The notes beneath the pieces were generated by a model. That model did no database searches. It was not told the DNA's origin and saw nothing but the letters and a program-made list of their open reading frames with translations. From Ruminococcus sp. (GTDB taxonomy: Bacteria > Bacillota_I > Bacilli_A > RF39 > UBA660), in NCBI GenBank assembly GCA_023663235.1, contig JAMPHW010000002.1, positions 82,680 to 130,642 of the forward strand: DNA of 47,963 nucleotides. The letters are read 5' to 3'. The position numbers were made by a program, and so were the translations under genes. Positions 1-47,963 of this stretch are shown here, in pieces. The number at the start of each line of letters is the position of its first letter. Within the stretch, counting starts at the first letter, position 1.

Positions 1-39
1 AGAAAATGACTATACTATACCACAAGAAAGATGCGAAAT

Positions 40-59
40 TTGTCGAGGATTGTCGGGAA
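40..59 (+). promoter_or_regulatory. Tandem TTGTCG decamers, possible Spo0A-like boxes
   Basis: Two adjacent decamers, TTGTCGAGGA (40-49) and TTGTCGGGAA (50-59), lie one helical turn apart about 90 bp before a coat-protein gene pair. They resemble the Spo0A box (TGTCGAA) but neither copy is an exact match. The rest of 1-150 is A+T-rich, with a CATAAT-like -10 candidate near 125-130. Binding by Spo0A is inference only. Confidence 0.25.
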
Positions 60-150
60 CTTAAGAAATTTAAAAAAATAATGATTTTACTCCTATTGTA
101 TAGTTTATTTAATAAAAATTGGTTCATAATAATTCTGAGGAGGAGTTTAA

Positions 151-342
151 ATGACTGAAAAAGAATTACTTTATATGGAAGATGCTATAAATCATGAATC
201 AAATTTAGTAGAGTTATGTAATATTACAATTAATAATCTTGAAGATAAAGATTTACAATCTTTCATGAAAAGCGAGCTAAAAAAGCATGAGGCATTAAAA
301 GAAAAATTAATGAATGTTATGGAGGATTTAGCTAATGAATGA
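151..342 (+). CDS. Small helical coat-associated protein (CotF-like partner)
   Basis: A 63-residue, charged, apparently all-alpha protein without membrane segments. The start is fixed by a strong AGGAGGAG site just upstream. It overlaps the next gene, a CotF-type coat protein, by 8 bp, so the two are translationally coupled. Small ferritin-like or coiled helical proteins commonly pair with CotF-family proteins in spore formers, and a coat role is inferred from that. I do not recognise a specific named family from the sequence alone. No cysteines or metal ligands beyond scattered His/Glu are arranged as an obvious di-iron site. Confidence 0.6.
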   Translation: MTEKELLYMEDAINHESNLVELCNITINNLEDKDLQSFMKSELKKHEALKEKLMNVMEDLANE

Positions 343-583
343 TAAAATATTAATGGAAAATATGCTTTTATTACTTAAAAGCACTACTGAGGTATTTGTG
401 CATGGTACTCTCGAAAGTTCTAATAAAGCAGTTCACAATGTTTTAAAAAATGGTTTAGATGAAATATTAAAACTACAAAATAATTTATATAATAAAATGA
501 CTGAATTTGGTTTTTATAATGTTTCAAACATAGAATCTAAACAAATTAAGCAAACTTTAAAAAAGTTAGAAAGCAAAAATTAA
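335..583 (+). CDS. Spore coat protein, CotF family
   Basis: An 82-residue helical protein. The stretch around residues 14-35 (LLKSTTEVFVHGTLESSN) and the following LQNNLYNKM match the CotF/COG5577 pattern of an H-G-T-x-E-S motif followed by a second helix with a Q-N-x-x-Y-x-K-M motif. CotF proteins are part of the inner spore coat in Bacilli. The gene starts inside its upstream neighbour, with GGAGG at 321-325 as ribosome site, and ends at an intrinsic terminator. This is evidence that the organism forms, or descends from, endospore formers. Confidence 0.75.
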   Translation: MNDKILMENMLLLLKSTTEVFVHGTLESSNKAVHNVLKNGLDEILKLQNNLYNKMTEFGFYNVSNIESKQIKQTLKKLESKN

Positions 584-608
584 GAGGCTATTTAAGCCTC
601 TTTTTTTA
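582..608 (+). terminator. Intrinsic terminator after the coat pair
   Basis: An AAGAGGCT (582-589) / AGCCTCTT (595-602) stem with a 5-nt loop is followed by a T run. It sits between convergent genes; the minus-strand version has a weaker T tract but could also stop the ABC operon. Confidence 0.85.
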
Positions 609-1907
609 TTTGTTCTTTAATGATTTAAAGATTTTTTTCCATAATTTATTTGATGAATAATTTAAAATACCAACCTTATAGATTCTTAAACCATAAATGT
701 ATAAGAAATAAGTTGCAATAGTAGTAACAAGAGTAGTTCCTATTAACGATATTAAAGATATTTCACCAATTAAATACAAAGTTGGAGCAATTAAAACTGA
801 TAATAATGGTATATAACTTATAATATTTATAAAGATAGACCCATCAAACATTACCGCCATTAAAGCAATGTAATAACCTACTAACATAATAATCATAAGA
901 GGTGTTTGTAATTGTTGGAAATCTTCATTATTAGTAGTCATACTAGCTAGGGTTGCTGATAAAATAGCATAAGCGATAAAGCTTACAACATAAAGAATAA
1001 CTAATGGAATAGCGCCTTTTAAAAGTAAACTAAAGGTTCCAGCATCATTAAATGTTTTAATCAGTTCTCCTATAATGCTACCCATACCAGATACTTCAGT
1101 ACTTACTAACATATTTCTTAGGAAAGCTGCTAAAAAGGCATATAGAAATAACAAGCAACCTTGAATCAAAACATAAGATAAAGCAGCGATAACTTTAGCT
1201 AGGAAATGGGTTTTAGCAGGTACAGAAGATATTATTATTTCCATTCCCCTACTTGTTTTTTCATCATTTATTTCAGCACCAAGCATTTGAACCATAGTTA
1301 CAATTAAAATAAAGAATGGTACAATAACAACAGTAGTAATGATAGCACTTAAATTCTCTTTAGTTTGATTATCTTTAGCATCAACATCTAATACTGTTTC
1401 AGTAACCTTTGCAGGACTAGTAATTTTTGCTATTTCATCAGGACTTAGACCACTTATTTCTAAAACCATTTCACTTTTTAAAGCATTAAAAGTATTTAAT
1501 ATTATTTCGTAAGTAGATTTAGTAACAGTATCAAAAGATATTATTTCACCATTTATATAACTATCTTCATCTTTATTAATGACAATGATTATTTCTTCAT
1601 CAAGTTCATCTTTTTTATTTATAGCTTCGTTATCTAAAACTAGTTCATAATCTCCCATATCAAGATTTTCAGATATACTATTAAAATAACTTTTAAATGA
1701 TTCAAATTTGTTTAAATTATCCACAATATAAATTTTATCTTTAGAATTAAAATCTCCACCAAATAGTTCTATGACATAATCCATATTTACTAAGAAAATA
1801 AGTAGCAAACAAAGAAAGATATTAACAATTTTAAACCATTTAGTTTTTATTTTCTTTTCTAAACTATGTTTAATTAAAAACTTAAATTTACTTTTCATAA
1901 GCTTCAC
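606..1907 (-). CDS. ABC transporter permease, NatB/YhaP type
   Basis: A 433-residue ABC-2 family membrane protein. An N-terminal membrane anchor (about residues 25-45) is followed by a roughly 140-residue extracytoplasmic domain and then about six hydrophobic segments from residue 190 to the end. This is the ABC2_membrane_3 layout of NatB-type permeases. The N-terminus overlaps the ATPase gene by 20 bp, so the two form one transport unit. Related systems export sodium, peptides or antimicrobials; the substrate cannot be read from sequence. The MerR-type promoter upstream of the ATPase gene suggests drug- or stress-inducible expression. Confidence 0.85.
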   Translation of the reverse strand: MKLMKSKFKFLIKHSLEKKIKTKWFKIVNIFLCLLLIFLVNMDYVIELFGGDFNSKDKIYIVDNLNKFESFKSYFNSISENLDMGDYELVLDNEAINKKDELDEEIIIVINKDEDSYINGEIISFDTVTKSTYEIILNTFNALKSEMVLEISGLSPDEIAKITSPAKVTETVLDVDAKDNQTKENLSAIITTVVIVPFFILIVTMVQMLGAEINDEKTSRGMEIIISSVPAKTHFLAKVIAALSYVLIQGCLLFLYAFLAAFLRNMLVSTEVSGMGSIIGELIKTFNDAGTFSLLLKGAIPLVILYVVSFIAYAILSATLASMTTNNEDFQQLQTPLMIIMLVGYYIALMAVMFDGSIFINIISYIPLLSVLIAPTLYLIGEISLISLIGTTLVTTIATYFLYIYGLRIYKVGILNYSSNKLWKKIFKSLKNK

Positions 1908-2787
1908 CTACTGTATTTAAGAATATTTCATTTAAAGAGGCATCTTCTACTAAAAATTTAGTGACATTTGAAACTTTCTTAACTTCTTTAAAAACATCAT
2001 CTATATACTTATCACTTTCTATTTTAACTAGAATATCAAGATTTTCCTCTTCAACATTAATAACGCCTTTTATTTTTTTTAACTCTTCAATGTTAATATC
2101 AGCACTTATGCGAATTATCTTTTTTTGATAGTTCTTTTTTATTTCTTTTAAGGAACCACTTAAAACAGCTTTTCCTTTTTTTAAGATAACTAGTTTTTCA
2201 CAAAATAATTCAACATGTTCCATACGATGAGATGAGAAAATAATCATTTTACCTTTAGTTTTAAATTCTTTAATAACATCCATAAATAGTTCAACATTTA
2301 TAGGATCTAAACCAGTAAAAGGCTCATCTAATACTAGTAAATCAGGTTCATGGATTATAGCAGTTATAAACTGAATTTTTTGTTGATTACCTTTACTTAA
2401 TTCTTTTAATTTTCTTTCTTTATAATCACTTACACCGAAGCGATCTAGCCAATAGTCTAACTTTTTTAGGATATCTTTTTCTTTCATACCTTTTAAAGTG
2501 GCATAATACAAAACTTGTTCTTTAACTGTTAATTTAGTAAGAAGGCTTCGTTCTTCGGTTAAAAAACCAATATGTTCTGCGACATCATAATTTACTTCTT
2601 TATCATTAATAGTAATTTTACCTTTAGAAGGTTCAAGAAGTCCCATTATCATTCTGAATGTTGTTGTTTTACCGGCACCATTAACTCCTAACAAGCCAAA
2701 TATTTCACCATTATTAATAGTAAAAGACAGATTGTCAACAGCAAGATTAGTATCATAATATTTTGTGACATTTTCAACTTTTAACAT
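1888..2787 (-). CDS. ABC transporter ATP-binding protein, NatA/YhaQ type
   Basis: A 299-residue ATPase. Walker A is GVNGAGKTT (34-42), the signature is LSKGNQQK (the variant usual in NatA-type ATPases) and Walker B is LLVLDEPFTGLD, followed by the switch His in SSHRMEH. The C-terminal 80 residues look like the DUF4162 domain found on this subfamily. It powers the overlapping permease. The ATG has a good ribosome site (AAGGAAG). The promoter just upstream carries a MerR-type dyad, although no MerR regulator is encoded in the window. Confidence 0.9.
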   Translation of the reverse strand: MLKVENVTKYYDTNLAVDNLSFTINNGEIFGLLGVNGAGKTTTFRMIMGLLEPSKGKITINDKEVNYDVAEHIGFLTEERSLLTKLTVKEQVLYYATLKGMKEKDILKKLDYWLDRFGVSDYKERKLKELSKGNQQKIQFITAIIHEPDLLVLDEPFTGLDPINVELFMDVIKEFKTKGKMIIFSSHRMEHVELFCEKLVILKKGKAVLSGSLKEIKKNYQKKIIRISADINIEELKKIKGVINVEEENLDILVKIESDKYIDDVFKEVKKVSNVTKFLVEDASLNEIFLNTVGEAYEK

Positions 2788-2810
2788 ATTTTTCTTCCTT
2801 TCATAAAATT

Positions 2811-2841
2811 AATATACACTATAACCTTAGGTTAAGGTCAA
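2811..2841 (-). promoter_or_regulatory. MerR-type promoter with 19-bp spacer and central dyad
   Basis: On the minus strand, -35 TTGACC (2841-2836) and -10 TATATT (2816-2811) are separated by 19 bp. The spacer holds the perfect dyad TAACCT-A-AGGTTA, centred at 2829. An over-long spacer filled by a palindrome is the hallmark of promoters that MerR-family regulators activate by untwisting DNA. It lies directly upstream of the NatA/NatB-like genes. Confidence 0.75.
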
Positions 2842-2870
2842 GACATATTTAAAATTATAATTTAATTATA

Positions 2871-3527
2871 TCATTTTATTTCAGTATTTGATATAAATTT
2901 AGTAAATTCACTAGGTATTTTAGTTTCAAATAAATAATTTTTATTATTTAATTTAATTTCTAGCTTGTAAGCATGTAAGCCTAGTCTTTTTAAAGGATTC
3001 GTTTTACTATTATAATTTTTATCACCTATAATAGGATATCCTAAATTACTAAAGCCACATCTTATTTGATGTTTTTTACCTGTTTTAATATTTACCATTA
3101 CAATGGTATTATTAGAAGTTCTTTTTATTACTTCATAATATGTTTCAGCATAACTACCCTTTTTATTTTTAGAAACATAAACTTGATAAGTTTTGGTTTC
3201 TAACAAATAATTTTTTATTAGACCACTATTTGTTGGCAGTTTTCCTTCTAAAATAGCAATATATTCTTTTTTGGTTATATTATTCCAATTATCTTGTAAA
3301 TATTTTTTTAATTTTTCATTCTTAGCAAATACTACAAGCCCTGATGTTTCTTTATCTAAGCGATGCACAATAAATATTTTATTTGATTTATGTTTCTTTT
3401 TAACGTAATCTCGCGCCATACTATAAAGAGTATTATCAGATTTACCATCACTAATAGTAAGCATTTTTGCCGGTTTATTAACTACCAATAATTCTTTATC
3501 TTCATATATTATATCTAATTTCTTCAT
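2871..3527 (-). CDS. RluA-family RNA pseudouridine synthase
   Basis: A 218-residue enzyme that isomerises uridine to pseudouridine in rRNA or tRNA. The catalytic motif HRLDKETSGLVVF is present with the Asp at residue 58, and a conserved KTGKKHQIR motif follows in the second half. There is no N-terminal S4 domain, so it is the short RluA/RluC-like form. The target base cannot be assigned. It stands alone, separated from the ABC operon by about 80 bp and from the TPR gene by a terminator. Confidence 0.88.
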   Translation of the reverse strand: MKKLDIIYEDKELLVVNKPAKMLTISDGKSDNTLYSMARDYVKKKHKSNKIFIVHRLDKETSGLVVFAKNEKLKKYLQDNWNNITKKEYIAILEGKLPTNSGLIKNYLLETKTYQVYVSKNKKGSYAETYYEVIKRTSNNTIVMVNIKTGKKHQIRCGFSNLGYPIIGDKNYNSKTNPLKRLGLHAYKLEIKLNNKNYLFETKIPSEFTKFISNTEIK

Positions 3528-3582
3528 AATTCCTCTAAAATCATTATAACAAATAACTTTACAATGTAAAATAATTTTATAC

Positions 3583-3607
3583 TAAAAAAAGAGATTTAAT
3601 TATCTCC
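3583..3607 (-). terminator. Intrinsic terminator overlapping the TPR gene stop
   Basis: On the minus strand GGAGAT (3607-3602) pairs with ATCTCT (3595-3590) with one G-U pair, followed by a U run. The TPR gene's stop codon lies in the loop. Confidence 0.75.
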
Positions 3608-5407
3608 TTCTTCTTTTTTTAATTCTCTTTTTAATTCAAGTTCTCTTCTTTGTAGATCTTTTATATCACTAATTATGGAATTATTATTATAACCATACAG
3701 ACTTGCGATTGTTAAAAACTTTAAAGCTTCATCTAAATGTCCTAAATAATAATGGGACATACCAAGATTTTGGTAGACAAAAGGTTTAATATTAGTAACA
3801 GAATTAAGAATAATCATAGCACTATTAATACATTCTTCATATGCTCCTTTATTGAAATAATCTGATATGTTATAGAGTATACCTTTTATATCAATATATT
3901 GTTTACTAAAATAACGAATAATATATTTATCTTTTACAGGTTCAATTAAGATATTTTTTCCTTTAATGCTATTTTCTAGAATACTTAAAGTAACATCCTT
4001 ACTATCTAAAATTGCAGCAGTATTATTGTTAATAACTTCATTTAATGCATTTGCAATAATGGCTAACATTTTATTGCGTTTAGCTTTTAATTTGGCATTA
4101 TTTAAATTATATTCAAGTTGATTAATATTAATATCATTTATGCCTAATCTTTGACCAGACTTTATGATATCTAAATAGATTTCAGCAGATTCTAATTCTC
4201 CTGCTTGTATATCTTCATTAAAATATTTAAGATAACTGTTAAAATTAATATTTAATCTATTATTGCTTAAATCAAATAAATGTCTAAAGAAAATCATGTA
4301 TGAAAAATCTTCTTCATAAACTCCTAATTTAATAAAATTTAATAATAATTCTTCATATTCTGGTTTATTTATTTGGCCTAAATATCTTCTTAAAACTTCT
4401 AAATAGTTTTCTTGGTTAATTAAAGCTTTAAAAACATCATCAAAAGTATAAACTTTATTTTTCTCTTCAGTAATTTTATCTATTAAGCTGTTAATATCTT
4501 CTAAAACTAGTACAACTGGACTGTCAGGTCCAAATTGTTCTATATTAAGAGCTAAATCTAAAGCTTTTTTAAAATTATTTGTTTTAATTAAAACTCCTAG
4601 TTTATTACTCACTATTGGTTTTGTTACTGGTACTTCACTAGTTTGTAATATACTTAAATATTTATCGACTAATTTTTCTAATAGAGTATCCTTATTAGTT
4701 TGTAAATGCTCTTTTAATTTATTATAATCTTTAGCTTTTATCATTTCTTTGACAAAGTTTTTTCTATCTTGTTTCTTTTCTTTCGATTTTATTTTTAAAA
4801 AGGCATAATAAACGGACATTGTGGCTGTTTTATCTTCTGAATTACGAAGTAAAGAAAAAGCAAAGCCATATTTTCTTTCATATAAAGCAATTCTAATAGC
4901 ATTTTCATATTCATAATCATCATACCTTAAATCTAAACTACTAATTAAAACATCCTCTAATTTTACACTAACAAGTTTACGTTTTAGATTATCTGGCAAT
5001 TCTGTTAAATTGCTTAACAAAACTAAATATAAGTTATGGTCAGAAGTATATTCTGGACTGTCAATTTCTATTAATTTACTTAAGTAATTAAAACAAGATT
5101 CATAATCTTCTTTTTTTAAACTATCGAAAAACAATTGAAATACTGCAGGTCCAAAATTAGGATTTAATTCTAAGCTTCTATTTATTACACTTAAGAATTT
5201 TTCTTTATTTGTTTTTATTTGGCCTTTTCCATAACTGTAAAAATCAGTAATATTTGCTATCTGATAGAACCCTCTTTTTACTCTTATTAGTATACCTTCT
5301 TCTATTAACTTTGAAGGTTTAGAATACCCCAGTTCTTTTAAATTCTTTGTTGTAAGTTCAGTATTATTAAGAATTGCTTCCCATAATACAGTATATTTAT
5401 TATCCAT
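3596..5407 (-). CDS. TPR-like repeat protein with AbiEi-like N-terminal winged helix
   Basis: The start is placed at the ATG at 5407 (18 codons inside the longest ORF) because AAAGGATAG lies just upstream, giving about 603 residues. Residues 1-50 (LWEAILNNTELTTKNLKELG, then a G-x-L-x-R-V-K-R-G-F-Y-Q-I ending) resemble the winged-helix domain of AbiEi-type antitoxins. The rest is a long alpha-helical array with TPR-like spacing, clearest at the C-terminus (YQNLGMSHYYLGHLDEALKF). No partner toxin is nearby. A scaffold or regulatory role is possible; the function is unknown. Confidence 0.6.
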   Translation of the reverse strand: MDNKYTVLWEAILNNTELTTKNLKELGYSKPSKLIEEGILIRVKRGFYQIANITDFYSYGKGQIKTNKEKFLSVINRSLELNPNFGPAVFQLFFDSLKKEDYESCFNYLSKLIEIDSPEYTSDHNLYLVLLSNLTELPDNLKRKLVSVKLEDVLISSLDLRYDDYEYENAIRIALYERKYGFAFSLLRNSEDKTATMSVYYAFLKIKSKEKKQDRKNFVKEMIKAKDYNKLKEHLQTNKDTLLEKLVDKYLSILQTSEVPVTKPIVSNKLGVLIKTNNFKKALDLALNIEQFGPDSPVVLVLEDINSLIDKITEEKNKVYTFDDVFKALINQENYLEVLRRYLGQINKPEYEELLLNFIKLGVYEEDFSYMIFFRHLFDLSNNRLNINFNSYLKYFNEDIQAGELESAEIYLDIIKSGQRLGINDININQLEYNLNNAKLKAKRNKMLAIIANALNEVINNNTAAILDSKDVTLSILENSIKGKNILIEPVKDKYIIRYFSKQYIDIKGILYNISDYFNKGAYEECINSAMIILNSVTNIKPFVYQNLGMSHYYLGHLDEALKFLTIASLYGYNNNSIISDIKDLQRRELELKRELKKEEGDN

Positions 5408-5461
5408 AATTCTATCCTTTCTGTTAGGTAATATATTATTAAAAATTTTTAGAAAAAGCAA

Positions 5462-6103
5462 TTAATTTTCTTTATTTTGATATATAAACTCCCACATTAT
5501 TTTTATTTTATGCCATCTTTCAGTGGTTATTTCTTTTAAACTTATCTTCTCTAAATCTTTAAAATAGTTAGAAAAATCTTTTTCTTCCCATAACCTAACA
5601 TATCTATCTAATTCTTTATAATAGTTATGTTCTATTTTAATGGCATTATCCTTTATAAATTTAAAAGTTTTAGTTGAATTTACGGAACCGATAAAATAAC
5701 CATTAGGTTTTAGAACTCGTTTTATTTCTTTTAATAAATTTTTAGTTGTTTCATCATTAAAATAATGAATAGATAGATTAGCAAAAACTAAATCAAAAGT
5801 ATTGTCTTTAAATGGTAAATCATTGTGCATATCAACAATCATCGTTTTAGAATGAGGATATTTTTCTTGTACTTTAGATAAAGCAATTGGAGATATATCT
5901 GTAGATAAGCAATCAAAGCCTAAATCCTGCCAGTATTTAGTGTATTGACCTAGACCGCAGCCTAAATCTAAGCATTTGCCAATATTAATATCTTTAATGA
6001 TATCTTCATACTTTGTTATCCACATATCAGTTAAAAAATCTAAATCTTCCTCTTTATTTTTAGCTAAACGTTCTTTCCAATAAATATCGTTCCAATAATT
6101 CAA
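5462..6103 (-). CDS. Class I SAM-dependent methyltransferase
   Basis: A 213-residue Methyltransf_11-type protein. Motif I CLDLGCGLGQY (44-54) binds SAM, followed by an acidic loop at the end of beta-2 (STDISPIAL) and a DLVFANLSIHYF motif typical of the post-I/IV region. The substrate is unknown; small-molecule methyltransferases of this type are common. It lies about 55 bp upstream of the TPR gene in the same direction and just downstream of thrS, so it may receive read-through transcription from the T-box operon. Confidence 0.85.
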   Translation of the reverse strand: MNYWNDIYWKERLAKNKEEDLDFLTDMWITKYEDIIKDINIGKCLDLGCGLGQYTKYWQDLGFDCLSTDISPIALSKVQEKYPHSKTMIVDMHNDLPFKDNTFDLVFANLSIHYFNDETTKNLLKEIKRVLKPNGYFIGSVNSTKTFKFIKDNAIKIEHNYYKELDRYVRLWEEKDFSNYFKDLEKISLKEITTERWHKIKIMWEFIYQNKEN

Positions 6104-6128
6104 TTTTATTTCTCCTTTTATTATAACT

Positions 6129-7886
6129 TTAGTTTGTTTTGGTATTTATTTCATTTTCTATTTTAGTTATAAATTCTTCAATAGGTAAAGTTATAGTTTC
6201 TTCACTTCCAAGTTGTCTATAACTGATAGTATTTCCTGCAACTTCTTTTTCACCAATAATGATAGTATATGGTATTTTTTTCATAACACTTTCACGCATT
6301 TTATATCCAAGTTTTTCATTTCTATCATCTAACTCTACCCTAAAGTCTTTCTCAAGCATCATTTCATATAGTTTTTTAGAATAGTCTAAATGATATTCAT
6401 TATTAACAGGTATAATATTTAGACCAATAGGTGCTAACCATAAAGGTAGTGCTCCTTTTGTTTCTTCTAAAATAAAGGCTGTAAATCTATCAAAAGTACC
6501 AAATATAGCACGATGAATAACAACAGGTATTCTTTTTTCACCATCTTTATCAACATATGTTAAGTTAAATCTTCTAGGTAAAAGAAAATCTAATTGGCAA
6601 GTAGATAGAGTAACTTCAGGACCTACTGCTGGTTTTACTTCAACATCTAATTTAGGACCATAAAATGCAGCTTCCCCAATTGCTTCATAGTAAGGAATTC
6701 CAAATTCATTTAAAACTTCTCTAAGTTTATTTTCAGCTTCATTCCACATTTCATCATCATCAAAATATTTTTCTTTATCTTCTGGATCTCTTAATGATAA
6801 ACGGAATTTATAGTTTTTTAATCCAAAATCTTTATAAACATCTAAAATTAAGGAAACAACTTTTTTAAACTCTTCGCCTATTTGGTCTGGTCTAACAAAA
6901 AGATGAGCATCATTTTGACACATACAACGAACTCTTTCTAAACCTTTAACAGCTCCACTAGCTTCATATCTAAAATCTTGAGCAAATTCTCCTATTCTTA
7001 TAGGTAAATCACGATAAGAATGTAAGGCATTAGCATATATTAGCATGTGATGAGGACAATTCATTGGACGTAATACAAATTCTTCTTCATCTACTTGCAT
7101 TTTAGGGAACATATTCTCTTGATAATGATCCCAATGTCCTGATGTTTTATATAAATCAACTGTTCCAACGCAAGGTGTATAAACATGCTTATATCCTAGT
7201 TTTTGCTCTTTTTTATAAATATAATTTTCTAATTCTTTTCTTACAATAGCACCATTTGGTAACCATAAAGGCATTCCTTTACCTACTAAATCATGAGTCA
7301 TGAATATATCAAGATTTTTTCCGATCTTTCTGTGATCACGCATTTTAGCTTCTTCTAATTCGGCTAGGTGATTATTTAAATCTTCTTCGTTATTAAAGCA
7401 AATACCATAAATTCTTTGAAGCATATGATTTTTACTATCACCTTTCCAGTAAGCTCCACTAACTTTTAATAATTTAAAATGTTTTAAAACTTTTACAGTT
7501 TCAACATGAGGACCACGACAAAGATCAGTAAAATCGCCTTGAGTATAACAAGATATTACAGTATCACTTTCATCCATACGTGATATTAAATCTAATTTGT
7601 AAGGGTCATTTTTAAATTGTTCTAAAGCTTCTTCTTTAGATATTTCATGTCTTACAATTCTTTTTCCATCTTTAGCTATTTTTTTCATTTCTTTTTCAAT
7701 TTTAGGTAAATCTTCTTCGGTTAAAGTGATATCACCTAAATCGATATCATAGTAGAAACCTTCTTCAACAACGGGTCCTACCCAAAATAAAGCCTCTGGA
7801 AATAAATGTTTTACCGCTTGGGCTAGTAAATGGGCACAACTATGGTTTAACATATTTAATTCAGCATTTTCTTTAATATTTATCAT
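6129..7886 (-). CDS. thrS: Threonyl-tRNA synthetase lacking the TGS domain
   Basis: A 585-residue class II synthetase that charges tRNA-Thr. It starts directly in the editing (SAD) domain: HxxxH at 15-19 (HSCAH) and the later CRGPH motif give the four editing ligands. The catalytic core shows RPMNCPHHM, and the C-terminal HGTP anticodon-binding domain is complete. The usual N-terminal TGS domain of about 60 residues is absent. The preceding gene's stop overlaps the ATG (ATGA), so there is no room for an upstream extension. Expression is controlled by the Thr T-box at 8682-8880. Confidence 0.95.
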   Translation of the reverse strand: MINIKENAELNMLNHSCAHLLAQAVKHLFPEALFWVGPVVEEGFYYDIDLGDITLTEEDLPKIEKEMKKIAKDGKRIVRHEISKEEALEQFKNDPYKLDLISRMDESDTVISCYTQGDFTDLCRGPHVETVKVLKHFKLLKVSGAYWKGDSKNHMLQRIYGICFNNEEDLNNHLAELEEAKMRDHRKIGKNLDIFMTHDLVGKGMPLWLPNGAIVRKELENYIYKKEQKLGYKHVYTPCVGTVDLYKTSGHWDHYQENMFPKMQVDEEEFVLRPMNCPHHMLIYANALHSYRDLPIRIGEFAQDFRYEASGAVKGLERVRCMCQNDAHLFVRPDQIGEEFKKVVSLILDVYKDFGLKNYKFRLSLRDPEDKEKYFDDDEMWNEAENKLREVLNEFGIPYYEAIGEAAFYGPKLDVEVKPAVGPEVTLSTCQLDFLLPRRFNLTYVDKDGEKRIPVVIHRAIFGTFDRFTAFILEETKGALPLWLAPIGLNIIPVNNEYHLDYSKKLYEMMLEKDFRVELDDRNEKLGYKMRESVMKKIPYTIIIGEKEVAGNTISYRQLGSEETITLPIEEFITKIENEINTKTN

Positions 7887-8209
7887 TTTCTATTCACTCC
7901 TTCAAATTTACTTCTAGCTAGAAATAATCTAACCTGCTTTATTAAATCTTTAAAATTAGCATTATGCAATGCTTCTAAATTGTGTAACGTTAAAATTGTC
8001 TTTTTCAATAATTCTTCTTCGGTTAAGTCTTCAGGTTTAAAATTTAAAAGGCTTTTATTAGTCTTAAAAACATTAAAGTGATCAATATCTTCTTGAAGAA
8101 AAGTACAAGCCTTTTCAATATCTGGTTTAAATTCTTCTGGTGCTATATCGTATAAAGCATTTAAATAATATTTTGCACTAAGACAATTTTTATAATATGG
8201 ATTACTCAT
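7883..8209 (-). CDS. Small conserved helical protein, paralogue of the next gene
   Basis: A 108-residue soluble, helical protein of unknown function. It aligns over most of its length with the product of 8244-8579: Y-Y-L-N-x-L near residue 17, then E-x-x-x-D-I-E-x-A, then a T-x-x-L-x-x-L-x-x-L block. The start has GGAGG just upstream. Its stop overlaps thrS by 4 bp, implying tight coupling with ThrRS. I see no catalytic motif. A role in threonyl-tRNA or ThrRS biology is inferred only from the operon. Confidence 0.7.
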   Translation of the reverse strand: MSNPYYKNCLSAKYYLNALYDIAPEEFKPDIEKACTFLQEDIDHFNVFKTNKSLLNFKPEDLTEEELLKKTILTLHNLEALHNANFKDLIKQVRLFLARSKFEGVNRK

Positions 8210-8243
8210 TTATTCCTCCTTACTTTAATAATTCTTTTTTATA

Positions 8244-8579
8244 TTAACTTCTATTTACTTCTTTTTCTCCTAAAACAGTTTTATTTCTATTACTCATTAT
8301 GTAAGAGATTAAATTTTTAACATTTGTATGTCCACTATATACTACAAGGAATTGCAATCTTAATAAAGTCATTCTAATTAGTTCACTTTCTTCTATAGTA
8401 CTAGCATCAAAACGCAATGTTTTGTGATCCTTTTTAGATATGTCAATACTCATTAATTCTTCTTCAATCATTCTACTTGCATATTCGATGTCAACCTTTA
8501 ATTCATCGCTTACACTTTCCCAAAGCAAGTTTAGATAATATAAACTGCCTTTTGATATTTGATAAAATTTTTCTTTCAT
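8244..8579 (-). CDS. Small conserved helical protein, first gene of thrS operon
   Basis: A 111-residue helical protein without signal or membrane segment, first gene after the threonine T-box. It is a diverged duplicate of the next gene (shared SLYYLNLLWESVSDELKVDI-type N-terminal helix pair). Unknown family. Because the T-box lies upstream of this gene and not directly before thrS, this protein is also made in response to uncharged tRNA-Thr. Confidence 0.7.
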   Translation of the reverse strand: MKEKFYQISKGSLYYLNLLWESVSDELKVDIEYASRMIEEELMSIDISKKDHKTLRFDASTIEESELIRMTLLRLQFLVVYSGHTNVKNLISYIMSNRNKTVLGEKEVNRS

Positions 8580-8681
8580 TTTTTACACTTCTTTCTATTA
8601 TTTCTTTTATGGTTCATTATATACTATGTATATATATGTTAAACTAAAATTTACGCTAGTCTAAATTAATTCTTTAAAAAT

Positions 8682-8880
8682 GAAAAACCACAGCACTCCT
8701 AAGGAGCAATGCTGCGGTACCATCCTTTATATTTCTTAATTTACTTGTAACGTAAGTTAACGGAGATTATTAATCCCAACTCTTAAAAGTAGTAACTTAT
8801 AACGTTATTTATTAACTTACACCAACCGTTAACTCTCTTTAAAATAAACATTTATAGTCATGTCTTTTAATCAAATGTTT
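8682..8880 (-). ncRNA. T-box leader, threonine specifier (ACU)
   Basis: In minus-strand order there is an AGAGAG box with GGTTGGTGTAAG, then the specifier ACU (8793-8791, followed by a second ACU) before TTTTAAGAG. A stem III GGGATTAATAATCTCC follows, then the T-box GGATGGTACCGCAGC (about 8725-8711). The terminator CCGCAGCA/TGCTGTGG with a U run ends near 8682. Uncharged tRNA-Thr would pair with the specifier and the T-box bulge to form the antiterminator. The ACU codon agrees with thrS downstream. Confidence 0.93.
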
Positions 8881-8885
8881 TTTCT

Positions 8886-8915
8886 AGTATAACATGTTTT
8901 AAAAGATTAAATCAA
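8886..8915 (-). promoter_or_regulatory. Sigma-A promoter of the Thr T-box operon
   Basis: -35 TTGATT (8915-8910), 18-bp spacer, -10 TATACT (8891-8886) on the minus strand, just before the T-box leader. It overlaps the last codons of the upstream gene. Confidence 0.7.
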
Positions 8916-9431
8916 GACATTTTCGCCATTTTCACAGTGTTTATAGAAATCTTTTAAACCAATATGGAATTTAGGTTTTTTATATTTATAAACACATAAA
9001 TAGTCATTATCCATAAATTTAATGTTATTATATTTTCTAAAACAATCTCTAACATTAGTTAATAGGTCATATAAACTCATAAATTCATGAATACCTCTAT
9101 TTTTATCCCAAGCATATTCAAACCAATAAAACTTTTCATTTTCTTCATATACTATGAAAGTATGAGTATATACTTTTTTAGATTCATAATAAATCATAAA
9201 ATAAGCATTAAATTTCTTGTTTAAATTTTTAAAATATGCTCTTTCTAATTCTACTAAATCAAAACAAGTTCCAACTTGATTTTCTAAAACTTCTTCGGGG
9301 CTTGATAAGACATACTTCTTTTTAAAGCCTTTCTCAGTATCTCGATAAATGTTTTGTTCTAAGTCCATCCAACCGTTTTCAATTGTTTCTAACTTAGTAA
9401 AAATTTCCTTAACATCATTAATTTGTTCCAT
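8907..9431 (-). CDS. Transglutaminase-like cysteine protease-fold protein
   Basis: The start is placed at 9431 because AGGTGGAG (9443-9436) immediately precedes that ATG; the product is 174 residues. A G-T-C-F-D motif (Cys56) and a Y-T-H-T-F motif (His90), followed by E-K-F-Y-W-F-E-Y-A-W-D, give the Cys-His-Asp order of the transglutaminase-like superfamily. No signal peptide is visible, so it is probably cytoplasmic. Substrate and reaction (amide hydrolysis or transfer) are unknown. Its 3' end contains the promoter for the thrS operon. Confidence 0.7.
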   Translation of the reverse strand: MEQINDVKEIFTKLETIENGWMDLEQNIYRDTEKGFKKKYVLSSPEEVLENQVGTCFDLVELERAYFKNLNKKFNAYFMIYYESKKVYTHTFIVYEENEKFYWFEYAWDKNRGIHEFMSLYDLLTNVRDCFRKYNNIKFMDNDYLCVYKYKKPKFHIGLKDFYKHCENGENVLI

Positions 9432-9487
9432 TATGCTCCACCTATGGCTTATTATATCAAATAACTTTAGCATTTGGCAAGAAAAAG

Positions 9488-10231
9488 TTATATGTGTAAT
9501 TCTCTTTCTTGAATATTTTTATGAAATTTCTCTTTAGCAAGGCTTATTAATTCAGGTAAATTGCTTACTTCAACGTCTAAATCTCTAGCTAAAATAAGGG
9601 TTATAGGATAAATTAGTTCTTCTGGTATATCATTTAAAGTTATTTCTTCATCTATTAAGAGATTTATAAAATTGATGGCATTTATTATTAATTCAGGATT
9701 TATACTATTTAAAAGCATATGAGCAGTATCTTTTGTGATTTCCTCTTCATCTTTTTTATTAATGCGACTAAATATAACTTCACTATAGTTAGTATATCTT
9801 TCCATTAATTCTTTTATTTTATAAGAAAAAGTCATTGATTTGGATGTGATATCCCTAGTATATATTAGATTTTTAGGATTAACAAGAAGAATAAAAGAAC
9901 TAATGCATAAAAATACGGCTGGTGGGTAAATAAGACTTAGAAGCATAGATAATAAGCCTATAACCATAGCGGTATTTACTTTTATAACATTATTTCTTAT
10001 ATATTCATTGATTTTTTTCTTTAAAATATCTAATCTAGAACTAGCTATAGCTCCTGACATATTAAGAATTTGTTCTAATTCTAACAATTTATTACTACTT
10101 AAATTAGCATTAGTAAAAAGTAGCCCTTGAACTTTATTATAATGTTCTTCGGCATTAGCTAAGACATTTTCTAAAGTAATCTTGGCTTGTTCTATTTCAG
10201 CTTGACGTTTTTTATTACTTTTAATTTTCAT
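9488..10231 (-). CDS. Membrane protein of unknown function with coiled N-terminus
   Basis: 247 residues. A charged helical N-terminus (about 1-95) is followed by two closely spaced hydrophobic segments (about 105-140, with a Y-P-P turn) and a helical cytoplasmic C-terminus. I do not recognise a family. It is followed by the transglutaminase-like gene about 55 bp away in the same direction, so the two may be cotranscribed. No catalytic motifs are visible. Confidence 0.6.
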   Translation of the reverse strand: MKIKSNKKRQAEIEQAKITLENVLANAEEHYNKVQGLLFTNANLSSNKLLELEQILNMSGAIASSRLDILKKKINEYIRNNVIKVNTAMVIGLLSMLLSLIYPPAVFLCISSFILLVNPKNLIYTRDITSKSMTFSYKIKELMERYTNYSEVIFSRINKKDEEEITKDTAHMLLNSINPELIINAINFINLLIDEEITLNDIPEELIYPITLILARDLDVEVSNLPELISLAKEKFHKNIQERELHI

Positions 10232-10308
10232 ATAATCTCCCCTTTAAAAAACTTCTATATTATAATCTAGAAAGTTCTTAAAGTAAAGAAAAATTTTTAT
10301 TGCATTAA

Positions 10309-10548
10309 TTAAAACATTTTATCAACATCGCTTGGAACTTCATCAGATATTACTTTATTAATTATTTTATTTTTTAATTCAGGATTAACTTTTTTACCAG
10401 TCATTTTACTTAAAGTATCAATAACTTCACTTAAAGTACCTTCATCTTTCATATTCCCCTTTTGTAATTTTTCCGCAAGACTTATAATTGTTTTTTTATC
10501 AACTTTGGTTTTCTTTTCAACTTTTTTAAAGAAATTATCATTTAACAT
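10309..10548 (-). CDS. spoVIF: Stage VI sporulation protein F homologue
   Basis: 79 residues matching the SpoVIF (YjcC, PF14069) pattern: N-x-F-F-K-K-V-E-K-K-T at the N-terminus, a middle L-K/M-K-D-E block, and a K-K-V-N-P-E-L-K-N-K-I segment near the end. In Bacillus this protein is needed for coat assembly and spore resistance and is made in the mother cell under sigma-K. The ribosome site is a perfect AGGAGG, and a sigma-K-like promoter lies in the 44-bp gap upstream. Confidence 0.8.
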   Translation of the reverse strand: MLNDNFFKKVEKKTKVDKKTIISLAEKLQKGNMKDEGTLSEVIDTLSKMTGKKVNPELKNKIINKVISDEVPSDVDKMF

Positions 10549-10565
10549 AAAAAAACCTCCTACAC

Positions 10566-10592
10566 TAATATATGTAAAAGATTATTTTTAGT
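10566..10592 (-). promoter_or_regulatory. Candidate sigma-K promoter for spoVIF
   Basis: Minus strand: AC (10592-10591), 16 bp, then CATATATTA (10574-10566). This is an exact fit to the AC-N16-CATAnnnTA pattern of sigma-K. It fills the short gap between the Xre gene and spoVIF. Confidence 0.5.
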
Positions 10593-10811
10593 TTATTTGT
10601 AATAATCATAAAATATATCGTCTGGTTTTTTACCAAAAACTTTAGCAATTTTTAAAGCCAAATCATAATATAATCTACGATTACCATTTTCTATTTGCCA
10701 ATAATAGGCCTTACAAATGCCTACTTCTTTAGCAACATTTTCATAAGACATATCTTTTTCTTTTCGTAAATTCTGTAATTTAAAATTTACATTTGTACTA
10801 CTTTTTGCCAT
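10593..10811 (-). CDS. Small Xre-family HTH regulator
   Basis: A 72-residue HTH_3 protein: L-x-x-L-R-K-E-K-D-M-S-Y-E-N-V-A-K-E-V-G, then the recognition helix and a V-F-G-K-K-P-D-D-I-F ending. The start at 10811 is chosen because GTGGAGGG directly precedes it; ten extra codons upstream lack a ribosome site. It is transcribed divergently from the plus-strand Xre gene at 10932, with 120 bp between them, a typical arrangement for regulators acting on a shared region. Confidence 0.8.
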   Translation of the reverse strand: MAKSSTNVNFKLQNLRKEKDMSYENVAKEVGICKAYYWQIENGNRRLYYDLALKIAKVFGKKPDDIFYDYYK

Positions 10812-10829
10812 TTTCCCTCCACTAGCTAT

Positions 10830-10858
10830 ATAATATACCAAAATCTTGTTTATGTCAA
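10830..10858 (-). promoter_or_regulatory. Consensus sigma-A promoter of the minus-strand Xre gene
   Basis: TTGACA (10858-10853), 17-bp spacer, TATTAT (10835-10830) on the minus strand. Confidence 0.8.
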
Positions 10859-10880
10859 ATTTTGTATAGTTATAACTGGG

Positions 10881-10909
10881 TAGACATTAGATTAAATTAT
10901 CAATAATAT
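10881..10909 (+). promoter_or_regulatory. Probable promoter of the plus-strand Xre gene
   Basis: TAGACA (10881-10886), 17-bp spacer, TAATAT (10904-10909), about 20 bp before the ribosome site of the gene at 10932. Confidence 0.5.
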
Positions 10910-10931
10910 TAAGTGTGAGGGAGCAGTTTAG

Positions 10932-11195
10932 ATGAAGCTAAAAGAGATAGTTGGAATCAATCTTAAATATTATCGTTATAAAAGTGGTATGAGTCAAGAG
11001 AAATTTTACTCTTCATTAAATTTAAATTATAAATATTTAGCAAGTGTAGAACGTGGTGAAGTTAATATAACTTTTGATTATGTTGAAGATTTGGCTAGAA
11101 AGTTAGGTCTTAACATTAATGATTTAATTAATTATGATGAAAATAAAATTATAAATAAAAAGAGAATTGATGAAAAAGTCAAAGTTAAGATGTAA
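10932..11195 (+). CDS. Small Xre-family HTH regulator
   Basis: An 87-residue HTH_3 protein: Y-K-S-G-M-S-Q-E-K-F and Y-K-Y-L-A-S-V-E-R-G-E-V-N form the HTH, with D-L-A-R-K-L-G-L-N-I-N-D-L-I after it and a lysine-rich tail. It is one of the few plus-strand genes and is divergent from the Xre gene at 10593-10811. AGGGAG is its ribosome site. Targets unknown; autoregulation of the intergenic region is likely by analogy. Confidence 0.8.
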   Translation: MKLKEIVGINLKYYRYKSGMSQEKFYSSLNLNYKYLASVERGEVNITFDYVEDLARKLGLNINDLINYDENKIINKKRIDEKVKVKM

Positions 11196-11227
11196 AAGCT
11201 TTTAAAAAGACTTGTTAGATTAAAAAA

Positions 11228-11253
11228 ATGAAAAATACAAAATTATTTTTCAT
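11228..11253. terminator. Bidirectional terminator between convergent Xre gene and der
   Basis: A 10-bp A/T-rich perfect hairpin, ATGAAAAATA (11228-11237) / TATTTTTCAT (11244-11253), flanked by A and T runs. It overlaps the der stop codon. Confidence 0.6.
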
Positions 11254-12550
11254 TTTTATTTTTAAATTGTAAAATTATAGGTGTTCCATCTAAATCAAAA
11301 TTTTCTCTTAATTTATTTTCTAAATAGCGTTCATAACTAAAATGAATTAAGCCTTTATTATTAACTTGAAAAGTAAATTTAGGTGGTTTTATTCCAGTTT
11401 CACTTACAAAATATATTTTTAATCTTTTGCCTTTATATGATGGTGGCGCTTTTAAGCTTACAGCTTCAGTAATTACATTATTTAGTAAACTAGTTTTAAT
11501 TACTTTAGCATTATTTTCGTAAGCTTTAATTATTTCAGGCATAAGCGTATGTATTCTTTTTTTAGTTTTAGCTGATAAAAATACTACTTTTAAGTAACTA
11601 GCAAAAGCAAATTCATTAGCTATTTTAGTTTGCCATTTTTTTATTTCTAAGTCTGGATTACTTATAGTATCCCATTTATTAACAGCGAGTACTATTCCCT
11701 TTCCTGCTTCCATGGCATATCCTAAAATATGTTTATCGTGTTCAATGATACCTTCTTTAGCATCAACAACTACTACACAAATATCAGCTTCATCAATAGC
11801 ACGCATACTTCTTAAATAACTATATTTTTCAACATTTTCATAAATGCGACCTTTTTTACGAAGTCCAGCAGTATCGATAATAATATAATCATTTTTATCA
11901 TAGGTAAACTTTGTGTCGATAGAGTCTCTAGTTGTGCCTGCAATATCACTTACAATAGAGCGTTCTTCATTTAAAATAGCATTTACAATACTACTTTTAC
12001 CAACATTAGGACGACCAATTAGACAGAATTTAGGAGTTTTATCTTCATCATTAAAATTAGAACTTAAATTCTTAGTAATATAATCTAAAACTTCGGTAAA
12101 GCCTAAATTATGTTCTCCACTTACGCTTAAAATATTAGGAAAACCTAATTCATAAAATTCATATACAGCATCGCTTCGTTTATCATTATCGACTTTATTT
12201 ACGAGAACTAAGACTTCCTTTTTACTTTTAATAAGTAAATCTCTAATATAATAATCACTAGCATCAATTCCAGTTTTAGCATCAACAACAAACAAAATTA
12301 AATCAGCTTCATCAATGGCTAGTTCTGCTTGCATTTTAATATTTTTATTAATATCATCATTACTTAAGGTAAGTCCCCCTGTATCAATAAGCGAGAAAAC
12401 TTTATCTTGATAAGTTACATGACCATAAAGTCGATCCCTAGTTATACCTGGTTCATCCATGATTATAGCTTTCTTTTCTTTAATTAATTTATTAAAGATG
12501 GTTGATTTACCAACATTAGGTTTACCAATTAGACAAACACATTTAGACAT
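11243..12550 (-). CDS. der: Ribosome biogenesis GTPase Der (EngA)
   Basis: A 435-residue tandem GTPase. The first G domain has GKPNVGKST (G1), DTGG (G3) and NKVD (G4); the second has GRPNVGKSS, DTAG and NKWD. A C-terminal KH-like domain (about 350-435) completes the family's usual length. Der is needed for maturation of the 50S ribosomal subunit. It appears to be a single-gene unit, transcribed toward the Xre gene on the other strand. Confidence 0.97.
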   Translation of the reverse strand: MSKCVCLIGKPNVGKSTIFNKLIKEKKAIIMDEPGITRDRLYGHVTYQDKVFSLIDTGGLTLSNDDINKNIKMQAELAIDEADLILFVVDAKTGIDASDYYIRDLLIKSKKEVLVLVNKVDNDKRSDAVYEFYELGFPNILSVSGEHNLGFTEVLDYITKNLSSNFNDEDKTPKFCLIGRPNVGKSSIVNAILNEERSIVSDIAGTTRDSIDTKFTYDKNDYIIIDTAGLRKKGRIYENVEKYSYLRSMRAIDEADICVVVVDAKEGIIEHDKHILGYAMEAGKGIVLAVNKWDTISNPDLEIKKWQTKIANEFAFASYLKVVFLSAKTKKRIHTLMPEIIKAYENNAKVIKTSLLNNVITEAVSLKAPPSYKGKRLKIYFVSETGIKPPKFTFQVNNKGLIHFSYERYLENKLRENFDLDGTPIILQFKNKNEK

Positions 12551-12596
12551 AGTAGTCGCCTCCCTTAAGTGAATATTCTATCACATATTAAAGATT

Positions 12597-12998
12597 TTAA
12601 CAAATATCACTTGCAATATAAGCAGCAATATTATTATTTTTTAAATAAATTATTATTTTTAAGTCATTAATATAACTATTATCAACAGGATTTAAGACGT
12701 AATCATCTTTATCAGGTGATAGATTGCCGTTTTTTACTAAATCATCAACAGTTATAGTTAAACTTTTATAGCCATTATAGTATTCATTACTATTATTTAA
12801 TTCTTTTTCAAGGTTTAAGCCAAAACTTCGAGCTTCATTTCTAATAATGTCTAGCTTAGTACAATATAAAGATTCTTTTCCTTTACGTGTTACAGAAACA
12901 GCACTAGAAGCAGCAAAAGTTGTAACGACAGCTAGAATGGCTACGACAGCAAGCATCTCTACTAATGTAAAGCCTTTTTTATTTATAACACACTTCAT
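12597..12998 (-). CDS. Type IV pilin-like protein (pseudopilin)
   Basis: 133 residues from the ATG at 12998, which has TAGGTG upstream. The N-terminus has the prepilin site K-K-G9-F10-T-L-V-E-M-L with Glu14 at the +5 position, followed by a hydrophobic helix (about 10-32) and a small globular domain ending in D-I-C. A prepilin peptidase would cleave after Gly9. ComGC- or pilin-like proteins form competence or adhesion pili in Bacillota, but no other pilus gene is nearby. The role is therefore open. Confidence 0.75.
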   Translation of the reverse strand: MKCVINKKGFTLVEMLAVVAILAVVTTFAASSAVSVTRKGKESLYCTKLDIIRNEARSFGLNLEKELNNSNEYYNGYKSLTITVDDLVKNGNLSPDKDDYVLNPVDNSYINDLKIIIYLKNNNIAAYIASDIC

Positions 12999-13015
12999 AT
13001 TATCACCTAGCATTA

Positions 13016-13069
13016 TTATATCATGAAAAGTAAAAACAATGTAAAAAGAAAAGAGAAAAGTGTAAACAT
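13016..13069 (-). CDS. Possible 17-residue hydrophobic leader peptide
   Basis: A tiny ORF (MFTLFSFLFTLFLLFMI) with a near-perfect AAGGAG ribosome site 6 nt before its ATG. It lies in the gap between the DUF975-type gene and the pilin-like gene. It could be a translated leader of the pilin mRNA or a membrane microprotein. The pyrimidine-rich sequence could also produce it by chance. Confidence 0.25.
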   Translation of the reverse strand: MFTLFSFLFTLFLLFMI

Positions 13070-13087
13070 CTTGTTCTCCTTGACATA

Positions 13088-14662
13088 TTAATTTTTATTT
13101 ATTTTTAGGTTATCTAATTTACTATTTTCGATTTCACTTGTAATGCCAGTACCTGTATTAGGGTTGATACTAGAATAATAAAAGTCAGCAGTCATTAATA
13201 ATGTTAAGATAATACAAATAATAATTTTTATTTTCTTACCTATTTTATCTAAATAATTAGTGATTAGAGGAGCGCCAATATAAGTTATGAAAACACCACC
13301 AACACCAAAAACAATCAGACCTTCTAAACAAATACGTCCATTTAAATTCAAGAAATAGCCATTATAACTCCACCAAGATAAATGATGAACTAACTCTAAA
13401 TAAACACTTGTTCCGTATTCTATAATACCACAAAGAACCATTGCTAATATAAAGAAAACAAAAGGACTTTTACGAAAATCTTTTAAAACAATTAGTAATA
13501 CGGTACTACCTGCGCCATAAATAGGTAACCATGGACCAACTAGAGTCCCTCTATTAACAAAGAAACCATATTGGAATAAATGTAAGAGTACTTCCCATAT
13601 CCACCCAATAATAGAGACAATAAAGAATAACAATAGAATATCTATGAATTTATATTTACGTTCATAGTTGAAATTTAACCATTTCTTTTTAAATATTTTA
13701 AAATTATAGTCAGTTATAGGATATTCATCTAAAACTATGTCCCCTTCTAAGTTAATTTCCTTTAAAGTTTTAGCATTAGATATTTTATTTTTCTTAGCAT
13801 TAGCTCTTAGAAACATATAAACTTCAGCATAGGTTGCATCAATATAAGGATTAGTAAAGATGATATTAGCAGCGTTAAATGTTAATAAGCCTAAAAAAGC
13901 ATATCCAATAAAAGATAAATCAAGCTTAAACATTTGCCATTTATAGCCATAAGTCATCTCTTTAGATAGTTTTAATACATTTTTAGTGGGCATATTAGGA
14001 TTTTCAGCTAGAATAAAGGGAACTAAACGATAAGAGTAATATTTAATAAAGCCTCCAATTATCGTAAAAGTCCATAATAAAACAGAAATGTTTTTGATTA
14101 GCATAGTATAGGCGATATGTTTAGTATTAGGAAGCTTATAAGGATAGATTAACTTACTAGGCTTAGTTTTAGTATACTTCCTATTTTCCAAATAGAATCT
14201 TGCTTTCCCAACTTCTAAAACTTTATTAACAAATATCCAATAAACTAAGCTTAAAATAGAACCTAAAACAATAATAATACTAGCCCATATACGATCTTTA
14301 AATAAAGCTTGATTTATAGCATTTAAAAGGCCAAATAAGAAAGAACCTGATTGAGAAACATTATTAGCAACTGTACCTATGGCACCTGCAGTCGCATGGC
14401 TTACAAAATTATTTTTATATTTATTATTACTTGATACACTATTTAAAAAATCATTAACAATATCAGAATTATTAGAACCTTTTAAACGAATATTATTTAT
14501 TTCTTTAATATTATTATGATAATCTAAATCTACTTCATTTCGAAAACTGATGATAGTTCCACCTATTAAAAGGGTATAAATAAAACAAATTATAATACAA
14601 TTTTTCCAATTGCGATAATAAGCACCTTTAGCCTTTTTCTTTAGTTCGTCTCTTTTAAACAT
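13088..14662 (-). CDS. Membrane protein, DUF975 fused to CmpB/DUF1113-like domain
   Basis: A 524-residue polytopic membrane protein with two recognisable parts. Residues about 1-285 follow the DUF975 pattern (short basic N-terminus with R-x-x-L-K-K-K-A-K, one TM segment, a long loop, then a PYKLPNTK region and F-I-L-A-E-N-P-N-M before more TM segments). Residues about 335-490 match the putative ABC-transporter CmpB family (G-W-I-W-E-V-L-L, R-G-T-L-V-G-P-W-L-P-I-Y-G-x-G). No ATPase partner is adjacent. Function unknown. Confidence 0.7.
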   Translation of the reverse strand: MFKRDELKKKAKGAYYRNWKNCIIICFIYTLLIGGTIISFRNEVDLDYHNNIKEINNIRLKGSNNSDIVNDFLNSVSSNNKYKNNFVSHATAGAIGTVANNVSQSGSFLFGLLNAINQALFKDRIWASIIIVLGSILSLVYWIFVNKVLEVGKARFYLENRKYTKTKPSKLIYPYKLPNTKHIAYTMLIKNISVLLWTFTIIGGFIKYYSYRLVPFILAENPNMPTKNVLKLSKEMTYGYKWQMFKLDLSFIGYAFLGLLTFNAANIIFTNPYIDATYAEVYMFLRANAKKNKISNAKTLKEINLEGDIVLDEYPITDYNFKIFKKKWLNFNYERKYKFIDILLLFFIVSIIGWIWEVLLHLFQYGFFVNRGTLVGPWLPIYGAGSTVLLIVLKDFRKSPFVFFILAMVLCGIIEYGTSVYLELVHHLSWWSYNGYFLNLNGRICLEGLIVFGVGGVFITYIGAPLITNYLDKIGKKIKIIICIILTLLMTADFYYSSINPNTGTGITSEIENSKLDNLKINKN

Positions 14663-14683
14663 AGTACAACCTCAACTATTAAC

Positions 14684-14712
14684 ATTTTATCATAAATTAT
14701 TGAATCTTTCAA
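14684..14712 (-). promoter_or_regulatory. Sigma-A promoter of the DUF975/CmpB gene
   Basis: TTGAAA (14712-14707), 17-bp spacer, TAAAAT (14689-14684) on the minus strand, about 20 bp before the start codon. Confidence 0.65.
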
Positions 14713-14727
14713 ATATAGATAATTTAG

Positions 14728-15654
14728 TTATCTTACAGTTATATCCCCACTGGTTGTCTTTAAAGTTAATTTATAATCACCATTTGTAGATTTGATATCT
14801 TTATCACCACTTGTTGTTTTGGCTTCAATGTAAGCATCATTTAATAAATTAATAGTAATATCACCGCTTGTACTAGTTATTTTAGAGTCATTTTCAATAT
14901 TAAAACTTCTTATTTTTATATCACCACTCGTTGTTTTAGCATTTAATAATTTATTTGCCTTAGAAATTTCAATTTCTCCACTTGTTGATGAAACTTCTAA
15001 ACTATCAGTATTATTAACCTCGATATCGCCACTTATAGTTGTAATAGTACCTTCTTTTATTTCATTAATAGTAATATCACCACTTGTAGAGCTAACGCTA
15101 CCTTTATTGATATTTTTTAGAGTTATGTCGCCGCTTGTACTTGTGATATCAGCTTTATTTAAACTATTAAGGGATATGTCTCCACTAGTTGTCGTAATAA
15201 CTCCTTTCTCATTAAGATTATTATCTATTTTTATATCACCAGAAACAGCTTTTAAATTAGTATTAATGTTAATATCTTTAGGCATCGAAATTACTATTTC
15301 ATTATGATGAAAGCAAAAGCCAATACAAATTGTTGATTTATGTTTAGTTTGATTTACAAATAGTTCATTATTATTAAGACTTATTTCGATACTATCTTTA
15401 TTTTTAATAGCGCCATAAACTTCAATTTTTATATCATTCGTAGAGCTTTCTTTAAAAGTTAAATCAAAATTTTTAATGTTAGCAGTTAATAGAGAAATAT
15501 CATTTAAATTAAATTCTTTTTGATATAATAATTCACTATTCTCTTTTACAAAATTAAAATTCGTACTAGTTCCTAAAAAAAGAAGAACTGTTAATCCTAT
15601 GGCAACACAACTTAAAATAATAATATTAGTTATAATTAATGATTTATTTTTCAT
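14728..15654 (-). CDS. DUF4097 beta-repeat membrane-anchored protein
   Basis: 308 residues. One N-terminal TM segment (about 7-28) is followed by a head domain and then a repetitive beta-helix built of roughly 17-residue units, each starting T-S-G-D-I and carrying short strands; about ten units run to the C-terminus (TSGDITVR). This is the DUF4097 pattern (LiaG-like proteins among others). The protein is probably exposed outside the membrane. Its start overlaps the Xre gene by 11 bp, so that regulator is its likely partner. Confidence 0.8.
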   Translation of the reverse strand: MKNKSLIITNIIILSCVAIGLTVLLFLGTSTNFNFVKENSELLYQKEFNLNDISLLTANIKNFDLTFKESSTNDIKIEVYGAIKNKDSIEISLNNNELFVNQTKHKSTICIGFCFHHNEIVISMPKDININTNLKAVSGDIKIDNNLNEKGVITTTSGDISLNSLNKADITSTSGDITLKNINKGSVSSTSGDITINEIKEGTITTISGDIEVNNTDSLEVSSTSGEIEISKANKLLNAKTTSGDIKIRSFNIENDSKITSTSGDITINLLNDAYIEAKTTSGDKDIKSTNGDYKLTLKTTSGDITVR

Positions 15655-16252
15655 AATCTTGCTCCTTTAATAATAGAACTAATTCAATTATTCTTTTTAT
15701 TACTAAACCAATTATAATAATTATCCAAGAATATAGCCAACTATCAAAAATAAAACTAAATATTAAATAAACAATAATTATCAACAAATTTATAATTTTA
15801 CTTATTAATCTTTTTTTAGTTTTATTAATAGATACATCAATGTCATTTGATCTTGTACAAAAATAATTAACTAAAATAATGCTAATAGAAGCAATACAAA
15901 TAATGGCAACACTAGCGATAATAGTATCATTGACACCAGCTTCTTCTAAAAGCATAGTTAGTATGGCCATAATCCAAAATATGAGAATGCATAAGCTAAA
16001 AGTTAGAGCGGTATTCTTTTTGTTAGTAGTTTCGATTTTTTCAACTAAATTATTTTGAGTTCCTTTTAATAGTTCATCAGTTGTTATTTCAAAAAAATCA
16101 CATAAAGGAACTATTTTATCAAAGTCGGGAGTAGATTCCCCTGTTTCCCACTTACTAATAGTTTGTCTTGAAACATTTAAAACGCCTGCTAAGTCTTCTT
16201 GGCTCATATTTTTTTTCTTTCTTAAATTATATATCTTTTCGTTAATAGACAT
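15644..16252 (-). CDS. Xre-family regulator with C-terminal membrane segments
   Basis: 202 residues. An N-terminal HTH_3 (L-R-K-K-K-N-M-S-Q-E-D-L-A then V-S-R-Q-T-I-S-K-W-E-T-G-E-S-T-P-D) is followed by a linker and about four hydrophobic segments from residue 85 to 190. HTH proteins anchored in the membrane and coupled to a DUF4097 gene often act as envelope-linked regulators; that function is inference. An operator-like dyad lies about 70 bp upstream. Confidence 0.82.
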   Translation of the reverse strand: MSINEKIYNLRKKKNMSQEDLAGVLNVSRQTISKWETGESTPDFDKIVPLCDFFEITTDELLKGTQNNLVEKIETTNKKNTALTFSLCILIFWIMAILTMLLEEAGVNDTIIASVAIICIASISIILVNYFCTRSNDIDVSINKTKKRLISKIINLLIIIVYLIFSFIFDSWLYSWIIIIIGLVIKRIIELVLLLKEQDYEK

Positions 16253-16320
16253 ATTTTCTTCACCTCGTAAACATTATATAAAAAGTTATAGTTGCACTCT
16301 ACCAATTTAGCTTGGAAATT

Positions 16321-16353
16321 TGTCAACTAAAGTTAACATTAATAATTTAATGT
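16321..16353 (-). promoter_or_regulatory. Operator-like dyads upstream of the Xre-DUF4097 operon
   Basis: An imperfect dyad TGTCAACTAAAGTTAACA (16321-16338) is followed by the perfect palindrome ACATTAA (16336-16342) / TTAATGT (16347-16353). Their placement upstream of an autoregulated-type Xre gene suggests a binding site for that protein. Confidence 0.4.
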
Positions 16354-16354
16354 C

Positions 16355-16891
16355 TTATTCATCAAATTTTAACTCTTTAAAATCGTCGATATTTAAACCA
16401 TAATGTTCATATATTTTTTGGACACCATAAGTTATAATATCATCTTCTTTAAATCCTATTTTTTTAACTAAAGCAATGATATCTTCTTTTGAATTTCCTT
16501 CAAGTTCAATATAGGTAGGTATTTTAGGCCAAGAATCAATATCTATTTCTACATTATTATACATATATCTTGTGCGTGTATTTTCTTGATAAGCTCTATG
16601 TTTATAGCCAAGTTCTTTTAATATTAACGCCGTTTTTTCAAAATTATCTACTTTTATTTCTAATTCTTCAGTTCCATCGATATTATCACTTTTAATTTCT
16701 TTAATCGTTAAAGTGGTATCAATACCATTAGTGCGAAGTCTTATCCATTTATTTTTTATAACAGGATTAAAATCATAGATATATCTTTTTTGTTCATAAT
16801 TATTAACAAAAGTAGCACCTAAGTTTTCTAATTTTTTAATTATTTCTTCTTTATTTATTTCTAAAATTCTAGCTTCTATTTCAGTTTGCAT
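16355..16891 (-). CDS. CYTH-domain protein (triphosphate tunnel metalloenzyme)
   Basis: 178 residues beginning with the E-I-E-A-R motif that marks the CYTH superfamily, followed by K-x-R-Y-I-Y-D, W-I-R-L-R-T and T-L-T-I-K-E, the basic residues that line the triphosphate tunnel. CYTH enzymes hydrolyse inorganic triphosphate, thiamine triphosphate or, in some, form cAMP. It begins 4 bp after a Ppx/GppA-family gene, which points to triphosphate/polyphosphate metabolism and not adenylate cyclase. Confidence 0.82.
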   Translation of the reverse strand: MQTEIEARILEINKEEIIKKLENLGATFVNNYEQKRYIYDFNPVIKNKWIRLRTNGIDTTLTIKEIKSDNIDGTEELEIKVDNFEKTALILKELGYKHRAYQENTRTRYMYNNVEIDIDSWPKIPTYIELEGNSKEDIIALVKKIGFKEDDIITYGVQKIYEHYGLNIDDFKELKFDE

Positions 16892-16895
16892 TTTC

Positions 16896-17780
16896 TTATC
16901 CTTTTAATTTTTCAACAATCCCATATACCATATTAATTCTAGTAGGAATTATATATTTAACATCTAAAATATCACATAGTGCTTTAACGCATAAACGCAT
17001 GCCTCTTGCACCTCTCCACCAAGCATCATTATTTGTTCTAATACATACATCTTCTAAAGATACTTCATAAAAGAAGTTATAATCTAGTTTATCCATATCG
17101 GAGATATTTAAGCAGTACGGTTGTAAACTATTTTCATAGAATTTATTTTTTTCAATAGTATAGTTTAATTCTTCATAAAAATAAATGTAATCACCACCAG
17201 CGAGAATTAATAAATCAGCTTTATTTTTAGGAATGTTAACTAATTCTTTAGTTTTTAAAAGCATTTTATTAAAGTCTGTAGTAGCATAATCGCTTTTTAG
17301 ATCAGGAAATAAATCAGTTATATCCATAGCTCCAAAAGAAGAATTAGCTTTTTCAATTATCTTGCCATTTTCAACGATGGATAACTCAGTAGAACCTCCT
17401 CCACCAATCATAACAGCAATATGTCCTTTATAGTCAACACCCGCTATAGCTCCATAAACTGTAAACTCATTTTCCATATCAGGCGTAACAATTTGAAATT
17501 CTATGCCTGTTTTATCTTTAAATTCTTTTAGCCATTCTTCTTTTTCCTTATTATTTAAGTTTCTAAAGATGCTAGTTCCATAAACATATATATTTTCTTC
17601 TTCTAAATTATTAATAAAATTAATTAAAGTCTCTTTATCCTTTTTATTAAGTTTATTTTCTTTTTTATAGTTGTTTTTAAATTCAATTGTTTGATAAGCG
17701 ATGTTAGTAATTTCATTATTAAAATATAAATAGGCTTTAGTATTAGTACTTCCTACTTCAATTACTATAAATTTTTTCAT
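16896..17780 (-). CDS. Ppx/GppA-family phosphatase-like protein
   Basis: 294 residues of the actin-like ATPase fold. An N-terminal phosphate loop I-E-V-G-S-T-N-T-K-A-Y, then G-T-S-I-F-R-N, a second phosphate motif I-G-G-G-G-S-T-E-L, and L-A-G-G-D-Y before the C-terminus match the Ppx/GppA family of exopolyphosphatases and (p)ppGpp phosphatases. It lacks the extra C-terminal HD-like domain of long Ppx proteins. The four-base gap to the CYTH gene implies one operon. Confidence 0.8.
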   Translation of the reverse strand: MKKFIVIEVGSTNTKAYLYFNNEITNIAYQTIEFKNNYKKENKLNKKDKETLINFINNLEEENIYVYGTSIFRNLNNKEKEEWLKEFKDKTGIEFQIVTPDMENEFTVYGAIAGVDYKGHIAVMIGGGGSTELSIVENGKIIEKANSSFGAMDITDLFPDLKSDYATTDFNKMLLKTKELVNIPKNKADLLILAGGDYIYFYEELNYTIEKNKFYENSLQPYCLNISDMDKLDYNFFYEVSLEDVCIRTNNDAWWRGARGMRLCVKALCDILDVKYIIPTRINMVYGIVEKLKG

Positions 17781-17904
17781 AAATCCTCCTATTAATAATT
17801 AAAGTATAACATGATTTTTAAGTGATTTATATATTTATTATTTACTTTATCAATAAAATAAATTACTTGTTTATATCTTTAAATTATGGTAAAATCAAAT
17901 TAGT

Positions 17905-18146
17905 AGAGCGTTAGTTACTAATGTCTACTTTTTGGAAGTATTGACATTAGCGTCTATTTTATCAGCAAAGATAATAATAGTCGTCGATGTCTTTTTTTGT
18001 TGCTCATTTTTTAGAAATATACTTTTTACAAAGTCTACTATTGCTTTTATCATTACTTTAACCACCTCACCATCTACAGCCAAAACCCCCAAGAGAATTG
18101 AAAAGAAACGGTTTGGAAATTAAAGCAGACATCGGTCTAACGCTCT
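17905..18146. repeat. Inverted-repeat-bounded 242-bp element
   Basis: Perfect 10-bp terminal inverted repeats AGAGCGTTAG (17905-17914) and CTAACGCTCT (18137-18146). They continue as imperfect repeats (ATGTCTACTTT at 17921-17931 against ATGTCTGCTTT on the other strand at 18132-18122). A second hairpin, CTAATGTC-TACTT / AAGTA-TT-GACATTAG, occupies 17918-17950. No target duplication is evident. It could be a MITE-like element or a structured RNA. This lies in the only long gene-poor gap (17781-18333). Confidence 0.5.
17925..18053 (-). CDS. Possible 42-residue peptide inside the repeat element
   Basis: A minus-strand ORF starting M-I-K-A-I-V-D-F-V-K-S-I-F-L-K, an amphipathic helix, then a polar lysine-rich middle and tail. 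AGGTGG lies about 8 nt before the ATG (18053). The stop falls within the right-hand hairpin of the element. The amphipathic N-terminus resembles small membrane-active peptides, but no family is recognised. It may be spurious. Confidence 0.35.
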   Translation of the reverse strand: MIKAIVDFVKSIFLKNEQQKKTSTTIIIFADKIDANVNTSKK

Positions 18147-18183
18147 AAGTTCAATCTAGCATATATATTTATAAATGTCAAAA

Positions 18184-18281
18184 TACAGATTTATTAAAAT
18201 CTGTAGGAATTTTATACAGAAACACCAAAATCTGCTTAGCAGAAATTACTAAATCTGTATGTTTTTAGACTAAAATCTGTA
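18184..18281. repeat. Cluster of AAATCTG(T/C)A repeats and hairpins
   Basis: AAATCTGTA or a close variant occurs at 18197, 18228, 18251 and 18273, and inverted at 18184-18192. The first pair forms a perfect 9-bp hairpin TACAGATTT / AAATCTGTA with a 4-nt loop; TCTGC-TTA-GCAGA (18231-18243) forms another. The spacing is 22-31 bp. It is too short and irregular for a CRISPR array. It lies just beyond the terminator of the surface-type gene. Confidence 0.5.
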
Positions 18282-18297
18282 AAATTCAAAATTTTTT

Positions 18298-18323
18298 AAA
18301 AAATCGCCTTTTTAGAGCGATTT
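18298..18323 (-). terminator. Terminator of the first surface-type gene
   Basis: On the minus strand AAATCGC (18323-18317) pairs with GCGATTT (18307-18301), followed by a U run. Confidence 0.8.
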
Positions 18324-18333
18324 TAATTATTTA

Positions 18334-19740
18334 TTACATAACTACTTTGTAGGGATTAGATATAGTTCCATCACCTGTTAATTCAACATCTGAACGAATA
18401 TTAATTACAGGTCTAATACCTCGTTTGATAAGTGCGACATGACTACGCCAACCATAATCTATATAACCACTTTGATAAATGGCATATACCGCTGCTCCTA
18501 GGTCGTTAAAGCGTGCTGGAGTTATTGTCCAATAAGTACTATTTGTATATAAATAATTATTTGTTGTTGTAGAAGCACCGCTAAATACCATACCTGCATA
18601 ACTAGCTTCATCTGCAGTTATCAATCCAACCGGATTATCTAATGCTTTATTTCCTTGTTTCGTTAAGGAATATATATTATTATTTTTATAAGAATATAAA
18701 TCATTAATAATATTACAATTATATTTTGGAGTACCATTTATTAATCTAATTCTACTTGCATAAACTATTGGTTTAGGAACAATACTTCCACTTGTTCCAT
18801 CAATTTGTGTGTCGCTTATATTAAATTGTCTGTCTCCACAGAAACCAGCATTTAAATCTATTTTATCAAAATAATTACTACCTTGTTTTATATTAGAATT
18901 TATAAACCAATCATCTAAGCTTTTTTTAACTTCACTATCATTTTTATTTTCATGAGTTGTTTCATAAGAGCTAGATTTAGTCGTTCCGTACATATATCCT
19001 ACATAAGCATTATCGTCACCTAGATAATTAAAAGTACTTGTTCCTATTTGAGTTTCTTCTCCTGTCGCTTGGGGTTCTAATTTGTTGCCATTTTCATCTT
19101 CTGTTCTTCCTTGGTATATCATTCTAATGGAGCCATTGCCATTTATTCTTATTATTCGCCAATAGTATCCGCCAAACTCTACCCAGTTATCAGTTGGATT
19201 TCCTGCATAATAATATGTTACTCCATCATCATCACTATCGGCATATATCTTTCCCGTTGTTTCTCCGCTTATTACTTGGTTAAATGTTCCTTTTTTTCTA
19301 TGTGTTACTTCTGTTATATGACTTAATATATACTTAGCTGCACTTGTCGTTGCTTCTCTTCTTTTAAAATATAATATACATTTTGATGATTTACTTAATT
19401 CCGATATGATATGTTCTCCATATTTATTGGTTTCTAATATGACACTTGTATCTTTATTATTTTTATCTGTTCCTTTATAGCAATAACTATCTTTTGTTAA
19501 GACATATCCTTTTCCTGGCATCGTTGTTTCTTTAGATTGTTCTACTCCATCTATATACATGGCTACTATATTTAAGTCATATGGAATAGATATTACTTTA
19601 CCTTCAGTTAAGGGAATAGATGCTGTCATTCTATAATTTGCTTTACTTCCTATAAAAGTAACAGTTACAGTAAGTACAACTACCAATATTAAACCACACA
19701 AAAAATACTTTTTGCTATTCTTATTTCTTTCAAATTTCAT
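18334..19740 (-). CDS. Membrane-anchored surface-type protein, copy A
   Basis: 468 residues. A short basic N-terminus and one hydrophobic segment (about 12-32) are followed by a large extracytoplasmic region. The C-terminal two thirds carry W-V-E-F-G-G-Y-Y-W-R-I-I-R-I, an F-C-G-D-R block, P-V-G-L-I-T-A-D-E-A, and G-I-R-P-V-I-N-I-R-S-D-V, ending in S-N-P-Y-K-V. The G-(I/V)-R-P-V pattern recalls DUF6273/C-type-lectin-like surface domains. Its first 30 residues and leader DNA are nearly identical to copy B at 46521-47927, while the middle differs strongly. Function unknown; probably adhesion or host-facing. Confidence 0.65.
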   Translation of the reverse strand: MKFERNKNSKKYFLCGLILVVVLTVTVTFIGSKANYRMTASIPLTEGKVISIPYDLNIVAMYIDGVEQSKETTMPGKGYVLTKDSYCYKGTDKNNKDTSVILETNKYGEHIISELSKSSKCILYFKRREATTSAAKYILSHITEVTHRKKGTFNQVISGETTGKIYADSDDDGVTYYYAGNPTDNWVEFGGYYWRIIRINGNGSIRMIYQGRTEDENGNKLEPQATGEETQIGTSTFNYLGDDNAYVGYMYGTTKSSSYETTHENKNDSEVKKSLDDWFINSNIKQGSNYFDKIDLNAGFCGDRQFNISDTQIDGTSGSIVPKPIVYASRIRLINGTPKYNCNIINDLYSYKNNNIYSLTKQGNKALDNPVGLITADEASYAGMVFSGASTTTNNYLYTNSTYWTITPARFNDLGAAVYAIYQSGYIDYGWRSHVALIKRGIRPVINIRSDVELTGDGTISNPYKVVM

Positions 19741-19745
19741 TTTTT

Positions 19746-19774
19746 ATTTGCTCCTTTAATAAGCAAATCGCGAT
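19746..19774 (-). promoter_or_regulatory. Leader hairpin enclosing the ribosome site, copy A
   Basis: On the minus strand ATTTGC (19768-19763) can pair with GCAAAT (19751-19746), leaving the AAAGGA of the ribosome site in the loop. It is preceded by the palindrome ATCGCGAT (19774-19767). The same arrangement, with a different loop length, precedes copy B, which supports a functional element. Confidence 0.5.
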
Positions 19775-19803
19775 TATTTTAGAAATTTCTAGCTTATACA
19801 CTA

Positions 19804-19832
19804 ATTATAATATCTCATATAATAAAAGTCAA
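19804..19832 (-). promoter_or_regulatory. Consensus promoter of surface-type gene A
   Basis: TTGACT (19832-19827), 17-bp spacer, TATAAT (19809-19804) on the minus strand. Confidence 0.8.
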
Positions 19833-19877
19833 GAAAAATGCACTTATTTCACACAATAATATATTTACTATATCATA

Positions 19878-19905
19878 TATATGCGAAAATTTAAGCATAT
19901 AGGAG
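19878..19905 (+). promoter_or_regulatory. Inverted repeat abutting the ribosome site of the double-HTH gene
   Basis: TATATGC (19878-19884) / GCATATA (19895-19901) with a 10-nt loop, directly followed by AGGAG. It could be an operator for the encoded regulator or an RNA hairpin that limits translation. Confidence 0.35.
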
Positions 19906-19912
19906 TGTAATT

Positions 19913-20368
19913 ATGATATATAGAGAAAGAATTATTCAATTAAGAGAAAGAAATGGCAACACTCAAAAAGAGATTGCTGATAGAATTAATATGGATAGCA
20001 GTCATTATAGACATTGTGAAAAAGAAGATGAACTCTTTCCTATAAAACATTTAAATAATATATGTAACTTTTTTAATATTTCATTTGATTATGTATTTTC
20101 TTTTACGAACACTAAACAGTATCATAATAATAACTATGATATTAATATTATAAAAGCTGGAGAAAGACTTAAAGAGTTTCGCAAAGAAAATAATCTTACG
20201 CAAGATAAATTGGCAAACTATTTAAATACGGTACATCAAGTAATTTCAAGATATGAAAAAGGAATAAATATAATTTCTACCCCTTTTCTATATGATATTT
20301 GCAAAAAATATCATATTTCTGCTGACTATCTTTTAGGTAAAGTTGATAACCCTAAGTATTTGAAATAG
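19913..20368 (+). CDS. Regulator with two Xre-type HTH domains
   Basis: 151 residues containing two HTH_3 domains in tandem. The first (1-60) is degenerate (G-N-T-Q-K-E-I-A-D-R-I-N-M-D-S-S-H-Y-R-H-C-E). The second (about 80-145) is canonical (N-N-L-T-Q-D-K-L-A-N-Y-L, Q-V-I-S-R-Y-E-K-G, S-A-D-Y-L-L-G). It is divergent from surface-type gene A with about 170 bp between, so it is a candidate regulator of that gene. Strong AGGAG ribosome site. Confidence 0.8.
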   Translation: MIYRERIIQLRERNGNTQKEIADRINMDSSHYRHCEKEDELFPIKHLNNICNFFNISFDYVFSFTNTKQYHNNNYDINIIKAGERLKEFRKENNLTQDKLANYLNTVHQVISRYEKGINIISTPFLYDICKKYHISADYLLGKVDNPKYLK

Positions 20369-20371
20369 TAA

Positions 20372-21097
20372 TTATTTGTTTTTATTTAAATAGTCTTCTC
20401 CTTTTTTAGCTTGTTCATATTCATCATGATGTTTTATCTTATAGATTTTACCATTCATTAAAAAGTTAGATCCAGTTTGGTGAAAATCAAATCTAACATT
20501 GTATTTATCACAAGTTTCTTTAATATGTTTTACCCAATTAAAATCACATAAGCGAGCATTTTCATAAGACTCTCCTCCAACTGATATCATATCAATTTGT
20601 CCACTTTTTAAAAACCTACTAAAATCAATATCTTCTAATATTGGGGAAGCAAAAACATATTTCTTTTTAGCTTTTATATTTAAAAGAATGGGTATTCTTT
20701 CATCAGCTTTAGCTTGCGTCTCACAAGTGACAGCGATTATAACATTGTCATAACCCTCTTCCCAATCACTTGGAAGTGAGACATTAAATCTTTCTATTCT
20801 TTTAGTGCATATTAGAAAAGTTAAATCTTTTCTTTTTTTAATTATTTTCCAAGCATCATGGCGCCATTCGTCTGCTTCTTTAAGAAAAAAATCGGAAGTA
20901 AAACAAGTAGCTAACTCTGTATTTGCAGGTATTTTATATTCTCCTTGACGATTCTTTTTTAAAGGTAAATTAAAATTAGTTTTAGATTTAGTTATAATAC
21001 TTGCGTCTTTATCACGTAATTTATCTAAATAATAAACATAACAATTAAGACAACCAGGACTACATTTATGACAGCCATGCCAAGGATTCCAGAGCAT
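20372..21097 (-). CDS. DUF5131 / phage Gp37-Gp68 family protein
   Basis: 241 residues. The N-terminal W-N-P-W-H-G-C-H-K-C-S-P-G-C-L-N-C-Y (Cys 9, 12, 16, 19) and later motifs F-T-S-D-F-F, L-I-C-T-K-R and V-G-G-E-S match the DUF5131 family, related to radical-SAM-like TIM barrels and to phage Gp37. The four cysteines may hold an iron-sulfur cluster. The reaction is unknown. It overlaps no other gene and converges with the double-HTH gene, their stops being only 3 bp apart. Confidence 0.8.
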   Translation of the reverse strand: MLWNPWHGCHKCSPGCLNCYVYYLDKLRDKDASIITKSKTNFNLPLKKNRQGEYKIPANTELATCFTSDFFLKEADEWRHDAWKIIKKRKDLTFLICTKRIERFNVSLPSDWEEGYDNVIIAVTCETQAKADERIPILLNIKAKKKYVFASPILEDIDFSRFLKSGQIDMISVGGESYENARLCDFNWVKHIKETCDKYNVRFDFHQTGSNFLMNGKIYKIKHHDEYEQAKKGEDYLNKNK

Positions 21098-21156
21098 ATT
21101 ATCACCTAGATAAATTTTAACATAAAAGAAAAACTAAAACTAGATAGCTTTAATTT

Positions 21157-22989
21157 TTAATTGTTAATAAAGTACTCTTTATACCATAATAGAAAAGAAT
21201 AAACAGTGTATATTTTTCGTTGATTTAATGCTTTTTTATGATAATGGTTATCTAATAATTCTATTAACATATCAGTATTAAAAAATTCTTTAGCATAATC
21301 ACTATTAAATTCTTCTTTAATAATATTATAATATCTTTCTTCTCTAATAAAATCTTTAAATGGAACTAAGAAACCTTTTTTAGGACGTTTAAACCATTCT
21401 TCAGGTATTTCTTTAGAAGATGCTTTTCTTAAAACATATTTACTTAGATGATTTTTTATTTTATATTTCTTCGGAAGATTAACTGCTATTTTTAAGATTT
21501 CTTTATCTAAATATGGAACTCTAAGTTCTAGAGAATGAGCCATAGTCATTTTATCAGCTTTAAGTAAGATATCATTTGGAAGCCACAAAAACATATCTAG
21601 ATATTGTTTTTTAGTTACTTCATCTAATTTCTTTACTTTATCAAAATATGGTTTAGTTATATCTCTAGCTAAAATATTAGTTTGATATTTAGAAGTTAGT
21701 ATATTATTTGCTTCATCATCATGAAAGACTTTAGCTTGACCTATATATGATTCTTCTAAGGTTTCGCTTCCTCTAAGTAAAAAGCTTTTGCCTTTTATAT
21801 TAGGAAATTTCTTAGCTAAATTACCATTAAAATGTCTAATAAATCTTGGTAAATGACGATAATATCTTAAAATGGCACTTTCAGGATAAGACTCATATCC
21901 ACCAAATAATTCGTCTGCGCCCTCTCCTGATAAGACTACAGTTACATCTTTAGTAGTTAGTTCGCTTAAGAAATACAATGGAACAGCACTTAAATTAGCG
22001 TGTGGTTCATCAGAATGATACTGTACTTTAGGTAAAGCATTAAAGAATTCTTCAGCATTTATGATTTTACTAACATTTTTGATATTTAAGAGATTACTTA
22101 AATTTTCGGCAGGTTCAATTTCATTAAATCCCTCTCTATTAAAGCCAACGGTAAAAGTTTCATTAGGTTTTAAAACAGAGACAATATAAGAAGAATCAAT
22201 ACCCGAACTTAAGAAAGCTCCGACTTTAACATCACTTATTTTATGAGCATCTACAGATTTTTTAATCTCGCTATCAACTAGGTTAATTAAATCTTCCTCT
22301 TTGTCTTTCCATTTCTTAGGGGTAAATTCAACTTCGAAATATGGTTTAATCTCTAGATTGCCATCTTTATATTTAAAGAAATGACCTGGTTTTAATTTAT
22401 AAACATTTTTAAAGAATGTTTCTTCCAAAGGATTATATTGAAAAGTTAAATAAGTTTTTAAAGCTTCTTTATTGACCTCTTTAGTAAATTCAGGATTAGG
22501 TAAAAAAGATTTTATTTCAGAGCCAAACATAAAGGTATCATTCATTAAAGCATAATAGAATGGCTTAATACCAAAAATATCTCTAGCGCCAAAGAGACTT
22601 TCTTCTTTAATATTATAAATTACAAAAGCATACATTCCTCTTAATCTATCTAAAATATGTTCACCATATTCTTCGTAGCCATGAAGGATTACTTCGGTAT
22701 CTGTTTTAGTGGTAAAAATATGTCCCTTTTTCTCTAAATCTTCTTTTATTTCCATAAAATTATATATTTCGCCATTAAAAAGAATAACTAAATTTTTAGT
22801 CTCATTATATATAGGTTGACTGCCACCTTCTAAATCAATAATGCTTAATCTTCTAAAAGCCATATGAAGGGTTTTATCCATATATAGACCTTCACTATCA
22901 GGACCACGATGAATTATTTTAGAACTCATTTCTTTAATAACTTTTTTATCTTTTTTCTTTTTATTTATGTATCCGACAAAACCGCACAT
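21157..22989 (-). CDS. asnB: Asparagine synthase (glutamine-hydrolysing)
   Basis: 610 residues starting M-C-G-F-V-G-Y. The start at 22989 is chosen because Cys2 must become the N-terminal nucleophile after Met removal and because AGAGGTG precedes it. The class II glutaminase domain (1-200) shows R-G-P-D-S and N-G-E-I-Y-N. The synthetase domain has the PP-loop S-S-G-I-D-S-S and a G-E-G-A-D-E-L-F-G-G-Y motif. It makes asparagine from aspartate, ATP and glutamine. It stands alone. Confidence 0.95.
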   Translation of the reverse strand: MCGFVGYINKKKKDKKVIKEMSSKIIHRGPDSEGLYMDKTLHMAFRRLSIIDLEGGSQPIYNETKNLVILFNGEIYNFMEIKEDLEKKGHIFTTKTDTEVILHGYEEYGEHILDRLRGMYAFVIYNIKEESLFGARDIFGIKPFYYALMNDTFMFGSEIKSFLPNPEFTKEVNKEALKTYLTFQYNPLEETFFKNVYKLKPGHFFKYKDGNLEIKPYFEVEFTPKKWKDKEEDLINLVDSEIKKSVDAHKISDVKVGAFLSSGIDSSYIVSVLKPNETFTVGFNREGFNEIEPAENLSNLLNIKNVSKIINAEEFFNALPKVQYHSDEPHANLSAVPLYFLSELTTKDVTVVLSGEGADELFGGYESYPESAILRYYRHLPRFIRHFNGNLAKKFPNIKGKSFLLRGSETLEESYIGQAKVFHDDEANNILTSKYQTNILARDITKPYFDKVKKLDEVTKKQYLDMFLWLPNDILLKADKMTMAHSLELRVPYLDKEILKIAVNLPKKYKIKNHLSKYVLRKASSKEIPEEWFKRPKKGFLVPFKDFIREERYYNIIKEEFNSDYAKEFFNTDMLIELLDNHYHKKALNQRKIYTVYSFLLWYKEYFINN

Positions 22990-23070
22990 ATTATACACCT
23001 CTTTTGTTAGTATAGCTTAAAAATTTAAAATAATCACTTTAAGTATAACATACTTTTTTAATAAATAAAA

Positions 23071-23946
23071 TTAATTGATAGCTGTTTTACAACTAATGTT
23101 TCCTAGATTATCAATACTTATTATTATATTTTCATTTTCTGTTAGAAGGATTTTAACATCTTTATTCGCTCTTCTTAAATCATTATAAATAGTACTTTCC
23201 TTTTTTAAATAAGCATCACTATTGGTTATGATTGCTGTTTTAGGTTTATAAATTTCTAAGGTCTTTTTAGAGTTACAGCCAGTTGTACCATGATGGGGAA
23301 CTTTATAAATATCGATTTCTTCCTTGATAGTAGTAGCAATATCATAATTAACATATGAAACTAAATGATGCTTTTTTTCAGTATCAAAAATATCACCAGC
23401 TAAGAGAATATTTACGCCATTTACTTTTAGAAATGCTGCTAGACAATTTCTATTTTCACTAAATAAAATTTTTTTATAAGTTTCTTTATTAGATTTATCA
23501 TTATATACTTCTTTTATGGCATTACTAGTATGAAATAATTCTATTTTATAGTTACTAAAAGAAATTTCTTTTACATTTTCAACTCTCACTAAATTACTAA
23601 AAGTTTCGATATCTTTTTTTATTTTAAACCATTTATTTAACTCGTTTTCACGATAACTATCGTCAGCAGGAATACCTGTTGCAGTAGTATTATCTAAAGC
23701 ACTATATTCCTTATAATAAACATTATCAACTTTATAATTACTTATTATTTTAGAAATACATCCATAGTGATCACGATGGAAATGCGTTAATAAAATAAAA
23801 GAAATATGATTGATATTTAATTTATCTAGATAATTTTTAATATCATTAAATTGTTCTTCAAAGCCCGTATCAATTAAAGCGATATCATCATTATTTTTTA
23901 AAATAATAATATCACTCCATGTAGTTTTTAGAAAGTGTAGTTCCAT
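23071..23946 (-). CDS. MBL-fold metallohydrolase, ComEC-C-terminal-like
   Basis: 291 residues of the metallo-beta-lactamase fold. T-H-F-H-R-D-H (His55, His57, Asp59, His60) and A-G-D-I-F and P-H-H-G-T supply the metal ligands. The P-H-H-G/I-T-N-S-D pattern resembles the soluble MBL domain of ComEC/Rec2 and related nucleases. There is no signal peptide. Its ATG overlaps the stop of the TetR gene by one base, so the regulator and enzyme are cotranslated. Substrate unknown. Confidence 0.85.
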   Translation of the reverse strand: MELHFLKTTWSDIIILKNNDDIALIDTGFEEQFNDIKNYLDKLNINHISFILLTHFHRDHYGCISKIISNYKVDNVYYKEYSALDNTTATGIPADDSYRENELNKWFKIKKDIETFSNLVRVENVKEISFSNYKIELFHTSNAIKEVYNDKSNKETYKKILFSENRNCLAAFLKVNGVNILLAGDIFDTEKKHHLVSYVNYDIATTIKEEIDIYKVPHHGTTGCNSKKTLEIYKPKTAIITNSDAYLKKESTIYNDLRRANKDVKILLTENENIIISIDNLGNISCKTAIN

Positions 23947-24506
23947 TATTGTTCACCTTTCTTCTTTTTGATATTAGAAAAGAATAAATCGATACTACCT
24001 TCAATTATAGCTTCAACTTTTACAATAATATTATGATAATCCTCTTCCATATCCGTTTCAATCCAATCTCTTACACAGCCAATAAGAGCATTTTTATAGA
24101 AGTTAGATAAAAATATTTTTTGATCATCACTATAAGGTCTAGTATTTAATTTTTCTTCGATTATTTTATTGATAAATTTATTAGTATCACTATATAAAAG
24201 ATTTAGAAAATATTCTTTAGCAATAGAATTATAAGTAGCTAGAATTAGTTTTTTATTTTGACTAACAAACTTAAATATTTCTTCAAAACTTTTAAGCCAA
24301 TTATCACTGCTATCTATTTCAATAATTAGTTCATTAGTATATAACCATTTTATTAGATCATATATATTTTTAAAATGATAGTAAAAAGTTTGTCTTTTTA
24401 GTCCACATTTATCTGTTAAATCTTTAACAGTTATACTATCTAAATCTTTTTCTTTTATCATTTCTTTTAAAGCATTTGCTAAAGCCTTTTTTGCTAATTC
24501 TGCCAT
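23946..24506 (-). CDS. TetR/AcrR-family regulator
   Basis: 186 residues. The N-terminal HTH (S-I-T-V-K-D-L-T-D-K-C-G-L-K-R-Q-T-F-Y-Y-H-F-K) is canonical for TetR. The C-terminal all-helical domain resembles the DhaS/TetR_C_7 type, which often lacks a classical drug pocket. It is cotranscribed with, and overlaps by one base, the MBL-fold gene, which it may regulate. AGAGG is the ribosome site. Confidence 0.88.
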   Translation of the reverse strand: MAELAKKALANALKEMIKEKDLDSITVKDLTDKCGLKRQTFYYHFKNIYDLIKWLYTNELIIEIDSSDNWLKSFEEIFKFVSQNKKLILATYNSIAKEYFLNLLYSDTNKFINKIIEEKLNTRPYSDDQKIFLSNFYKNALIGCVRDWIETDMEEDYHNIIVKVEAIIEGSIDLFFSNIKKKKGEQ

Positions 24507-24537
24507 ATATTTTACCTCTTAAAATATTATAGCAATT

Positions 24538-24561
24538 AAAAAAAGACTATGGTAGCCTTTT
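24538..24561 (-). terminator. Terminator after the YtxH gene
   Basis: Minus-strand AAAAGGCTA / TAGTCTTTT with a CCA loop and one G-U pair, then a U run. On the plus strand the same position would be an A-C mismatch, so the hairpin is directional. Confidence 0.7.
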
Positions 24562-24567
24562 TCTTAA

Positions 24568-24972
24568 TTATTTATTGTTTTCTAGTTTTTCTAAAACATC
24601 TTTAGTGACTAATATAGCCTTTTCTCTTAAATCATTTGCGGTTTTACTTAATATTTCATTGCCTTTTTTGCTAGCTAAACGTACTAACTCATCAGCTTTC
24701 TTTTTAACATTATTCGCCTTTTCTTTAGCTATTTTTAAAACTTTTTCTTTATCTAGTTCAGCGATTTCATTTTCTAATTCTTTAATTTTAGCATTAACTT
24801 TCTTTTTAGTTGCTTCAGAATTAAGATTTTTTACTTTTTCGCCTAATTCTTTACATTTATGTTTTAATTCCTCTCTTGTTTCTTTACCACTTTTAGGGGC
24901 TAGAAGAATACCTGCTCCTACCCCTATAGCAGTACCTAGTGCTAAAACTCCTAAATCTCTTTTTTTACTCAT
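24568..24972 (-). CDS. YtxH-family membrane-associated protein
   Basis: 134 residues. The N-terminal G-T-A-I-G-V-G-A-G-I-L-L-A-P-K-S-G-K-E-T is diagnostic of YtxH: a glycine-rich hydrophobic helix ending in A-P-K-S-G. A lysine/glutamate-rich coiled-coil helix follows (about 35-134). YtxH-type proteins are general-stress-linked in Bacillus. Four TGTCA half-sites lie upstream. Confidence 0.85.
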   Translation of the reverse strand: MSKKRDLGVLALGTAIGVGAGILLAPKSGKETREELKHKCKELGEKVKNLNSEATKKKVNAKIKELENEIAELDKEKVLKIAKEKANNVKKKADELVRLASKKGNEILSKTANDLREKAILVTKDVLEKLENNK

Positions 24973-25068
24973 TTTATTTCTCCTTTTCCATATTAAGATT
25001 TTATCTTAATCTACTATATATAGTTTAACTTAAAGATTTATATTTTAACATAACCATAATTTAACAAA

Positions 25069-25116
25069 TGTCATTTATTTTGACACATTATATATTTTGT
25101 CATATAAATTGTGTCA
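25069..25116 (-). promoter_or_regulatory. TGTCA/TGACA half-site array upstream of ytxH-like gene
   Basis: Half-sites at 25069-25073 (TGTCA), 25081-25087 (TGACACA), 25098-25102 (TGTCA) and 25110-25116 (TGTGTCA). The second and fourth form a perfect 7-bp inverted repeat. They lie 100-150 bp upstream of the YtxH gene and downstream of the ASCH gene. Confidence 0.3.
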
Positions 25117-25132
25117 TTAAGTGTAAAGTGTT

Positions 25133-25522
25133 CTATTCTTTATATTCCCAAATACTTAATTTGCCTTTAGCTTTTATAGGGTTATCTAAAACCTCAATAT
25201 CTTCAAGTATCCAAGCATAGCGTCCCGGAGAATATTCGCCACAGATATATTCTTGATAATTATTTTCTTTCATATCTTTAACATACTCTTCAGTCATTAA
25301 TAGACAATCAACTAATTTACACTTACATATGATAGAACCATAATTTAATTTTTTATCTTCTAATAAATTTAAAAGCTCAGGTTTAATTTCTTTAGTTTTA
25401 GTCATACTAGCATGAATATATAACTCACCACGATATTTAGTTTTCCAACTTCTTGTTTCGACTAATTTCTTTTTTTCCTTAATTAAACTAGCATAAGGTT
25501 CAGTTAAACTTAATACTTTCAT
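25133..25522 (-). CDS. ASCH-domain protein
   Basis: 129 residues. M-K-V-L-S-L-T-E-P-Y-A-S-L-I at the start, E-T-R-S-W-K-T-K-Y-R-G-E-L-Y-I-H-A-S next, and G-R-Y-A-W-I-L-E near the end match the ASCH fold, a PUA-like RNA-binding domain; some members hydrolyse N4-acetylcytidine. It begins 2 bp after tsaC and shares its operon, which fits an RNA-related role. Specific substrate unknown. Confidence 0.85.
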   Translation of the reverse strand: MKVLSLTEPYASLIKEKKKLVETRSWKTKYRGELYIHASMTKTKEIKPELLNLLEDKKLNYGSIICKCKLVDCLLMTEEYVKDMKENNYQEYICGEYSPGRYAWILEDIEVLDNPIKAKGKLSIWEYKE

Positions 25523-25524
25523 TT

Positions 25525-26118
25525 TTACTCCTTATAATTATATTCTTCTAAAATAGATTTAGATACTTCGCCTTCTCTTAAAACAATTATTTTTTCATTT
25601 TCAATTTTAATAATAGAAGAAGGTAAGCTGGTAATTGTTCCACCATCTTCAATATAGGAAATATATTCTAGTAATTCTTTTTCTATATTACTAATGTTAG
25701 TAATAGTTTCCTTTTTACTAATATTAGCACTTGTTGATACAAGAGGGTTTCCTACTTCTTTAATTATCTTTAATAAATCCTTGTTATCAGGTATTCTTAT
25801 ACCTACTAGAGGGCTATTATTAGTTATAATATCATTTACTTTATTATTTTTCTTAAGCAAAATAGTTAGTTTACCTGGAAGATATTTACTTATTATATCA
25901 TGTTCTAGGGGTGTAATATTTGATGTATAGCTTTTAAGCATAGATATACTATCAACTAGCAAAATTAATGGTTTATGAAATTCTCTTTTTTTAGCTTCAT
26001 AAACTTTTTTAATAGCAGTTATGTTAGTAGCATCACACAATATACCATAGACTGTATCAGTTGGAGTTATTACAAGATTACCCTCTTTTATTTCACTTAC
26101 AATTCTTTTTATATTCAT
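25525..26118 (-). CDS. tsaC: Threonylcarbamoyl-AMP synthase (Sua5/YrdC/YwlC family)
   Basis: 197 residues from the ATG at 26118; four further upstream codons begin at a GTG inside the preceding gene. The K-E-G-N-L-V-I-T-P-T-D-T-V-Y-G motif and K-K-R-x-x-x-K-P-L segment are those of the YrdC domain that makes threonylcarbamoyl-AMP for t6A37 of tRNA. It lacks the extra C-terminal Sua5 domain. The ATG is one base after the stop of a 49-residue membrane peptide gene, so translation is probably coupled. Confidence 0.9.
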   Translation of the reverse strand: MNIKRIVSEIKEGNLVITPTDTVYGILCDATNITAIKKVYEAKKREFHKPLILLVDSISMLKSYTSNITPLEHDIISKYLPGKLTILLKKNNKVNDIITNNSPLVGIRIPDNKDLLKIIKEVGNPLVSTSANISKKETITNISNIEKELLEYISYIEDGGTITSLPSSIIKIENEKIIVLREGEVSKSILEEYNYKE

Positions 26119-26119
26119 A

Positions 26120-26269
26120 TTACTTTTCACTTAATAAGATTTGACCGATAATATAGGCAACCCAAATAACCCAAGAACAAGCCCATATATCAAAAACAAA
26201 GCTTACAACTAAATAAATTACAGCGACTAAAGCAGTTATTAGCCAATCTATCATTTTTTCTTTCTTCAT
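26120..26269 (-). CDS. 49-residue two-helix membrane microprotein
   Basis: An ORF of 49 codons from the ATG at 26269, with AAGGTG upstream. The sequence has two hydrophobic stretches (about 10-26 and 29-45) around an F-D-I-W-A turn and ends in S-E-K. Its second half resembles the C-terminal membrane part of the Xre protein at 15644-16252 (S-F-I-F-D-S-W-x-x-S-W). It is one base upstream of tsaC. Function unknown. Confidence 0.65.
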   Translation of the reverse strand: MKKEKMIDWLITALVAVIYLVVSFVFDIWACSWVIWVAYIIGQILLSEK

Positions 26270-26283
26270 TATTTTCACCTTCA

Positions 26284-26829
26284 CTATCTATATAAATTAC
26301 CATTATCCGTGATTAATGATTCACGCTTATACTTATTAATTCCTTTTATTACTAAATCCTTATAATCGACACTAATTGAGATAAAAGCATTTGCTGTATC
26401 CTTAGGTAAAAAACATATAGAATACTTATTTATGATAATAATTGCTATTTCTTCCCAATTTATTCTTATATTTTTAGAGTCATCAATATATTCAATACCA
26501 TATTCATTTATACTAATTATTTTCTTATCATTTTGTTTTTGAAAAAGCTTTATCCTTTTAGTCACAAATGAAAAATAAAATATTGTATAAATTAAAAGTA
26601 ATGATAGCATGCCACTTAAAAATATAAAAATAACATCATAGCTATAAAGATAAAAGATAATAAAAAGAATTATACATAGCAAAACAAAAAGGCCATAATA
26701 TTTAAGTGATGTTGTAAGTTTACGAACTTTTTTATGGGGATTTATCTTTAATTTCTTGGTATGTGATACAACATATAGAAATTCATCATAATAGTTTTTG
26801 GTGCCTCTTCTTTCAACTTCTATTTTCAC
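26284..26829 (-). CDS. YcxB-like membrane protein
   Basis: 181 residues starting at a GTG with AAGGAAG upstream. A cytoplasmic N-terminus is followed by two TM segments (about 46-88) and a C-terminal soluble domain (I-S-I-N-E-Y-G-I-E-Y, I-N-W-E-E-I-A-I-I), a layout shared with the YcxB-like family. It is the first gene of the microprotein/tsaC/ASCH group. Function unknown. Confidence 0.65.
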   Translation of the reverse strand: MKIEVERRGTKNYYDEFLYVVSHTKKLKINPHKKVRKLTTSLKYYGLFVLLCIILFIIFYLYSYDVIFIFLSGMLSLLLIYTIFYFSFVTKRIKLFQKQNDKKIISINEYGIEYIDDSKNIRINWEEIAIIIINKYSICFLPKDTANAFISISVDYKDLVIKGINKYKRESLITDNGNLYR

Positions 26830-26933
26830 TTAACTCACTTCCTTTTTATTTATATATATATTATACAATATTTAAAGGTGATTTTCATTATTTTTGGTTT
26901 TTAATTGTATAAAAAAAGTAAATTTTTGTTAAT

Positions 26934-27251
26934 CTACTTCTTTATTTTTTTCTTAGGTAAAGGTGTTATACTTTCTAATTTAATTAATACTTTTTTTGAT
27001 AGTTCATAATTATCAATATCTAAAATATAATGTTCTTTAGCGCCATTATAAGGAAATCCTAAGGGAGCATTTTGCATTAAATCTTTAATTTCATCTTTTT
27101 GCTTTATGAAACAAGTATTATTACAAACAGTAATTAAAGGTTTACTATTTATATATATCATATATTCGCCAAACATTTTTTTATAAGTAATATCTCCAAT
27201 ATCTTTTAGTATTTCAGAGACGTATTCAATATATTCTTTATTAGTAGCCAT
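26934..27251 (-). CDS. TfoX N-terminal-domain protein
   Basis: 105 residues with the TfoX_N pattern: a helix, then Y-K-K-M-F-G-E-Y-M-I-Y (the family's M-F-G-x-Y), a V-C-N-N-T-C-F-I-K strand, and a C-terminal helix ending in a lysine cluster. TfoX/Sxy proteins regulate competence in Gram-negatives; stand-alone N-domains in Bacillota are uncharacterised. It is 8 bp downstream of the VOC gene. Confidence 0.8.
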   Translation of the reverse strand: MATNKEYIEYVSEILKDIGDITYKKMFGEYMIYINSKPLITVCNNTCFIKQKDEIKDLMQNAPLGFPYNGAKEHYILDIDNYELSKKVLIKLESITPLPKKKIKK

Positions 27252-27259
27252 AATTACCT

Positions 27260-27640
27260 CTAATTTGATAGCGTAAGAACATTACCATTATTATCAAAAA
27301 TAGCAAATTCATCTTTACCATAAAAAGTTTTATGAAGTGGAGCTGCTAGAGTTACAATACCATTTAATTCATCATAAATTTTAGTTACATCTTTTACAGT
27401 AATAAAAAGAGTAAAAGTTGGAATTATCTCCTCACTTTTTAAACTAGGATATTCTTCTAAAAGATTTTTTTGCTCTTGAAACATAATAGAAATATTATCT
27501 TTCTTTAATATAGCAAAATTTAAGGTTTCGCCTTCCTCGGGAACGCTTAATATCTTTTCAAAACTTAATCTTTCTTCATAAAATTTGATAGTCTCAGAAA
27601 CATTTTTAACCATTATATTAGTTGTTATACTTTCATACAT
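27260..27640 (-). CDS. VOC-family (glyoxalase/bleomycin-resistance) protein
   Basis: 126 residues from the ATG at 27640, chosen because GGAGGT precedes it by 8 bases. Two beta-alpha-beta-beta-beta modules are visible; M-V-K-N-V-S-E-T-I-K-F-Y-E-E-R-L opens the first and F-A-I-F-D-N-N-G-N-V-L-T closes the second. VOC proteins bind divalent metal and act on or sequester small molecules. Together with the neighbouring TfoX-N and AraC genes it may be a stress cassette; the substrate is unknown. Confidence 0.85.
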   Translation of the reverse strand: MYESITTNIMVKNVSETIKFYEERLSFEKILSVPEEGETLNFAILKKDNISIMFQEQKNLLEEYPSLKSEEIIPTFTLFITVKDVTKIYDELNGIVTLAAPLHKTFYGKDEFAIFDNNGNVLTLSN

Positions 27641-27704
27641 AATTTTTACCTCCAAATATGATTATAAGGCTTTAATTATTATTTGTATTGTAAAAAAAAG
27701 ACAT

Positions 27705-28487
27705 TTAATTAGAATATTCGTCAAGTAATTTTAAGGGAGATATTCCCGTATATCTTTTTATTTCTTTAATAAAATGAGATTGGTCATAAAATCCTGATGC
27801 GTTCGCAATTTCAGATAAAGAGCTATTTTTTTCAAATAAAAGTGTTAAGCATAAATGTAATCTTAAAATATTTAAAAGGACTTTAGGTGAGATACCATAA
27901 TATTTTTTAAATACACGATAAAGTTGTTTTTTATTAAGCCTAAGATTACTTGCGATATCTATAACTTTTTGCTCTTCGGGATTAGAATATAACTCATCAA
28001 CGATATTAATCATTTCTTTTTCTTTAATACTAGAAAACTTTTTAATTAAATATTCTTTTAGGTATTTTAGGCGTTCTAATGGGTTATCAATCGTTAGTAT
28101 TGGGTCTAATTCTATTTCGTTTTCAATCTCTTTAAAGGAAATCATATTATCCATTATTTTATAGGCATCTATATGAAAAACGGCATAAAAAACTCCTGGT
28201 TTTAGTCTTACTCCCATATAATCTACTTTTTGATTTAATTTAAAAGGTTCTGTTTCTTTACTAAATCCAGCAAAACATATTATTTTATTTGAAAAATCGA
28301 TAACTAGATCAATACAAGCATCAGGTAAGATATTATTAGATATAGTTTTATTTAATATTCTTTTAGATTTCATTTCCCATATACACATACAAAAATTATT
28401 TAATTCTTTTATTTTATGCTCTTTATATTCAATATTTTCATTAAATTCTTTATCGAGTAGATATGGTATTTGTTTAGGATAATACAT
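27705..28487 (-). CDS. AraC-family transcriptional regulator
   Basis: 260 residues. The C-terminal double HTH (Q-K-V-I-D-I-A-S-N-L, then S-L-S-E-I-A-N-A-S-G-F-Y-D-Q-S-H-F and a P-L-K-L-L ending) is canonical. The N-terminal part (D-A-C-I-D-L-V-I-D-F, then G-V-R-L-K-P-G-V-F) matches the DUF6597-type ligand domain. It is followed in the same direction by VOC and TfoX-N genes, which it may control. Confidence 0.88.
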   Translation of the reverse strand: MYYPKQIPYLLDKEFNENIEYKEHKIKELNNFCMCIWEMKSKRILNKTISNNILPDACIDLVIDFSNKIICFAGFSKETEPFKLNQKVDYMGVRLKPGVFYAVFHIDAYKIMDNMISFKEIENEIELDPILTIDNPLERLKYLKEYLIKKFSSIKEKEMINIVDELYSNPEEQKVIDIASNLRLNKKQLYRVFKKYYGISPKVLLNILRLHLCLTLLFEKNSSLSEIANASGFYDQSHFIKEIKRYTGISPLKLLDEYSN

Positions 28488-28501
28488 AAAAACACTCTTT
28501 C

Positions 28502-28756
28502 TTATTTTAAGTTTTTATTAATATGAGCAGTGATTATGGTATAACTATAAGAATTTACAGTTATTATAATATTTTCTATTTCACAATACCAATTTTTACC
28601 TGATTTATAAATATATCTTTTTCTATCTAAAATTTTATTTTTACAATATGTAACTATATCATTTATATCTAACTTAAGATTTCTTTTAATTCTTTCTATA
28701 CCTAGCTTTGTAGTATGAATTTTATCTATGTTAGCTAGCAAATCATTATTATTCAT
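28502..28756 (-). CDS. DUF3781 protein
   Basis: 84 residues matching DUF3781 closely: H-T-T-K-L-G-I-E-R-I-K-R-N-L, then K-S-G-K-N-W-Y-C-E and N-S-Y-S-Y-T-I-I-T-A-H. The function of this small cytosolic family is unknown. It is 14 bp upstream of the AraC gene and in the same direction, so the two may form one transcript. Confidence 0.85.
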   Translation of the reverse strand: MNNNDLLANIDKIHTTKLGIERIKRNLKLDINDIVTYCKNKILDRKRYIYKSGKNWYCEIENIIITVNSYSYTIITAHINKNLK

Positions 28757-28788
28757 ATGTTTACTCCTTTATTATTAGTAGTAGTAAT

Positions 28789-29538
28789 TTATTTATCTAG
28801 TAGGTTATAAAAATTTAAAAACTCATATAAGTATGGAGAAAATACTTTTAAATCATATTTTGTATTTTTTATCATCCATAGTAAAATATCTATACAACTA
28901 TAAGTGTCATCAAGTTTAAGCAGTGTTATTTTATTTTGAGGAATAGTTATATTACTAAAAGTGTGCATATTCCAGTAATCCATTTTTTTACTATCCATTT
29001 TATGCTGTTTAGCATATACCGTTTTTAATAATTTTCTATCAAATTTTTGATGCTTTACTTCATCAATATCTTTATAAGAAAAATCTATTTCTTCCTCTAA
29101 ATTTAATAAGAGAAAGCAACTATTATCTAATATTTCTTTCATAATTTTAAAAGATTTGGCTTTAAAAGGTTTAAAATGAAATTCTAACCATACAATAATG
29201 TTTATTAGGCCAGCGATTAAATGACGAATTATAGGCATTTTCATAATAAATGTACAGAAACGATAAAATGGTATGTCAGCTTTTTGGCCTGGTAAATCAG
29301 TTAAGCGTTTAGCTATTAACCATCTTATCCATGAATCAAAAATAGAAAAAACCCCTTTAGAACCAATAGCAAAAAAGATTTTCTCAGTTAATTCAATACC
29401 AGTTGCACTCTCTCCTATTTTAGGTAGTAGTCCATTTTTATCAATACTAGGCAAATTATTAAGATTAGTATAGTGAAAAAAAGCAAAGTTATAATCAATA
29501 TCTTTTATATCTTTAATTTTAATGTTTTTTAAATTCAT
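28789..29538 (-). CDS. Unknown protein with possible ADP-ribosyltransferase-like N-terminus
   Basis: 249 residues. The segment F-F-H-Y-T-N-L-N-N-L-P-S-I-D-K-N-G-L-L-P (20-39), then I-G and G-I-E-L-T-E-K-I-F-F, resembles the H-x-T opening and x-I-x-x-x-G-L-x-P turn of ART/KptA-like folds. The hydrophobic middle (about 95-125) could be a buried helix pair or a membrane-associated part. No exact catalytic triad can be confirmed. It is the last gene of the five-gene group beginning at 32798. Confidence 0.45.
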   Translation of the reverse strand: MNLKNIKIKDIKDIDYNFAFFHYTNLNNLPSIDKNGLLPKIGESATGIELTEKIFFAIGSKGVFSIFDSWIRWLIAKRLTDLPGQKADIPFYRFCTFIMKMPIIRHLIAGLINIIVWLEFHFKPFKAKSFKIMKEILDNSCFLLLNLEEEIDFSYKDIDEVKHQKFDRKLLKTVYAKQHKMDSKKMDYWNMHTFSNITIPQNKITLLKLDDTYSCIDILLWMIKNTKYDLKVFSPYLYEFLNFYNLLDK

Positions 29539-29558
29539 AATACTACCATTATTTCCTT

Positions 29559-30479
29559 CTATTTCTTATTTTTGCTAAAATAATCTTGAACTTTTTTAGT
29601 AGCCTCTTTGGGGTTTTCCAAATTATTTAAAAAATATGAATTAATTATTTTACCCATTCCTGTATAAGCTTTTATTTCACCTAAGTGTTGTTTTAAAAGC
29701 CAAATTTGATCTGTAAAGCCATTTTTTAATATTTCATAAAGATCTTCTTTACTACTCCATTTTATCTCATGTTCTTCTATTTCTTTTTGTTCAAGTTCTA
29801 AACAATCTGAATTTCCTAATTCTATGTAAAAGGAAGTTACAGTTGAATATCGATTTACTCCTTTATGAGCAGCATAAAAAACATTAGCCATCTTAAAAGG
29901 CATTTCTTTAATTAATTTAATATTATAAAAGCCACTTTCTTCTTTTAATTCGCGTAAGGCTGCTTCTTTAGGCGTTTCATTTTCTTCTATTCCTCCAGAT
30001 ATAAAACACTTCCAATCTTGCTTTTTATAATCTATAAATAAGTATTTATCTTCTTTCCAATTCTTTATAATCAAGATAACGTTCTCTCTATAGGACCATT
30101 TTTTATCTTCACGAGGCTTATTATCGTCTAAACTAGCATTTACTGGCATAATTATTTGCTTGATAGGCAATTTATTAGAATTTGCAAAATTGTAATCATA
30201 ATCATTATGAGCTGGAATACCAAGGTGTGGATCTTCTATATCAGTTAAAAATATAGGAATCTCTTCTTTAGTAATTGGGTGAATAGCATATTTATCCTTT
30301 AATTGTTTATTACTTTTTGGAACTAATAAAAAGGTTATACCAAAGATAAGATCAGGTCTATTTAATTTTACATGTATAGTTTCTTTTGATTTTTTTACAT
30401 TTAAATCTAATTCTAAACTTTCCAAATCATAATATTTTACTTTTCCATTTAAAAAATCTTTAACATCATTTCTCCACAT
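29559..30479 (-). CDS. Free-standing LeuRS-type editing domain with inserted Nudix domain
   Basis: 306 residues. Residues 34-110 follow the CP1 editing domain of leucyl-tRNA synthetase: R-P-D-L-I-F-G (41-47), a Y-A-I-H-P/I-P-I-F-L segment, P-A-H-N-D-Y-D (89-95) and L-P-I-K-Q-I-I (104-110). A complete Nudix domain is inserted at about 125-265, with a perfect box from G162 to F184 (REL-x-EE-x-G). The CP1 fold then resumes at A-Y-T-G-M-G-K-I-I-N-S (271-281). No catalytic or anticodon domains of LeuRS are present. In the T-rich position T-R-P-D-T has become N-R-P-D-L; the Asp of P-A-H-x-x-x-D is kept. Confidence 0.75.
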   Translation of the reverse strand: MWRNDVKDFLNGKVKYYDLESLELDLNVKKSKETIHVKLNRPDLIFGITFLLVPKSNKQLKDKYAIHPITKEEIPIFLTDIEDPHLGIPAHNDYDYNFANSNKLPIKQIIMPVNASLDDNKPREDKKWSYRENVILIIKNWKEDKYLFIDYKKQDWKCFISGGIEENETPKEAALRELKEESGFYNIKLIKEMPFKMANVFYAAHKGVNRYSTVTSFYIELGNSDCLELEQKEIEEHEIKWSSKEDLYEILKNGFTDQIWLLKQHLGEIKAYTGMGKIINSYFLNNLENPKEATKKVQDYFSKNKK

Positions 30480-30521
30480 ATTACCATCCTAACTTAGCTT
30501 ATCATTTTATAAAAAGCTTTA

Positions 30522-30941
30522 TTAATTATTTATATAATGTATTTTAATTTCTATATTTCCTTTGCCATCAATGTATTCTAGCTCATAATCATAAGGTCTT
30601 TCATAGCACTTTACAACTTGCTCATATATATCTTTTAAGTCTTTTTCTTTACCTTTAAATTTTTCCCAAGTTTTAAGCTCTGGCAAATTAATTTCTATAT
30701 ATTCAGGTTTAAATTGGGTATTAGAAAAATCAATATTTTTTAATTTTTTTAAAATTTCTTCATTATTTATAACGCCTACAGCATAATCAAAGTATAAGTA
30801 ATCTTTTGTCCAATTCATTCCTAATCCTATCAGTTTTTCTTTAGATGCATAAGGTGTAAATAAAGCTAAATATTTATCTAATGTGTCTATTTGTTCCCAG
30901 TTAATACACCTAACTGTAATCTTATATCCTTTATATATCAT
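30522..30941 (-). CDS. Unknown protein, possibly GyrI/effector-binding-like
   Basis: 139 residues, soluble. An alternation of strands and helices, with L-I-G-L-G-M-N-W and Y-F-D-Y-A-V-G-V, suggests a GyrI-like small-molecule-binding fold, but the match is weak. It sits between the editing/Nudix gene and the HD gene, all in one direction with gaps of about 20-40 bp. Ribosome site AAGGATG. Function unknown. Confidence 0.45.
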   Translation of the reverse strand: MIYKGYKITVRCINWEQIDTLDKYLALFTPYASKEKLIGLGMNWTKDYLYFDYAVGVINNEEILKKLKNIDFSNTQFKPEYIEINLPELKTWEKFKGKEKDLKDIYEQVVKCYERPYDYELEYIDGKGNIEIKIHYINN

Positions 30942-30962
30942 AATATCATCCTTAAGTATAAA

Positions 30963-31724
30963 TCATTCCTCTTTATTTCTATTATATAGCATAGCATCTT
31001 TAGGAAAATCATTTTTAACTTCTAGTAATGTCTTATTTAATTTTTGATTGTATATTTCGGTTGCAAATTCTCTAATAATATCAACTATTTTATCAGCATC
31101 TTCACGACTTATATTATATAATTTGCATTCTTCATCACTTATAGTAACTGATCTTATGTGAAATTCAAAGAAAATATCTGCTAAGTCTTTGCCTTCATCA
31201 ATTCTTTCAGCCACAAATGGAAGATTTCTAAGTTCTGGGATAATTCTTGGATCATTCATATCAACATTTTTTTCTGATTGGTATTTAATAAAAGTACTAG
31301 CTGAGTGTACTTTATCTATCATATATACTATCTTAGATTCTATATCCACTTTATTTTCAAAATTATTTATAATAGTTTCTAAATCTAGAATATCATTAAA
31401 TTTTTCAGCTAAATATTTTATAGCTAAATTAGTTACTCTTTTTATTTCTTCTTCACTAACACCCTCAAATTTGGTGATGTCACCTGTTATAGCTTCTGGA
31501 ATGTCATGACATATTATATAATCATTTATTTTATTAAAGTCGATATATGTTGGAAAGTGTTTTTTTAAGATTCTCGCTATAAGTATTAAATCTAAGATAT
31601 GATTTTTGACATCTTCTAGGCGTTTACGTTCTATATGCCACAAATGTGGGCCTGTTCTTTCGGTATCCCCTAGTATATCAAAAACCATAAATAATTTAAC
31701 TTCATTTTTAAAACTATGTTCCAT
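30963..31724 (-). CDS. HD-domain phosphohydrolase (YfbR/HDDC2-like)
   Basis: 253 residues. His42, His73-Asp74 (I-C-H-D-I-P-E-A-I-T-G-D) and a later Asp (M-I-D-K-V-H-S) form the HD metal site; the G-D-I after H-D-x-x-E is typical of YfbR-like 5'-deoxynucleotidases. It probably dephosphorylates nucleotides, though the exact substrate is not assignable. AGGAG is its ribosome site. It lies 36 bp after the unknown gene at 31761-32798. Confidence 0.8.
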   Translation of the reverse strand: MEHSFKNEVKLFMVFDILGDTERTGPHLWHIERKRLEDVKNHILDLILIARILKKHFPTYIDFNKINDYIICHDIPEAITGDITKFEGVSEEEIKRVTNLAIKYLAEKFNDILDLETIINNFENKVDIESKIVYMIDKVHSASTFIKYQSEKNVDMNDPRIIPELRNLPFVAERIDEGKDLADIFFEFHIRSVTISDEECKLYNISREDADKIVDIIREFATEIYNQKLNKTLLEVKNDFPKDAMLYNRNKEE

Positions 31725-31760
31725 GTTAAAACTCCTATATATTATATTTATTATTGCTGT

Positions 31761-32798
31761 TTATTCTTTTAAATTTCTTTCAAGAGTTAAAGGTTTTTCA
31801 GCATTTGCTTTCGTTGATAAAGCATTTATTAATCTCTCATATAAATCAAGTTCTTCTGGCGTATAATCAAAAGTATCTAATATTTCTCTAACTGTGACAT
31901 CATAAAGATGACTATTTTTATCTTTACAATCATGATAATTTGCATAACAAACTAAGTCTTCTCTACCACCAGCCTTTAAATATTCATTAATAAAATATCT
32001 CAAGTAATTATCTGAATAATCGACACCATATTTCATAGGAATGCTTATATCACGTTCAAATTCTTTAGCAAATATTAAAGCTCTTCTAGGGCCAACTATT
32101 TTTCCGCCACGTTCAATTATACGATACATAGCACAGTTTAATATTCCTTCTTTAGTTTTATCTTCTAATTCATTATTAGGTGGTAATTCTACATTTCTAG
32201 ATTTTAATAATTTTAAAGCATCTTTAAGATGAAGACTTTCTAACTCTTCGTCTTTTACTAAAAAATTAGACCATACATAAACTAGTTCAGACATTTCAAT
32301 AATGCCATCAGGAGACAAATGAAGATGAGCTCCGCCTCTATCAGGATTAAAATAAACAATTTCGGGATATCTTGGTTTAGCTAAGAATAGATATTCATAT
32401 ACTGGTAAAGAATTTAGAAAAGCTTGATAATTATAGAACTCGTGCCAATCTAAATATTCTATATCAGGATTATCTTCTAATAAGTTCTTAATATAAGGAT
32501 TATTACTAAACATCGCCTCGTCTACATTAGTATTTTCATTATCATTACTTGTTCCTGGTATTAGTTTAGTTACTATATAATCTGGATATCTAAGTTCATA
32601 CCAAACGGCTATTTTTTCAATTAAATTTCTAATTGCCACAGTTTCATTATAAGCTATATCCTCAGGATAACTATCTTTTATATTTTCATAATACTCATTT
32701 ATAAATGCTTCTATTTTAGCATCTAATGTAACTATTTTTTCAGGAGTTTTTTTATTTGGAACCCCTTTTAAACCCAATAATTTTCGTGGTAACAACAT
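31761..32798 (-). CDS. Conserved-looking protein of unknown function
   Basis: 345 residues from the ATG at 32798, chosen because AAAGGAG lies 8 bases upstream; nine more codons upstream lack a ribosome site. A soluble protein rich in aromatic and acidic residues, with a P-D-R-G-G-A-H-L-H-L-S-P-D-G block (about residue 160) that could be an active-site or metal-binding loop (two His). No family recognised. It is the first gene of the five-gene group and follows a terminator-bearing RNA leader. Confidence 0.5.
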   Translation of the reverse strand: MLLPRKLLGLKGVPNKKTPEKIVTLDAKIEAFINEYYENIKDSYPEDIAYNETVAIRNLIEKIAVWYELRYPDYIVTKLIPGTSNDNENTNVDEAMFSNNPYIKNLLEDNPDIEYLDWHEFYNYQAFLNSLPVYEYLFLAKPRYPEIVYFNPDRGGAHLHLSPDGIIEMSELVYVWSNFLVKDEELESLHLKDALKLLKSRNVELPPNNELEDKTKEGILNCAMYRIIERGGKIVGPRRALIFAKEFERDISIPMKYGVDYSDNYLRYFINEYLKAGGREDLVCYANYHDCKDKNSHLYDVTVREILDTFDYTPEELDLYERLINALSTKANAEKPLTLERNLKE

Positions 32799-32907
32799 AT
32801 ATTTTACTCCTTTTCTTATATTCATTTTAACATAAATTCTTATTTTTTGAAACTTTATATATATTTTAATTTAAAAGATATTTTTAGTGTTTTAAAATTA
32901 TAAAATT

Positions 32908-32930
32908 AAAAAATCCCATAGAAATGGGAA
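32908..32930 (-). terminator. Intrinsic terminator between gltX and the five-gene group
   Basis: Minus-strand TCCCAT (32929-32924) / ATGGGA (32919-32914) with a short loop, then a U run. It could end gltX mRNA or act as an attenuator for the following genes together with the structured RNA just upstream. Confidence 0.75.
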
Positions 32931-32943
32931 TAAATTTCAAATT

Positions 32944-32984
32944 GGTGCCTGAGAGAGTAGTACAACAGCTCTTTGGGCAAAAGA
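32944..32984 (-). ncRNA. Riboswitch-like fragment resembling the 3' half of a glycine aptamer
   Basis: Minus strand: GCC-CAA-AGAG (about 32979-32970), a loop, then CTCT-CTCA-GGC (about 32957-32947). This matches the G-C-C-x-A-A-G-G-A-G-C ... C-U-C-U-C-A-G-G-C core of glycine aptamers. The 5' G-G-A-G-A-G half is not found between here and gltX. It lies directly before a terminator hairpin. It could be a decayed or reduced aptamer. Confidence 0.3.
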
Positions 32985-33030
32985 AGTAATTAGTAATAAC
33001 ATTAACTAATATAATTCTAACACATCTATA

Positions 33031-34686
33031 TTATTTAATATAGTCAAATCTTGATTTTATTCGTTCTTTTCCTAACAATTTCATAATTTCATATAAATCT
33101 GGTGTCATTGATTTTGTTGTTAAAGCTACTCTTAAAATCATGCTTATATCCACAATACTTCCTTTATAATTATCTGGATTTTCTTTGTATTCTTTCATAT
33201 TAGAACAATATCCTTTATCATTACATAAAAGCTTCATTTTATTAAACCAAGAGTCTTTATCATCAGTTTCATCGTAATAGCTATCAATATAATTATTTAA
33301 AATATCAATAATCTCTTTTTTATCACGGATTACTTGCCAATCATATTTTAATTCATTTTTATTAAATAACTCATCATACATATACCAAATATAAGTCTTT
33401 ATTTCCGAATAACATCCAAAATCTTTTCTAGGTTTCTTTTGCTCTCTTTCAATATTTAAAATATTTATCGTATAATCTTTATATTTCGTGATAAGTTTTG
33501 CAAATTCAACATCAAATTCATTTGTCCAATTTAGTAATTCTGCATATACTTCTTCTGCTTTCATTCTTGAAATATATTCTTTAGAAATACTATTTAATTT
33601 TTCAACATCAAACAACGGTCCGCTTTTACTAATTTTATTAAATGTTAATTTGAAATCATCAATGCTTTTATCTTTGTTACAATCATACCAAGCCTCAAAA
33701 TTTGAATTTGAAATTGTAGCAACATATATCATTACAGCATTAACTGGTATTCCCATTTCATGATAATAACTAACTGCAGCCTCAGGGTCTTTTCTTTTAG
33801 ATAATTTCCTGACTGAATTGCCATCTTTTTTATTAACAGGAGAGATATGTGCATATTTTGGAGGATTTACTCCATACAAATTAAATAATTCTATATGAAT
33901 TGGCGTGGAAGAAAGCCAATTTTGATCTCGAATTACATGAGTAGTTCCCATTAAAACATCATCTACCAAATGTGCAAAATGATATGTTGGTAATCCATCA
34001 GTGCTTTTAAGAATTACCTCATCCTTATCATTTTCAGGAAATTCAATTTTTCCCTTTACTAAATCATTGACTATTATTTTCTTATTATAATCTCCATGAG
34101 ATTTAAATCTAATAACATAAGTCTCTCCAGATTCAATTCTTTTATATGCTTCATCAATACTTAAATTTCTGCATTTAGCATATCTTCCATAATAACCCAA
34201 TCTATCTTTTATTGCCATTTGATGTTCTCTCATATTTTTTAATTCATTTTCTGTACAAAAGCAAGGGTAAGCCCAACCTTTTTCAATAAAATATTTTACA
34301 AACGCTTGATAAATATCTCGTCTTTGACTTTGAATATATGGACCATAATTTCCTATCTCTTCAGTTTCATTTAATGGGCACTCATCAAATTCTATATTAA
34401 AATCTTTCAAATCTTTAATTATTCTTTGAATTCCATCTTTAACATATCTCTTTTGATCGGTATCCTCAATTCTTAAATAGAAAATTCCTCCTGATTGTCT
34501 AGCTATTTTTCTTTCTATAAACGAAGCATAAACATTTCCCATATGAATGAATCCAGTTGGACTAGGAGCATATCTTGTAACTACTGCATTTTCTTGAAGA
34601 GACCTTTTTGGGTATTTTTTTAAGCAATCATCATGAGTCAATTTTAAATTTTTAAATATTAAATTTGCTAAGTCTTTGTTTGTCAT
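33031..34686 (-). CDS. gltX: Glutamate--tRNA ligase
   Basis: 551 residues from the ATG at 34686, where AAAGGA has proper spacing; the ATG three codons earlier touches the ribosome site. The class I motif R-Y-A-P-S-P-T-G-F-I-H-M-G (HIGH variant) and K-L-S-K-R (KMSKS) are present, with the Zn-type C-F-C segment in the middle. It is longer than typical bacterial GluRS in its C-terminal half and resembles the Clostridia/Bacilli long form. It is controlled by the Glu T-box upstream. Confidence 0.93.
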   Translation of the reverse strand: MTNKDLANLIFKNLKLTHDDCLKKYPKRSLQENAVVTRYAPSPTGFIHMGNVYASFIERKIARQSGGIFYLRIEDTDQKRYVKDGIQRIIKDLKDFNIEFDECPLNETEEIGNYGPYIQSQRRDIYQAFVKYFIEKGWAYPCFCTENELKNMREHQMAIKDRLGYYGRYAKCRNLSIDEAYKRIESGETYVIRFKSHGDYNKKIIVNDLVKGKIEFPENDKDEVILKSTDGLPTYHFAHLVDDVLMGTTHVIRDQNWLSSTPIHIELFNLYGVNPPKYAHISPVNKKDGNSVRKLSKRKDPEAAVSYYHEMGIPVNAVMIYVATISNSNFEAWYDCNKDKSIDDFKLTFNKISKSGPLFDVEKLNSISKEYISRMKAEEVYAELLNWTNEFDVEFAKLITKYKDYTINILNIEREQKKPRKDFGCYSEIKTYIWYMYDELFNKNELKYDWQVIRDKKEIIDILNNYIDSYYDETDDKDSWFNKMKLLCNDKGYCSNMKEYKENPDNYKGSIVDISMILRVALTTKSMTPDLYEIMKLLGKERIKSRFDYIK

Positions 34687-34710
34687 TTCAATCATTCCTT
34701 TCTTTAAAAT

Positions 34711-34935
34711 AAAAAAAGCAACTCATCCATAAAGGACGAATTGCTCGTGGTACCACCTTAATTCGTAATAATCTACTTATTACCTCAAAATCTTAACGCG
34801 ATTAACGAAATAGCTTGTATACACTATTCAACTCCAAAGCTTCATTCAAATAATTCAAATGTTAATTTACACCAAACATTAACTCTCTATGCATTGAAAA
34901 TATTTTACTCTTCTCCTTCATTGCTTTCAAAATAC
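34711..34935 (-). ncRNA. T-box leader, glutamate specifier (GAA)
   Basis: Minus-strand order: AGAGAG with GTTTGGTGTAAA, then the specifier GAA (34843-34841) followed by GCTTTGGAG. The T-box AAGGTGGTACCACG lies at about 34759-34746, and the terminator GAGCAATTCGTCC / GGATGAGTTGCT with a U run ends at 34711. The specifier agrees with gltX. Confidence 0.93.
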
Positions 34936-34941
34936 GAATAT

Positions 34942-34970
34942 AGTATAGCACTTTTTTTAATAAAATACAA
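34942..34970 (-). promoter_or_regulatory. Promoter of the gltX T-box leader
   Basis: TTGTAT (34970-34965), 17-bp spacer, TATACT (34947-34942) on the minus strand. Confidence 0.65.
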
Positions 34971-34981
34971 TATCTACACAC

Positions 34982-35035
34982 GTACATTGATGATGTCAAT
35001 GTACAAGTGAGTTTACTAAATTGACACCATTTAGT
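34982..35035. repeat. Two perfect hairpins downstream of a broken gene
   Basis: GTACATTGA (34982-34990) / TCAATGTAC (34996-35004) with a 5-nt loop, then ACTAAA (35015-35020) / TTTAGT (35030-35035). No T tract follows either, so they are not clear terminators. They may be operators or remnants of mobile DNA. Confidence 0.45.
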
Positions 35036-35051
35036 ATTTATGGACTACGAA

Positions 35052-35291
35052 TTAAAAAATATCGTGGTCCTTTTCTTCTAAATACTGAATCATTTCTTTT
35101 TCTTTAGATGTATCTTTTGTAATATAAGTAATATCAGAATCGTTATATAAGTTGTTATTATAACAATTTTTGATTTGAGTTATAACTATATCTTTTTTTG
35201 TCTTTTCCAAACAATAAAATGTTTCTAAAAATATCATTTCAATCTTTTTTTAAATTTCCTTATCAAACTCTAATTCCTTAACTTCCTTCAT
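35052..35291 (-). pseudogene. Small gene with an in-frame stop at codon 14
   Basis: Reading from the ATG at 35291 gives M-K-E-V-K-E-L-E-F-D-K-E-I, then TAA (35252-35250), and the same frame continues for 65 codons to 35052 without another stop. The 61-residue remainder begins M-I-F-L-E-T-F-Y-C-L-E-K. The stop is inside TTTAAAAAAAG, so a point mutation or homopolymer change is likely. The family is not recognised. Confidence 0.5.
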
Positions 35292-35317
35292 AACTCATCA
35301 CTTCCGTTCTCAAATAA

Positions 35318-35343
35318 CAAAAAAACTAGACGGTACTTCTAGT
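35318..35343 (-). terminator. Terminator after tRNA-Leu(GAG)
   Basis: Minus-strand ACTAGA (35343-35338) / TCTAGT (35330-35325) with a 7-nt loop, then a U run. Confidence 0.75.
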
Positions 35344-35387
35344 TAATTTATTACTCTCGAATAAAAAGTTCGATTTTTCTATCAATC

Positions 35388-35475
35388 TGGTGCAAAAAAT
35401 GAGACTTGAACTCACACGGATAAAATATCCACTACCCCCTCAAAGTAGCGCGTCTACCTATTCCGCCATTTTTGC
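35388..35475 (-). tRNA. tRNA-Leu (GAG)
   Basis: An 88-nt class II tRNA with encoded CCA. Acceptor GCAAAAA pairs with TTTTTGC; anticodon arm CTACTTTGAGGGGGTAG gives anticodon GAG (reads CUC/CUU). The long variable arm is present. A single-gene unit with its own terminator. Confidence 0.95.
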
Positions 35476-35498
35476 ATAATAATATTATATATCAAATT

Positions 35499-36068
35499 TT
35501 ATTTTTTTAAAAGTCTTTCAATAAAATTAGACTTTCTTACTTTTTTGGGAGTCTCTTTATCAGATAAAGCAATTAATTTATCTAATAAATCTTTAAATTT
35601 TAAGTAAAACATACTTTCTCGCTCTATAATTATAAAATTATTAGGATAATCATATCTAGGATTTAAGTAAATAGTTAAAGTTATCTCCGTAACAGAGTAA
35701 TTATATTCTAATTTTAAAATATTGGGGTCAATAGTACAAGATTTAAAGGCAATATATCTTTCTTCGGCATTAAAGGCAATACTAGACTCATAATGATGAA
35801 ACATATGATAATCGGCGATTAACTCAACTATTAAGTTTTTTAAAATACTAAAAAGTTCATTGTTATAATCATTAAAAGTAAAACTAACTTTTTTGGCATA
35901 AGGATGAGTACCAATTTTAAAGTGATCATTATTAATTTCGGCAATAGTTAGGAAAAATTCATCATTACCTATTTGGGCTACTTTAGTAGATTCACTACTA
36001 ATACTTGTGACATTCAAATGATTATTTTCTGTATCTTTAACTTCTATAGCTTTAGGAATATTATTCAT
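35499..36068 (-). CDS. Protein of unknown function
   Basis: 189 residues, soluble, mixed alpha/beta, with a basic C-terminal tail (R-K-S-N-F-I-E-R-L-L-K-K). No family recognised. It lies between tRNA-Leu and the carboxypeptidase gene, about 90 bp downstream of the latter. Confidence 0.55.
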   Translation of the reverse strand: MNNIPKAIEVKDTENNHLNVTSISSESTKVAQIGNDEFFLTIAEINNDHFKIGTHPYAKKVSFTFNDYNNELFSILKNLIVELIADYHMFHHYESSIAFNAEERYIAFKSCTIDPNILKLEYNYSVTEITLTIYLNPRYDYPNNFIIIERESMFYLKFKDLLDKLIALSDKETPKKVRKSNFIERLLKK

Positions 36069-36157
36069 ATAAAACGCTCCTAAACGCTTTATATTTTAAC
36101 ATCATTTTAAATTTATGTCTATTTATTATTATATAAAAAAGAGAAAAAGTCCAGGAC

Positions 36158-37300
36158 TTATTTCCCACTTGTTATAACTTTAATATTTTGTTTTAAATAA
36201 TCCCAAAAATTAGCCTTTAATAAATCTTCTTTAATTATAATAGGAACTTCTTTAATAATATTTCCTTCATTATCAATAATTTCGGCTGTTCCTACTTCAC
36301 TATCTTTATTTAGTGGAGCTTTTATAGTAGTATTTTTAATATTAAAACTATATTCTTTAGATTTTTCAGTTACACTTAGAAGTTCTGTAGCATCTTCCTT
36401 TAAATAAACTGGTACTTTATCAATTTTTCCGTTTGTTACTTTTATTTCGCCTAGAGGATTATCTTTAGAATAAATGATAGTACTTTTAAAAGAATTAAAA
36501 CCATAAGACAAGAGTGTTGTTGTATCTTTACTACGAGTATCACTGCTAGTTGATTTCATGACAACACTTACAAGTCGCAAATCATTCTTTTTAGCTGTAG
36601 CAGTTAGACAATAACCAGCATCAGTTGTATAACCAGTTTTTAAGCCATCGACACCATCATAGAAACGAACTAAACGATTAGTATTAACAAGCCATATTTG
36701 AGAACCATCAGGTTTAGTTAAATAATCTTCATATATAGAAGTAAATCTTAAAATATCTTCATGTTTTAATAATTCTCTTGCCATTATAGACATATCTCTA
36801 GCAGTTGAATAATGATTTTCATTATCTAAGCCATGAGGATTAGAAAAATGAGTGTTAGTAAGTCCTAATTCTGTAGCTTTTTTATTCATAGCTTCAACAA
36901 AAGCACTTTCACTGCCACTTATTTTTTCAGCCATAGCAACTACAGCATCATTAGCACTAGAAACGGCAATACATTTTAATAAATCTTCAACCTTATACTC
37001 TTCCCCTTCTTGCAAAAAGACTTGAGACCCACCCATATTACTAGCATTTTTACTAATCATAACTTTATCAGTATAACTTAAATTACCTTGTTCTATTTGT
37101 TCCATTATTATAAGCATACTCATAATTTTAGTCATACTAGCCATAGGAAGCTTTTCATCACTGTTTTTTTCATACAATACTTTACCACTAGAATTATCTA
37201 CTAATATAGCACTCTTACTATCTAAATTTAGGGCATCATCAGCATGAACAATGGGCACAAAAATAAAAAATAAAAATATAGAAATAATGATTTTTTTCAA
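36158..37300 (-). CDS. D-alanyl-D-alanine carboxypeptidase (DacF/PBP5 type)
   Basis: 380 residues starting at a TTG with AGAGGTG upstream. A signal peptide (1-20, ending V-H-A) is followed by the SxxK box S55-M-T-K58, an S-A-N box (S-S-A-N-D-A) and K-T-G (L-K-T-G-Y-T-T-D-A-G) of the S11 family. A beta-rich C-terminal domain and an amphipathic end (N-F-W-D-Y-L-K-Q-N-I) for membrane attachment complete it. It trims peptidoglycan stem peptides. Sporulation-type DacF is possible but vegetative DacA-like use is equally so. Confidence 0.9.
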   Translation of the reverse strand: MKKIIISIFLFFIFVPIVHADDALNLDSKSAILVDNSSGKVLYEKNSDEKLPMASMTKIMSMLIIMEQIEQGNLSYTDKVMISKNASNMGGSQVFLQEGEEYKVEDLLKCIAVSSANDAVVAMAEKISGSESAFVEAMNKKATELGLTNTHFSNPHGLDNENHYSTARDMSIMARELLKHEDILRFTSIYEDYLTKPDGSQIWLVNTNRLVRFYDGVDGLKTGYTTDAGYCLTATAKKNDLRLVSVVMKSTSSDTRSKDTTTLLSYGFNSFKSTIIYSKDNPLGEIKVTNGKIDKVPVYLKEDATELLSVTEKSKEYSFNIKNTTIKAPLNKDSEVGTAEIIDNEGNIIKEVPIIIKEDLLKANFWDYLKQNIKVITSGK

Positions 37301-37345
37301 AATAACTTTACACCTCTTAATTAAGTGTACTTATTATTTTACTTT

Positions 37346-38080
37346 TTATGACATTTTATTTATTACTAATAGATTATTATGATTAGAAAATTTAAAATAT
37401 AAATAACTAAAAACTGAAGATATGAAAGCTCCAATAAAGGCTATTAATAAATCACTCATTGTATCATTTAAACCAATGTCTAAATATCCACCTTCAATTA
37501 TTTTTAAAATATCATTATTAGCATTATACAGAATAATTTTATGGATATCTTCTACTTTTACTGGTTTATAGCTTTCTGATTTATCAAGATTTAATGAAGA
37601 AATATTAGAAATTAAAGTATCCTGCTGCATATCTGTTAGTAATAATTTATCACAACTATATTCAAAAAGTTCCCAACCAACACTAAATGTTAGGCTTAAA
37701 GAAACAGAGATAGCAGAAATTAATAAATGATTCTTTTTTAAGGGTGTAAAATTTTTAATTAGTGTAAAGAAAAGACTTGCCATAAAGAAGCCTGTTAAAA
37801 AATGGACAAAAACATCAAAATAAGATGTATTAACATAAAAATGATAAACTTCACCAAGAATATTAGAACTAAAAACAGAGGCATAATAAAGAATTAATAA
37901 GAAATCTGATACATTTATTCTTAATTTCTTAATAACTAAAGAAGGTATTATTAATAGTAGTAAAGAATAAAAACATAAAAAAAGATGATAATAATTTGAT
38001 ATGGCAAATGCATTTACAATAGAAACTAAAATAATAATTACTAGTAAACTTAATAAAAGAAAAGACGATTTTATTTTCAT
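37346..38080 (-). CDS. Polytopic membrane protein, DUF2238-like
   Basis: 244 residues from the ATG at 38080; a GTG three codons earlier is possible. About six TM segments, with G-E-V-Y-H-F-Y, F-D-V-F-V-H-F-L-T-G-F, V-G-W-E-L-F-E-Y and D-I-G-L-N-D-T-M-S-D-L motifs that recall the DUF2238 membrane family. Function unknown. It follows an ABC exporter gene by about 40 bp and could be cotranscribed with it. Confidence 0.65.
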   Translation of the reverse strand: MKIKSSFLLLSLLVIIILVSIVNAFAISNYYHLFLCFYSLLLLIIPSLVIKKLRINVSDFLLILYYASVFSSNILGEVYHFYVNTSYFDVFVHFLTGFFMASLFFTLIKNFTPLKKNHLLISAISVSLSLTFSVGWELFEYSCDKLLLTDMQQDTLISNISSLNLDKSESYKPVKVEDIHKIILYNANNDILKIIEGGYLDIGLNDTMSDLLIAFIGAFISSVFSYLYFKFSNHNNLLVINKMS

Positions 38081-38118
38081 ATTAATCACATTTTATATTA
38101 TGAGTTAAATATTTTTTA

Positions 38119-39864
38119 TTAATCATCTTTTTTATTGGAACTAGAATAATTACTATTTTGTAAATCTATATAATATGAGTTATCTTTAATTAGTTCATCA
38201 TGAGTGCCAGATCCAACTATTTCTCCTTTATTTAAAACATATATTTTATCAGCGATTTTCATAACATCTTTTTTATGAGTTATAATTATTACAGTATGAT
38301 CAAGTTTTAAATTTTCAAATATGTCTTTAATTTTCTCGACTAAAATAGGATCTAAAGAACTCGTTACCTCATCAAAAATCAAAACTTCGGCTTTGGATAG
38401 TAAAGCTCTAGCGATAGCTAATAATTGTTTTTGACCACCAGAAAAATTAGTAGCATTTTCATTTAAGATAGTGTTATACTTTTTAGGTAAGCTCATAATG
38501 TAATCATGGATACCTACCCTTTTGCAAGCTTCAATCTGTTCTTCAACATTATTATTAATAAGATTTAAATTTTTTCTAATACTCATATTAAAAATAAATG
38601 GAGACTGATTAACACCAACAACATTTTTGGCATAAGTTTCTTCAGTATAATTATAAATATTTTCTTTATCTAACAAAATAGTACCATTATCGACTTTATT
38701 TTTTCTTAAAATTAGATTAGTTATAGTTGTTTTGCCACTTCCTGAGTGGCCTACTAAAGCAGTTAGTTTATTTGGTTCAAAAATTATATTAATTTTATTA
38801 ATGTTTCCTTTATTTTTAGATTTATAGGTAAAGTTTACATTTTTAAATTCTATTAAACCAGTAATATAATCATTATTATTATCCCCAAAATCTATTTGCA
38901 TTAAACTACTATAGTTAAGAATTTTATTAATTCTAGTTATGGAAATAGACCATTCTCTTATTTCTCTTGAGTATCCCATTAATTCTTTAGTGTTAGACAT
39001 GATATTTTCAAAATAAGTAATTAATAATACTAAAACGTTTATTTCATAACGCCCTTTTAAAACAAGTGATGCTAGAATTAAATATAAAATTATCTTGCCA
39101 AAATGAATGATAAAGCTTAATAAATTAGACCTTATATTAGTATACTGTCTTTTAAGCATATATTCATGACTCCATTTATTAGCGATTACGTAAAAATTCT
39201 CTTTTATTTTATCATAAATATTAAAGACTTTTATTTCACTTAACCCATTTAAAATCTGAGATAAATTATCAGTTAGTTTATCACGATATTTAAGTTGATT
39301 TCTTAAATATTTTGTTGTCATAATATTGCAATAATCAAAAGCTTTTATATATAGAAATTCTAATAATACAACGAATAGACCAATGAAAATGTTAGTTTTT
39401 AAAAAAATAAATATTAATACTAATAATTTTACAAAAATAACCATTATTTCACATATTTTATCAACCATTTCAGATAGATGGGCTGTATCAGTATTTATAG
39501 TGTTAATAATGGAACCATTAGATATTTTAGAAGTATATTCACTATCAAAAGTATATATTTTATCAATTACTTTTTCTCGAAGATTTTTATAACTATATTT
39601 AAAGTTATGGGCATATGCTTTATAATTTAGATACCAAAAGAGATTATAGGCAATATAAGTAAGTGCTAACAAACCAATATTTAAGTATGTTTTTCCAACA
39701 TTATGACTAGTTATATGATATATAATATTAGATGCATAATATGGAGTTAAAATACTAGAAATATGAGCCATAATAGAAGCAAAAAAGAGTAAAAAAATCC
39801 ATCTTTTACTTCCTTTTACTAACTTAAAATAATCTCTTATTATTTTTATATTGTCCTTTAACAT
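38119..39864 (-). CDS. ABC exporter, fused membrane and ATPase domains
   Basis: 581 residues. Six TM helices (about 20-310) precede the nucleotide-binding domain with Walker A G-H-S-G-S-G-K-T-T, Q-loop V-N-Q-S, signature N-F-S-G-G-Q-K-Q and Walker B V-L-I-F-D-E-V-T-S-S-L-D. This is a homodimeric ABCB/MsbA-type exporter half-unit. No partner half-transporter is adjacent. The substrate is unknown (lipid, peptide or drug). Confidence 0.9.
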   Translation of the reverse strand: MLKDNIKIIRDYFKLVKGSKRWIFLLFFASIMAHISSILTPYYASNIIYHITSHNVGKTYLNIGLLALTYIAYNLFWYLNYKAYAHNFKYSYKNLREKVIDKIYTFDSEYTSKISNGSIINTINTDTAHLSEMVDKICEIMVIFVKLLVLIFIFLKTNIFIGLFVVLLEFLYIKAFDYCNIMTTKYLRNQLKYRDKLTDNLSQILNGLSEIKVFNIYDKIKENFYVIANKWSHEYMLKRQYTNIRSNLLSFIIHFGKIILYLILASLVLKGRYEINVLVLLITYFENIMSNTKELMGYSREIREWSISITRINKILNYSSLMQIDFGDNNNDYITGLIEFKNVNFTYKSKNKGNINKINIIFEPNKLTALVGHSGSGKTTITNLILRKNKVDNGTILLDKENIYNYTEETYAKNVVGVNQSPFIFNMSIRKNLNLINNNVEEQIEACKRVGIHDYIMSLPKKYNTILNENATNFSGGQKQLLAIARALLSKAEVLIFDEVTSSLDPILVEKIKDIFENLKLDHTVIIITHKKDVMKIADKIYVLNKGEIVGSGTHDELIKDNSYYIDLQNSNYSSSNKKDD

Positions 39865-39954
39865 ACTAGCTCCACCCTATTTTAATTTTATCAAATAACA
39901 TGGGTAAAAGAAATATAAAAAACGACTTTTATAGAGTTATTTTTCTATAATTTG

Positions 39955-40722
39955 TTATTTATTTATAACTTTTGCCTTACCACGATATTTTGTTTTCAAA
40001 AGTTCTAATTCATATTTCTCATAATCTGGGCTATTATTTTTCTTTGCAAGTTCTAATTCTTTTTGAATATCATATGGAACTCTAACAAATTGTATTGATA
40101 GAGAATTTTTTTCTTTAGAATTTAGTTCCCCCTCAATGACACAATAATGAGCTTGAGTCATTTCTGACATATTATCTTCCTCTAGCACTTCATGAGATAT
40201 TTCTAAAGCATTACCTACACTTCCAATATTAACAATAGTTTTATTTTTTACTTTTTCTAAATATTGTTTATGTATATCTCCATAAAAGACAATATCAGGA
40301 ATACTATTTTCCTCGTCATTAAATAGATTCATTTTTTCTTCTATTGTTGATGTGTCTAATATTCTTGTATTTAAATTACTTTTTGTAGCATGAAACATTC
40401 TAATATGACTGCCACTTATATATAAATCTTTATACATTGGTAAATTTTCAAGGTACTTAGTTCTTTTACTTCCTAATATTTCATTATACCACTTTGTATG
40501 ATTATTAAATGGATTGACAGCATAATCATCACAATTTCCTTTAATTACAACTTCACATCTTTCTTTAATTAAATCTAGTGTTTCACAAGGTGAGGAACCT
40601 TTTAAAACGATGTCTCCAAGACAAATTATTCTTTTAATTTTTCTTTTTTCTATGTCCTCTAATACTGCTTTTAAAGCTATTATATTAGAGTGTATATCAG
40701 AAATAAGTGCTATTTTATCCAT
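39955..40722 (-). CDS. Calcineurin-like metallophosphoesterase
   Basis: 255 residues with the phosphoesterase motifs L-I-S-D-I-H-S-N, G-D-I-V-L-K-G and G-N-C-D-D, then a later G-D-I-H-K-Q and metal-binding His. It resembles the YfcE/MJ0936-like family that cleaves phosphodiesters, including cyclic nucleotides or nucleotide dinucleotides. It lies 19 bp after the cupin gene in the same direction. Confidence 0.88.
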   Translation of the reverse strand: MDKIALISDIHSNIIALKAVLEDIEKRKIKRIICLGDIVLKGSSPCETLDLIKERCEVVIKGNCDDYAVNPFNNHTKWYNEILGSKRTKYLENLPMYKDLYISGSHIRMFHATKSNLNTRILDTSTIEEKMNLFNDEENSIPDIVFYGDIHKQYLEKVKNKTIVNIGSVGNALEISHEVLEEDNMSEMTQAHYCVIEGELNSKEKNSLSIQFVRVPYDIQKELELAKKNNSPDYEKYELELLKTKYRGKAKVINK

Positions 40723-40741
40723 ATATTATACCTCTTAATCA

Positions 40742-41170
40742 TTAATTTAATTTTTTATATTCTTCATCATTTACTGGCTCGCACCATTCATTAGAAGTGT
40801 TCTCGCCTGGTACTTCAACTGCAATATGGCTAAACCAACAATCTTTCTTAGCGCCATGCCAATGTTTAACATTTGGAGGAATTGTAATTACCATCCCTGG
40901 AACTAAGCTTACTGCATCACTCCCAAATTCTTGGTACCATCCTTCTCCCGCAGTGCAAATTAAAATTTGGCCTCCACCTTTAGTTGCGTGATGAATATGC
41001 CAATTATTTCTGCATCCTGGCTCAAAAGTTACATTAGCCAAAAACACATTACAATCTTTGGGATTATTTAACGGATTTAAATAACTATTACCAATAAAAT
41101 ATTCCTTAAATGCTTCATTATGGTTTCCTAAACCAAAAATATTTTCTTTATTAAATTCTTCTTTATTCAT
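40742..41170 (-). CDS. Cupin-domain protein
   Basis: 142 residues, single cupin barrel. W-H-I-H-H-A-T-K-G-G-G-Q and the later P-P-N-V-K-H-W-H-G supply the metal-binding histidines. Its ATG overlaps the stop of a carboxymuconolactone-decarboxylase gene by 8 bp. Such cupin-CMD pairs are widespread and linked to aromatic or quinone/aldehyde chemistry. Codon use looks less A+T-biased than neighbours, a possible sign of transfer. Confidence 0.85.
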   Translation of the reverse strand: MNKEEFNKENIFGLGNHNEAFKEYFIGNSYLNPLNNPKDCNVFLANVTFEPGCRNNWHIHHATKGGGQILICTAGEGWYQEFGSDAVSLVPGMVITIPPNVKHWHGAKKDCWFSHIAVEVPGENTSNEWCEPVNDEEYKKLN

Positions 41171-41483
41171 TTTCGTATACCTCTTTTACCAATTCAAAAG
41201 CACTCCATGCTTTAGGCCAACCTGCATAAAACGCTAACTGTGTTACAATTTCTACAACCTCTTCTTGCGTTAATCCATGCTCTTTTCCTAATATTAAATG
41301 TGATTTCAATTGAGGAAACAAGCCTTGAGACATAAGAGCTGCTATAGTTATCATTGATCTATCTCTTAAAGATAATTCTTTTTCTCTACTCCATACTTCT
41401 CCAAATAAAACATTATCATTAAGTTCAGCAAATTTAGGAGCAAGATTCCCTAAATTATCTTTGCCTGATGTTTGTTTTTTCAT
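41163..41483 (-). CDS. Carboxymuconolactone decarboxylase-family protein
   Basis: 106 residues of the CMD fold: L-S-L-R-D-R-S-M-I-T-I-A-A-L, L-K-S-H-L-I-L-G-K-E-H-G-L-T-Q-E-E-V and A-F-Y-A-G-W-P-K-A. There is no AhpD-type C-x-x-C, so it is the gamma-CMD-like class. First gene of a two-gene unit with the cupin gene, with its own consensus promoter and a GGGAGG ribosome site. Confidence 0.88.
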   Translation of the reverse strand: MKKQTSGKDNLGNLAPKFAELNDNVLFGEVWSREKELSLRDRSMITIAALMSQGLFPQLKSHLILGKEHGLTQEEVVEIVTQLAFYAGWPKAWSAFELVKEVYENE

Positions 41484-41504
41484 ATTATCCTCCCTAATAT
41501 ATTA

Positions 41505-41533
41505 ATTATATCAAACTAATAAGTATCTATCAA
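41505..41533 (-). promoter_or_regulatory. Promoter of the CMD-cupin operon
   Basis: TTGATA (41533-41528), 17-bp spacer, TATAAT (41510-41505) on the minus strand. Confidence 0.75.
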
Positions 41534-41578
41534 TTGAATTATAGTTTACTAATGTTATTTAAAAACTAAAATCAATAT

Positions 41579-41603
41579 AAAAAAGCCTTTAAATAAGGCT
41601 TCA
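41579..41603 (-). terminator. Terminator after tRNA-Leu(UAA)
   Basis: Minus-strand AAGCCTT / AAAGGCTT hairpin with a short loop, then a U run. Confidence 0.75.
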
Positions 41604-41615
41604 ATATCAAAAAAA

Positions 41616-41704
41616 TGGTGCCCAAGGCCGGACTTGAACCGGCACGAGCTTTAACACTCGCAGGATTTTAAGTCCTGTGCGTCTACCTATTCCGCCACTT
41701 GGGC
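41616..41704 (-). tRNA. tRNA-Leu (UAA)
   Basis: An 89-nt class II tRNA with encoded CCA. Acceptor GCCCAAG / CTTGGGC; anticodon arm CAGGACTTAAAATCCTG gives UAA. It stands alone on the minus strand, divergent from the plus-strand tRNA cluster. Confidence 0.96.
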
Positions 41705-41852
41705 GGGCACTGTCTTTTTAAAAGACAATCTAAGTATAATATGTTTTTTAGTTATTTGCAAGCTTTTTTTGTAAAAATGCTGTATTTTTTAAAAAATTGC
41801 CGAATATAATAGATAATAAGCAGAAATTTAATGTTTTTATGATTATTTTGTG

Positions 41853-41882
41853 TTGACACAGTATTTTAGATTATGTTATAAT
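41853..41882 (+). promoter_or_regulatory. Consensus promoter of the tRNA operon
   Basis: TTGACA (41853-41858), 18-bp spacer, TATAAT (41877-41882), 27 bp before tRNA-Ser. Confidence 0.88.
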
Positions 41883-41908
41883 TCATGTGTTGACAGAAAA
41901 AATGTCTT

Positions 41909-42001
41909 GGAGGAATACCCAAGTCTGGCTGAAGGGACCGGTCTTGAAAACCGGGAGGTCGAGCAATCGGCGCAGGGGTTCGAATCCCTTTTCCTCCGCC
42001 A
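41909..42001 (+). tRNA. tRNA-Ser (UGA)
   Basis: A 93-nt class II tRNA, acceptor GGAGGAA / TTCCTCC, anticodon arm CCGGTCTTGAAAACCGG with anticodon UGA, long variable arm, encoded CCA. First gene of a four-tRNA operon. Confidence 0.96.
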
Positions 42002-42021
42002 TTTAATTTTTGTTAGTACAT

Positions 42022-42098
<77 letters not shown>

Positions 42099-42099
42099 T

Positions 42100-42176
42100 G
42101 GTTCGTTAGTCTAGAGGCCTATGACGTCTGCCTGTCACGCAGAAGATCACGGGTTCGAATCCCGTACGAACCGCCA
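42100..42176 (+). tRNA. tRNA-Asp (GUC)
   Basis: 77 nt, acceptor GGTTCGT / ACGAACC, anticodon arm CTGCCTGTCACGCAG with GUC, encoded CCA. One base after tRNA-fMet. Confidence 0.95.
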
Positions 42177-42177
42177 T

Positions 42178-42253
<76 letters not shown>

Positions 42254-42269
42254 GAATGCTAAATAAAAC

Positions 42270-42296
42270 CAATACTTTTAACAGTATTGATTTTTT
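42270..42296 (+). terminator. Terminator of the tRNA operon
   Basis: CAATACT (42270-42276) / AGTATTG (42283-42289) with a 6-nt loop, then ATTTTTT. Confidence 0.85.
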
Positions 42297-42317
42297 AATT
42301 TAAATAACAAAAAAGAG

Positions 42318-42668
42318 TTATTTATTATAACCCTTGATTTCTTTAATCTTTTCGTTTATCCATATGTTAAGATTTTTTTTTAGAGGCATAAATCCATTTA
42401 AATCTTCATCATTAATGTCCTTCCCGTCAATTTTATAATTTAGATTTTTAATTGAAAGCTTTAATTGATTATTATTTTCATCAACTTCTAATACTTTGGC
42501 ATAAATTTCCTCACCTACTTCAGCATAATCTGAAACATTTTTTACAAAACTTTCTGATATTTCTGAAATGTGAATTAAACCATCATATTTTTCATCAACT
42601 TTGACAAAAATTCCATATTCTTTAAAACCCGAGACGATACATTTAATGACATCGTCGTTTTTATACAT
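42318..42668 (-). CDS. S1 RNA-binding domain protein (GSP13/YugI-like)
   Basis: 116 residues. Residues 5-75 form an S1 OB-fold: V-I-K-C-I-V-S-G-F-K-E-Y-G-I-F-V-K-V, G-L-I-H-I-S-E-I-S, then E-V-G-E-E-I-Y-A-K-V-L-E-V-D and L-K-L-S-I-K. A short C-terminal tail follows. Small single-S1 proteins of this kind bind ribosomes or mRNA in Bacillota. It appears to be a single-gene unit. Confidence 0.9.
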   Translation of the reverse strand: MYKNDDVIKCIVSGFKEYGIFVKVDEKYDGLIHISEISESFVKNVSDYAEVGEEIYAKVLEVDENNNQLKLSIKNLNYKIDGKDINDEDLNGFMPLKKNLNIWINEKIKEIKGYNK

Positions 42669-42813
42669 AATATTTCACCGTTTAAATTGTAACAAAATTA
42701 GCTATTAATGTCTATAATATACCTTTTATTTTTAAATAATATGTAAAATAAATTGTATTATTTATATTATTTTTACGTTAGTTATACTAAAATTGACAGG
42801 CTGTATCTGTAAA

Positions 42814-42834
42814 GAAAAAGACTATTTCTAGTCT
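42814..42834 (-). terminator. Terminator overlapping the YebC-family stop
   Basis: Minus-strand AGACTA (42834-42829) / TAGTCT (42824-42819) with loop GAAA, then a U run. The stop TAG lies in the stem. Confidence 0.8.
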
Positions 42835-43550
42835 CTTCCATTAACATTGTGATAAATTTCAGTTACATCTTCTATTTCATCAAGCATTTTATAAAGTTTA
42901 TCAAATACTTCTAAATCTTCTGGATTTAAATCAGTCATATTTTTAGCAAACATTCCAGTTTCATCGACTTCATAATCAATAGTTCCTAAAATATTTTCAA
43001 TAGTATCTTTAGCACTATTTAAATCATTGGGATTTAAAGTTATAGTTAACTCTCCTTCAACATTTTCAAAATCTATTGGTTCGATACTATTTTCTAGTAA
43101 TCCATTAAATATTTCTTCTTCCTTATCAGTTTTAAAAGAAATAATTGATAAATAATCGTAATTATATGCAACAGAATTGCTTACGCCTAAACTCTTATTT
43201 ACTTTATTAAAAGCCGCTCTAACCATACCTACTGTTCTATTAACATTATCTGTTAAAGTTTTAATAATTAACGTAGATGCTCCTGGCCCAAAACCTTCAT
43301 AAATAACTTCATGATAATCTTCGCCACCAACACCTTTAGCCTTATCTATTGCTCTATTTATAATATCACTTGGAACTTGTGCCTTTTTTGCTTTTTCTAC
43401 GATTCTTTTTAAAACAACATTACTTTCGATTTCAGGTGTACCCTTTTTAGCAGCTAAATATATTTCTTTAGCAAATGTTGAATATGTTTTAGCTTTTATA
43501 GCTCCTGTTTTTTGTATACTAGCTTTTCTTACTTCATAAGCTCTTCCCAT
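42828..43550 (-). CDS. YebC/PmpR-family regulator (YeeN-type)
   Basis: 240 residues starting M-G-R-A-Y-E-V-R-K-A-S-I, the opening of the YeeN-type branch (not the M-S-G-H-S-K-W of YebC). The three-domain YebC layout is complete: Y-E-G-F-G-P-G-A-S, then T-D-N-V-N-R-T-V-G-M-V-R. Members act as transcription factors and, in recent work, in relieving ribosome stalling at proline stretches. Single gene with its own terminator. Confidence 0.92.
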   Translation of the reverse strand: MGRAYEVRKASIQKTGAIKAKTYSTFAKEIYLAAKKGTPEIESNVVLKRIVEKAKKAQVPSDIINRAIDKAKGVGGEDYHEVIYEGFGPGASTLIIKTLTDNVNRTVGMVRAAFNKVNKSLGVSNSVAYNYDYLSIISFKTDKEEEIFNGLLENSIEPIDFENVEGELTITLNPNDLNSAKDTIENILGTIDYEVDETGMFAKNMTDLNPEDLEVFDKLYKMLDEIEDVTEIYHNVNGRD

Positions 43551-43612
43551 AAAATTCCCTCCTAAAATTCGTCTTAAATTATAACATCTATTACCCTAAC
43601 ATGTCTAGTTTA

Positions 43613-44662
43613 TTAGATAAAATGTTTCAATTTTTTAATATATCTATATATAAAATGCGTATTATTGGCTGTTTTTTTTAGCTTTTTTAATATTTTATAA
43701 GGATTATATATATCATAATAATCAATATTTTCTTTTTGCATAATGTATTCTAAAGCTTTAATGGTTGTATCTTTATAATTAGATGTTTTAAAAAAGTTTT
43801 TTACACGACGGTATAATTTCTTTGGGACTTTACGATTTAAAAATTTATAATATTTTATTTTTCTTCGCTTAAAAACATAATGATAACCGTCATAGTTTTT
43901 CAACACTCTTAAAGTATCATAATAGCCCATTTTAATATTTTCACTGATACGTTTAGGGTTAAGTTCCATAACACTTCCTAAAGACCTAATAGGTTCAATA
44001 GTGATAACATTTTTAGTTTTATCATATTTTCTTGTAATGCCAATTCCATGAACTTTGACTAAATATATTTTATCATATCCTTTATTCAAGAGCATATTTA
44101 CTGGTCCTATATCGTAAAATCCACCATCTAGATAATAACTATCATCAATCATTTTTTCAAGTTTAAAAATAGGCAAGCAAGCACTAGCTAAAATATAATC
44201 TTTAACTTTATCTTCTGACATGTTTTCTTTAAATAAATATAATGGTGTAAAACTCTTTAGCTTTACAGTGCATAAGCCAAAATCCATTTTACTTTTATAT
44301 AATGCTTCAACATCTAAATATTTATCAATTAAAGATTTAACTCCTACTAACTCTACGCCTTTATTTTTAATTATATGAAAAAATCCTTCAATGATGCTTT
44401 TAAAAAAGCTTAAATTATATTCTTTTTCAATTAAAGCATTACTAAAAGAGTCAGAAAATCCAAATACTTTGCCCATTTCAAGACTTTGCCATAATTCAGG
44501 TAATATTTTACCATTACCACTTGCTATTACAGCACCGTTTAATGCCCCAATACTAGTACCACAAACTCCATCGATTTTTATTTTGCAGTCATAAAAAGCC
44601 ATATAAGCTCCCGCCTCATATGAGCCTCTTACTCCACCACCTTCTAAAGCTAATCCTGTCAT
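43613..44662 (-). CDS. Patatin-like phospholipase
   Basis: 349 residues. The oxyanion loop G-G-G-V-R-G-S (8-14), nucleophile elbow G-T-S-I-G (35-39, Ser37) and D-G-G motif form the Ser-Asp dyad of patatins. The C-terminal region (about 230-349) is basic and helical. It probably hydrolyses phospholipids or other acyl esters in the cytoplasm. Its ATG overlaps the epimerase gene by 4 bp. Confidence 0.9.
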   Translation of the reverse strand: MTGLALEGGGVRGSYEAGAYMAFYDCKIKIDGVCGTSIGALNGAVIASGNGKILPELWQSLEMGKVFGFSDSFSNALIEKEYNLSFFKSIIEGFFHIIKNKGVELVGVKSLIDKYLDVEALYKSKMDFGLCTVKLKSFTPLYLFKENMSEDKVKDYILASACLPIFKLEKMIDDSYYLDGGFYDIGPVNMLLNKGYDKIYLVKVHGIGITRKYDKTKNVITIEPIRSLGSVMELNPKRISENIKMGYYDTLRVLKNYDGYHYVFKRRKIKYYKFLNRKVPKKLYRRVKNFFKTSNYKDTTIKALEYIMQKENIDYYDIYNPYKILKKLKKTANNTHFIYRYIKKLKHFI

Positions 44663-45594
44663 TTTCTTTTCCTTTTTAAGAAAAATTTAAATGGAATAGC
44701 AAAGAATCTAGCTAAATGTCGACCTCTTACTGTTCTTTGTAAGCGAAGATAATAAGATTCTAAAGATTCACTTTGATACTCTAAAATATCATTTAGTTTA
44801 CTACTATCTTCAAAAGTTTGAACGTAAAAGTTTTTATCAATAAATAATAGATTTCCTAAATAACGAAAGCTTAAGCCATAAACGCTTAGAATATTTGATA
44901 AGATGTCAGAATAATAACCAGTCATGGCATCTCCACCACCAGCATTATATACTTTTTTATTTAACTTATCTATGTGATTTAAAGCATTAACGAATACATA
45001 AGAGGCATCACTATCAGTAATAGCTTCTACTCTACTATTTCTTTTCACATTATACATGAAAGAACCTGATTTAGGATTACATAATACTAAAGGAAGTCTA
45101 AAAATAGTATATTTCTTTAATTTATTTTTAATTAAATCTTCAACTTGTAATTTAGTACCACTATAATAATCTAATGGCAAAATATTTGGTTCACTTTTAG
45201 TACTTACTTTTTCAGCATTACCATAAATAGTAGCGCTTGATGCATATAGTAAATGGCAGTTTGGATTATAAAAATTAATAGCTTTAATAATATTTTCAGT
45301 TCCATTATATTCTATAGCATTACATATATTATTTTTAATGTTAGCAAAAGGAGGCAAAACACTAGCTAAATGAATAATGTAGTCTTGATCTTTAACTAAA
45401 GCACTTATTATTACATCATCGTTAATATCGCCATAGATAATATTAATACGGCGACGATATTTTTTTAAACTTTTTTGGCTATTTTTAGTTCGCAAATCAA
45501 GAGCTGTTATCTCATATTTGCCTTCGCTTAATAAATACTTAATAACATTTAATCCAATAACACCAGCAGCACCTGTAACTAAAACTTTTTGCAT
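44659..45594 (-). CDS. NAD-dependent epimerase/dehydratase (extended SDR)
   Basis: 311 residues. The Rossmann motif G-A-A-G-V-I-G and the catalytic Y-Y-S-G-T-K (Y-x-x-x-K) are present, preceded by A-S-S-A-T-I-Y-G. Extended SDRs of this type interconvert nucleotide sugars; the substrate is not assignable. A basic C-terminal tail (F-F-L-K-R-K-R-K) is unusual. It is coupled to the patatin gene and 12 bp after the ZIP gene, so the three form one operon. Confidence 0.88.
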   Translation of the reverse strand: MQKVLVTGAAGVIGLNVIKYLLSEGKYEITALDLRTKNSQKSLKKYRRRINIIYGDINDDVIISALVKDQDYIIHLASVLPPFANIKNNICNAIEYNGTENIIKAINFYNPNCHLLYASSATIYGNAEKVSTKSEPNILPLDYYSGTKLQVEDLIKNKLKKYTIFRLPLVLCNPKSGSFMYNVKRNSRVEAITDSDASYVFVNALNHIDKLNKKVYNAGGGDAMTGYYSDILSNILSVYGLSFRYLGNLLFIDKNFYVQTFEDSSKLNDILEYQSESLESYYLRLQRTVRGRHLARFFAIPFKFFLKRKRK

Positions 45595-45606
45595 ATTATC
45601 ACTTCC

Positions 45607-46350
45607 TTAGATAAAAGCTGATATTATAATTAATATAACACCAACTAACAAACCAATTTTGGTTTCTTTTTGTTTTAAATTATCGAGTAATTCAGGTAAT
45701 AATTCTATTAAAGCTATAAAAAGCAACATACCTAAGGCTATACCTGTGATAATAGCTAGTAATACATTATTAACATTGCCAACAAAAGTGAAAATTAGAC
45801 CGCCAATTAAGCTAGATATTACTAAAATAATAAATGATACTTTATTATCTTTAAATTTTAGAGAACTAAATATTTGCGTTCCTAAAGGAATATTATGAAG
45901 TGCGACAGAAAGGCAAGTTAATATACCAACTTTTAAATTATTATTACCTAGACCACATATAGCAAATCCTTCTATAATATTATGTAGTGTTAAACTAATA
46001 ATAGTTAAGGTACTAATATGTTTAATATGATTATTATGTTCTTTAACATTTTTATCGTGATGATCATGATGTGGAATAAATAAATCAAGTAGTCTTAAAA
46101 TAAAGAAGCCGATTAAAGCGCTTATAATTACAATGCTTAAAGCTCTAAATACGCTATATCTACCAATTAATAAATCGTAACTTTCAGGACCTAAATCTAA
46201 GAAAATTAAACTTAACATAATAATAAAAGCAATGGCAATACTAAAATTATTTAATTTACTCTTATTTTTAACTTTTGATGATATTAATCCTCCTATTGGA
46301 AAAAATAAACCTACAATAATTGTTAAAATTAAGCCTGTAATTTTTGACAT
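45607..46350 (-). CDS. ZIP-family metal transporter
   Basis: 247 residues with about eight TM segments. The TM4 motif H-N-I-I-E-G-F-A and TM5 H-N-I-P-L-G form the metal site, and a His-rich loop (H-H-D-H-H-D, then H-N-N-H-I-K-H) sits between TM3 and TM4. ZIP transporters import Zn, Fe or Mn into the cytoplasm. The usual H-x-x-x-E of TM5 is changed (L in place of E). Two consensus promoters lie upstream; this is the first gene of the ZIP-epimerase-patatin operon. Confidence 0.9.
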   Translation of the reverse strand: MSKITGLILTIIVGLFFPIGGLISSKVKNKSKLNNFSIAIAFIIMLSLIFLDLGPESYDLLIGRYSVFRALSIVIISALIGFFILRLLDLFIPHHDHHDKNVKEHNNHIKHISTLTIISLTLHNIIEGFAICGLGNNNLKVGILTCLSVALHNIPLGTQIFSSLKFKDNKVSFIILVISSLIGGLIFTFVGNVNNVLLAIITGIALGMLLFIALIELLPELLDNLKQKETKIGLLVGVILIIISAFI

Positions 46351-46378
46351 ATTACCACTCCTTTATGTTTACTCTTAA

Positions 46379-46407
46379 ATTATAACAAAAGAATATATTC
46401 ATGTCAA
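46379..46407 (-). promoter_or_regulatory. Proximal consensus promoter of the ZIP operon
   Basis: TTGACA (46407-46402), 17-bp spacer, TATAAT (46384-46379) on the minus strand. Confidence 0.85.
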
Positions 46408-46446
46408 AATATTAGCTATAATTAGAGTTATTTCTTTACTAATTTA

Positions 46447-46475
46447 ATTATATTATACGAACAATTATATGTCAA
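46447..46475 (-). promoter_or_regulatory. Distal consensus promoter upstream of the ZIP operon
   Basis: TTGACA (46475-46470), 17-bp spacer, TATAAT (46452-46447), 68 bp upstream of the proximal promoter on the same strand. Confidence 0.8.
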
Positions 46476-46493
46476 TAAATTTTTAAAAATATA

Positions 46494-46520
46494 TAAAAAA
46501 ACGTTTTATTAAACGCTTTT
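46494..46520 (-). terminator. Terminator of surface-type gene copy B
   Basis: Minus-strand AAGCGTTT / AAACGTTT hairpin with one G-U pair and a 4-nt loop, followed by a U run, immediately after the stop codon. Confidence 0.75.
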
Positions 46521-47927
46521 TCATGAAACTACTTTGTAGGGATTAGATTGTGTTCCATTACCAGTAAATGTGACATCAGAACGTAGATTAATTACGGGTC
46601 TTATGCCAAAATTATTGGAAACTCTATTATTGCCTAAAGAACCTGTATTAGATATAGTAAATACTTGGGCAAAACCATTATTGTCACCATAACGTCTTGA
46701 TGTCATAGTATAATAAGTTTGATTAGTTGTTAAATAATTATCTTTTGAGTTTAATATTCCTGCATAAATTGCCTCGTCGGCTGTTATTAATCCTACTGGA
46801 TTTACTAAAACCTTATTTCCATAAATTGATTTATTATATGTAAAATAATCAGCAGTATTTTGGCAATTGAATATAGGTTTCATATTTGAAGAATGCGTAC
46901 CACTAGGAAATAATCTTATGTAAGCTCCATAATATGTTAAAGTGCTTCCCATGCCTCCATTCCCATTGTTTAAGTAATTACTAGTAGTTGGAGTTCTGTC
47001 ATCACAGAAACCAACATTTATATCTATTTTTTCAAAATATTCAGTACTTTGTTTAATATTTGAGTTCTCAAACCAATTATCTAATGCTATTTTGGCATTG
47101 CTGCTATTAGTATTTTCATGAGTTGCTTCATAAGTCGTAGAATTTGGGGTTCCATACATAAAACCAACATAGGCATTATCATTATACATTTCGTTAAATT
47201 TGCTGGTTCCTATTTGGGTTTCTTCACCTGTTTTTTGGGGTTCTAACCTATTTCCACCTTCATCTTCTGTTTTTCCTTGGTAGATTAATCTAATTGAACC
47301 ATCGCCATTTATTCTTATTATTCTCCAATAGTATCCACCAAATTCTACCCAATTATCGAGTGGATTTCCTGCAAAATAATAGGTTGTTCCATATTCATCA
47401 TCGCCTTCATATATTACCCCTATTGTTGTATTTTCTATAATTTGATTAAAAGTTCCTTCTTCTCTTGTTTTTCTTCCTGTATAATGCGTTTCTAATAATT
47501 CGCTCATTGTTTTAGCTGTACTTGTATCTTTATCTAAATAGATGAAACATTTATCTCCTTTACTTATTCCTCTAAAGGTATGTACTCCTCCTATTGTTTC
47601 TAATATTGCATTATTATCTTTATTTTCTTTTTTACAATTACTTCCTTTACAACAGTATGTTTCTTCTTTATTTATTGTATATCCAGTAGGGATTGTAATA
47701 TCTTTAGATAATTCTTGATAATTACCATCACCTTCATTAATATATATAGCTATAACATTTATATCATAAGGACTAGATACTACTTTTCCTTCGGTTAAAG
47801 AAATTGATGCTGTCATTCGATAATTAGCTTTTGATGTTATAAAAGTAACTGTTACAGTAAGTACTACTACCAATATTAGGCCACACAAAAAATACTTTTT
47901 GCTATTCTTATTTCTTTCAAATTTCAT
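46521..47927 (-). CDS. Membrane-anchored surface-type protein, copy B
   Basis: 468 residues, the same length as copy A. The N-terminal 30 residues are nearly identical to copy A (basic start, hydrophobic helix at about 12-30), and W-V-E-F-G-G-Y-Y-W-R-I-I-R-I, G-E-E-T-Q-I-G-T-S, P-V-G-L-I-T-A-D-E-A and G-I-R-P-V-I-N-L-R-S-D-V are shared. The region between residues 55 and 130 and the loops around 300-340 and 385-430 differ strongly. It carries extra cysteines (C-C-K-G-S-N-C). Function unknown; extracytoplasmic location inferred. Confidence 0.65.
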   Translation of the reverse strand: MKFERNKNSKKYFLCGLILVVVLTVTVTFITSKANYRMTASISLTEGKVVSSPYDINVIAIYINEGDGNYQELSKDITIPTGYTINKEETYCCKGSNCKKENKDNNAILETIGGVHTFRGISKGDKCFIYLDKDTSTAKTMSELLETHYTGRKTREEGTFNQIIENTTIGVIYEGDDEYGTTYYFAGNPLDNWVEFGGYYWRIIRINGDGSIRLIYQGKTEDEGGNRLEPQKTGEETQIGTSKFNEMYNDNAYVGFMYGTPNSTTYEATHENTNSSNAKIALDNWFENSNIKQSTEYFEKIDINVGFCDDRTPTTSNYLNNGNGGMGSTLTYYGAYIRLFPSGTHSSNMKPIFNCQNTADYFTYNKSIYGNKVLVNPVGLITADEAIYAGILNSKDNYLTTNQTYYTMTSRRYGDNNGFAQVFTISNTGSLGNNRVSNNFGIRPVINLRSDVTFTGNGTQSNPYKVVS

Positions 47928-47932
47928 TTTTT

Positions 47933-47963
47933 ATTTGCTCCTTAAAAATAAGCAAATCGCGAT
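47933..47963 (-). promoter_or_regulatory. Leader hairpin enclosing the ribosome site, copy B (cut by window end)
   Basis: Same arrangement as in copy A: ATTTGC (47957-47952) / GCAAAT (47938-47933) around the ribosome site, and the palindrome ATCGCGAT (47963-47956) at the very end of the window. The promoter lies outside. Confidence 0.5.

Follow-up and report, generated by a model that had tools for sequence, protein, structure and literature searches.

The hypervariable loop of a large family of surface-type proteins is probably, across a whole bacterial genus, the variable repeat (VR) of a diversity-generating retroelement (DGR) in which the reverse-transcriptase (RT) operon is unlinked and the templates (TRs) are many separate genes; copies A and B, the two family members described below, would then be frozen variants. 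Both lie in the window, by which we mean the whole 47 963-nucleotide stretch of DNA that was analysed (C22:82680–130642 of the source genome, labelled G000). The G000 assembly is MAG-like and comprises 1.50 Mb in 53 contigs, with a completeness of 93.7 and a contamination of 2.18. All genomes compared are drafts with gaps at the family repeats, and each species is represented by one genome. What is read from these sequences is the family itself, its mosaicism, the operon, the TR genes, adenine-specific differences between TR and VR, and covariation in the TR RNA.

Copies A and B in the window

Copy A (18334–19740, minus strand) and copy B (46521–47927, minus strand) are ORFs of 468 amino acids each. 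Both proteins have a basic N-terminus, one membrane helix (residues 9–31 in the model of A) and then an ectodomain, which in A is C-type-lectin-like. An earlier note on this DNA had claimed that the two copies share a nearly identical start, a leader hairpin and a palindrome and that they diverge internally. Both points are borne out: residues 1–49 differ at two positions only (G31T and P43S), the only leader difference from the palindrome AATCGCGATT to the ATG is two extra bases before the SD in B, and the complete proteins are 57–58% identical. The shared repeats D1–D3 show 76–86% DNA identity.

The 5' leader of A, TATAAGCTAGAAATTTCTAAAATAATCGCGATTTGCTTATTAAAGGAGCAAATAAAAA (19741–19798, minus strand), contains the palindrome (19766–19775, unstranded), the arms of which match while varying between copies. 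A hairpin of the form ATTTGC...GCAAAT spans the ribosome site (19746–19768, minus strand; SD at 19751–19756), and in silico folding of ATTTGCTT/GAGCAAAT gives a minimum free energy of about −8 kcal/mol. The promoter of A was assigned by eye to 19804–19832 (minus strand), with the −35 element TTGACT at 19827–19832, a 17 nt spacer and the −10 element TATAAT at 19804–19809, which we take to be a consensus arrangement. The leader of B is readable over 47928–47963 (minus strand). An N-run further upstream in the genome begins at the palindrome and makes the B promoter unreadable. Just downstream of A, at 18180–18290 of the window, lies an ∼110 bp dispersed repeat built from CAGATTT/AAATCTG palindromes, which is also present in four other fetched loci, in one of them twice.

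Sequence searches with A and B against Pfam, NCBIfam and the PDB returned nothing above cut-off. The AlphaFold model of A, based on a 40-row alignment, has a pLDDT of 83.8 and a pTM of 0.75. It matches part of the IgA peptidase structure of Thomasclavelia ramosa (9qa6) with a Z-score of 13.0 and an r.m.s.d. of 3.4 over 187 aligned positions; the next structures among the matches listed are mostly C-type lectins (Z-scores of 3.5–4.8). Foldseek against the PDB gave one row below 0.001, and DUF6273 proteins account for several of the better hits in BFVD (E values of 1.9e-3 and weaker); they are alike by this structural match although A and B reach no Pfam family cut-off. As modelled, the divergent loop of A and B is placed in the C-type-lectin fold. 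It comprises residues 409–442 of 468 in A (18415–18516, minus strand), where other family members have their DGR variable repeat, and residues 411–440 in B (46608–46697, minus strand). It is thus encoded close to the 3' terminus of a gene with a C-type-lectin fold, as in DGR targets. In C-type-lectin folds, the residues that DGRs vary sit where the hypervariable loop of this family is found.

A mosaic family of paralogs

The earlier note spoke of two copies; counted over the genome, A and B are two of about 80 loci of one family. With A as the query, 85 matches in G000 merge into 80 distinct ORFs or fragments. Together with one further truncated copy, the family takes up ∼91 kb, or 6.1% of the assembly. 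By a crude rule 41 of the 80 are full copies with a start, 30 of them with a complete leader, and many of the remaining copies are cut by N-runs or contig ends. The family is present in all 18 other genomes of the genus that were sampled (8–68 matches each), and matches were found in none of the 12 genomes sampled from other families. Near-full-length copies within G000 are 46–74% identical to A, compared with 36–45% for the near-full-length copies listed from other species, a difference that we read as concerted evolution or species-specific expansion. In scans of genome contigs, A alone found no relative and the family alignment gave 569. The named relatives include Candidatus Caccenecus avistercoris, which NCBI places in Bacilli incertae sedis, and uncultured Bacilli and Mycoplasmatota MAGs. 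One G000 gene (L064; C11, ∼239.7–242.1 kb) joins two family units into a protein of 801 amino acids, and its loop is the most clearly TR-derived one in G000.

Mosaicism was assessed in 42 of the 80 G000 ORFs (readable start, no N, 1200–1600 nt, L081 excluded). Along these clean full copies the median DNA identity falls from 0.86 (residues 1–26) to 0.42 (residues 417–442) and returns to 0.73 at the C-terminus. Exact tracts of 343 and 227 nt are common to gene pairs that are otherwise 65–68% identical. Among the 823 pairs below 70% identity, the longest identical run is at least 40 nt in 26, against 0–2 with permuted codon columns, and PHI gives a z of −6.2 with 0 of 1000 permutations as low; draft assembly of repeats may distort this signal, and the 227 nt tract lies well inside both of its genes. 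The suggestion of the earlier note that recombination produces antigenic variation therefore stands as far as a multi-copy surface-type family with intragenomic mosaicism is concerned, and is otherwise only partly supported. The DGR variable-repeat nature of the exposed loop, which was absent from that first reading, is a stronger diversifying mechanism than recombination alone. Phase variation, put forward in the same place, is not supported: no invertible or promoter-less arrangement was seen among the copies read, which include the 30 full copies with a complete leader and 27 readable promoters. In most copies with an incomplete 5' part the sequence stops at an N-run or a contig end, and on this ground a silent-cassette model was dropped.

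The shared leader

The leader 16-mer AAGCTAGAAATTTCTA has 49 perfect copies in G000 and 54 with up to two mismatches (backwards control, 2 and 0), and the downstream gene is a family gene at every checked locus where it can be read. A promoter of the form TTGAC-(about 17)-TATAAT precedes the family leaders in G000 and is readable in 27 of the 30 full copies with a complete leader. For the analysis of base pairing, 27 distinct N-free leaders with the full motif were taken from the 53 copies with a readable start. All 17 named pairs hold in each of the 27, and changes on both sides of a pair are confined to the palindrome helix. Here, the five pairs hold throughout, with five pair types at the centre and three at one arm, and the changes on both sides amount to 22 cells (0 of 500 shuffles). 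The palindrome core switches between GC, CG, TG, AT and TA yet stays self-complementary, allowing G–U, in 27 of 27 leaders. Its central bases are adjacent and unable to pair in one hairpin, so that intermolecular pairing and a dyad at the DNA level are both possible.

Helices 1 and 2 hardly vary and thus provide no test of the leader structure, and the arm GCAAAT of the SD hairpin is intact in 21 of the 27 leaders. The idea of the earlier note that the hairpin suggests a shared control is consistent with the 17 pairs, but covariation is limited to the palindrome helix and the SD-hairpin arm is not intact in every copy. A search of six leader loci against Rfam gave 0 matches. Other species have different leaders, several of them with palindromes or hairpins of their own.

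A DGR-type operon

Two reverse transcriptases were found in G000. The RT on contig C50 has the motif LPIGNMTSQ and is encoded downstream of bAvd-like and MutS-I-like genes. The SQ that replaces SP in this motif is a DGR hallmark. Profile matches in the operon are to RVT_1 (1.1e-18), bAvd (PF22296; 1.2e-9), MutS_I (3.4e-7, above its cut-off) and DivGenRetAVD (4.4e-9); the Avd-like protein scores 39 bits against a Pfam cut-off of 40 and 36.6 bits against an NCBIfam cut-off of 80. The msl–bAvd–RT set is called a DGR-type operon from the RT motif and the partner genes, the libraries used being without a DGR-RT model.

RT matches are present in 31 of the 36 genomes of the genus. In 17 of these the match is full-length at 76–85% identity, far above the identity of the family proteins, and in several genomes the RT frame is interrupted by stops. 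Avd was found at 19 of 20 RT loci, and in two of the 20 loci scanned (G004 and G039) the msl–avd–RT operon comes directly after the end of a family gene. The operon has a leader of its own that is conserved across species, TTATCTTAGTTATGATGGGCAGTATTATCTTAACTAC...GTGGGAGGG (L258:6845–7012 and the RT loci of other genomes). The second RT of G000 (C17:3871–4422, L256) was set aside as a DGR candidate; it is retron Ec107-like (7.4e-118) and adjoins a YchF-like GTPase gene, named by eye.

Template RNA genes

The loops of the family genes beside the operon in G004 and G039 are strikingly GC-rich for AT-rich genomes. A strict loop motif is passed by 26 genes, only one of which is from G000, and in the 25 genes of other species the fraction of A at third codon positions is 0.10 in the loop against 0.45 elsewhere. 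These 25 genes have the loop skeleton NNC GTG TTC NNT GTG NNT TCG NNT GGC NNC CTC in common. When an all-adenine version of this skeleton was used as a template query, 28 of the 36 genus genomes gave matches within three mismatches (backwards control, 0), and the matches that were fetched are mostly short non-coding units outside family genes. Four candidates (L284, L303, L309 and L310) were rejected as templates; they are VRs that read on into the family C-terminus.

Each unit consists of a −10 box, GGTTAATCT, a spacer, the TR of about 100 nt running from TGTCTCCG to GTGCGYCCA, and a 3' domain that ends in TTAGGATACAAGATTAACC. Of 68 TR genes, 53 have an exact TATAAT no more than 25 nt upstream (four of 68 in the control), in most cases 9–12 nt ahead of the start. 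Two alignments were made, with 67 and 63 of the 75 extracted units. The 3' domain contains an ATATCC/GGATA helix, a hairpin and a stem that closes the 5' GGTTAATCT on the 3' AGATTAACC, and nine of its 13 pairs show changes on both sides among 67 sequences. The outer stem co-varies by eye, uncounted, as in GGTTAATCT/AGATTAACC, GGCTAATCT/AGATTAGCC and GGTCAATCT/AGATTGACC.

A covariance model of the TR finds 19 units in G000 and 1–25 per genome in 32 of the 36 genus genomes, four being without a TR. RT and TR are both absent in three genomes and one alone is absent in three (p = 0.005, relatedness not corrected); the exceptions are G015 and G046, with TR genes and no RT match, and G044, where the reverse holds. 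Across the order the model matches in nine of 193 genomes. Three of the nine belong to two further genera of the same taxonomic family, and these three also carry RT relatives of 52–53% identity on other contigs. Their TR-like units (L358, L359, L362 and L363) have the same outer architecture and a different template skeleton, and so probably another target set, and their occurrence suggests that the layout is older than the genus. Searched against Rfam, the TR loci gave a single sub-threshold match (22.4 bits, cut-off 90).

Tandem arrays with a spacing of ∼300 bp contain 12 TR units in G014 (L360) and five in G016 (L361). In G000, 18 of 21 TR positions (the 19 covariance-model matches and two seen by eye) have a family gene no more than 1.5 kb away, while random placement gives a mean of 4.5 and never reached 18 in 2000 trials. 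None was found within about 2.5 kb of the RT, and the sole TR on contig C50 lies about 41 kb away from the RT, at the distant end of that contig. The location of the TRs outside the RT cassette sets the system apart as a DGR variant. The idea that TRs mutate each other was dropped as too weak: in the TR core the deviation is 0.227 at A and 0.10–0.12 at C, G and T, but the flanks show 0.21 against 0.13–0.19.

Adenine-specific differences and the status of A and B

The VRs were picked by the strict motif, which favours DGR-like ones, and the statistics refer to the best pairs over a score limit. With the best TR from the same genome and a score of at least 100, nine of 15 VRs qualify; 92 of 244 adenines are mismatched against 56 of 675 other bases (p = 7e-24), the latter divided into 27 of 236 C, 16 of 211 G and 13 of 228 T. 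Pooled over species, 23 of 42 VRs exceed the limit, and the counts are 301 of 682 for A against 169 of 1716 for the other bases (p = 3e-74). In the pair L148/L306 of G004, 15 of 31 adenines and three of 73 other bases are mismatched, and in the pair L064/L008 of G000 all five differences within about the first 70 aligned bases are at adenines. Mismatches concentrated in this way at adenines are the signature of DGR mutagenesis. With 8% non-adenine mismatches in the best same-genome pairs, no perfect current TR/VR pair is seen.

Against 20 TRs of their own genome and 67 pooled TRs, A and B reach best scores of 22–28, which is within the null (maximum 38), and 14–15 of the 80 G000 ORFs match a template above the null. 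Since A and B are without a TR match at non-adenine positions, they are classed as family members and not as current targets. In 52 unmatched copies with complete C-termini, the majority residue has a frequency of 0.51 at template non-asparagine positions and of 0.22 at asparagine positions (p = 3e-4). As the scaffold is kept and the match to template DNA is missing, the preferred reading is that A and B are frozen members, which would have retained the former and lost the latter. Alternatively, they may come from templates that are now lost, or may never have been targets.

Proposed mechanism and alternatives

In the mechanism that we propose, the VR would be the hypervariable loop between the conserved motifs YWTMSP and GVRPVIN. 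An unlinked chromosomal operon would provide the MutS-I-like protein, the Avd-like protein and the DGR-type RT, which would introduce errors at adenines as it copies small template RNAs; the VR of family genes would then be replaced by the cDNA. The templates would be many separate RNA genes, near family genes or in tandem arrays, with a predicted transcript that begins at GGTTAATC and covers the TR and the 3' domain. Duplication and gene conversion would spread and reshuffle the diversified products, and members such as A and B, with a VR that matches no template DNA, would be frozen variants. We infer that the TR genes are transcribed and that the RT uses them in trans and is active today; A and B would once have been targets, and the family proteins presumably act as exposed receptors or antigens. 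The system is probably a many-template, many-target DGR, in which one RT–Avd–Msl set works with up to 25 promoter-bearing templates (in arrays of up to 12) on a lectin-like repertoire of ∼6% of the genome, while gene conversion and frozen copies archive past variants.

Several features of the family could also be accounted for by an ordinary birth and death of paralogs under diversifying selection, with the DGR as an old inactive relic. Most G000 copies match no template, RT frames are broken in some genomes and the best TR/VR pairs contain non-adenine mismatches. However, the RT is 76–85% identical in 17 genomes compared with about 40% for the family proteins, the TR RNA is structured with compensatory changes and a −10 box, and the adenine excess is still sharp, which makes a relic unlikely. 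It is quite unlikely that antigenic variation is driven by recombination alone, with segments swapped by gene conversion and a DGR that concerns other members only. The mosaic tracts and PHI, the missing template match of A and B and the higher identity within than between genomes agree with it, but variability in the family peaks (residues 417–442, median DNA identity 0.42) exactly at the position of the VR, unmatched copies retain the template scaffold, and gene conversion reshuffles and leaves adenine-specific differences unexplained.

The leader could act as a switch, its 5' structure or palindrome deciding which copies are expressed or translated by phase variation or co-regulation. It is near-invariant while the genes diverge, the palindrome pairs are preserved in all 27 leaders despite changes on both sides (22 cells, 0 of 500 shuffles), and other species have leaders of their own, several with palindromes or hairpins. 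As the explanation of the family this is nevertheless unlikely: no inverted or promoter-less copies were seen among those read, no more than 21 of the 27 leaders have an intact SD-hairpin arm, and helices 1 and 2 are near-invariant and uninformative, related copies inflating the pair counts. Co-regulation through the leader is compatible with the DGR explanation and fits alongside it. Finally, repeats that were collapsed or joined into chimeras in a draft MAG might have produced the shared leader and the mosaics, and many copies do stop at N-runs or contig ends within the shared 5' part. Such an artefact is very improbable given the 30 full copies with a complete leader across many contigs, the family in 18 of 18 other genus genomes and the 227 nt tract well inside both genes.

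Comparison with known systems

The vlhA, Vsa and Vsp families of Mycoplasma likewise comprise many paralogs for surface proteins, are carried by small AT-rich genomes and recombine between copies. They switch a single expressed copy, or use repeat tracts or inversions. In the present family, by contrast, most readable copies have a promoter of their own, and across the genus the loop derives from a DGR.

The DGR of Bordetella phage BPP-1 is the classical example of its kind. Classical cassettes, as described in the excerpts of a survey (PMC3521204), have a 2–4 kb core with at most four VRs, sought within 5 kb on either side of the RT. They resemble the present system in the RT, the Avd-like protein, the adenine-specific TR/VR pairs and a VR located 3'-terminally in a C-type-lectin-fold gene, and also in the VR-less paralogs found alongside diversified ones; by comparison with that account, the TR genes are here many, separate, promoter-bearing and away from the RT, and the family numbers tens (PMC3521204). 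In cyanobacteria, 76 of 121 diversified genes are remote targets, and these genome-scattered CLec genes are likewise tied to the DGR by VR/TR homology, but the TR is described in the DGR locus and scattered TR genes do not appear in the excerpts of that report (PMC7517822). The VRs of Thiohalocapsa PB-PSB1 are diversified in trans by a TR and RT elsewhere; its nine DGR loci, however, stem from complete, transposon-driven cassettes with the TR beside the RT, and the excerpted text mentions no TR library (PMC10907252). Zeta crAss-like phage DGRs also have several TRs in one genome, but in a phage cassette with a tail-fibre target and, in the excerpts, no chromosomal TR array (PMC12386605).

Precedents thus exist for DGRs, for CLec targets at remote sites, for VR-less paralogs and for the presence of more than one TR. 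Separate promoter-bearing TR genes across a chromosome, serving one RT and tens of targets, were not found in excerpts of the open-licence PMC literature, including PMC10907252, PMC8867640, PMC12386605, PMC3521204, PMC7517822 and PMC10868615, and an earlier report is possible. A finder of the DiGReF type, as excerpted, confines its search for TR and VR to about 5 kb around the RT (PMC3521204) and could therefore miss a system with dispersed TRs.

If the proposed mechanism is true, an uncultured gut lineage with genomes of ∼1–1.5 Mb would devote ∼6% of its DNA to a template-directed surface repertoire, which could be reprogrammed by the gain or loss of small template genes. Testable questions are what determines the choice of template by a single RT, how the templates themselves are spared from mutation, and whether the repertoire has a role in attachment, in evading immunity or in escaping phages. 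For the TR RNA, which is structured, the Rfam search made gave no match above its cut-off.

Further promoter types in the family

A second class of family promoter has the element TTTTGTCGAA...AATGAAA upstream of the gene. It is seen in G000 at L017, L061 and L058 and at loci of G004, G005, G009, G011, G015, G017 and G018. The element resembles what we take to be a Spo0A box and Spo0A_C is encoded in G000, and a Spo0A-linked subset of family copies is possible. In single family copies of other species (L158, L188, L192, L117, L154 and L146), differing inverted repeats are visible by eye between or around the −35 and −10 elements, as if these promoters were tied to different repressors.

Follow-up and report, generated by a model that had tools for sequence, protein, structure and literature searches.

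Editing domains that are detached from any synthetase and act in trans are represented by AlaX, YbaK/ProX and ThrRS-ED. The gene described here, located at positions 29559..30479 (−) of a 47,963-nucleotide stretch of DNA (the window; C22:82680-130642 of genome G000), likewise encodes a free editing-type domain without a synthetase (see also PMC3532385), but it differs from those factors in its LeuRS CP1 origin, in the loss of editing motifs, in the presence of a second enzyme domain and in that it is probably not a deacylase. With the CP1 domain of bacterial LeuRS (PF13603, TIGR00396) it shares the order and sequence of the core, including PAHxxxD, LPIKQVI and AYTGxGxxxNS; unlike that domain, it has no synthetase core, lacks the threonines, the GTG loop and about 40 residues after the threonine-rich strand, and contains an inserted Nudix domain. 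With Nudix hydrolases of the MutT/RppH/Ap4A-hydrolase/DIPP type (PF00293) it has in common a complete Nudix box and the fold, whereas its Nudix domain is embedded in CP1 and bears the signature F[YF]xxHKxxNR. A closer counterpart was found in LeuRS proteins of the same bacterial family that carry a Nudix insert of the same type (type A, see below) at the same CP1 site, the LeuRS of the same genome being 36% identical to the stand-alone protein; these Nudix-LeuRS proteins, however, are complete synthetases of 930-965 residues with intact editing motifs. A literature search that paired Nudix with LeuRS (leucyl-tRNA synthetase) returned no relevant paper, and no solved structure with the CP1::Nudix architecture was found.

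The stand-alone gene starts with ATG and encodes 306 residues; its assignment rests on the open reading frame, a full-length relative in L029 and dN/dS values (see below). All of its parts are on the minus strand. Pfam detected the CP1 family PF13603 in two stretches, the best at residues 62-120 (E=1.3e-17, 64.3 bits against a cut-off of 25), and NUDIX at residues 146-249 (E=1.9e-10). Sequence matches in the PDB were split in the same way: LeuRS covered residues 62-119, whereas the matches to Nudix enzymes covered residues 129-198 and extended further. When the protein was aligned by hhalign with Nudix-carrying LeuRS, 277 columns were colinear over residues 23-305 (E=6.9e-60), and alignment with plain CP1 gave 95 columns (prob 98.9). 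The N-terminal part of CP1 thus delimited by PF13603, hhalign, the structural model and Foldseek comprises residues 22-114 (30138..30416), and the Nudix hydrolase domain, defined by Pfam and VIA-align, occupies residues 127-268 (29676..30101). The Nudix box GGIEENETPKEAALRELKEESGF at residues 162-184 (29928..29996) satisfies the consensus GX5EX7REUXEEXGU, as the initial annotation had read it, and is followed by FYAAHKGVNR at residues 201-210 (29850..29879); alignments show that the latter motif also occurs in the type A insert of LeuRS and, in the form F[YF]xxHKxxNR, in free Nudix relatives. The LeuRS catalytic Rossmann core (HIGH, KMSKS) and the anticodon-binding domain are absent from the 306-residue protein. 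Pfam, hhalign and Foldseek uphold the proposal, made from the sequence alone, of a CP1-type domain that is split by a complete Nudix domain and is devoid of a synthetase core.

The structure was predicted by AlphaFold2 with an input of 16 rows (the window protein, its L029 relative, eight LeuRS CP1 N-terminal parts and six Nudix rows). The mean pLDDT of the model was 73; a single-sequence prediction gave 33. The CP1 region 22-110 was confident and LeuRS-like (mostly 80-97), and the Nudix region was mostly at 67-92 and weaker near residues 200-210. The first Foldseek hits were Nudix enzymes (2azw of E. faecalis, RppH, NudC and Ap4A hydrolases); among the others were editing-conformation structures of E. 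coli LeuRS with tRNA-Leu (8pot, 4arc; E about 3e-7). VIA-align superimposed Nudix chains on the model with Z of 13.8-16.9 and rmsd of 1.9-4.0 for 119-146 residues, mostly over 127-268; the rows of this comparison were Nudix chains only, which leaves the likeness to CP1 untouched. By both methods, the closest folds to the Nudix part are Nudix enzymes of the MutT/RppH/Ap4A-hydrolase/DIPP type. The C-terminal segment AYTGMGKIINS... (residues 271-302; 29574..29669) had been read as a return to CP1. This assignment is supported by hhalign to Nudix-LeuRS, but residues 271-306 were modelled with pLDDT below 50, and the segment is best regarded as putative CP1.

Stand-alone copies were found seven times, and six of the 386 genomes of the family carry one. 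The protein encoded in the window has a full-length relative with 69% identity in another MAG (L029), and a second subfamily of 276-278 residues shows about 37% identity to it (L010, L011, L034-L036). Between the window gene and that of L029, dN/dS was 0.24/1.87, or about 0.13, a rough ratio given that dS is near saturation; values between stand-alones ranged from 0.10 to 0.16. The stand-alone genes are under purifying selection. The genome G000 contains, on contig C11, a complete LeuRS in a 955-residue frame that scores above the family cut-off (952 bits), and an ordinary LeuRS of 809-816 residues is present in five of the six stand-alone genomes in which LeuRS was sought. The intact LeuRS elsewhere in the genome, the 69%-identical relative and the dN/dS of about 0.13 rule out that the gene is a piece of a broken leuS, the alternative that had been raised with the first reading. 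A phage or plasmid gene was also ruled out, as the stand-alone matched no phage or plasmid record and no relative was found in viral contigs.

The motifs of CP1 that serve tRNA editing were compared among stand-alones and plain and Nudix-carrying LeuRS. In the window protein, L-N-R-P-D-L (residues 39-44; 30348..30365) replaces x-T-T-R-P-D-T of the threonine-rich region, which is altered in all seven stand-alones (LNRPDL or similar instead of TTRPDT), and the position of T252 is occupied by Leu. The GTG loop (YGTGAIMA) is lost in all seven; in the window protein the site of the deletion, where six residues are missing, is at residues 84-88 (30216..30230). On the other hand, PAHNDYD (residues 89-95; 30195..30215), whose D95 aligns with the universal editing aspartate, belongs to a PAHxxxD motif that is invariant, including the aspartate, in the four aligned stand-alones and kept in seven of seven, and the Nudix box is complete in each of the seven. 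The threonine-rich region and the GTG loop are stated to be essential for editing (PMC7229842), the T252R substitution abolishes editing (PMC3834818), and isolated E. coli CP1 was reported to be inactive (PMC3532385). Judged from these motif states, canonical deacylation is unlikely and Nudix hydrolysis likely, and proofreading of tRNA-Leu by the stand-alones is thus unlikely. The suspicion voiced in the initial annotation that the substrate may not be mischarged tRNA-Leu is borne out by the loss of the threonine-rich residues and the GTG loop.

A search for LeuRS with a Nudix insertion at the same point, which had been suggested as a check, was positive: such a LeuRS is present in about 93 of the 386 genomes of this uncultured family (about a quarter), in frames of mostly 930-965 residues. 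The LeuRS of G000 is itself an example, carrying a type A insert at the CP1 site that is interrupted in the stand-alone, and the 36% identity of the two proteins extends over residues 55-304 of the latter. Two types of insert were distinguished, type A (FVMGGIE...FYAAHKDVNRH), to which that of G000 belongs, and type B (FIGGTI...HHYYAYNK); the stand-alones belong with type A, as seen in the 277-column alignment described above. The insert always lies in one CP1 loop, between QVI/QVL and the AYTxDGxxINS strand, and this loop measures 6-17 residues when empty, 154-157 with type A and 147-150 with type B. Fourteen unrelated LeuRS in viral contigs all have an empty site, and the Nudix part of the profile has no counterpart among solved LeuRS structures. 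Among 39 Nudix-LeuRS proteins, TTRxDT and YGTG are kept in 38 each, PAHDxRD in all, and the full Nudix box in 37, the other two having an imperfect box by the pattern used. Since both sets of motifs are kept, these proteins look like editing synthetases that would have a working Nudix enzyme. One MAG (G391) has three LeuRS frames (C50, C61, C80), two with the insert and one without, which may be due to contamination (5%). In samples of 392 genomes of the phylum and 247 of the class, Nudix-LeuRS or this Nudix was seen only in the family itself. The genome samples were drawn from this family, class and phylum, and the CP1::Nudix architecture may occur outside the phylum; Nudix-bearing LeuRS annotations may exist in Patescibacteria.

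A tree of 70 LeuRS cores, built with the insert columns removed and with SH-aLRT support only, placed type A, type B and empty sites interleaved over three deep core lineages. The changes counted on this tree were 15 for type B, 18 for empty and 9 for type A, of which 14, 15 and 8, respectively, were forced by starred branches. Type B formed one clade in the Nudix trees (98/98 and 100/100). When the 28 type B genes were considered, the core alignment rejected the Nudix tree (AU p 7e-44), and the Nudix alignment rejected the core tree (AU p 5e-75). In the congeneric pair L081 (empty) and L091 (type B), the cores are about 96% identical and the DNA is about 91% identical up to the junctions QVLE and DGIH. 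L091 and L023, on the other hand, share 80% identity in their inserts but only about 56% in their cores. The interleaved types, the conflicting type B trees and the L081/L091 pair argue for a cassette-like horizontal exchange, and there is strong evidence for movement of the insert between LeuRS genes whose cores remain in place. The Nudix module appears to behave as a horizontally exchanged cassette within an essential gene, with repeated gains, losses and swaps between species. MAG artefacts are unlikely to account for a pattern that recurs in about 93 genomes, some of which have contigs of over 100 kb. Immediately ahead of the insert, the sequence is conserved in every lineage (72-94% in windows of 50 residues) and could serve as homology for recombination. 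CP1 itself has apparently been exchanged as well. Further closely related leuS genes that differ in carrying the insert are L139 versus L013/L037, L142 versus L064, and L148/L149 versus L023. Within a single genus, g1 (L001, L012, L014, L015, L084, L086, L139, L141, L148, L149), three deeply different LeuRS core lineages are present, pointing to the replacement of whole leuS genes besides that of the insert.

The stand-alones formed one clade in the tree of CP1 plus Nudix (99/99) and in the tree of CP1 only (99), with very long branches in the latter. We consider it most likely that the stand-alone originated when a copy of the CP1::Nudix module was released from a type A Nudix-LeuRS; the direction from LeuRS to stand-alone is inferred from CP1 being at home in LeuRS and from its interruption by the insert at the same point in both. 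The Nudix-only tree, which is unrooted and has long branches flagged, speaks against a LeuRS-first descent, for in it the stand-alones were split and two of them adjoined free Nudix proteins. Free Nudix proteins of 162-166 residues with F[YF]xxHKxxNR are encoded at L097:1726-2214, L098:1810-2307 (−) and L099:2315-2815; they are related to the type A insert, which may plausibly derive from such proteins.

Directly upstream of the stand-alone in the window is a gene for 139 residues (30522..30941 (−)), the homologue of which (L030:4781-5200, 68% identity) also precedes a stand-alone remnant of 41 residues in L030 (L030:5404-5526). Downstream, after 20 bases, lies a gene for 249 residues (28789-29538 (−)) that gave no Pfam or PDB match; its start, HYTNLNNLPSIDKNGLLP, presumably resembles ADP-ribosyltransferase-like proteins. 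In L092, L094 and L096 a stand-alone of the second subfamily ends a conserved run of genes (L092:1886-9619, L094:355-4642, L096:564-8652) for a CMP-kinase-like protein, a variant radical SAM protein (NF045502), a phosphoribosyltransferase-like protein and a CYTH protein, preceded in two genomes by HAD, second CYTH, methyltransferase-like and LysR-like genes. The CMP-kinase-like protein (L094:355-1002) matches models of viperin-associated kinases (pVip-kinase, E=1.2e-29; VakA, E=1.9e-14), and the radical SAM protein matches NF045502 variant_rSAM but none of the viperin models of PADLOC. Only these three of the 386 family genomes, all three with an ordinary LeuRS, contain the phosphoribosyltransferase-like gene. 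This run suggests a modified-nucleotide context or pathway; it is absent around the copies of the window, L029, L093 and L095, and may have nothing to do with the stand-alone.

Taken as a whole, the comparisons make it somewhat probable that the stand-alone is a Nudix phosphohydrolase for which a degenerate LeuRS CP1 domain serves as scaffold, most likely released from Nudix-LeuRS. In this family, a copy of the CP1::Nudix module would have been set free from LeuRS; its Nudix site would carry out metal-dependent hydrolysis of a nucleoside polyphosphate or a similar nucleotide-diphosphate compound, and the CP1 part, with PAHxxxD kept, would dock the substrate or a partner rather than deacylate tRNA. 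The parent module in LeuRS retains both the editing and the Nudix site, lies at one fixed CP1 loop and passes between LeuRS genes of distinct lineages; recombination within the conserved CP1 flanks is the probable mechanism. Against this explanation stand the invariance of PAHxxxD in the CP1 part, which would be needless in a mere scaffold, and the imperfect Nudix box of two of the 39 LeuRS inserts. The invariance of PAHxxxD, with the editing aspartate, together with the confident LeuRS-like model of the CP1 N-part, is what one would expect of a trans-editing factor whose CP1 part deacylates an aminoacyl-nucleotide or a mischarged tRNA, with the Nudix domain as an accessory; such a factor is nevertheless improbable given the seven-of-seven loss of the threonine-rich region and GTG loop (PMC7229842), the Leu at the T252 position (PMC3834818) and the reported inactivity of E. 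coli CP1 alone (PMC3532385). The same loss bears on the earlier idea of two cooperating active sites, both acting on one aminoacylated or modified nucleotide. Both halves are retained together under purifying selection and both sites are intact in LeuRS, but the catalytic motifs of CP1 are gone in the stand-alones, and we give that idea little credence. As to a decaying fragment of leuS, the 41-residue remnant in L030 is the sort of relic that such decay would leave; the open full-length frame with its own start, the length conserved in seven genomes, the dN/dS of about 0.1 and the intact LeuRS elsewhere in the genome render it extremely improbable.

Two further readings are special cases of a Nudix phosphohydrolase freed from LeuRS. 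One could envisage that the Nudix domain of LeuRS clears the Ap4A that the synthetase produces, and that the stand-alone does likewise in trans. The presence of Ap4A hydrolases and RppH among the nearest sequences and folds is in agreement with this; matches of Nudix folds, however, do not tell substrates, and the patchy, exchanged distribution is left unexplained, so that we view Ap4A control as possible but on the whole not likely. The other reading, which does not exclude the favoured explanation, is that the Nudix domain in LeuRS destroys a nucleotide-type inhibitor or toxin of LeuRS, the stand-alone being a soluble immunity or decoy form and the patchy gain and loss reflecting an arms race. 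Recurrent gain, loss and exchange at a single position of an essential gene fit it, as do the nucleotide antibiotic TM84, which targets LeuRS and is accompanied by a dedicated self-immunity LeuRS (PMC5059758), and the three genomes that combine an ordinary LeuRS with the conserved run containing the viperin-associated-kinase match, radical SAM, phosphoribosyltransferase-like and CYTH genes. No such inhibitor is known, however, and four copies lack the run, which may be unrelated; we regard protection as unlikely. Its more specific form, in which the Nudix domain is an exchangeable protective cassette at a fixed LeuRS site, selected by nucleotide-type inhibitors or toxins, with the stand-alone as a freed soluble immunity protein, is doubtful to a slightly greater degree.

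The editing domain and the Nudix enzyme are each of an already known kind; what would surprise specialists is that a domain cassette is exchanged within an essential synthetase. A second enzyme inside the proofreading domain of an essential aminoacyl-tRNA synthetase raises the question of what selects for Nudix at the editing site. The closely related natural LeuRS pairs with and without the insert provide test material for the role of the Nudix domain, and the stand-alone is a small protein with which the Nudix substrate can be sought apart from the synthetase.
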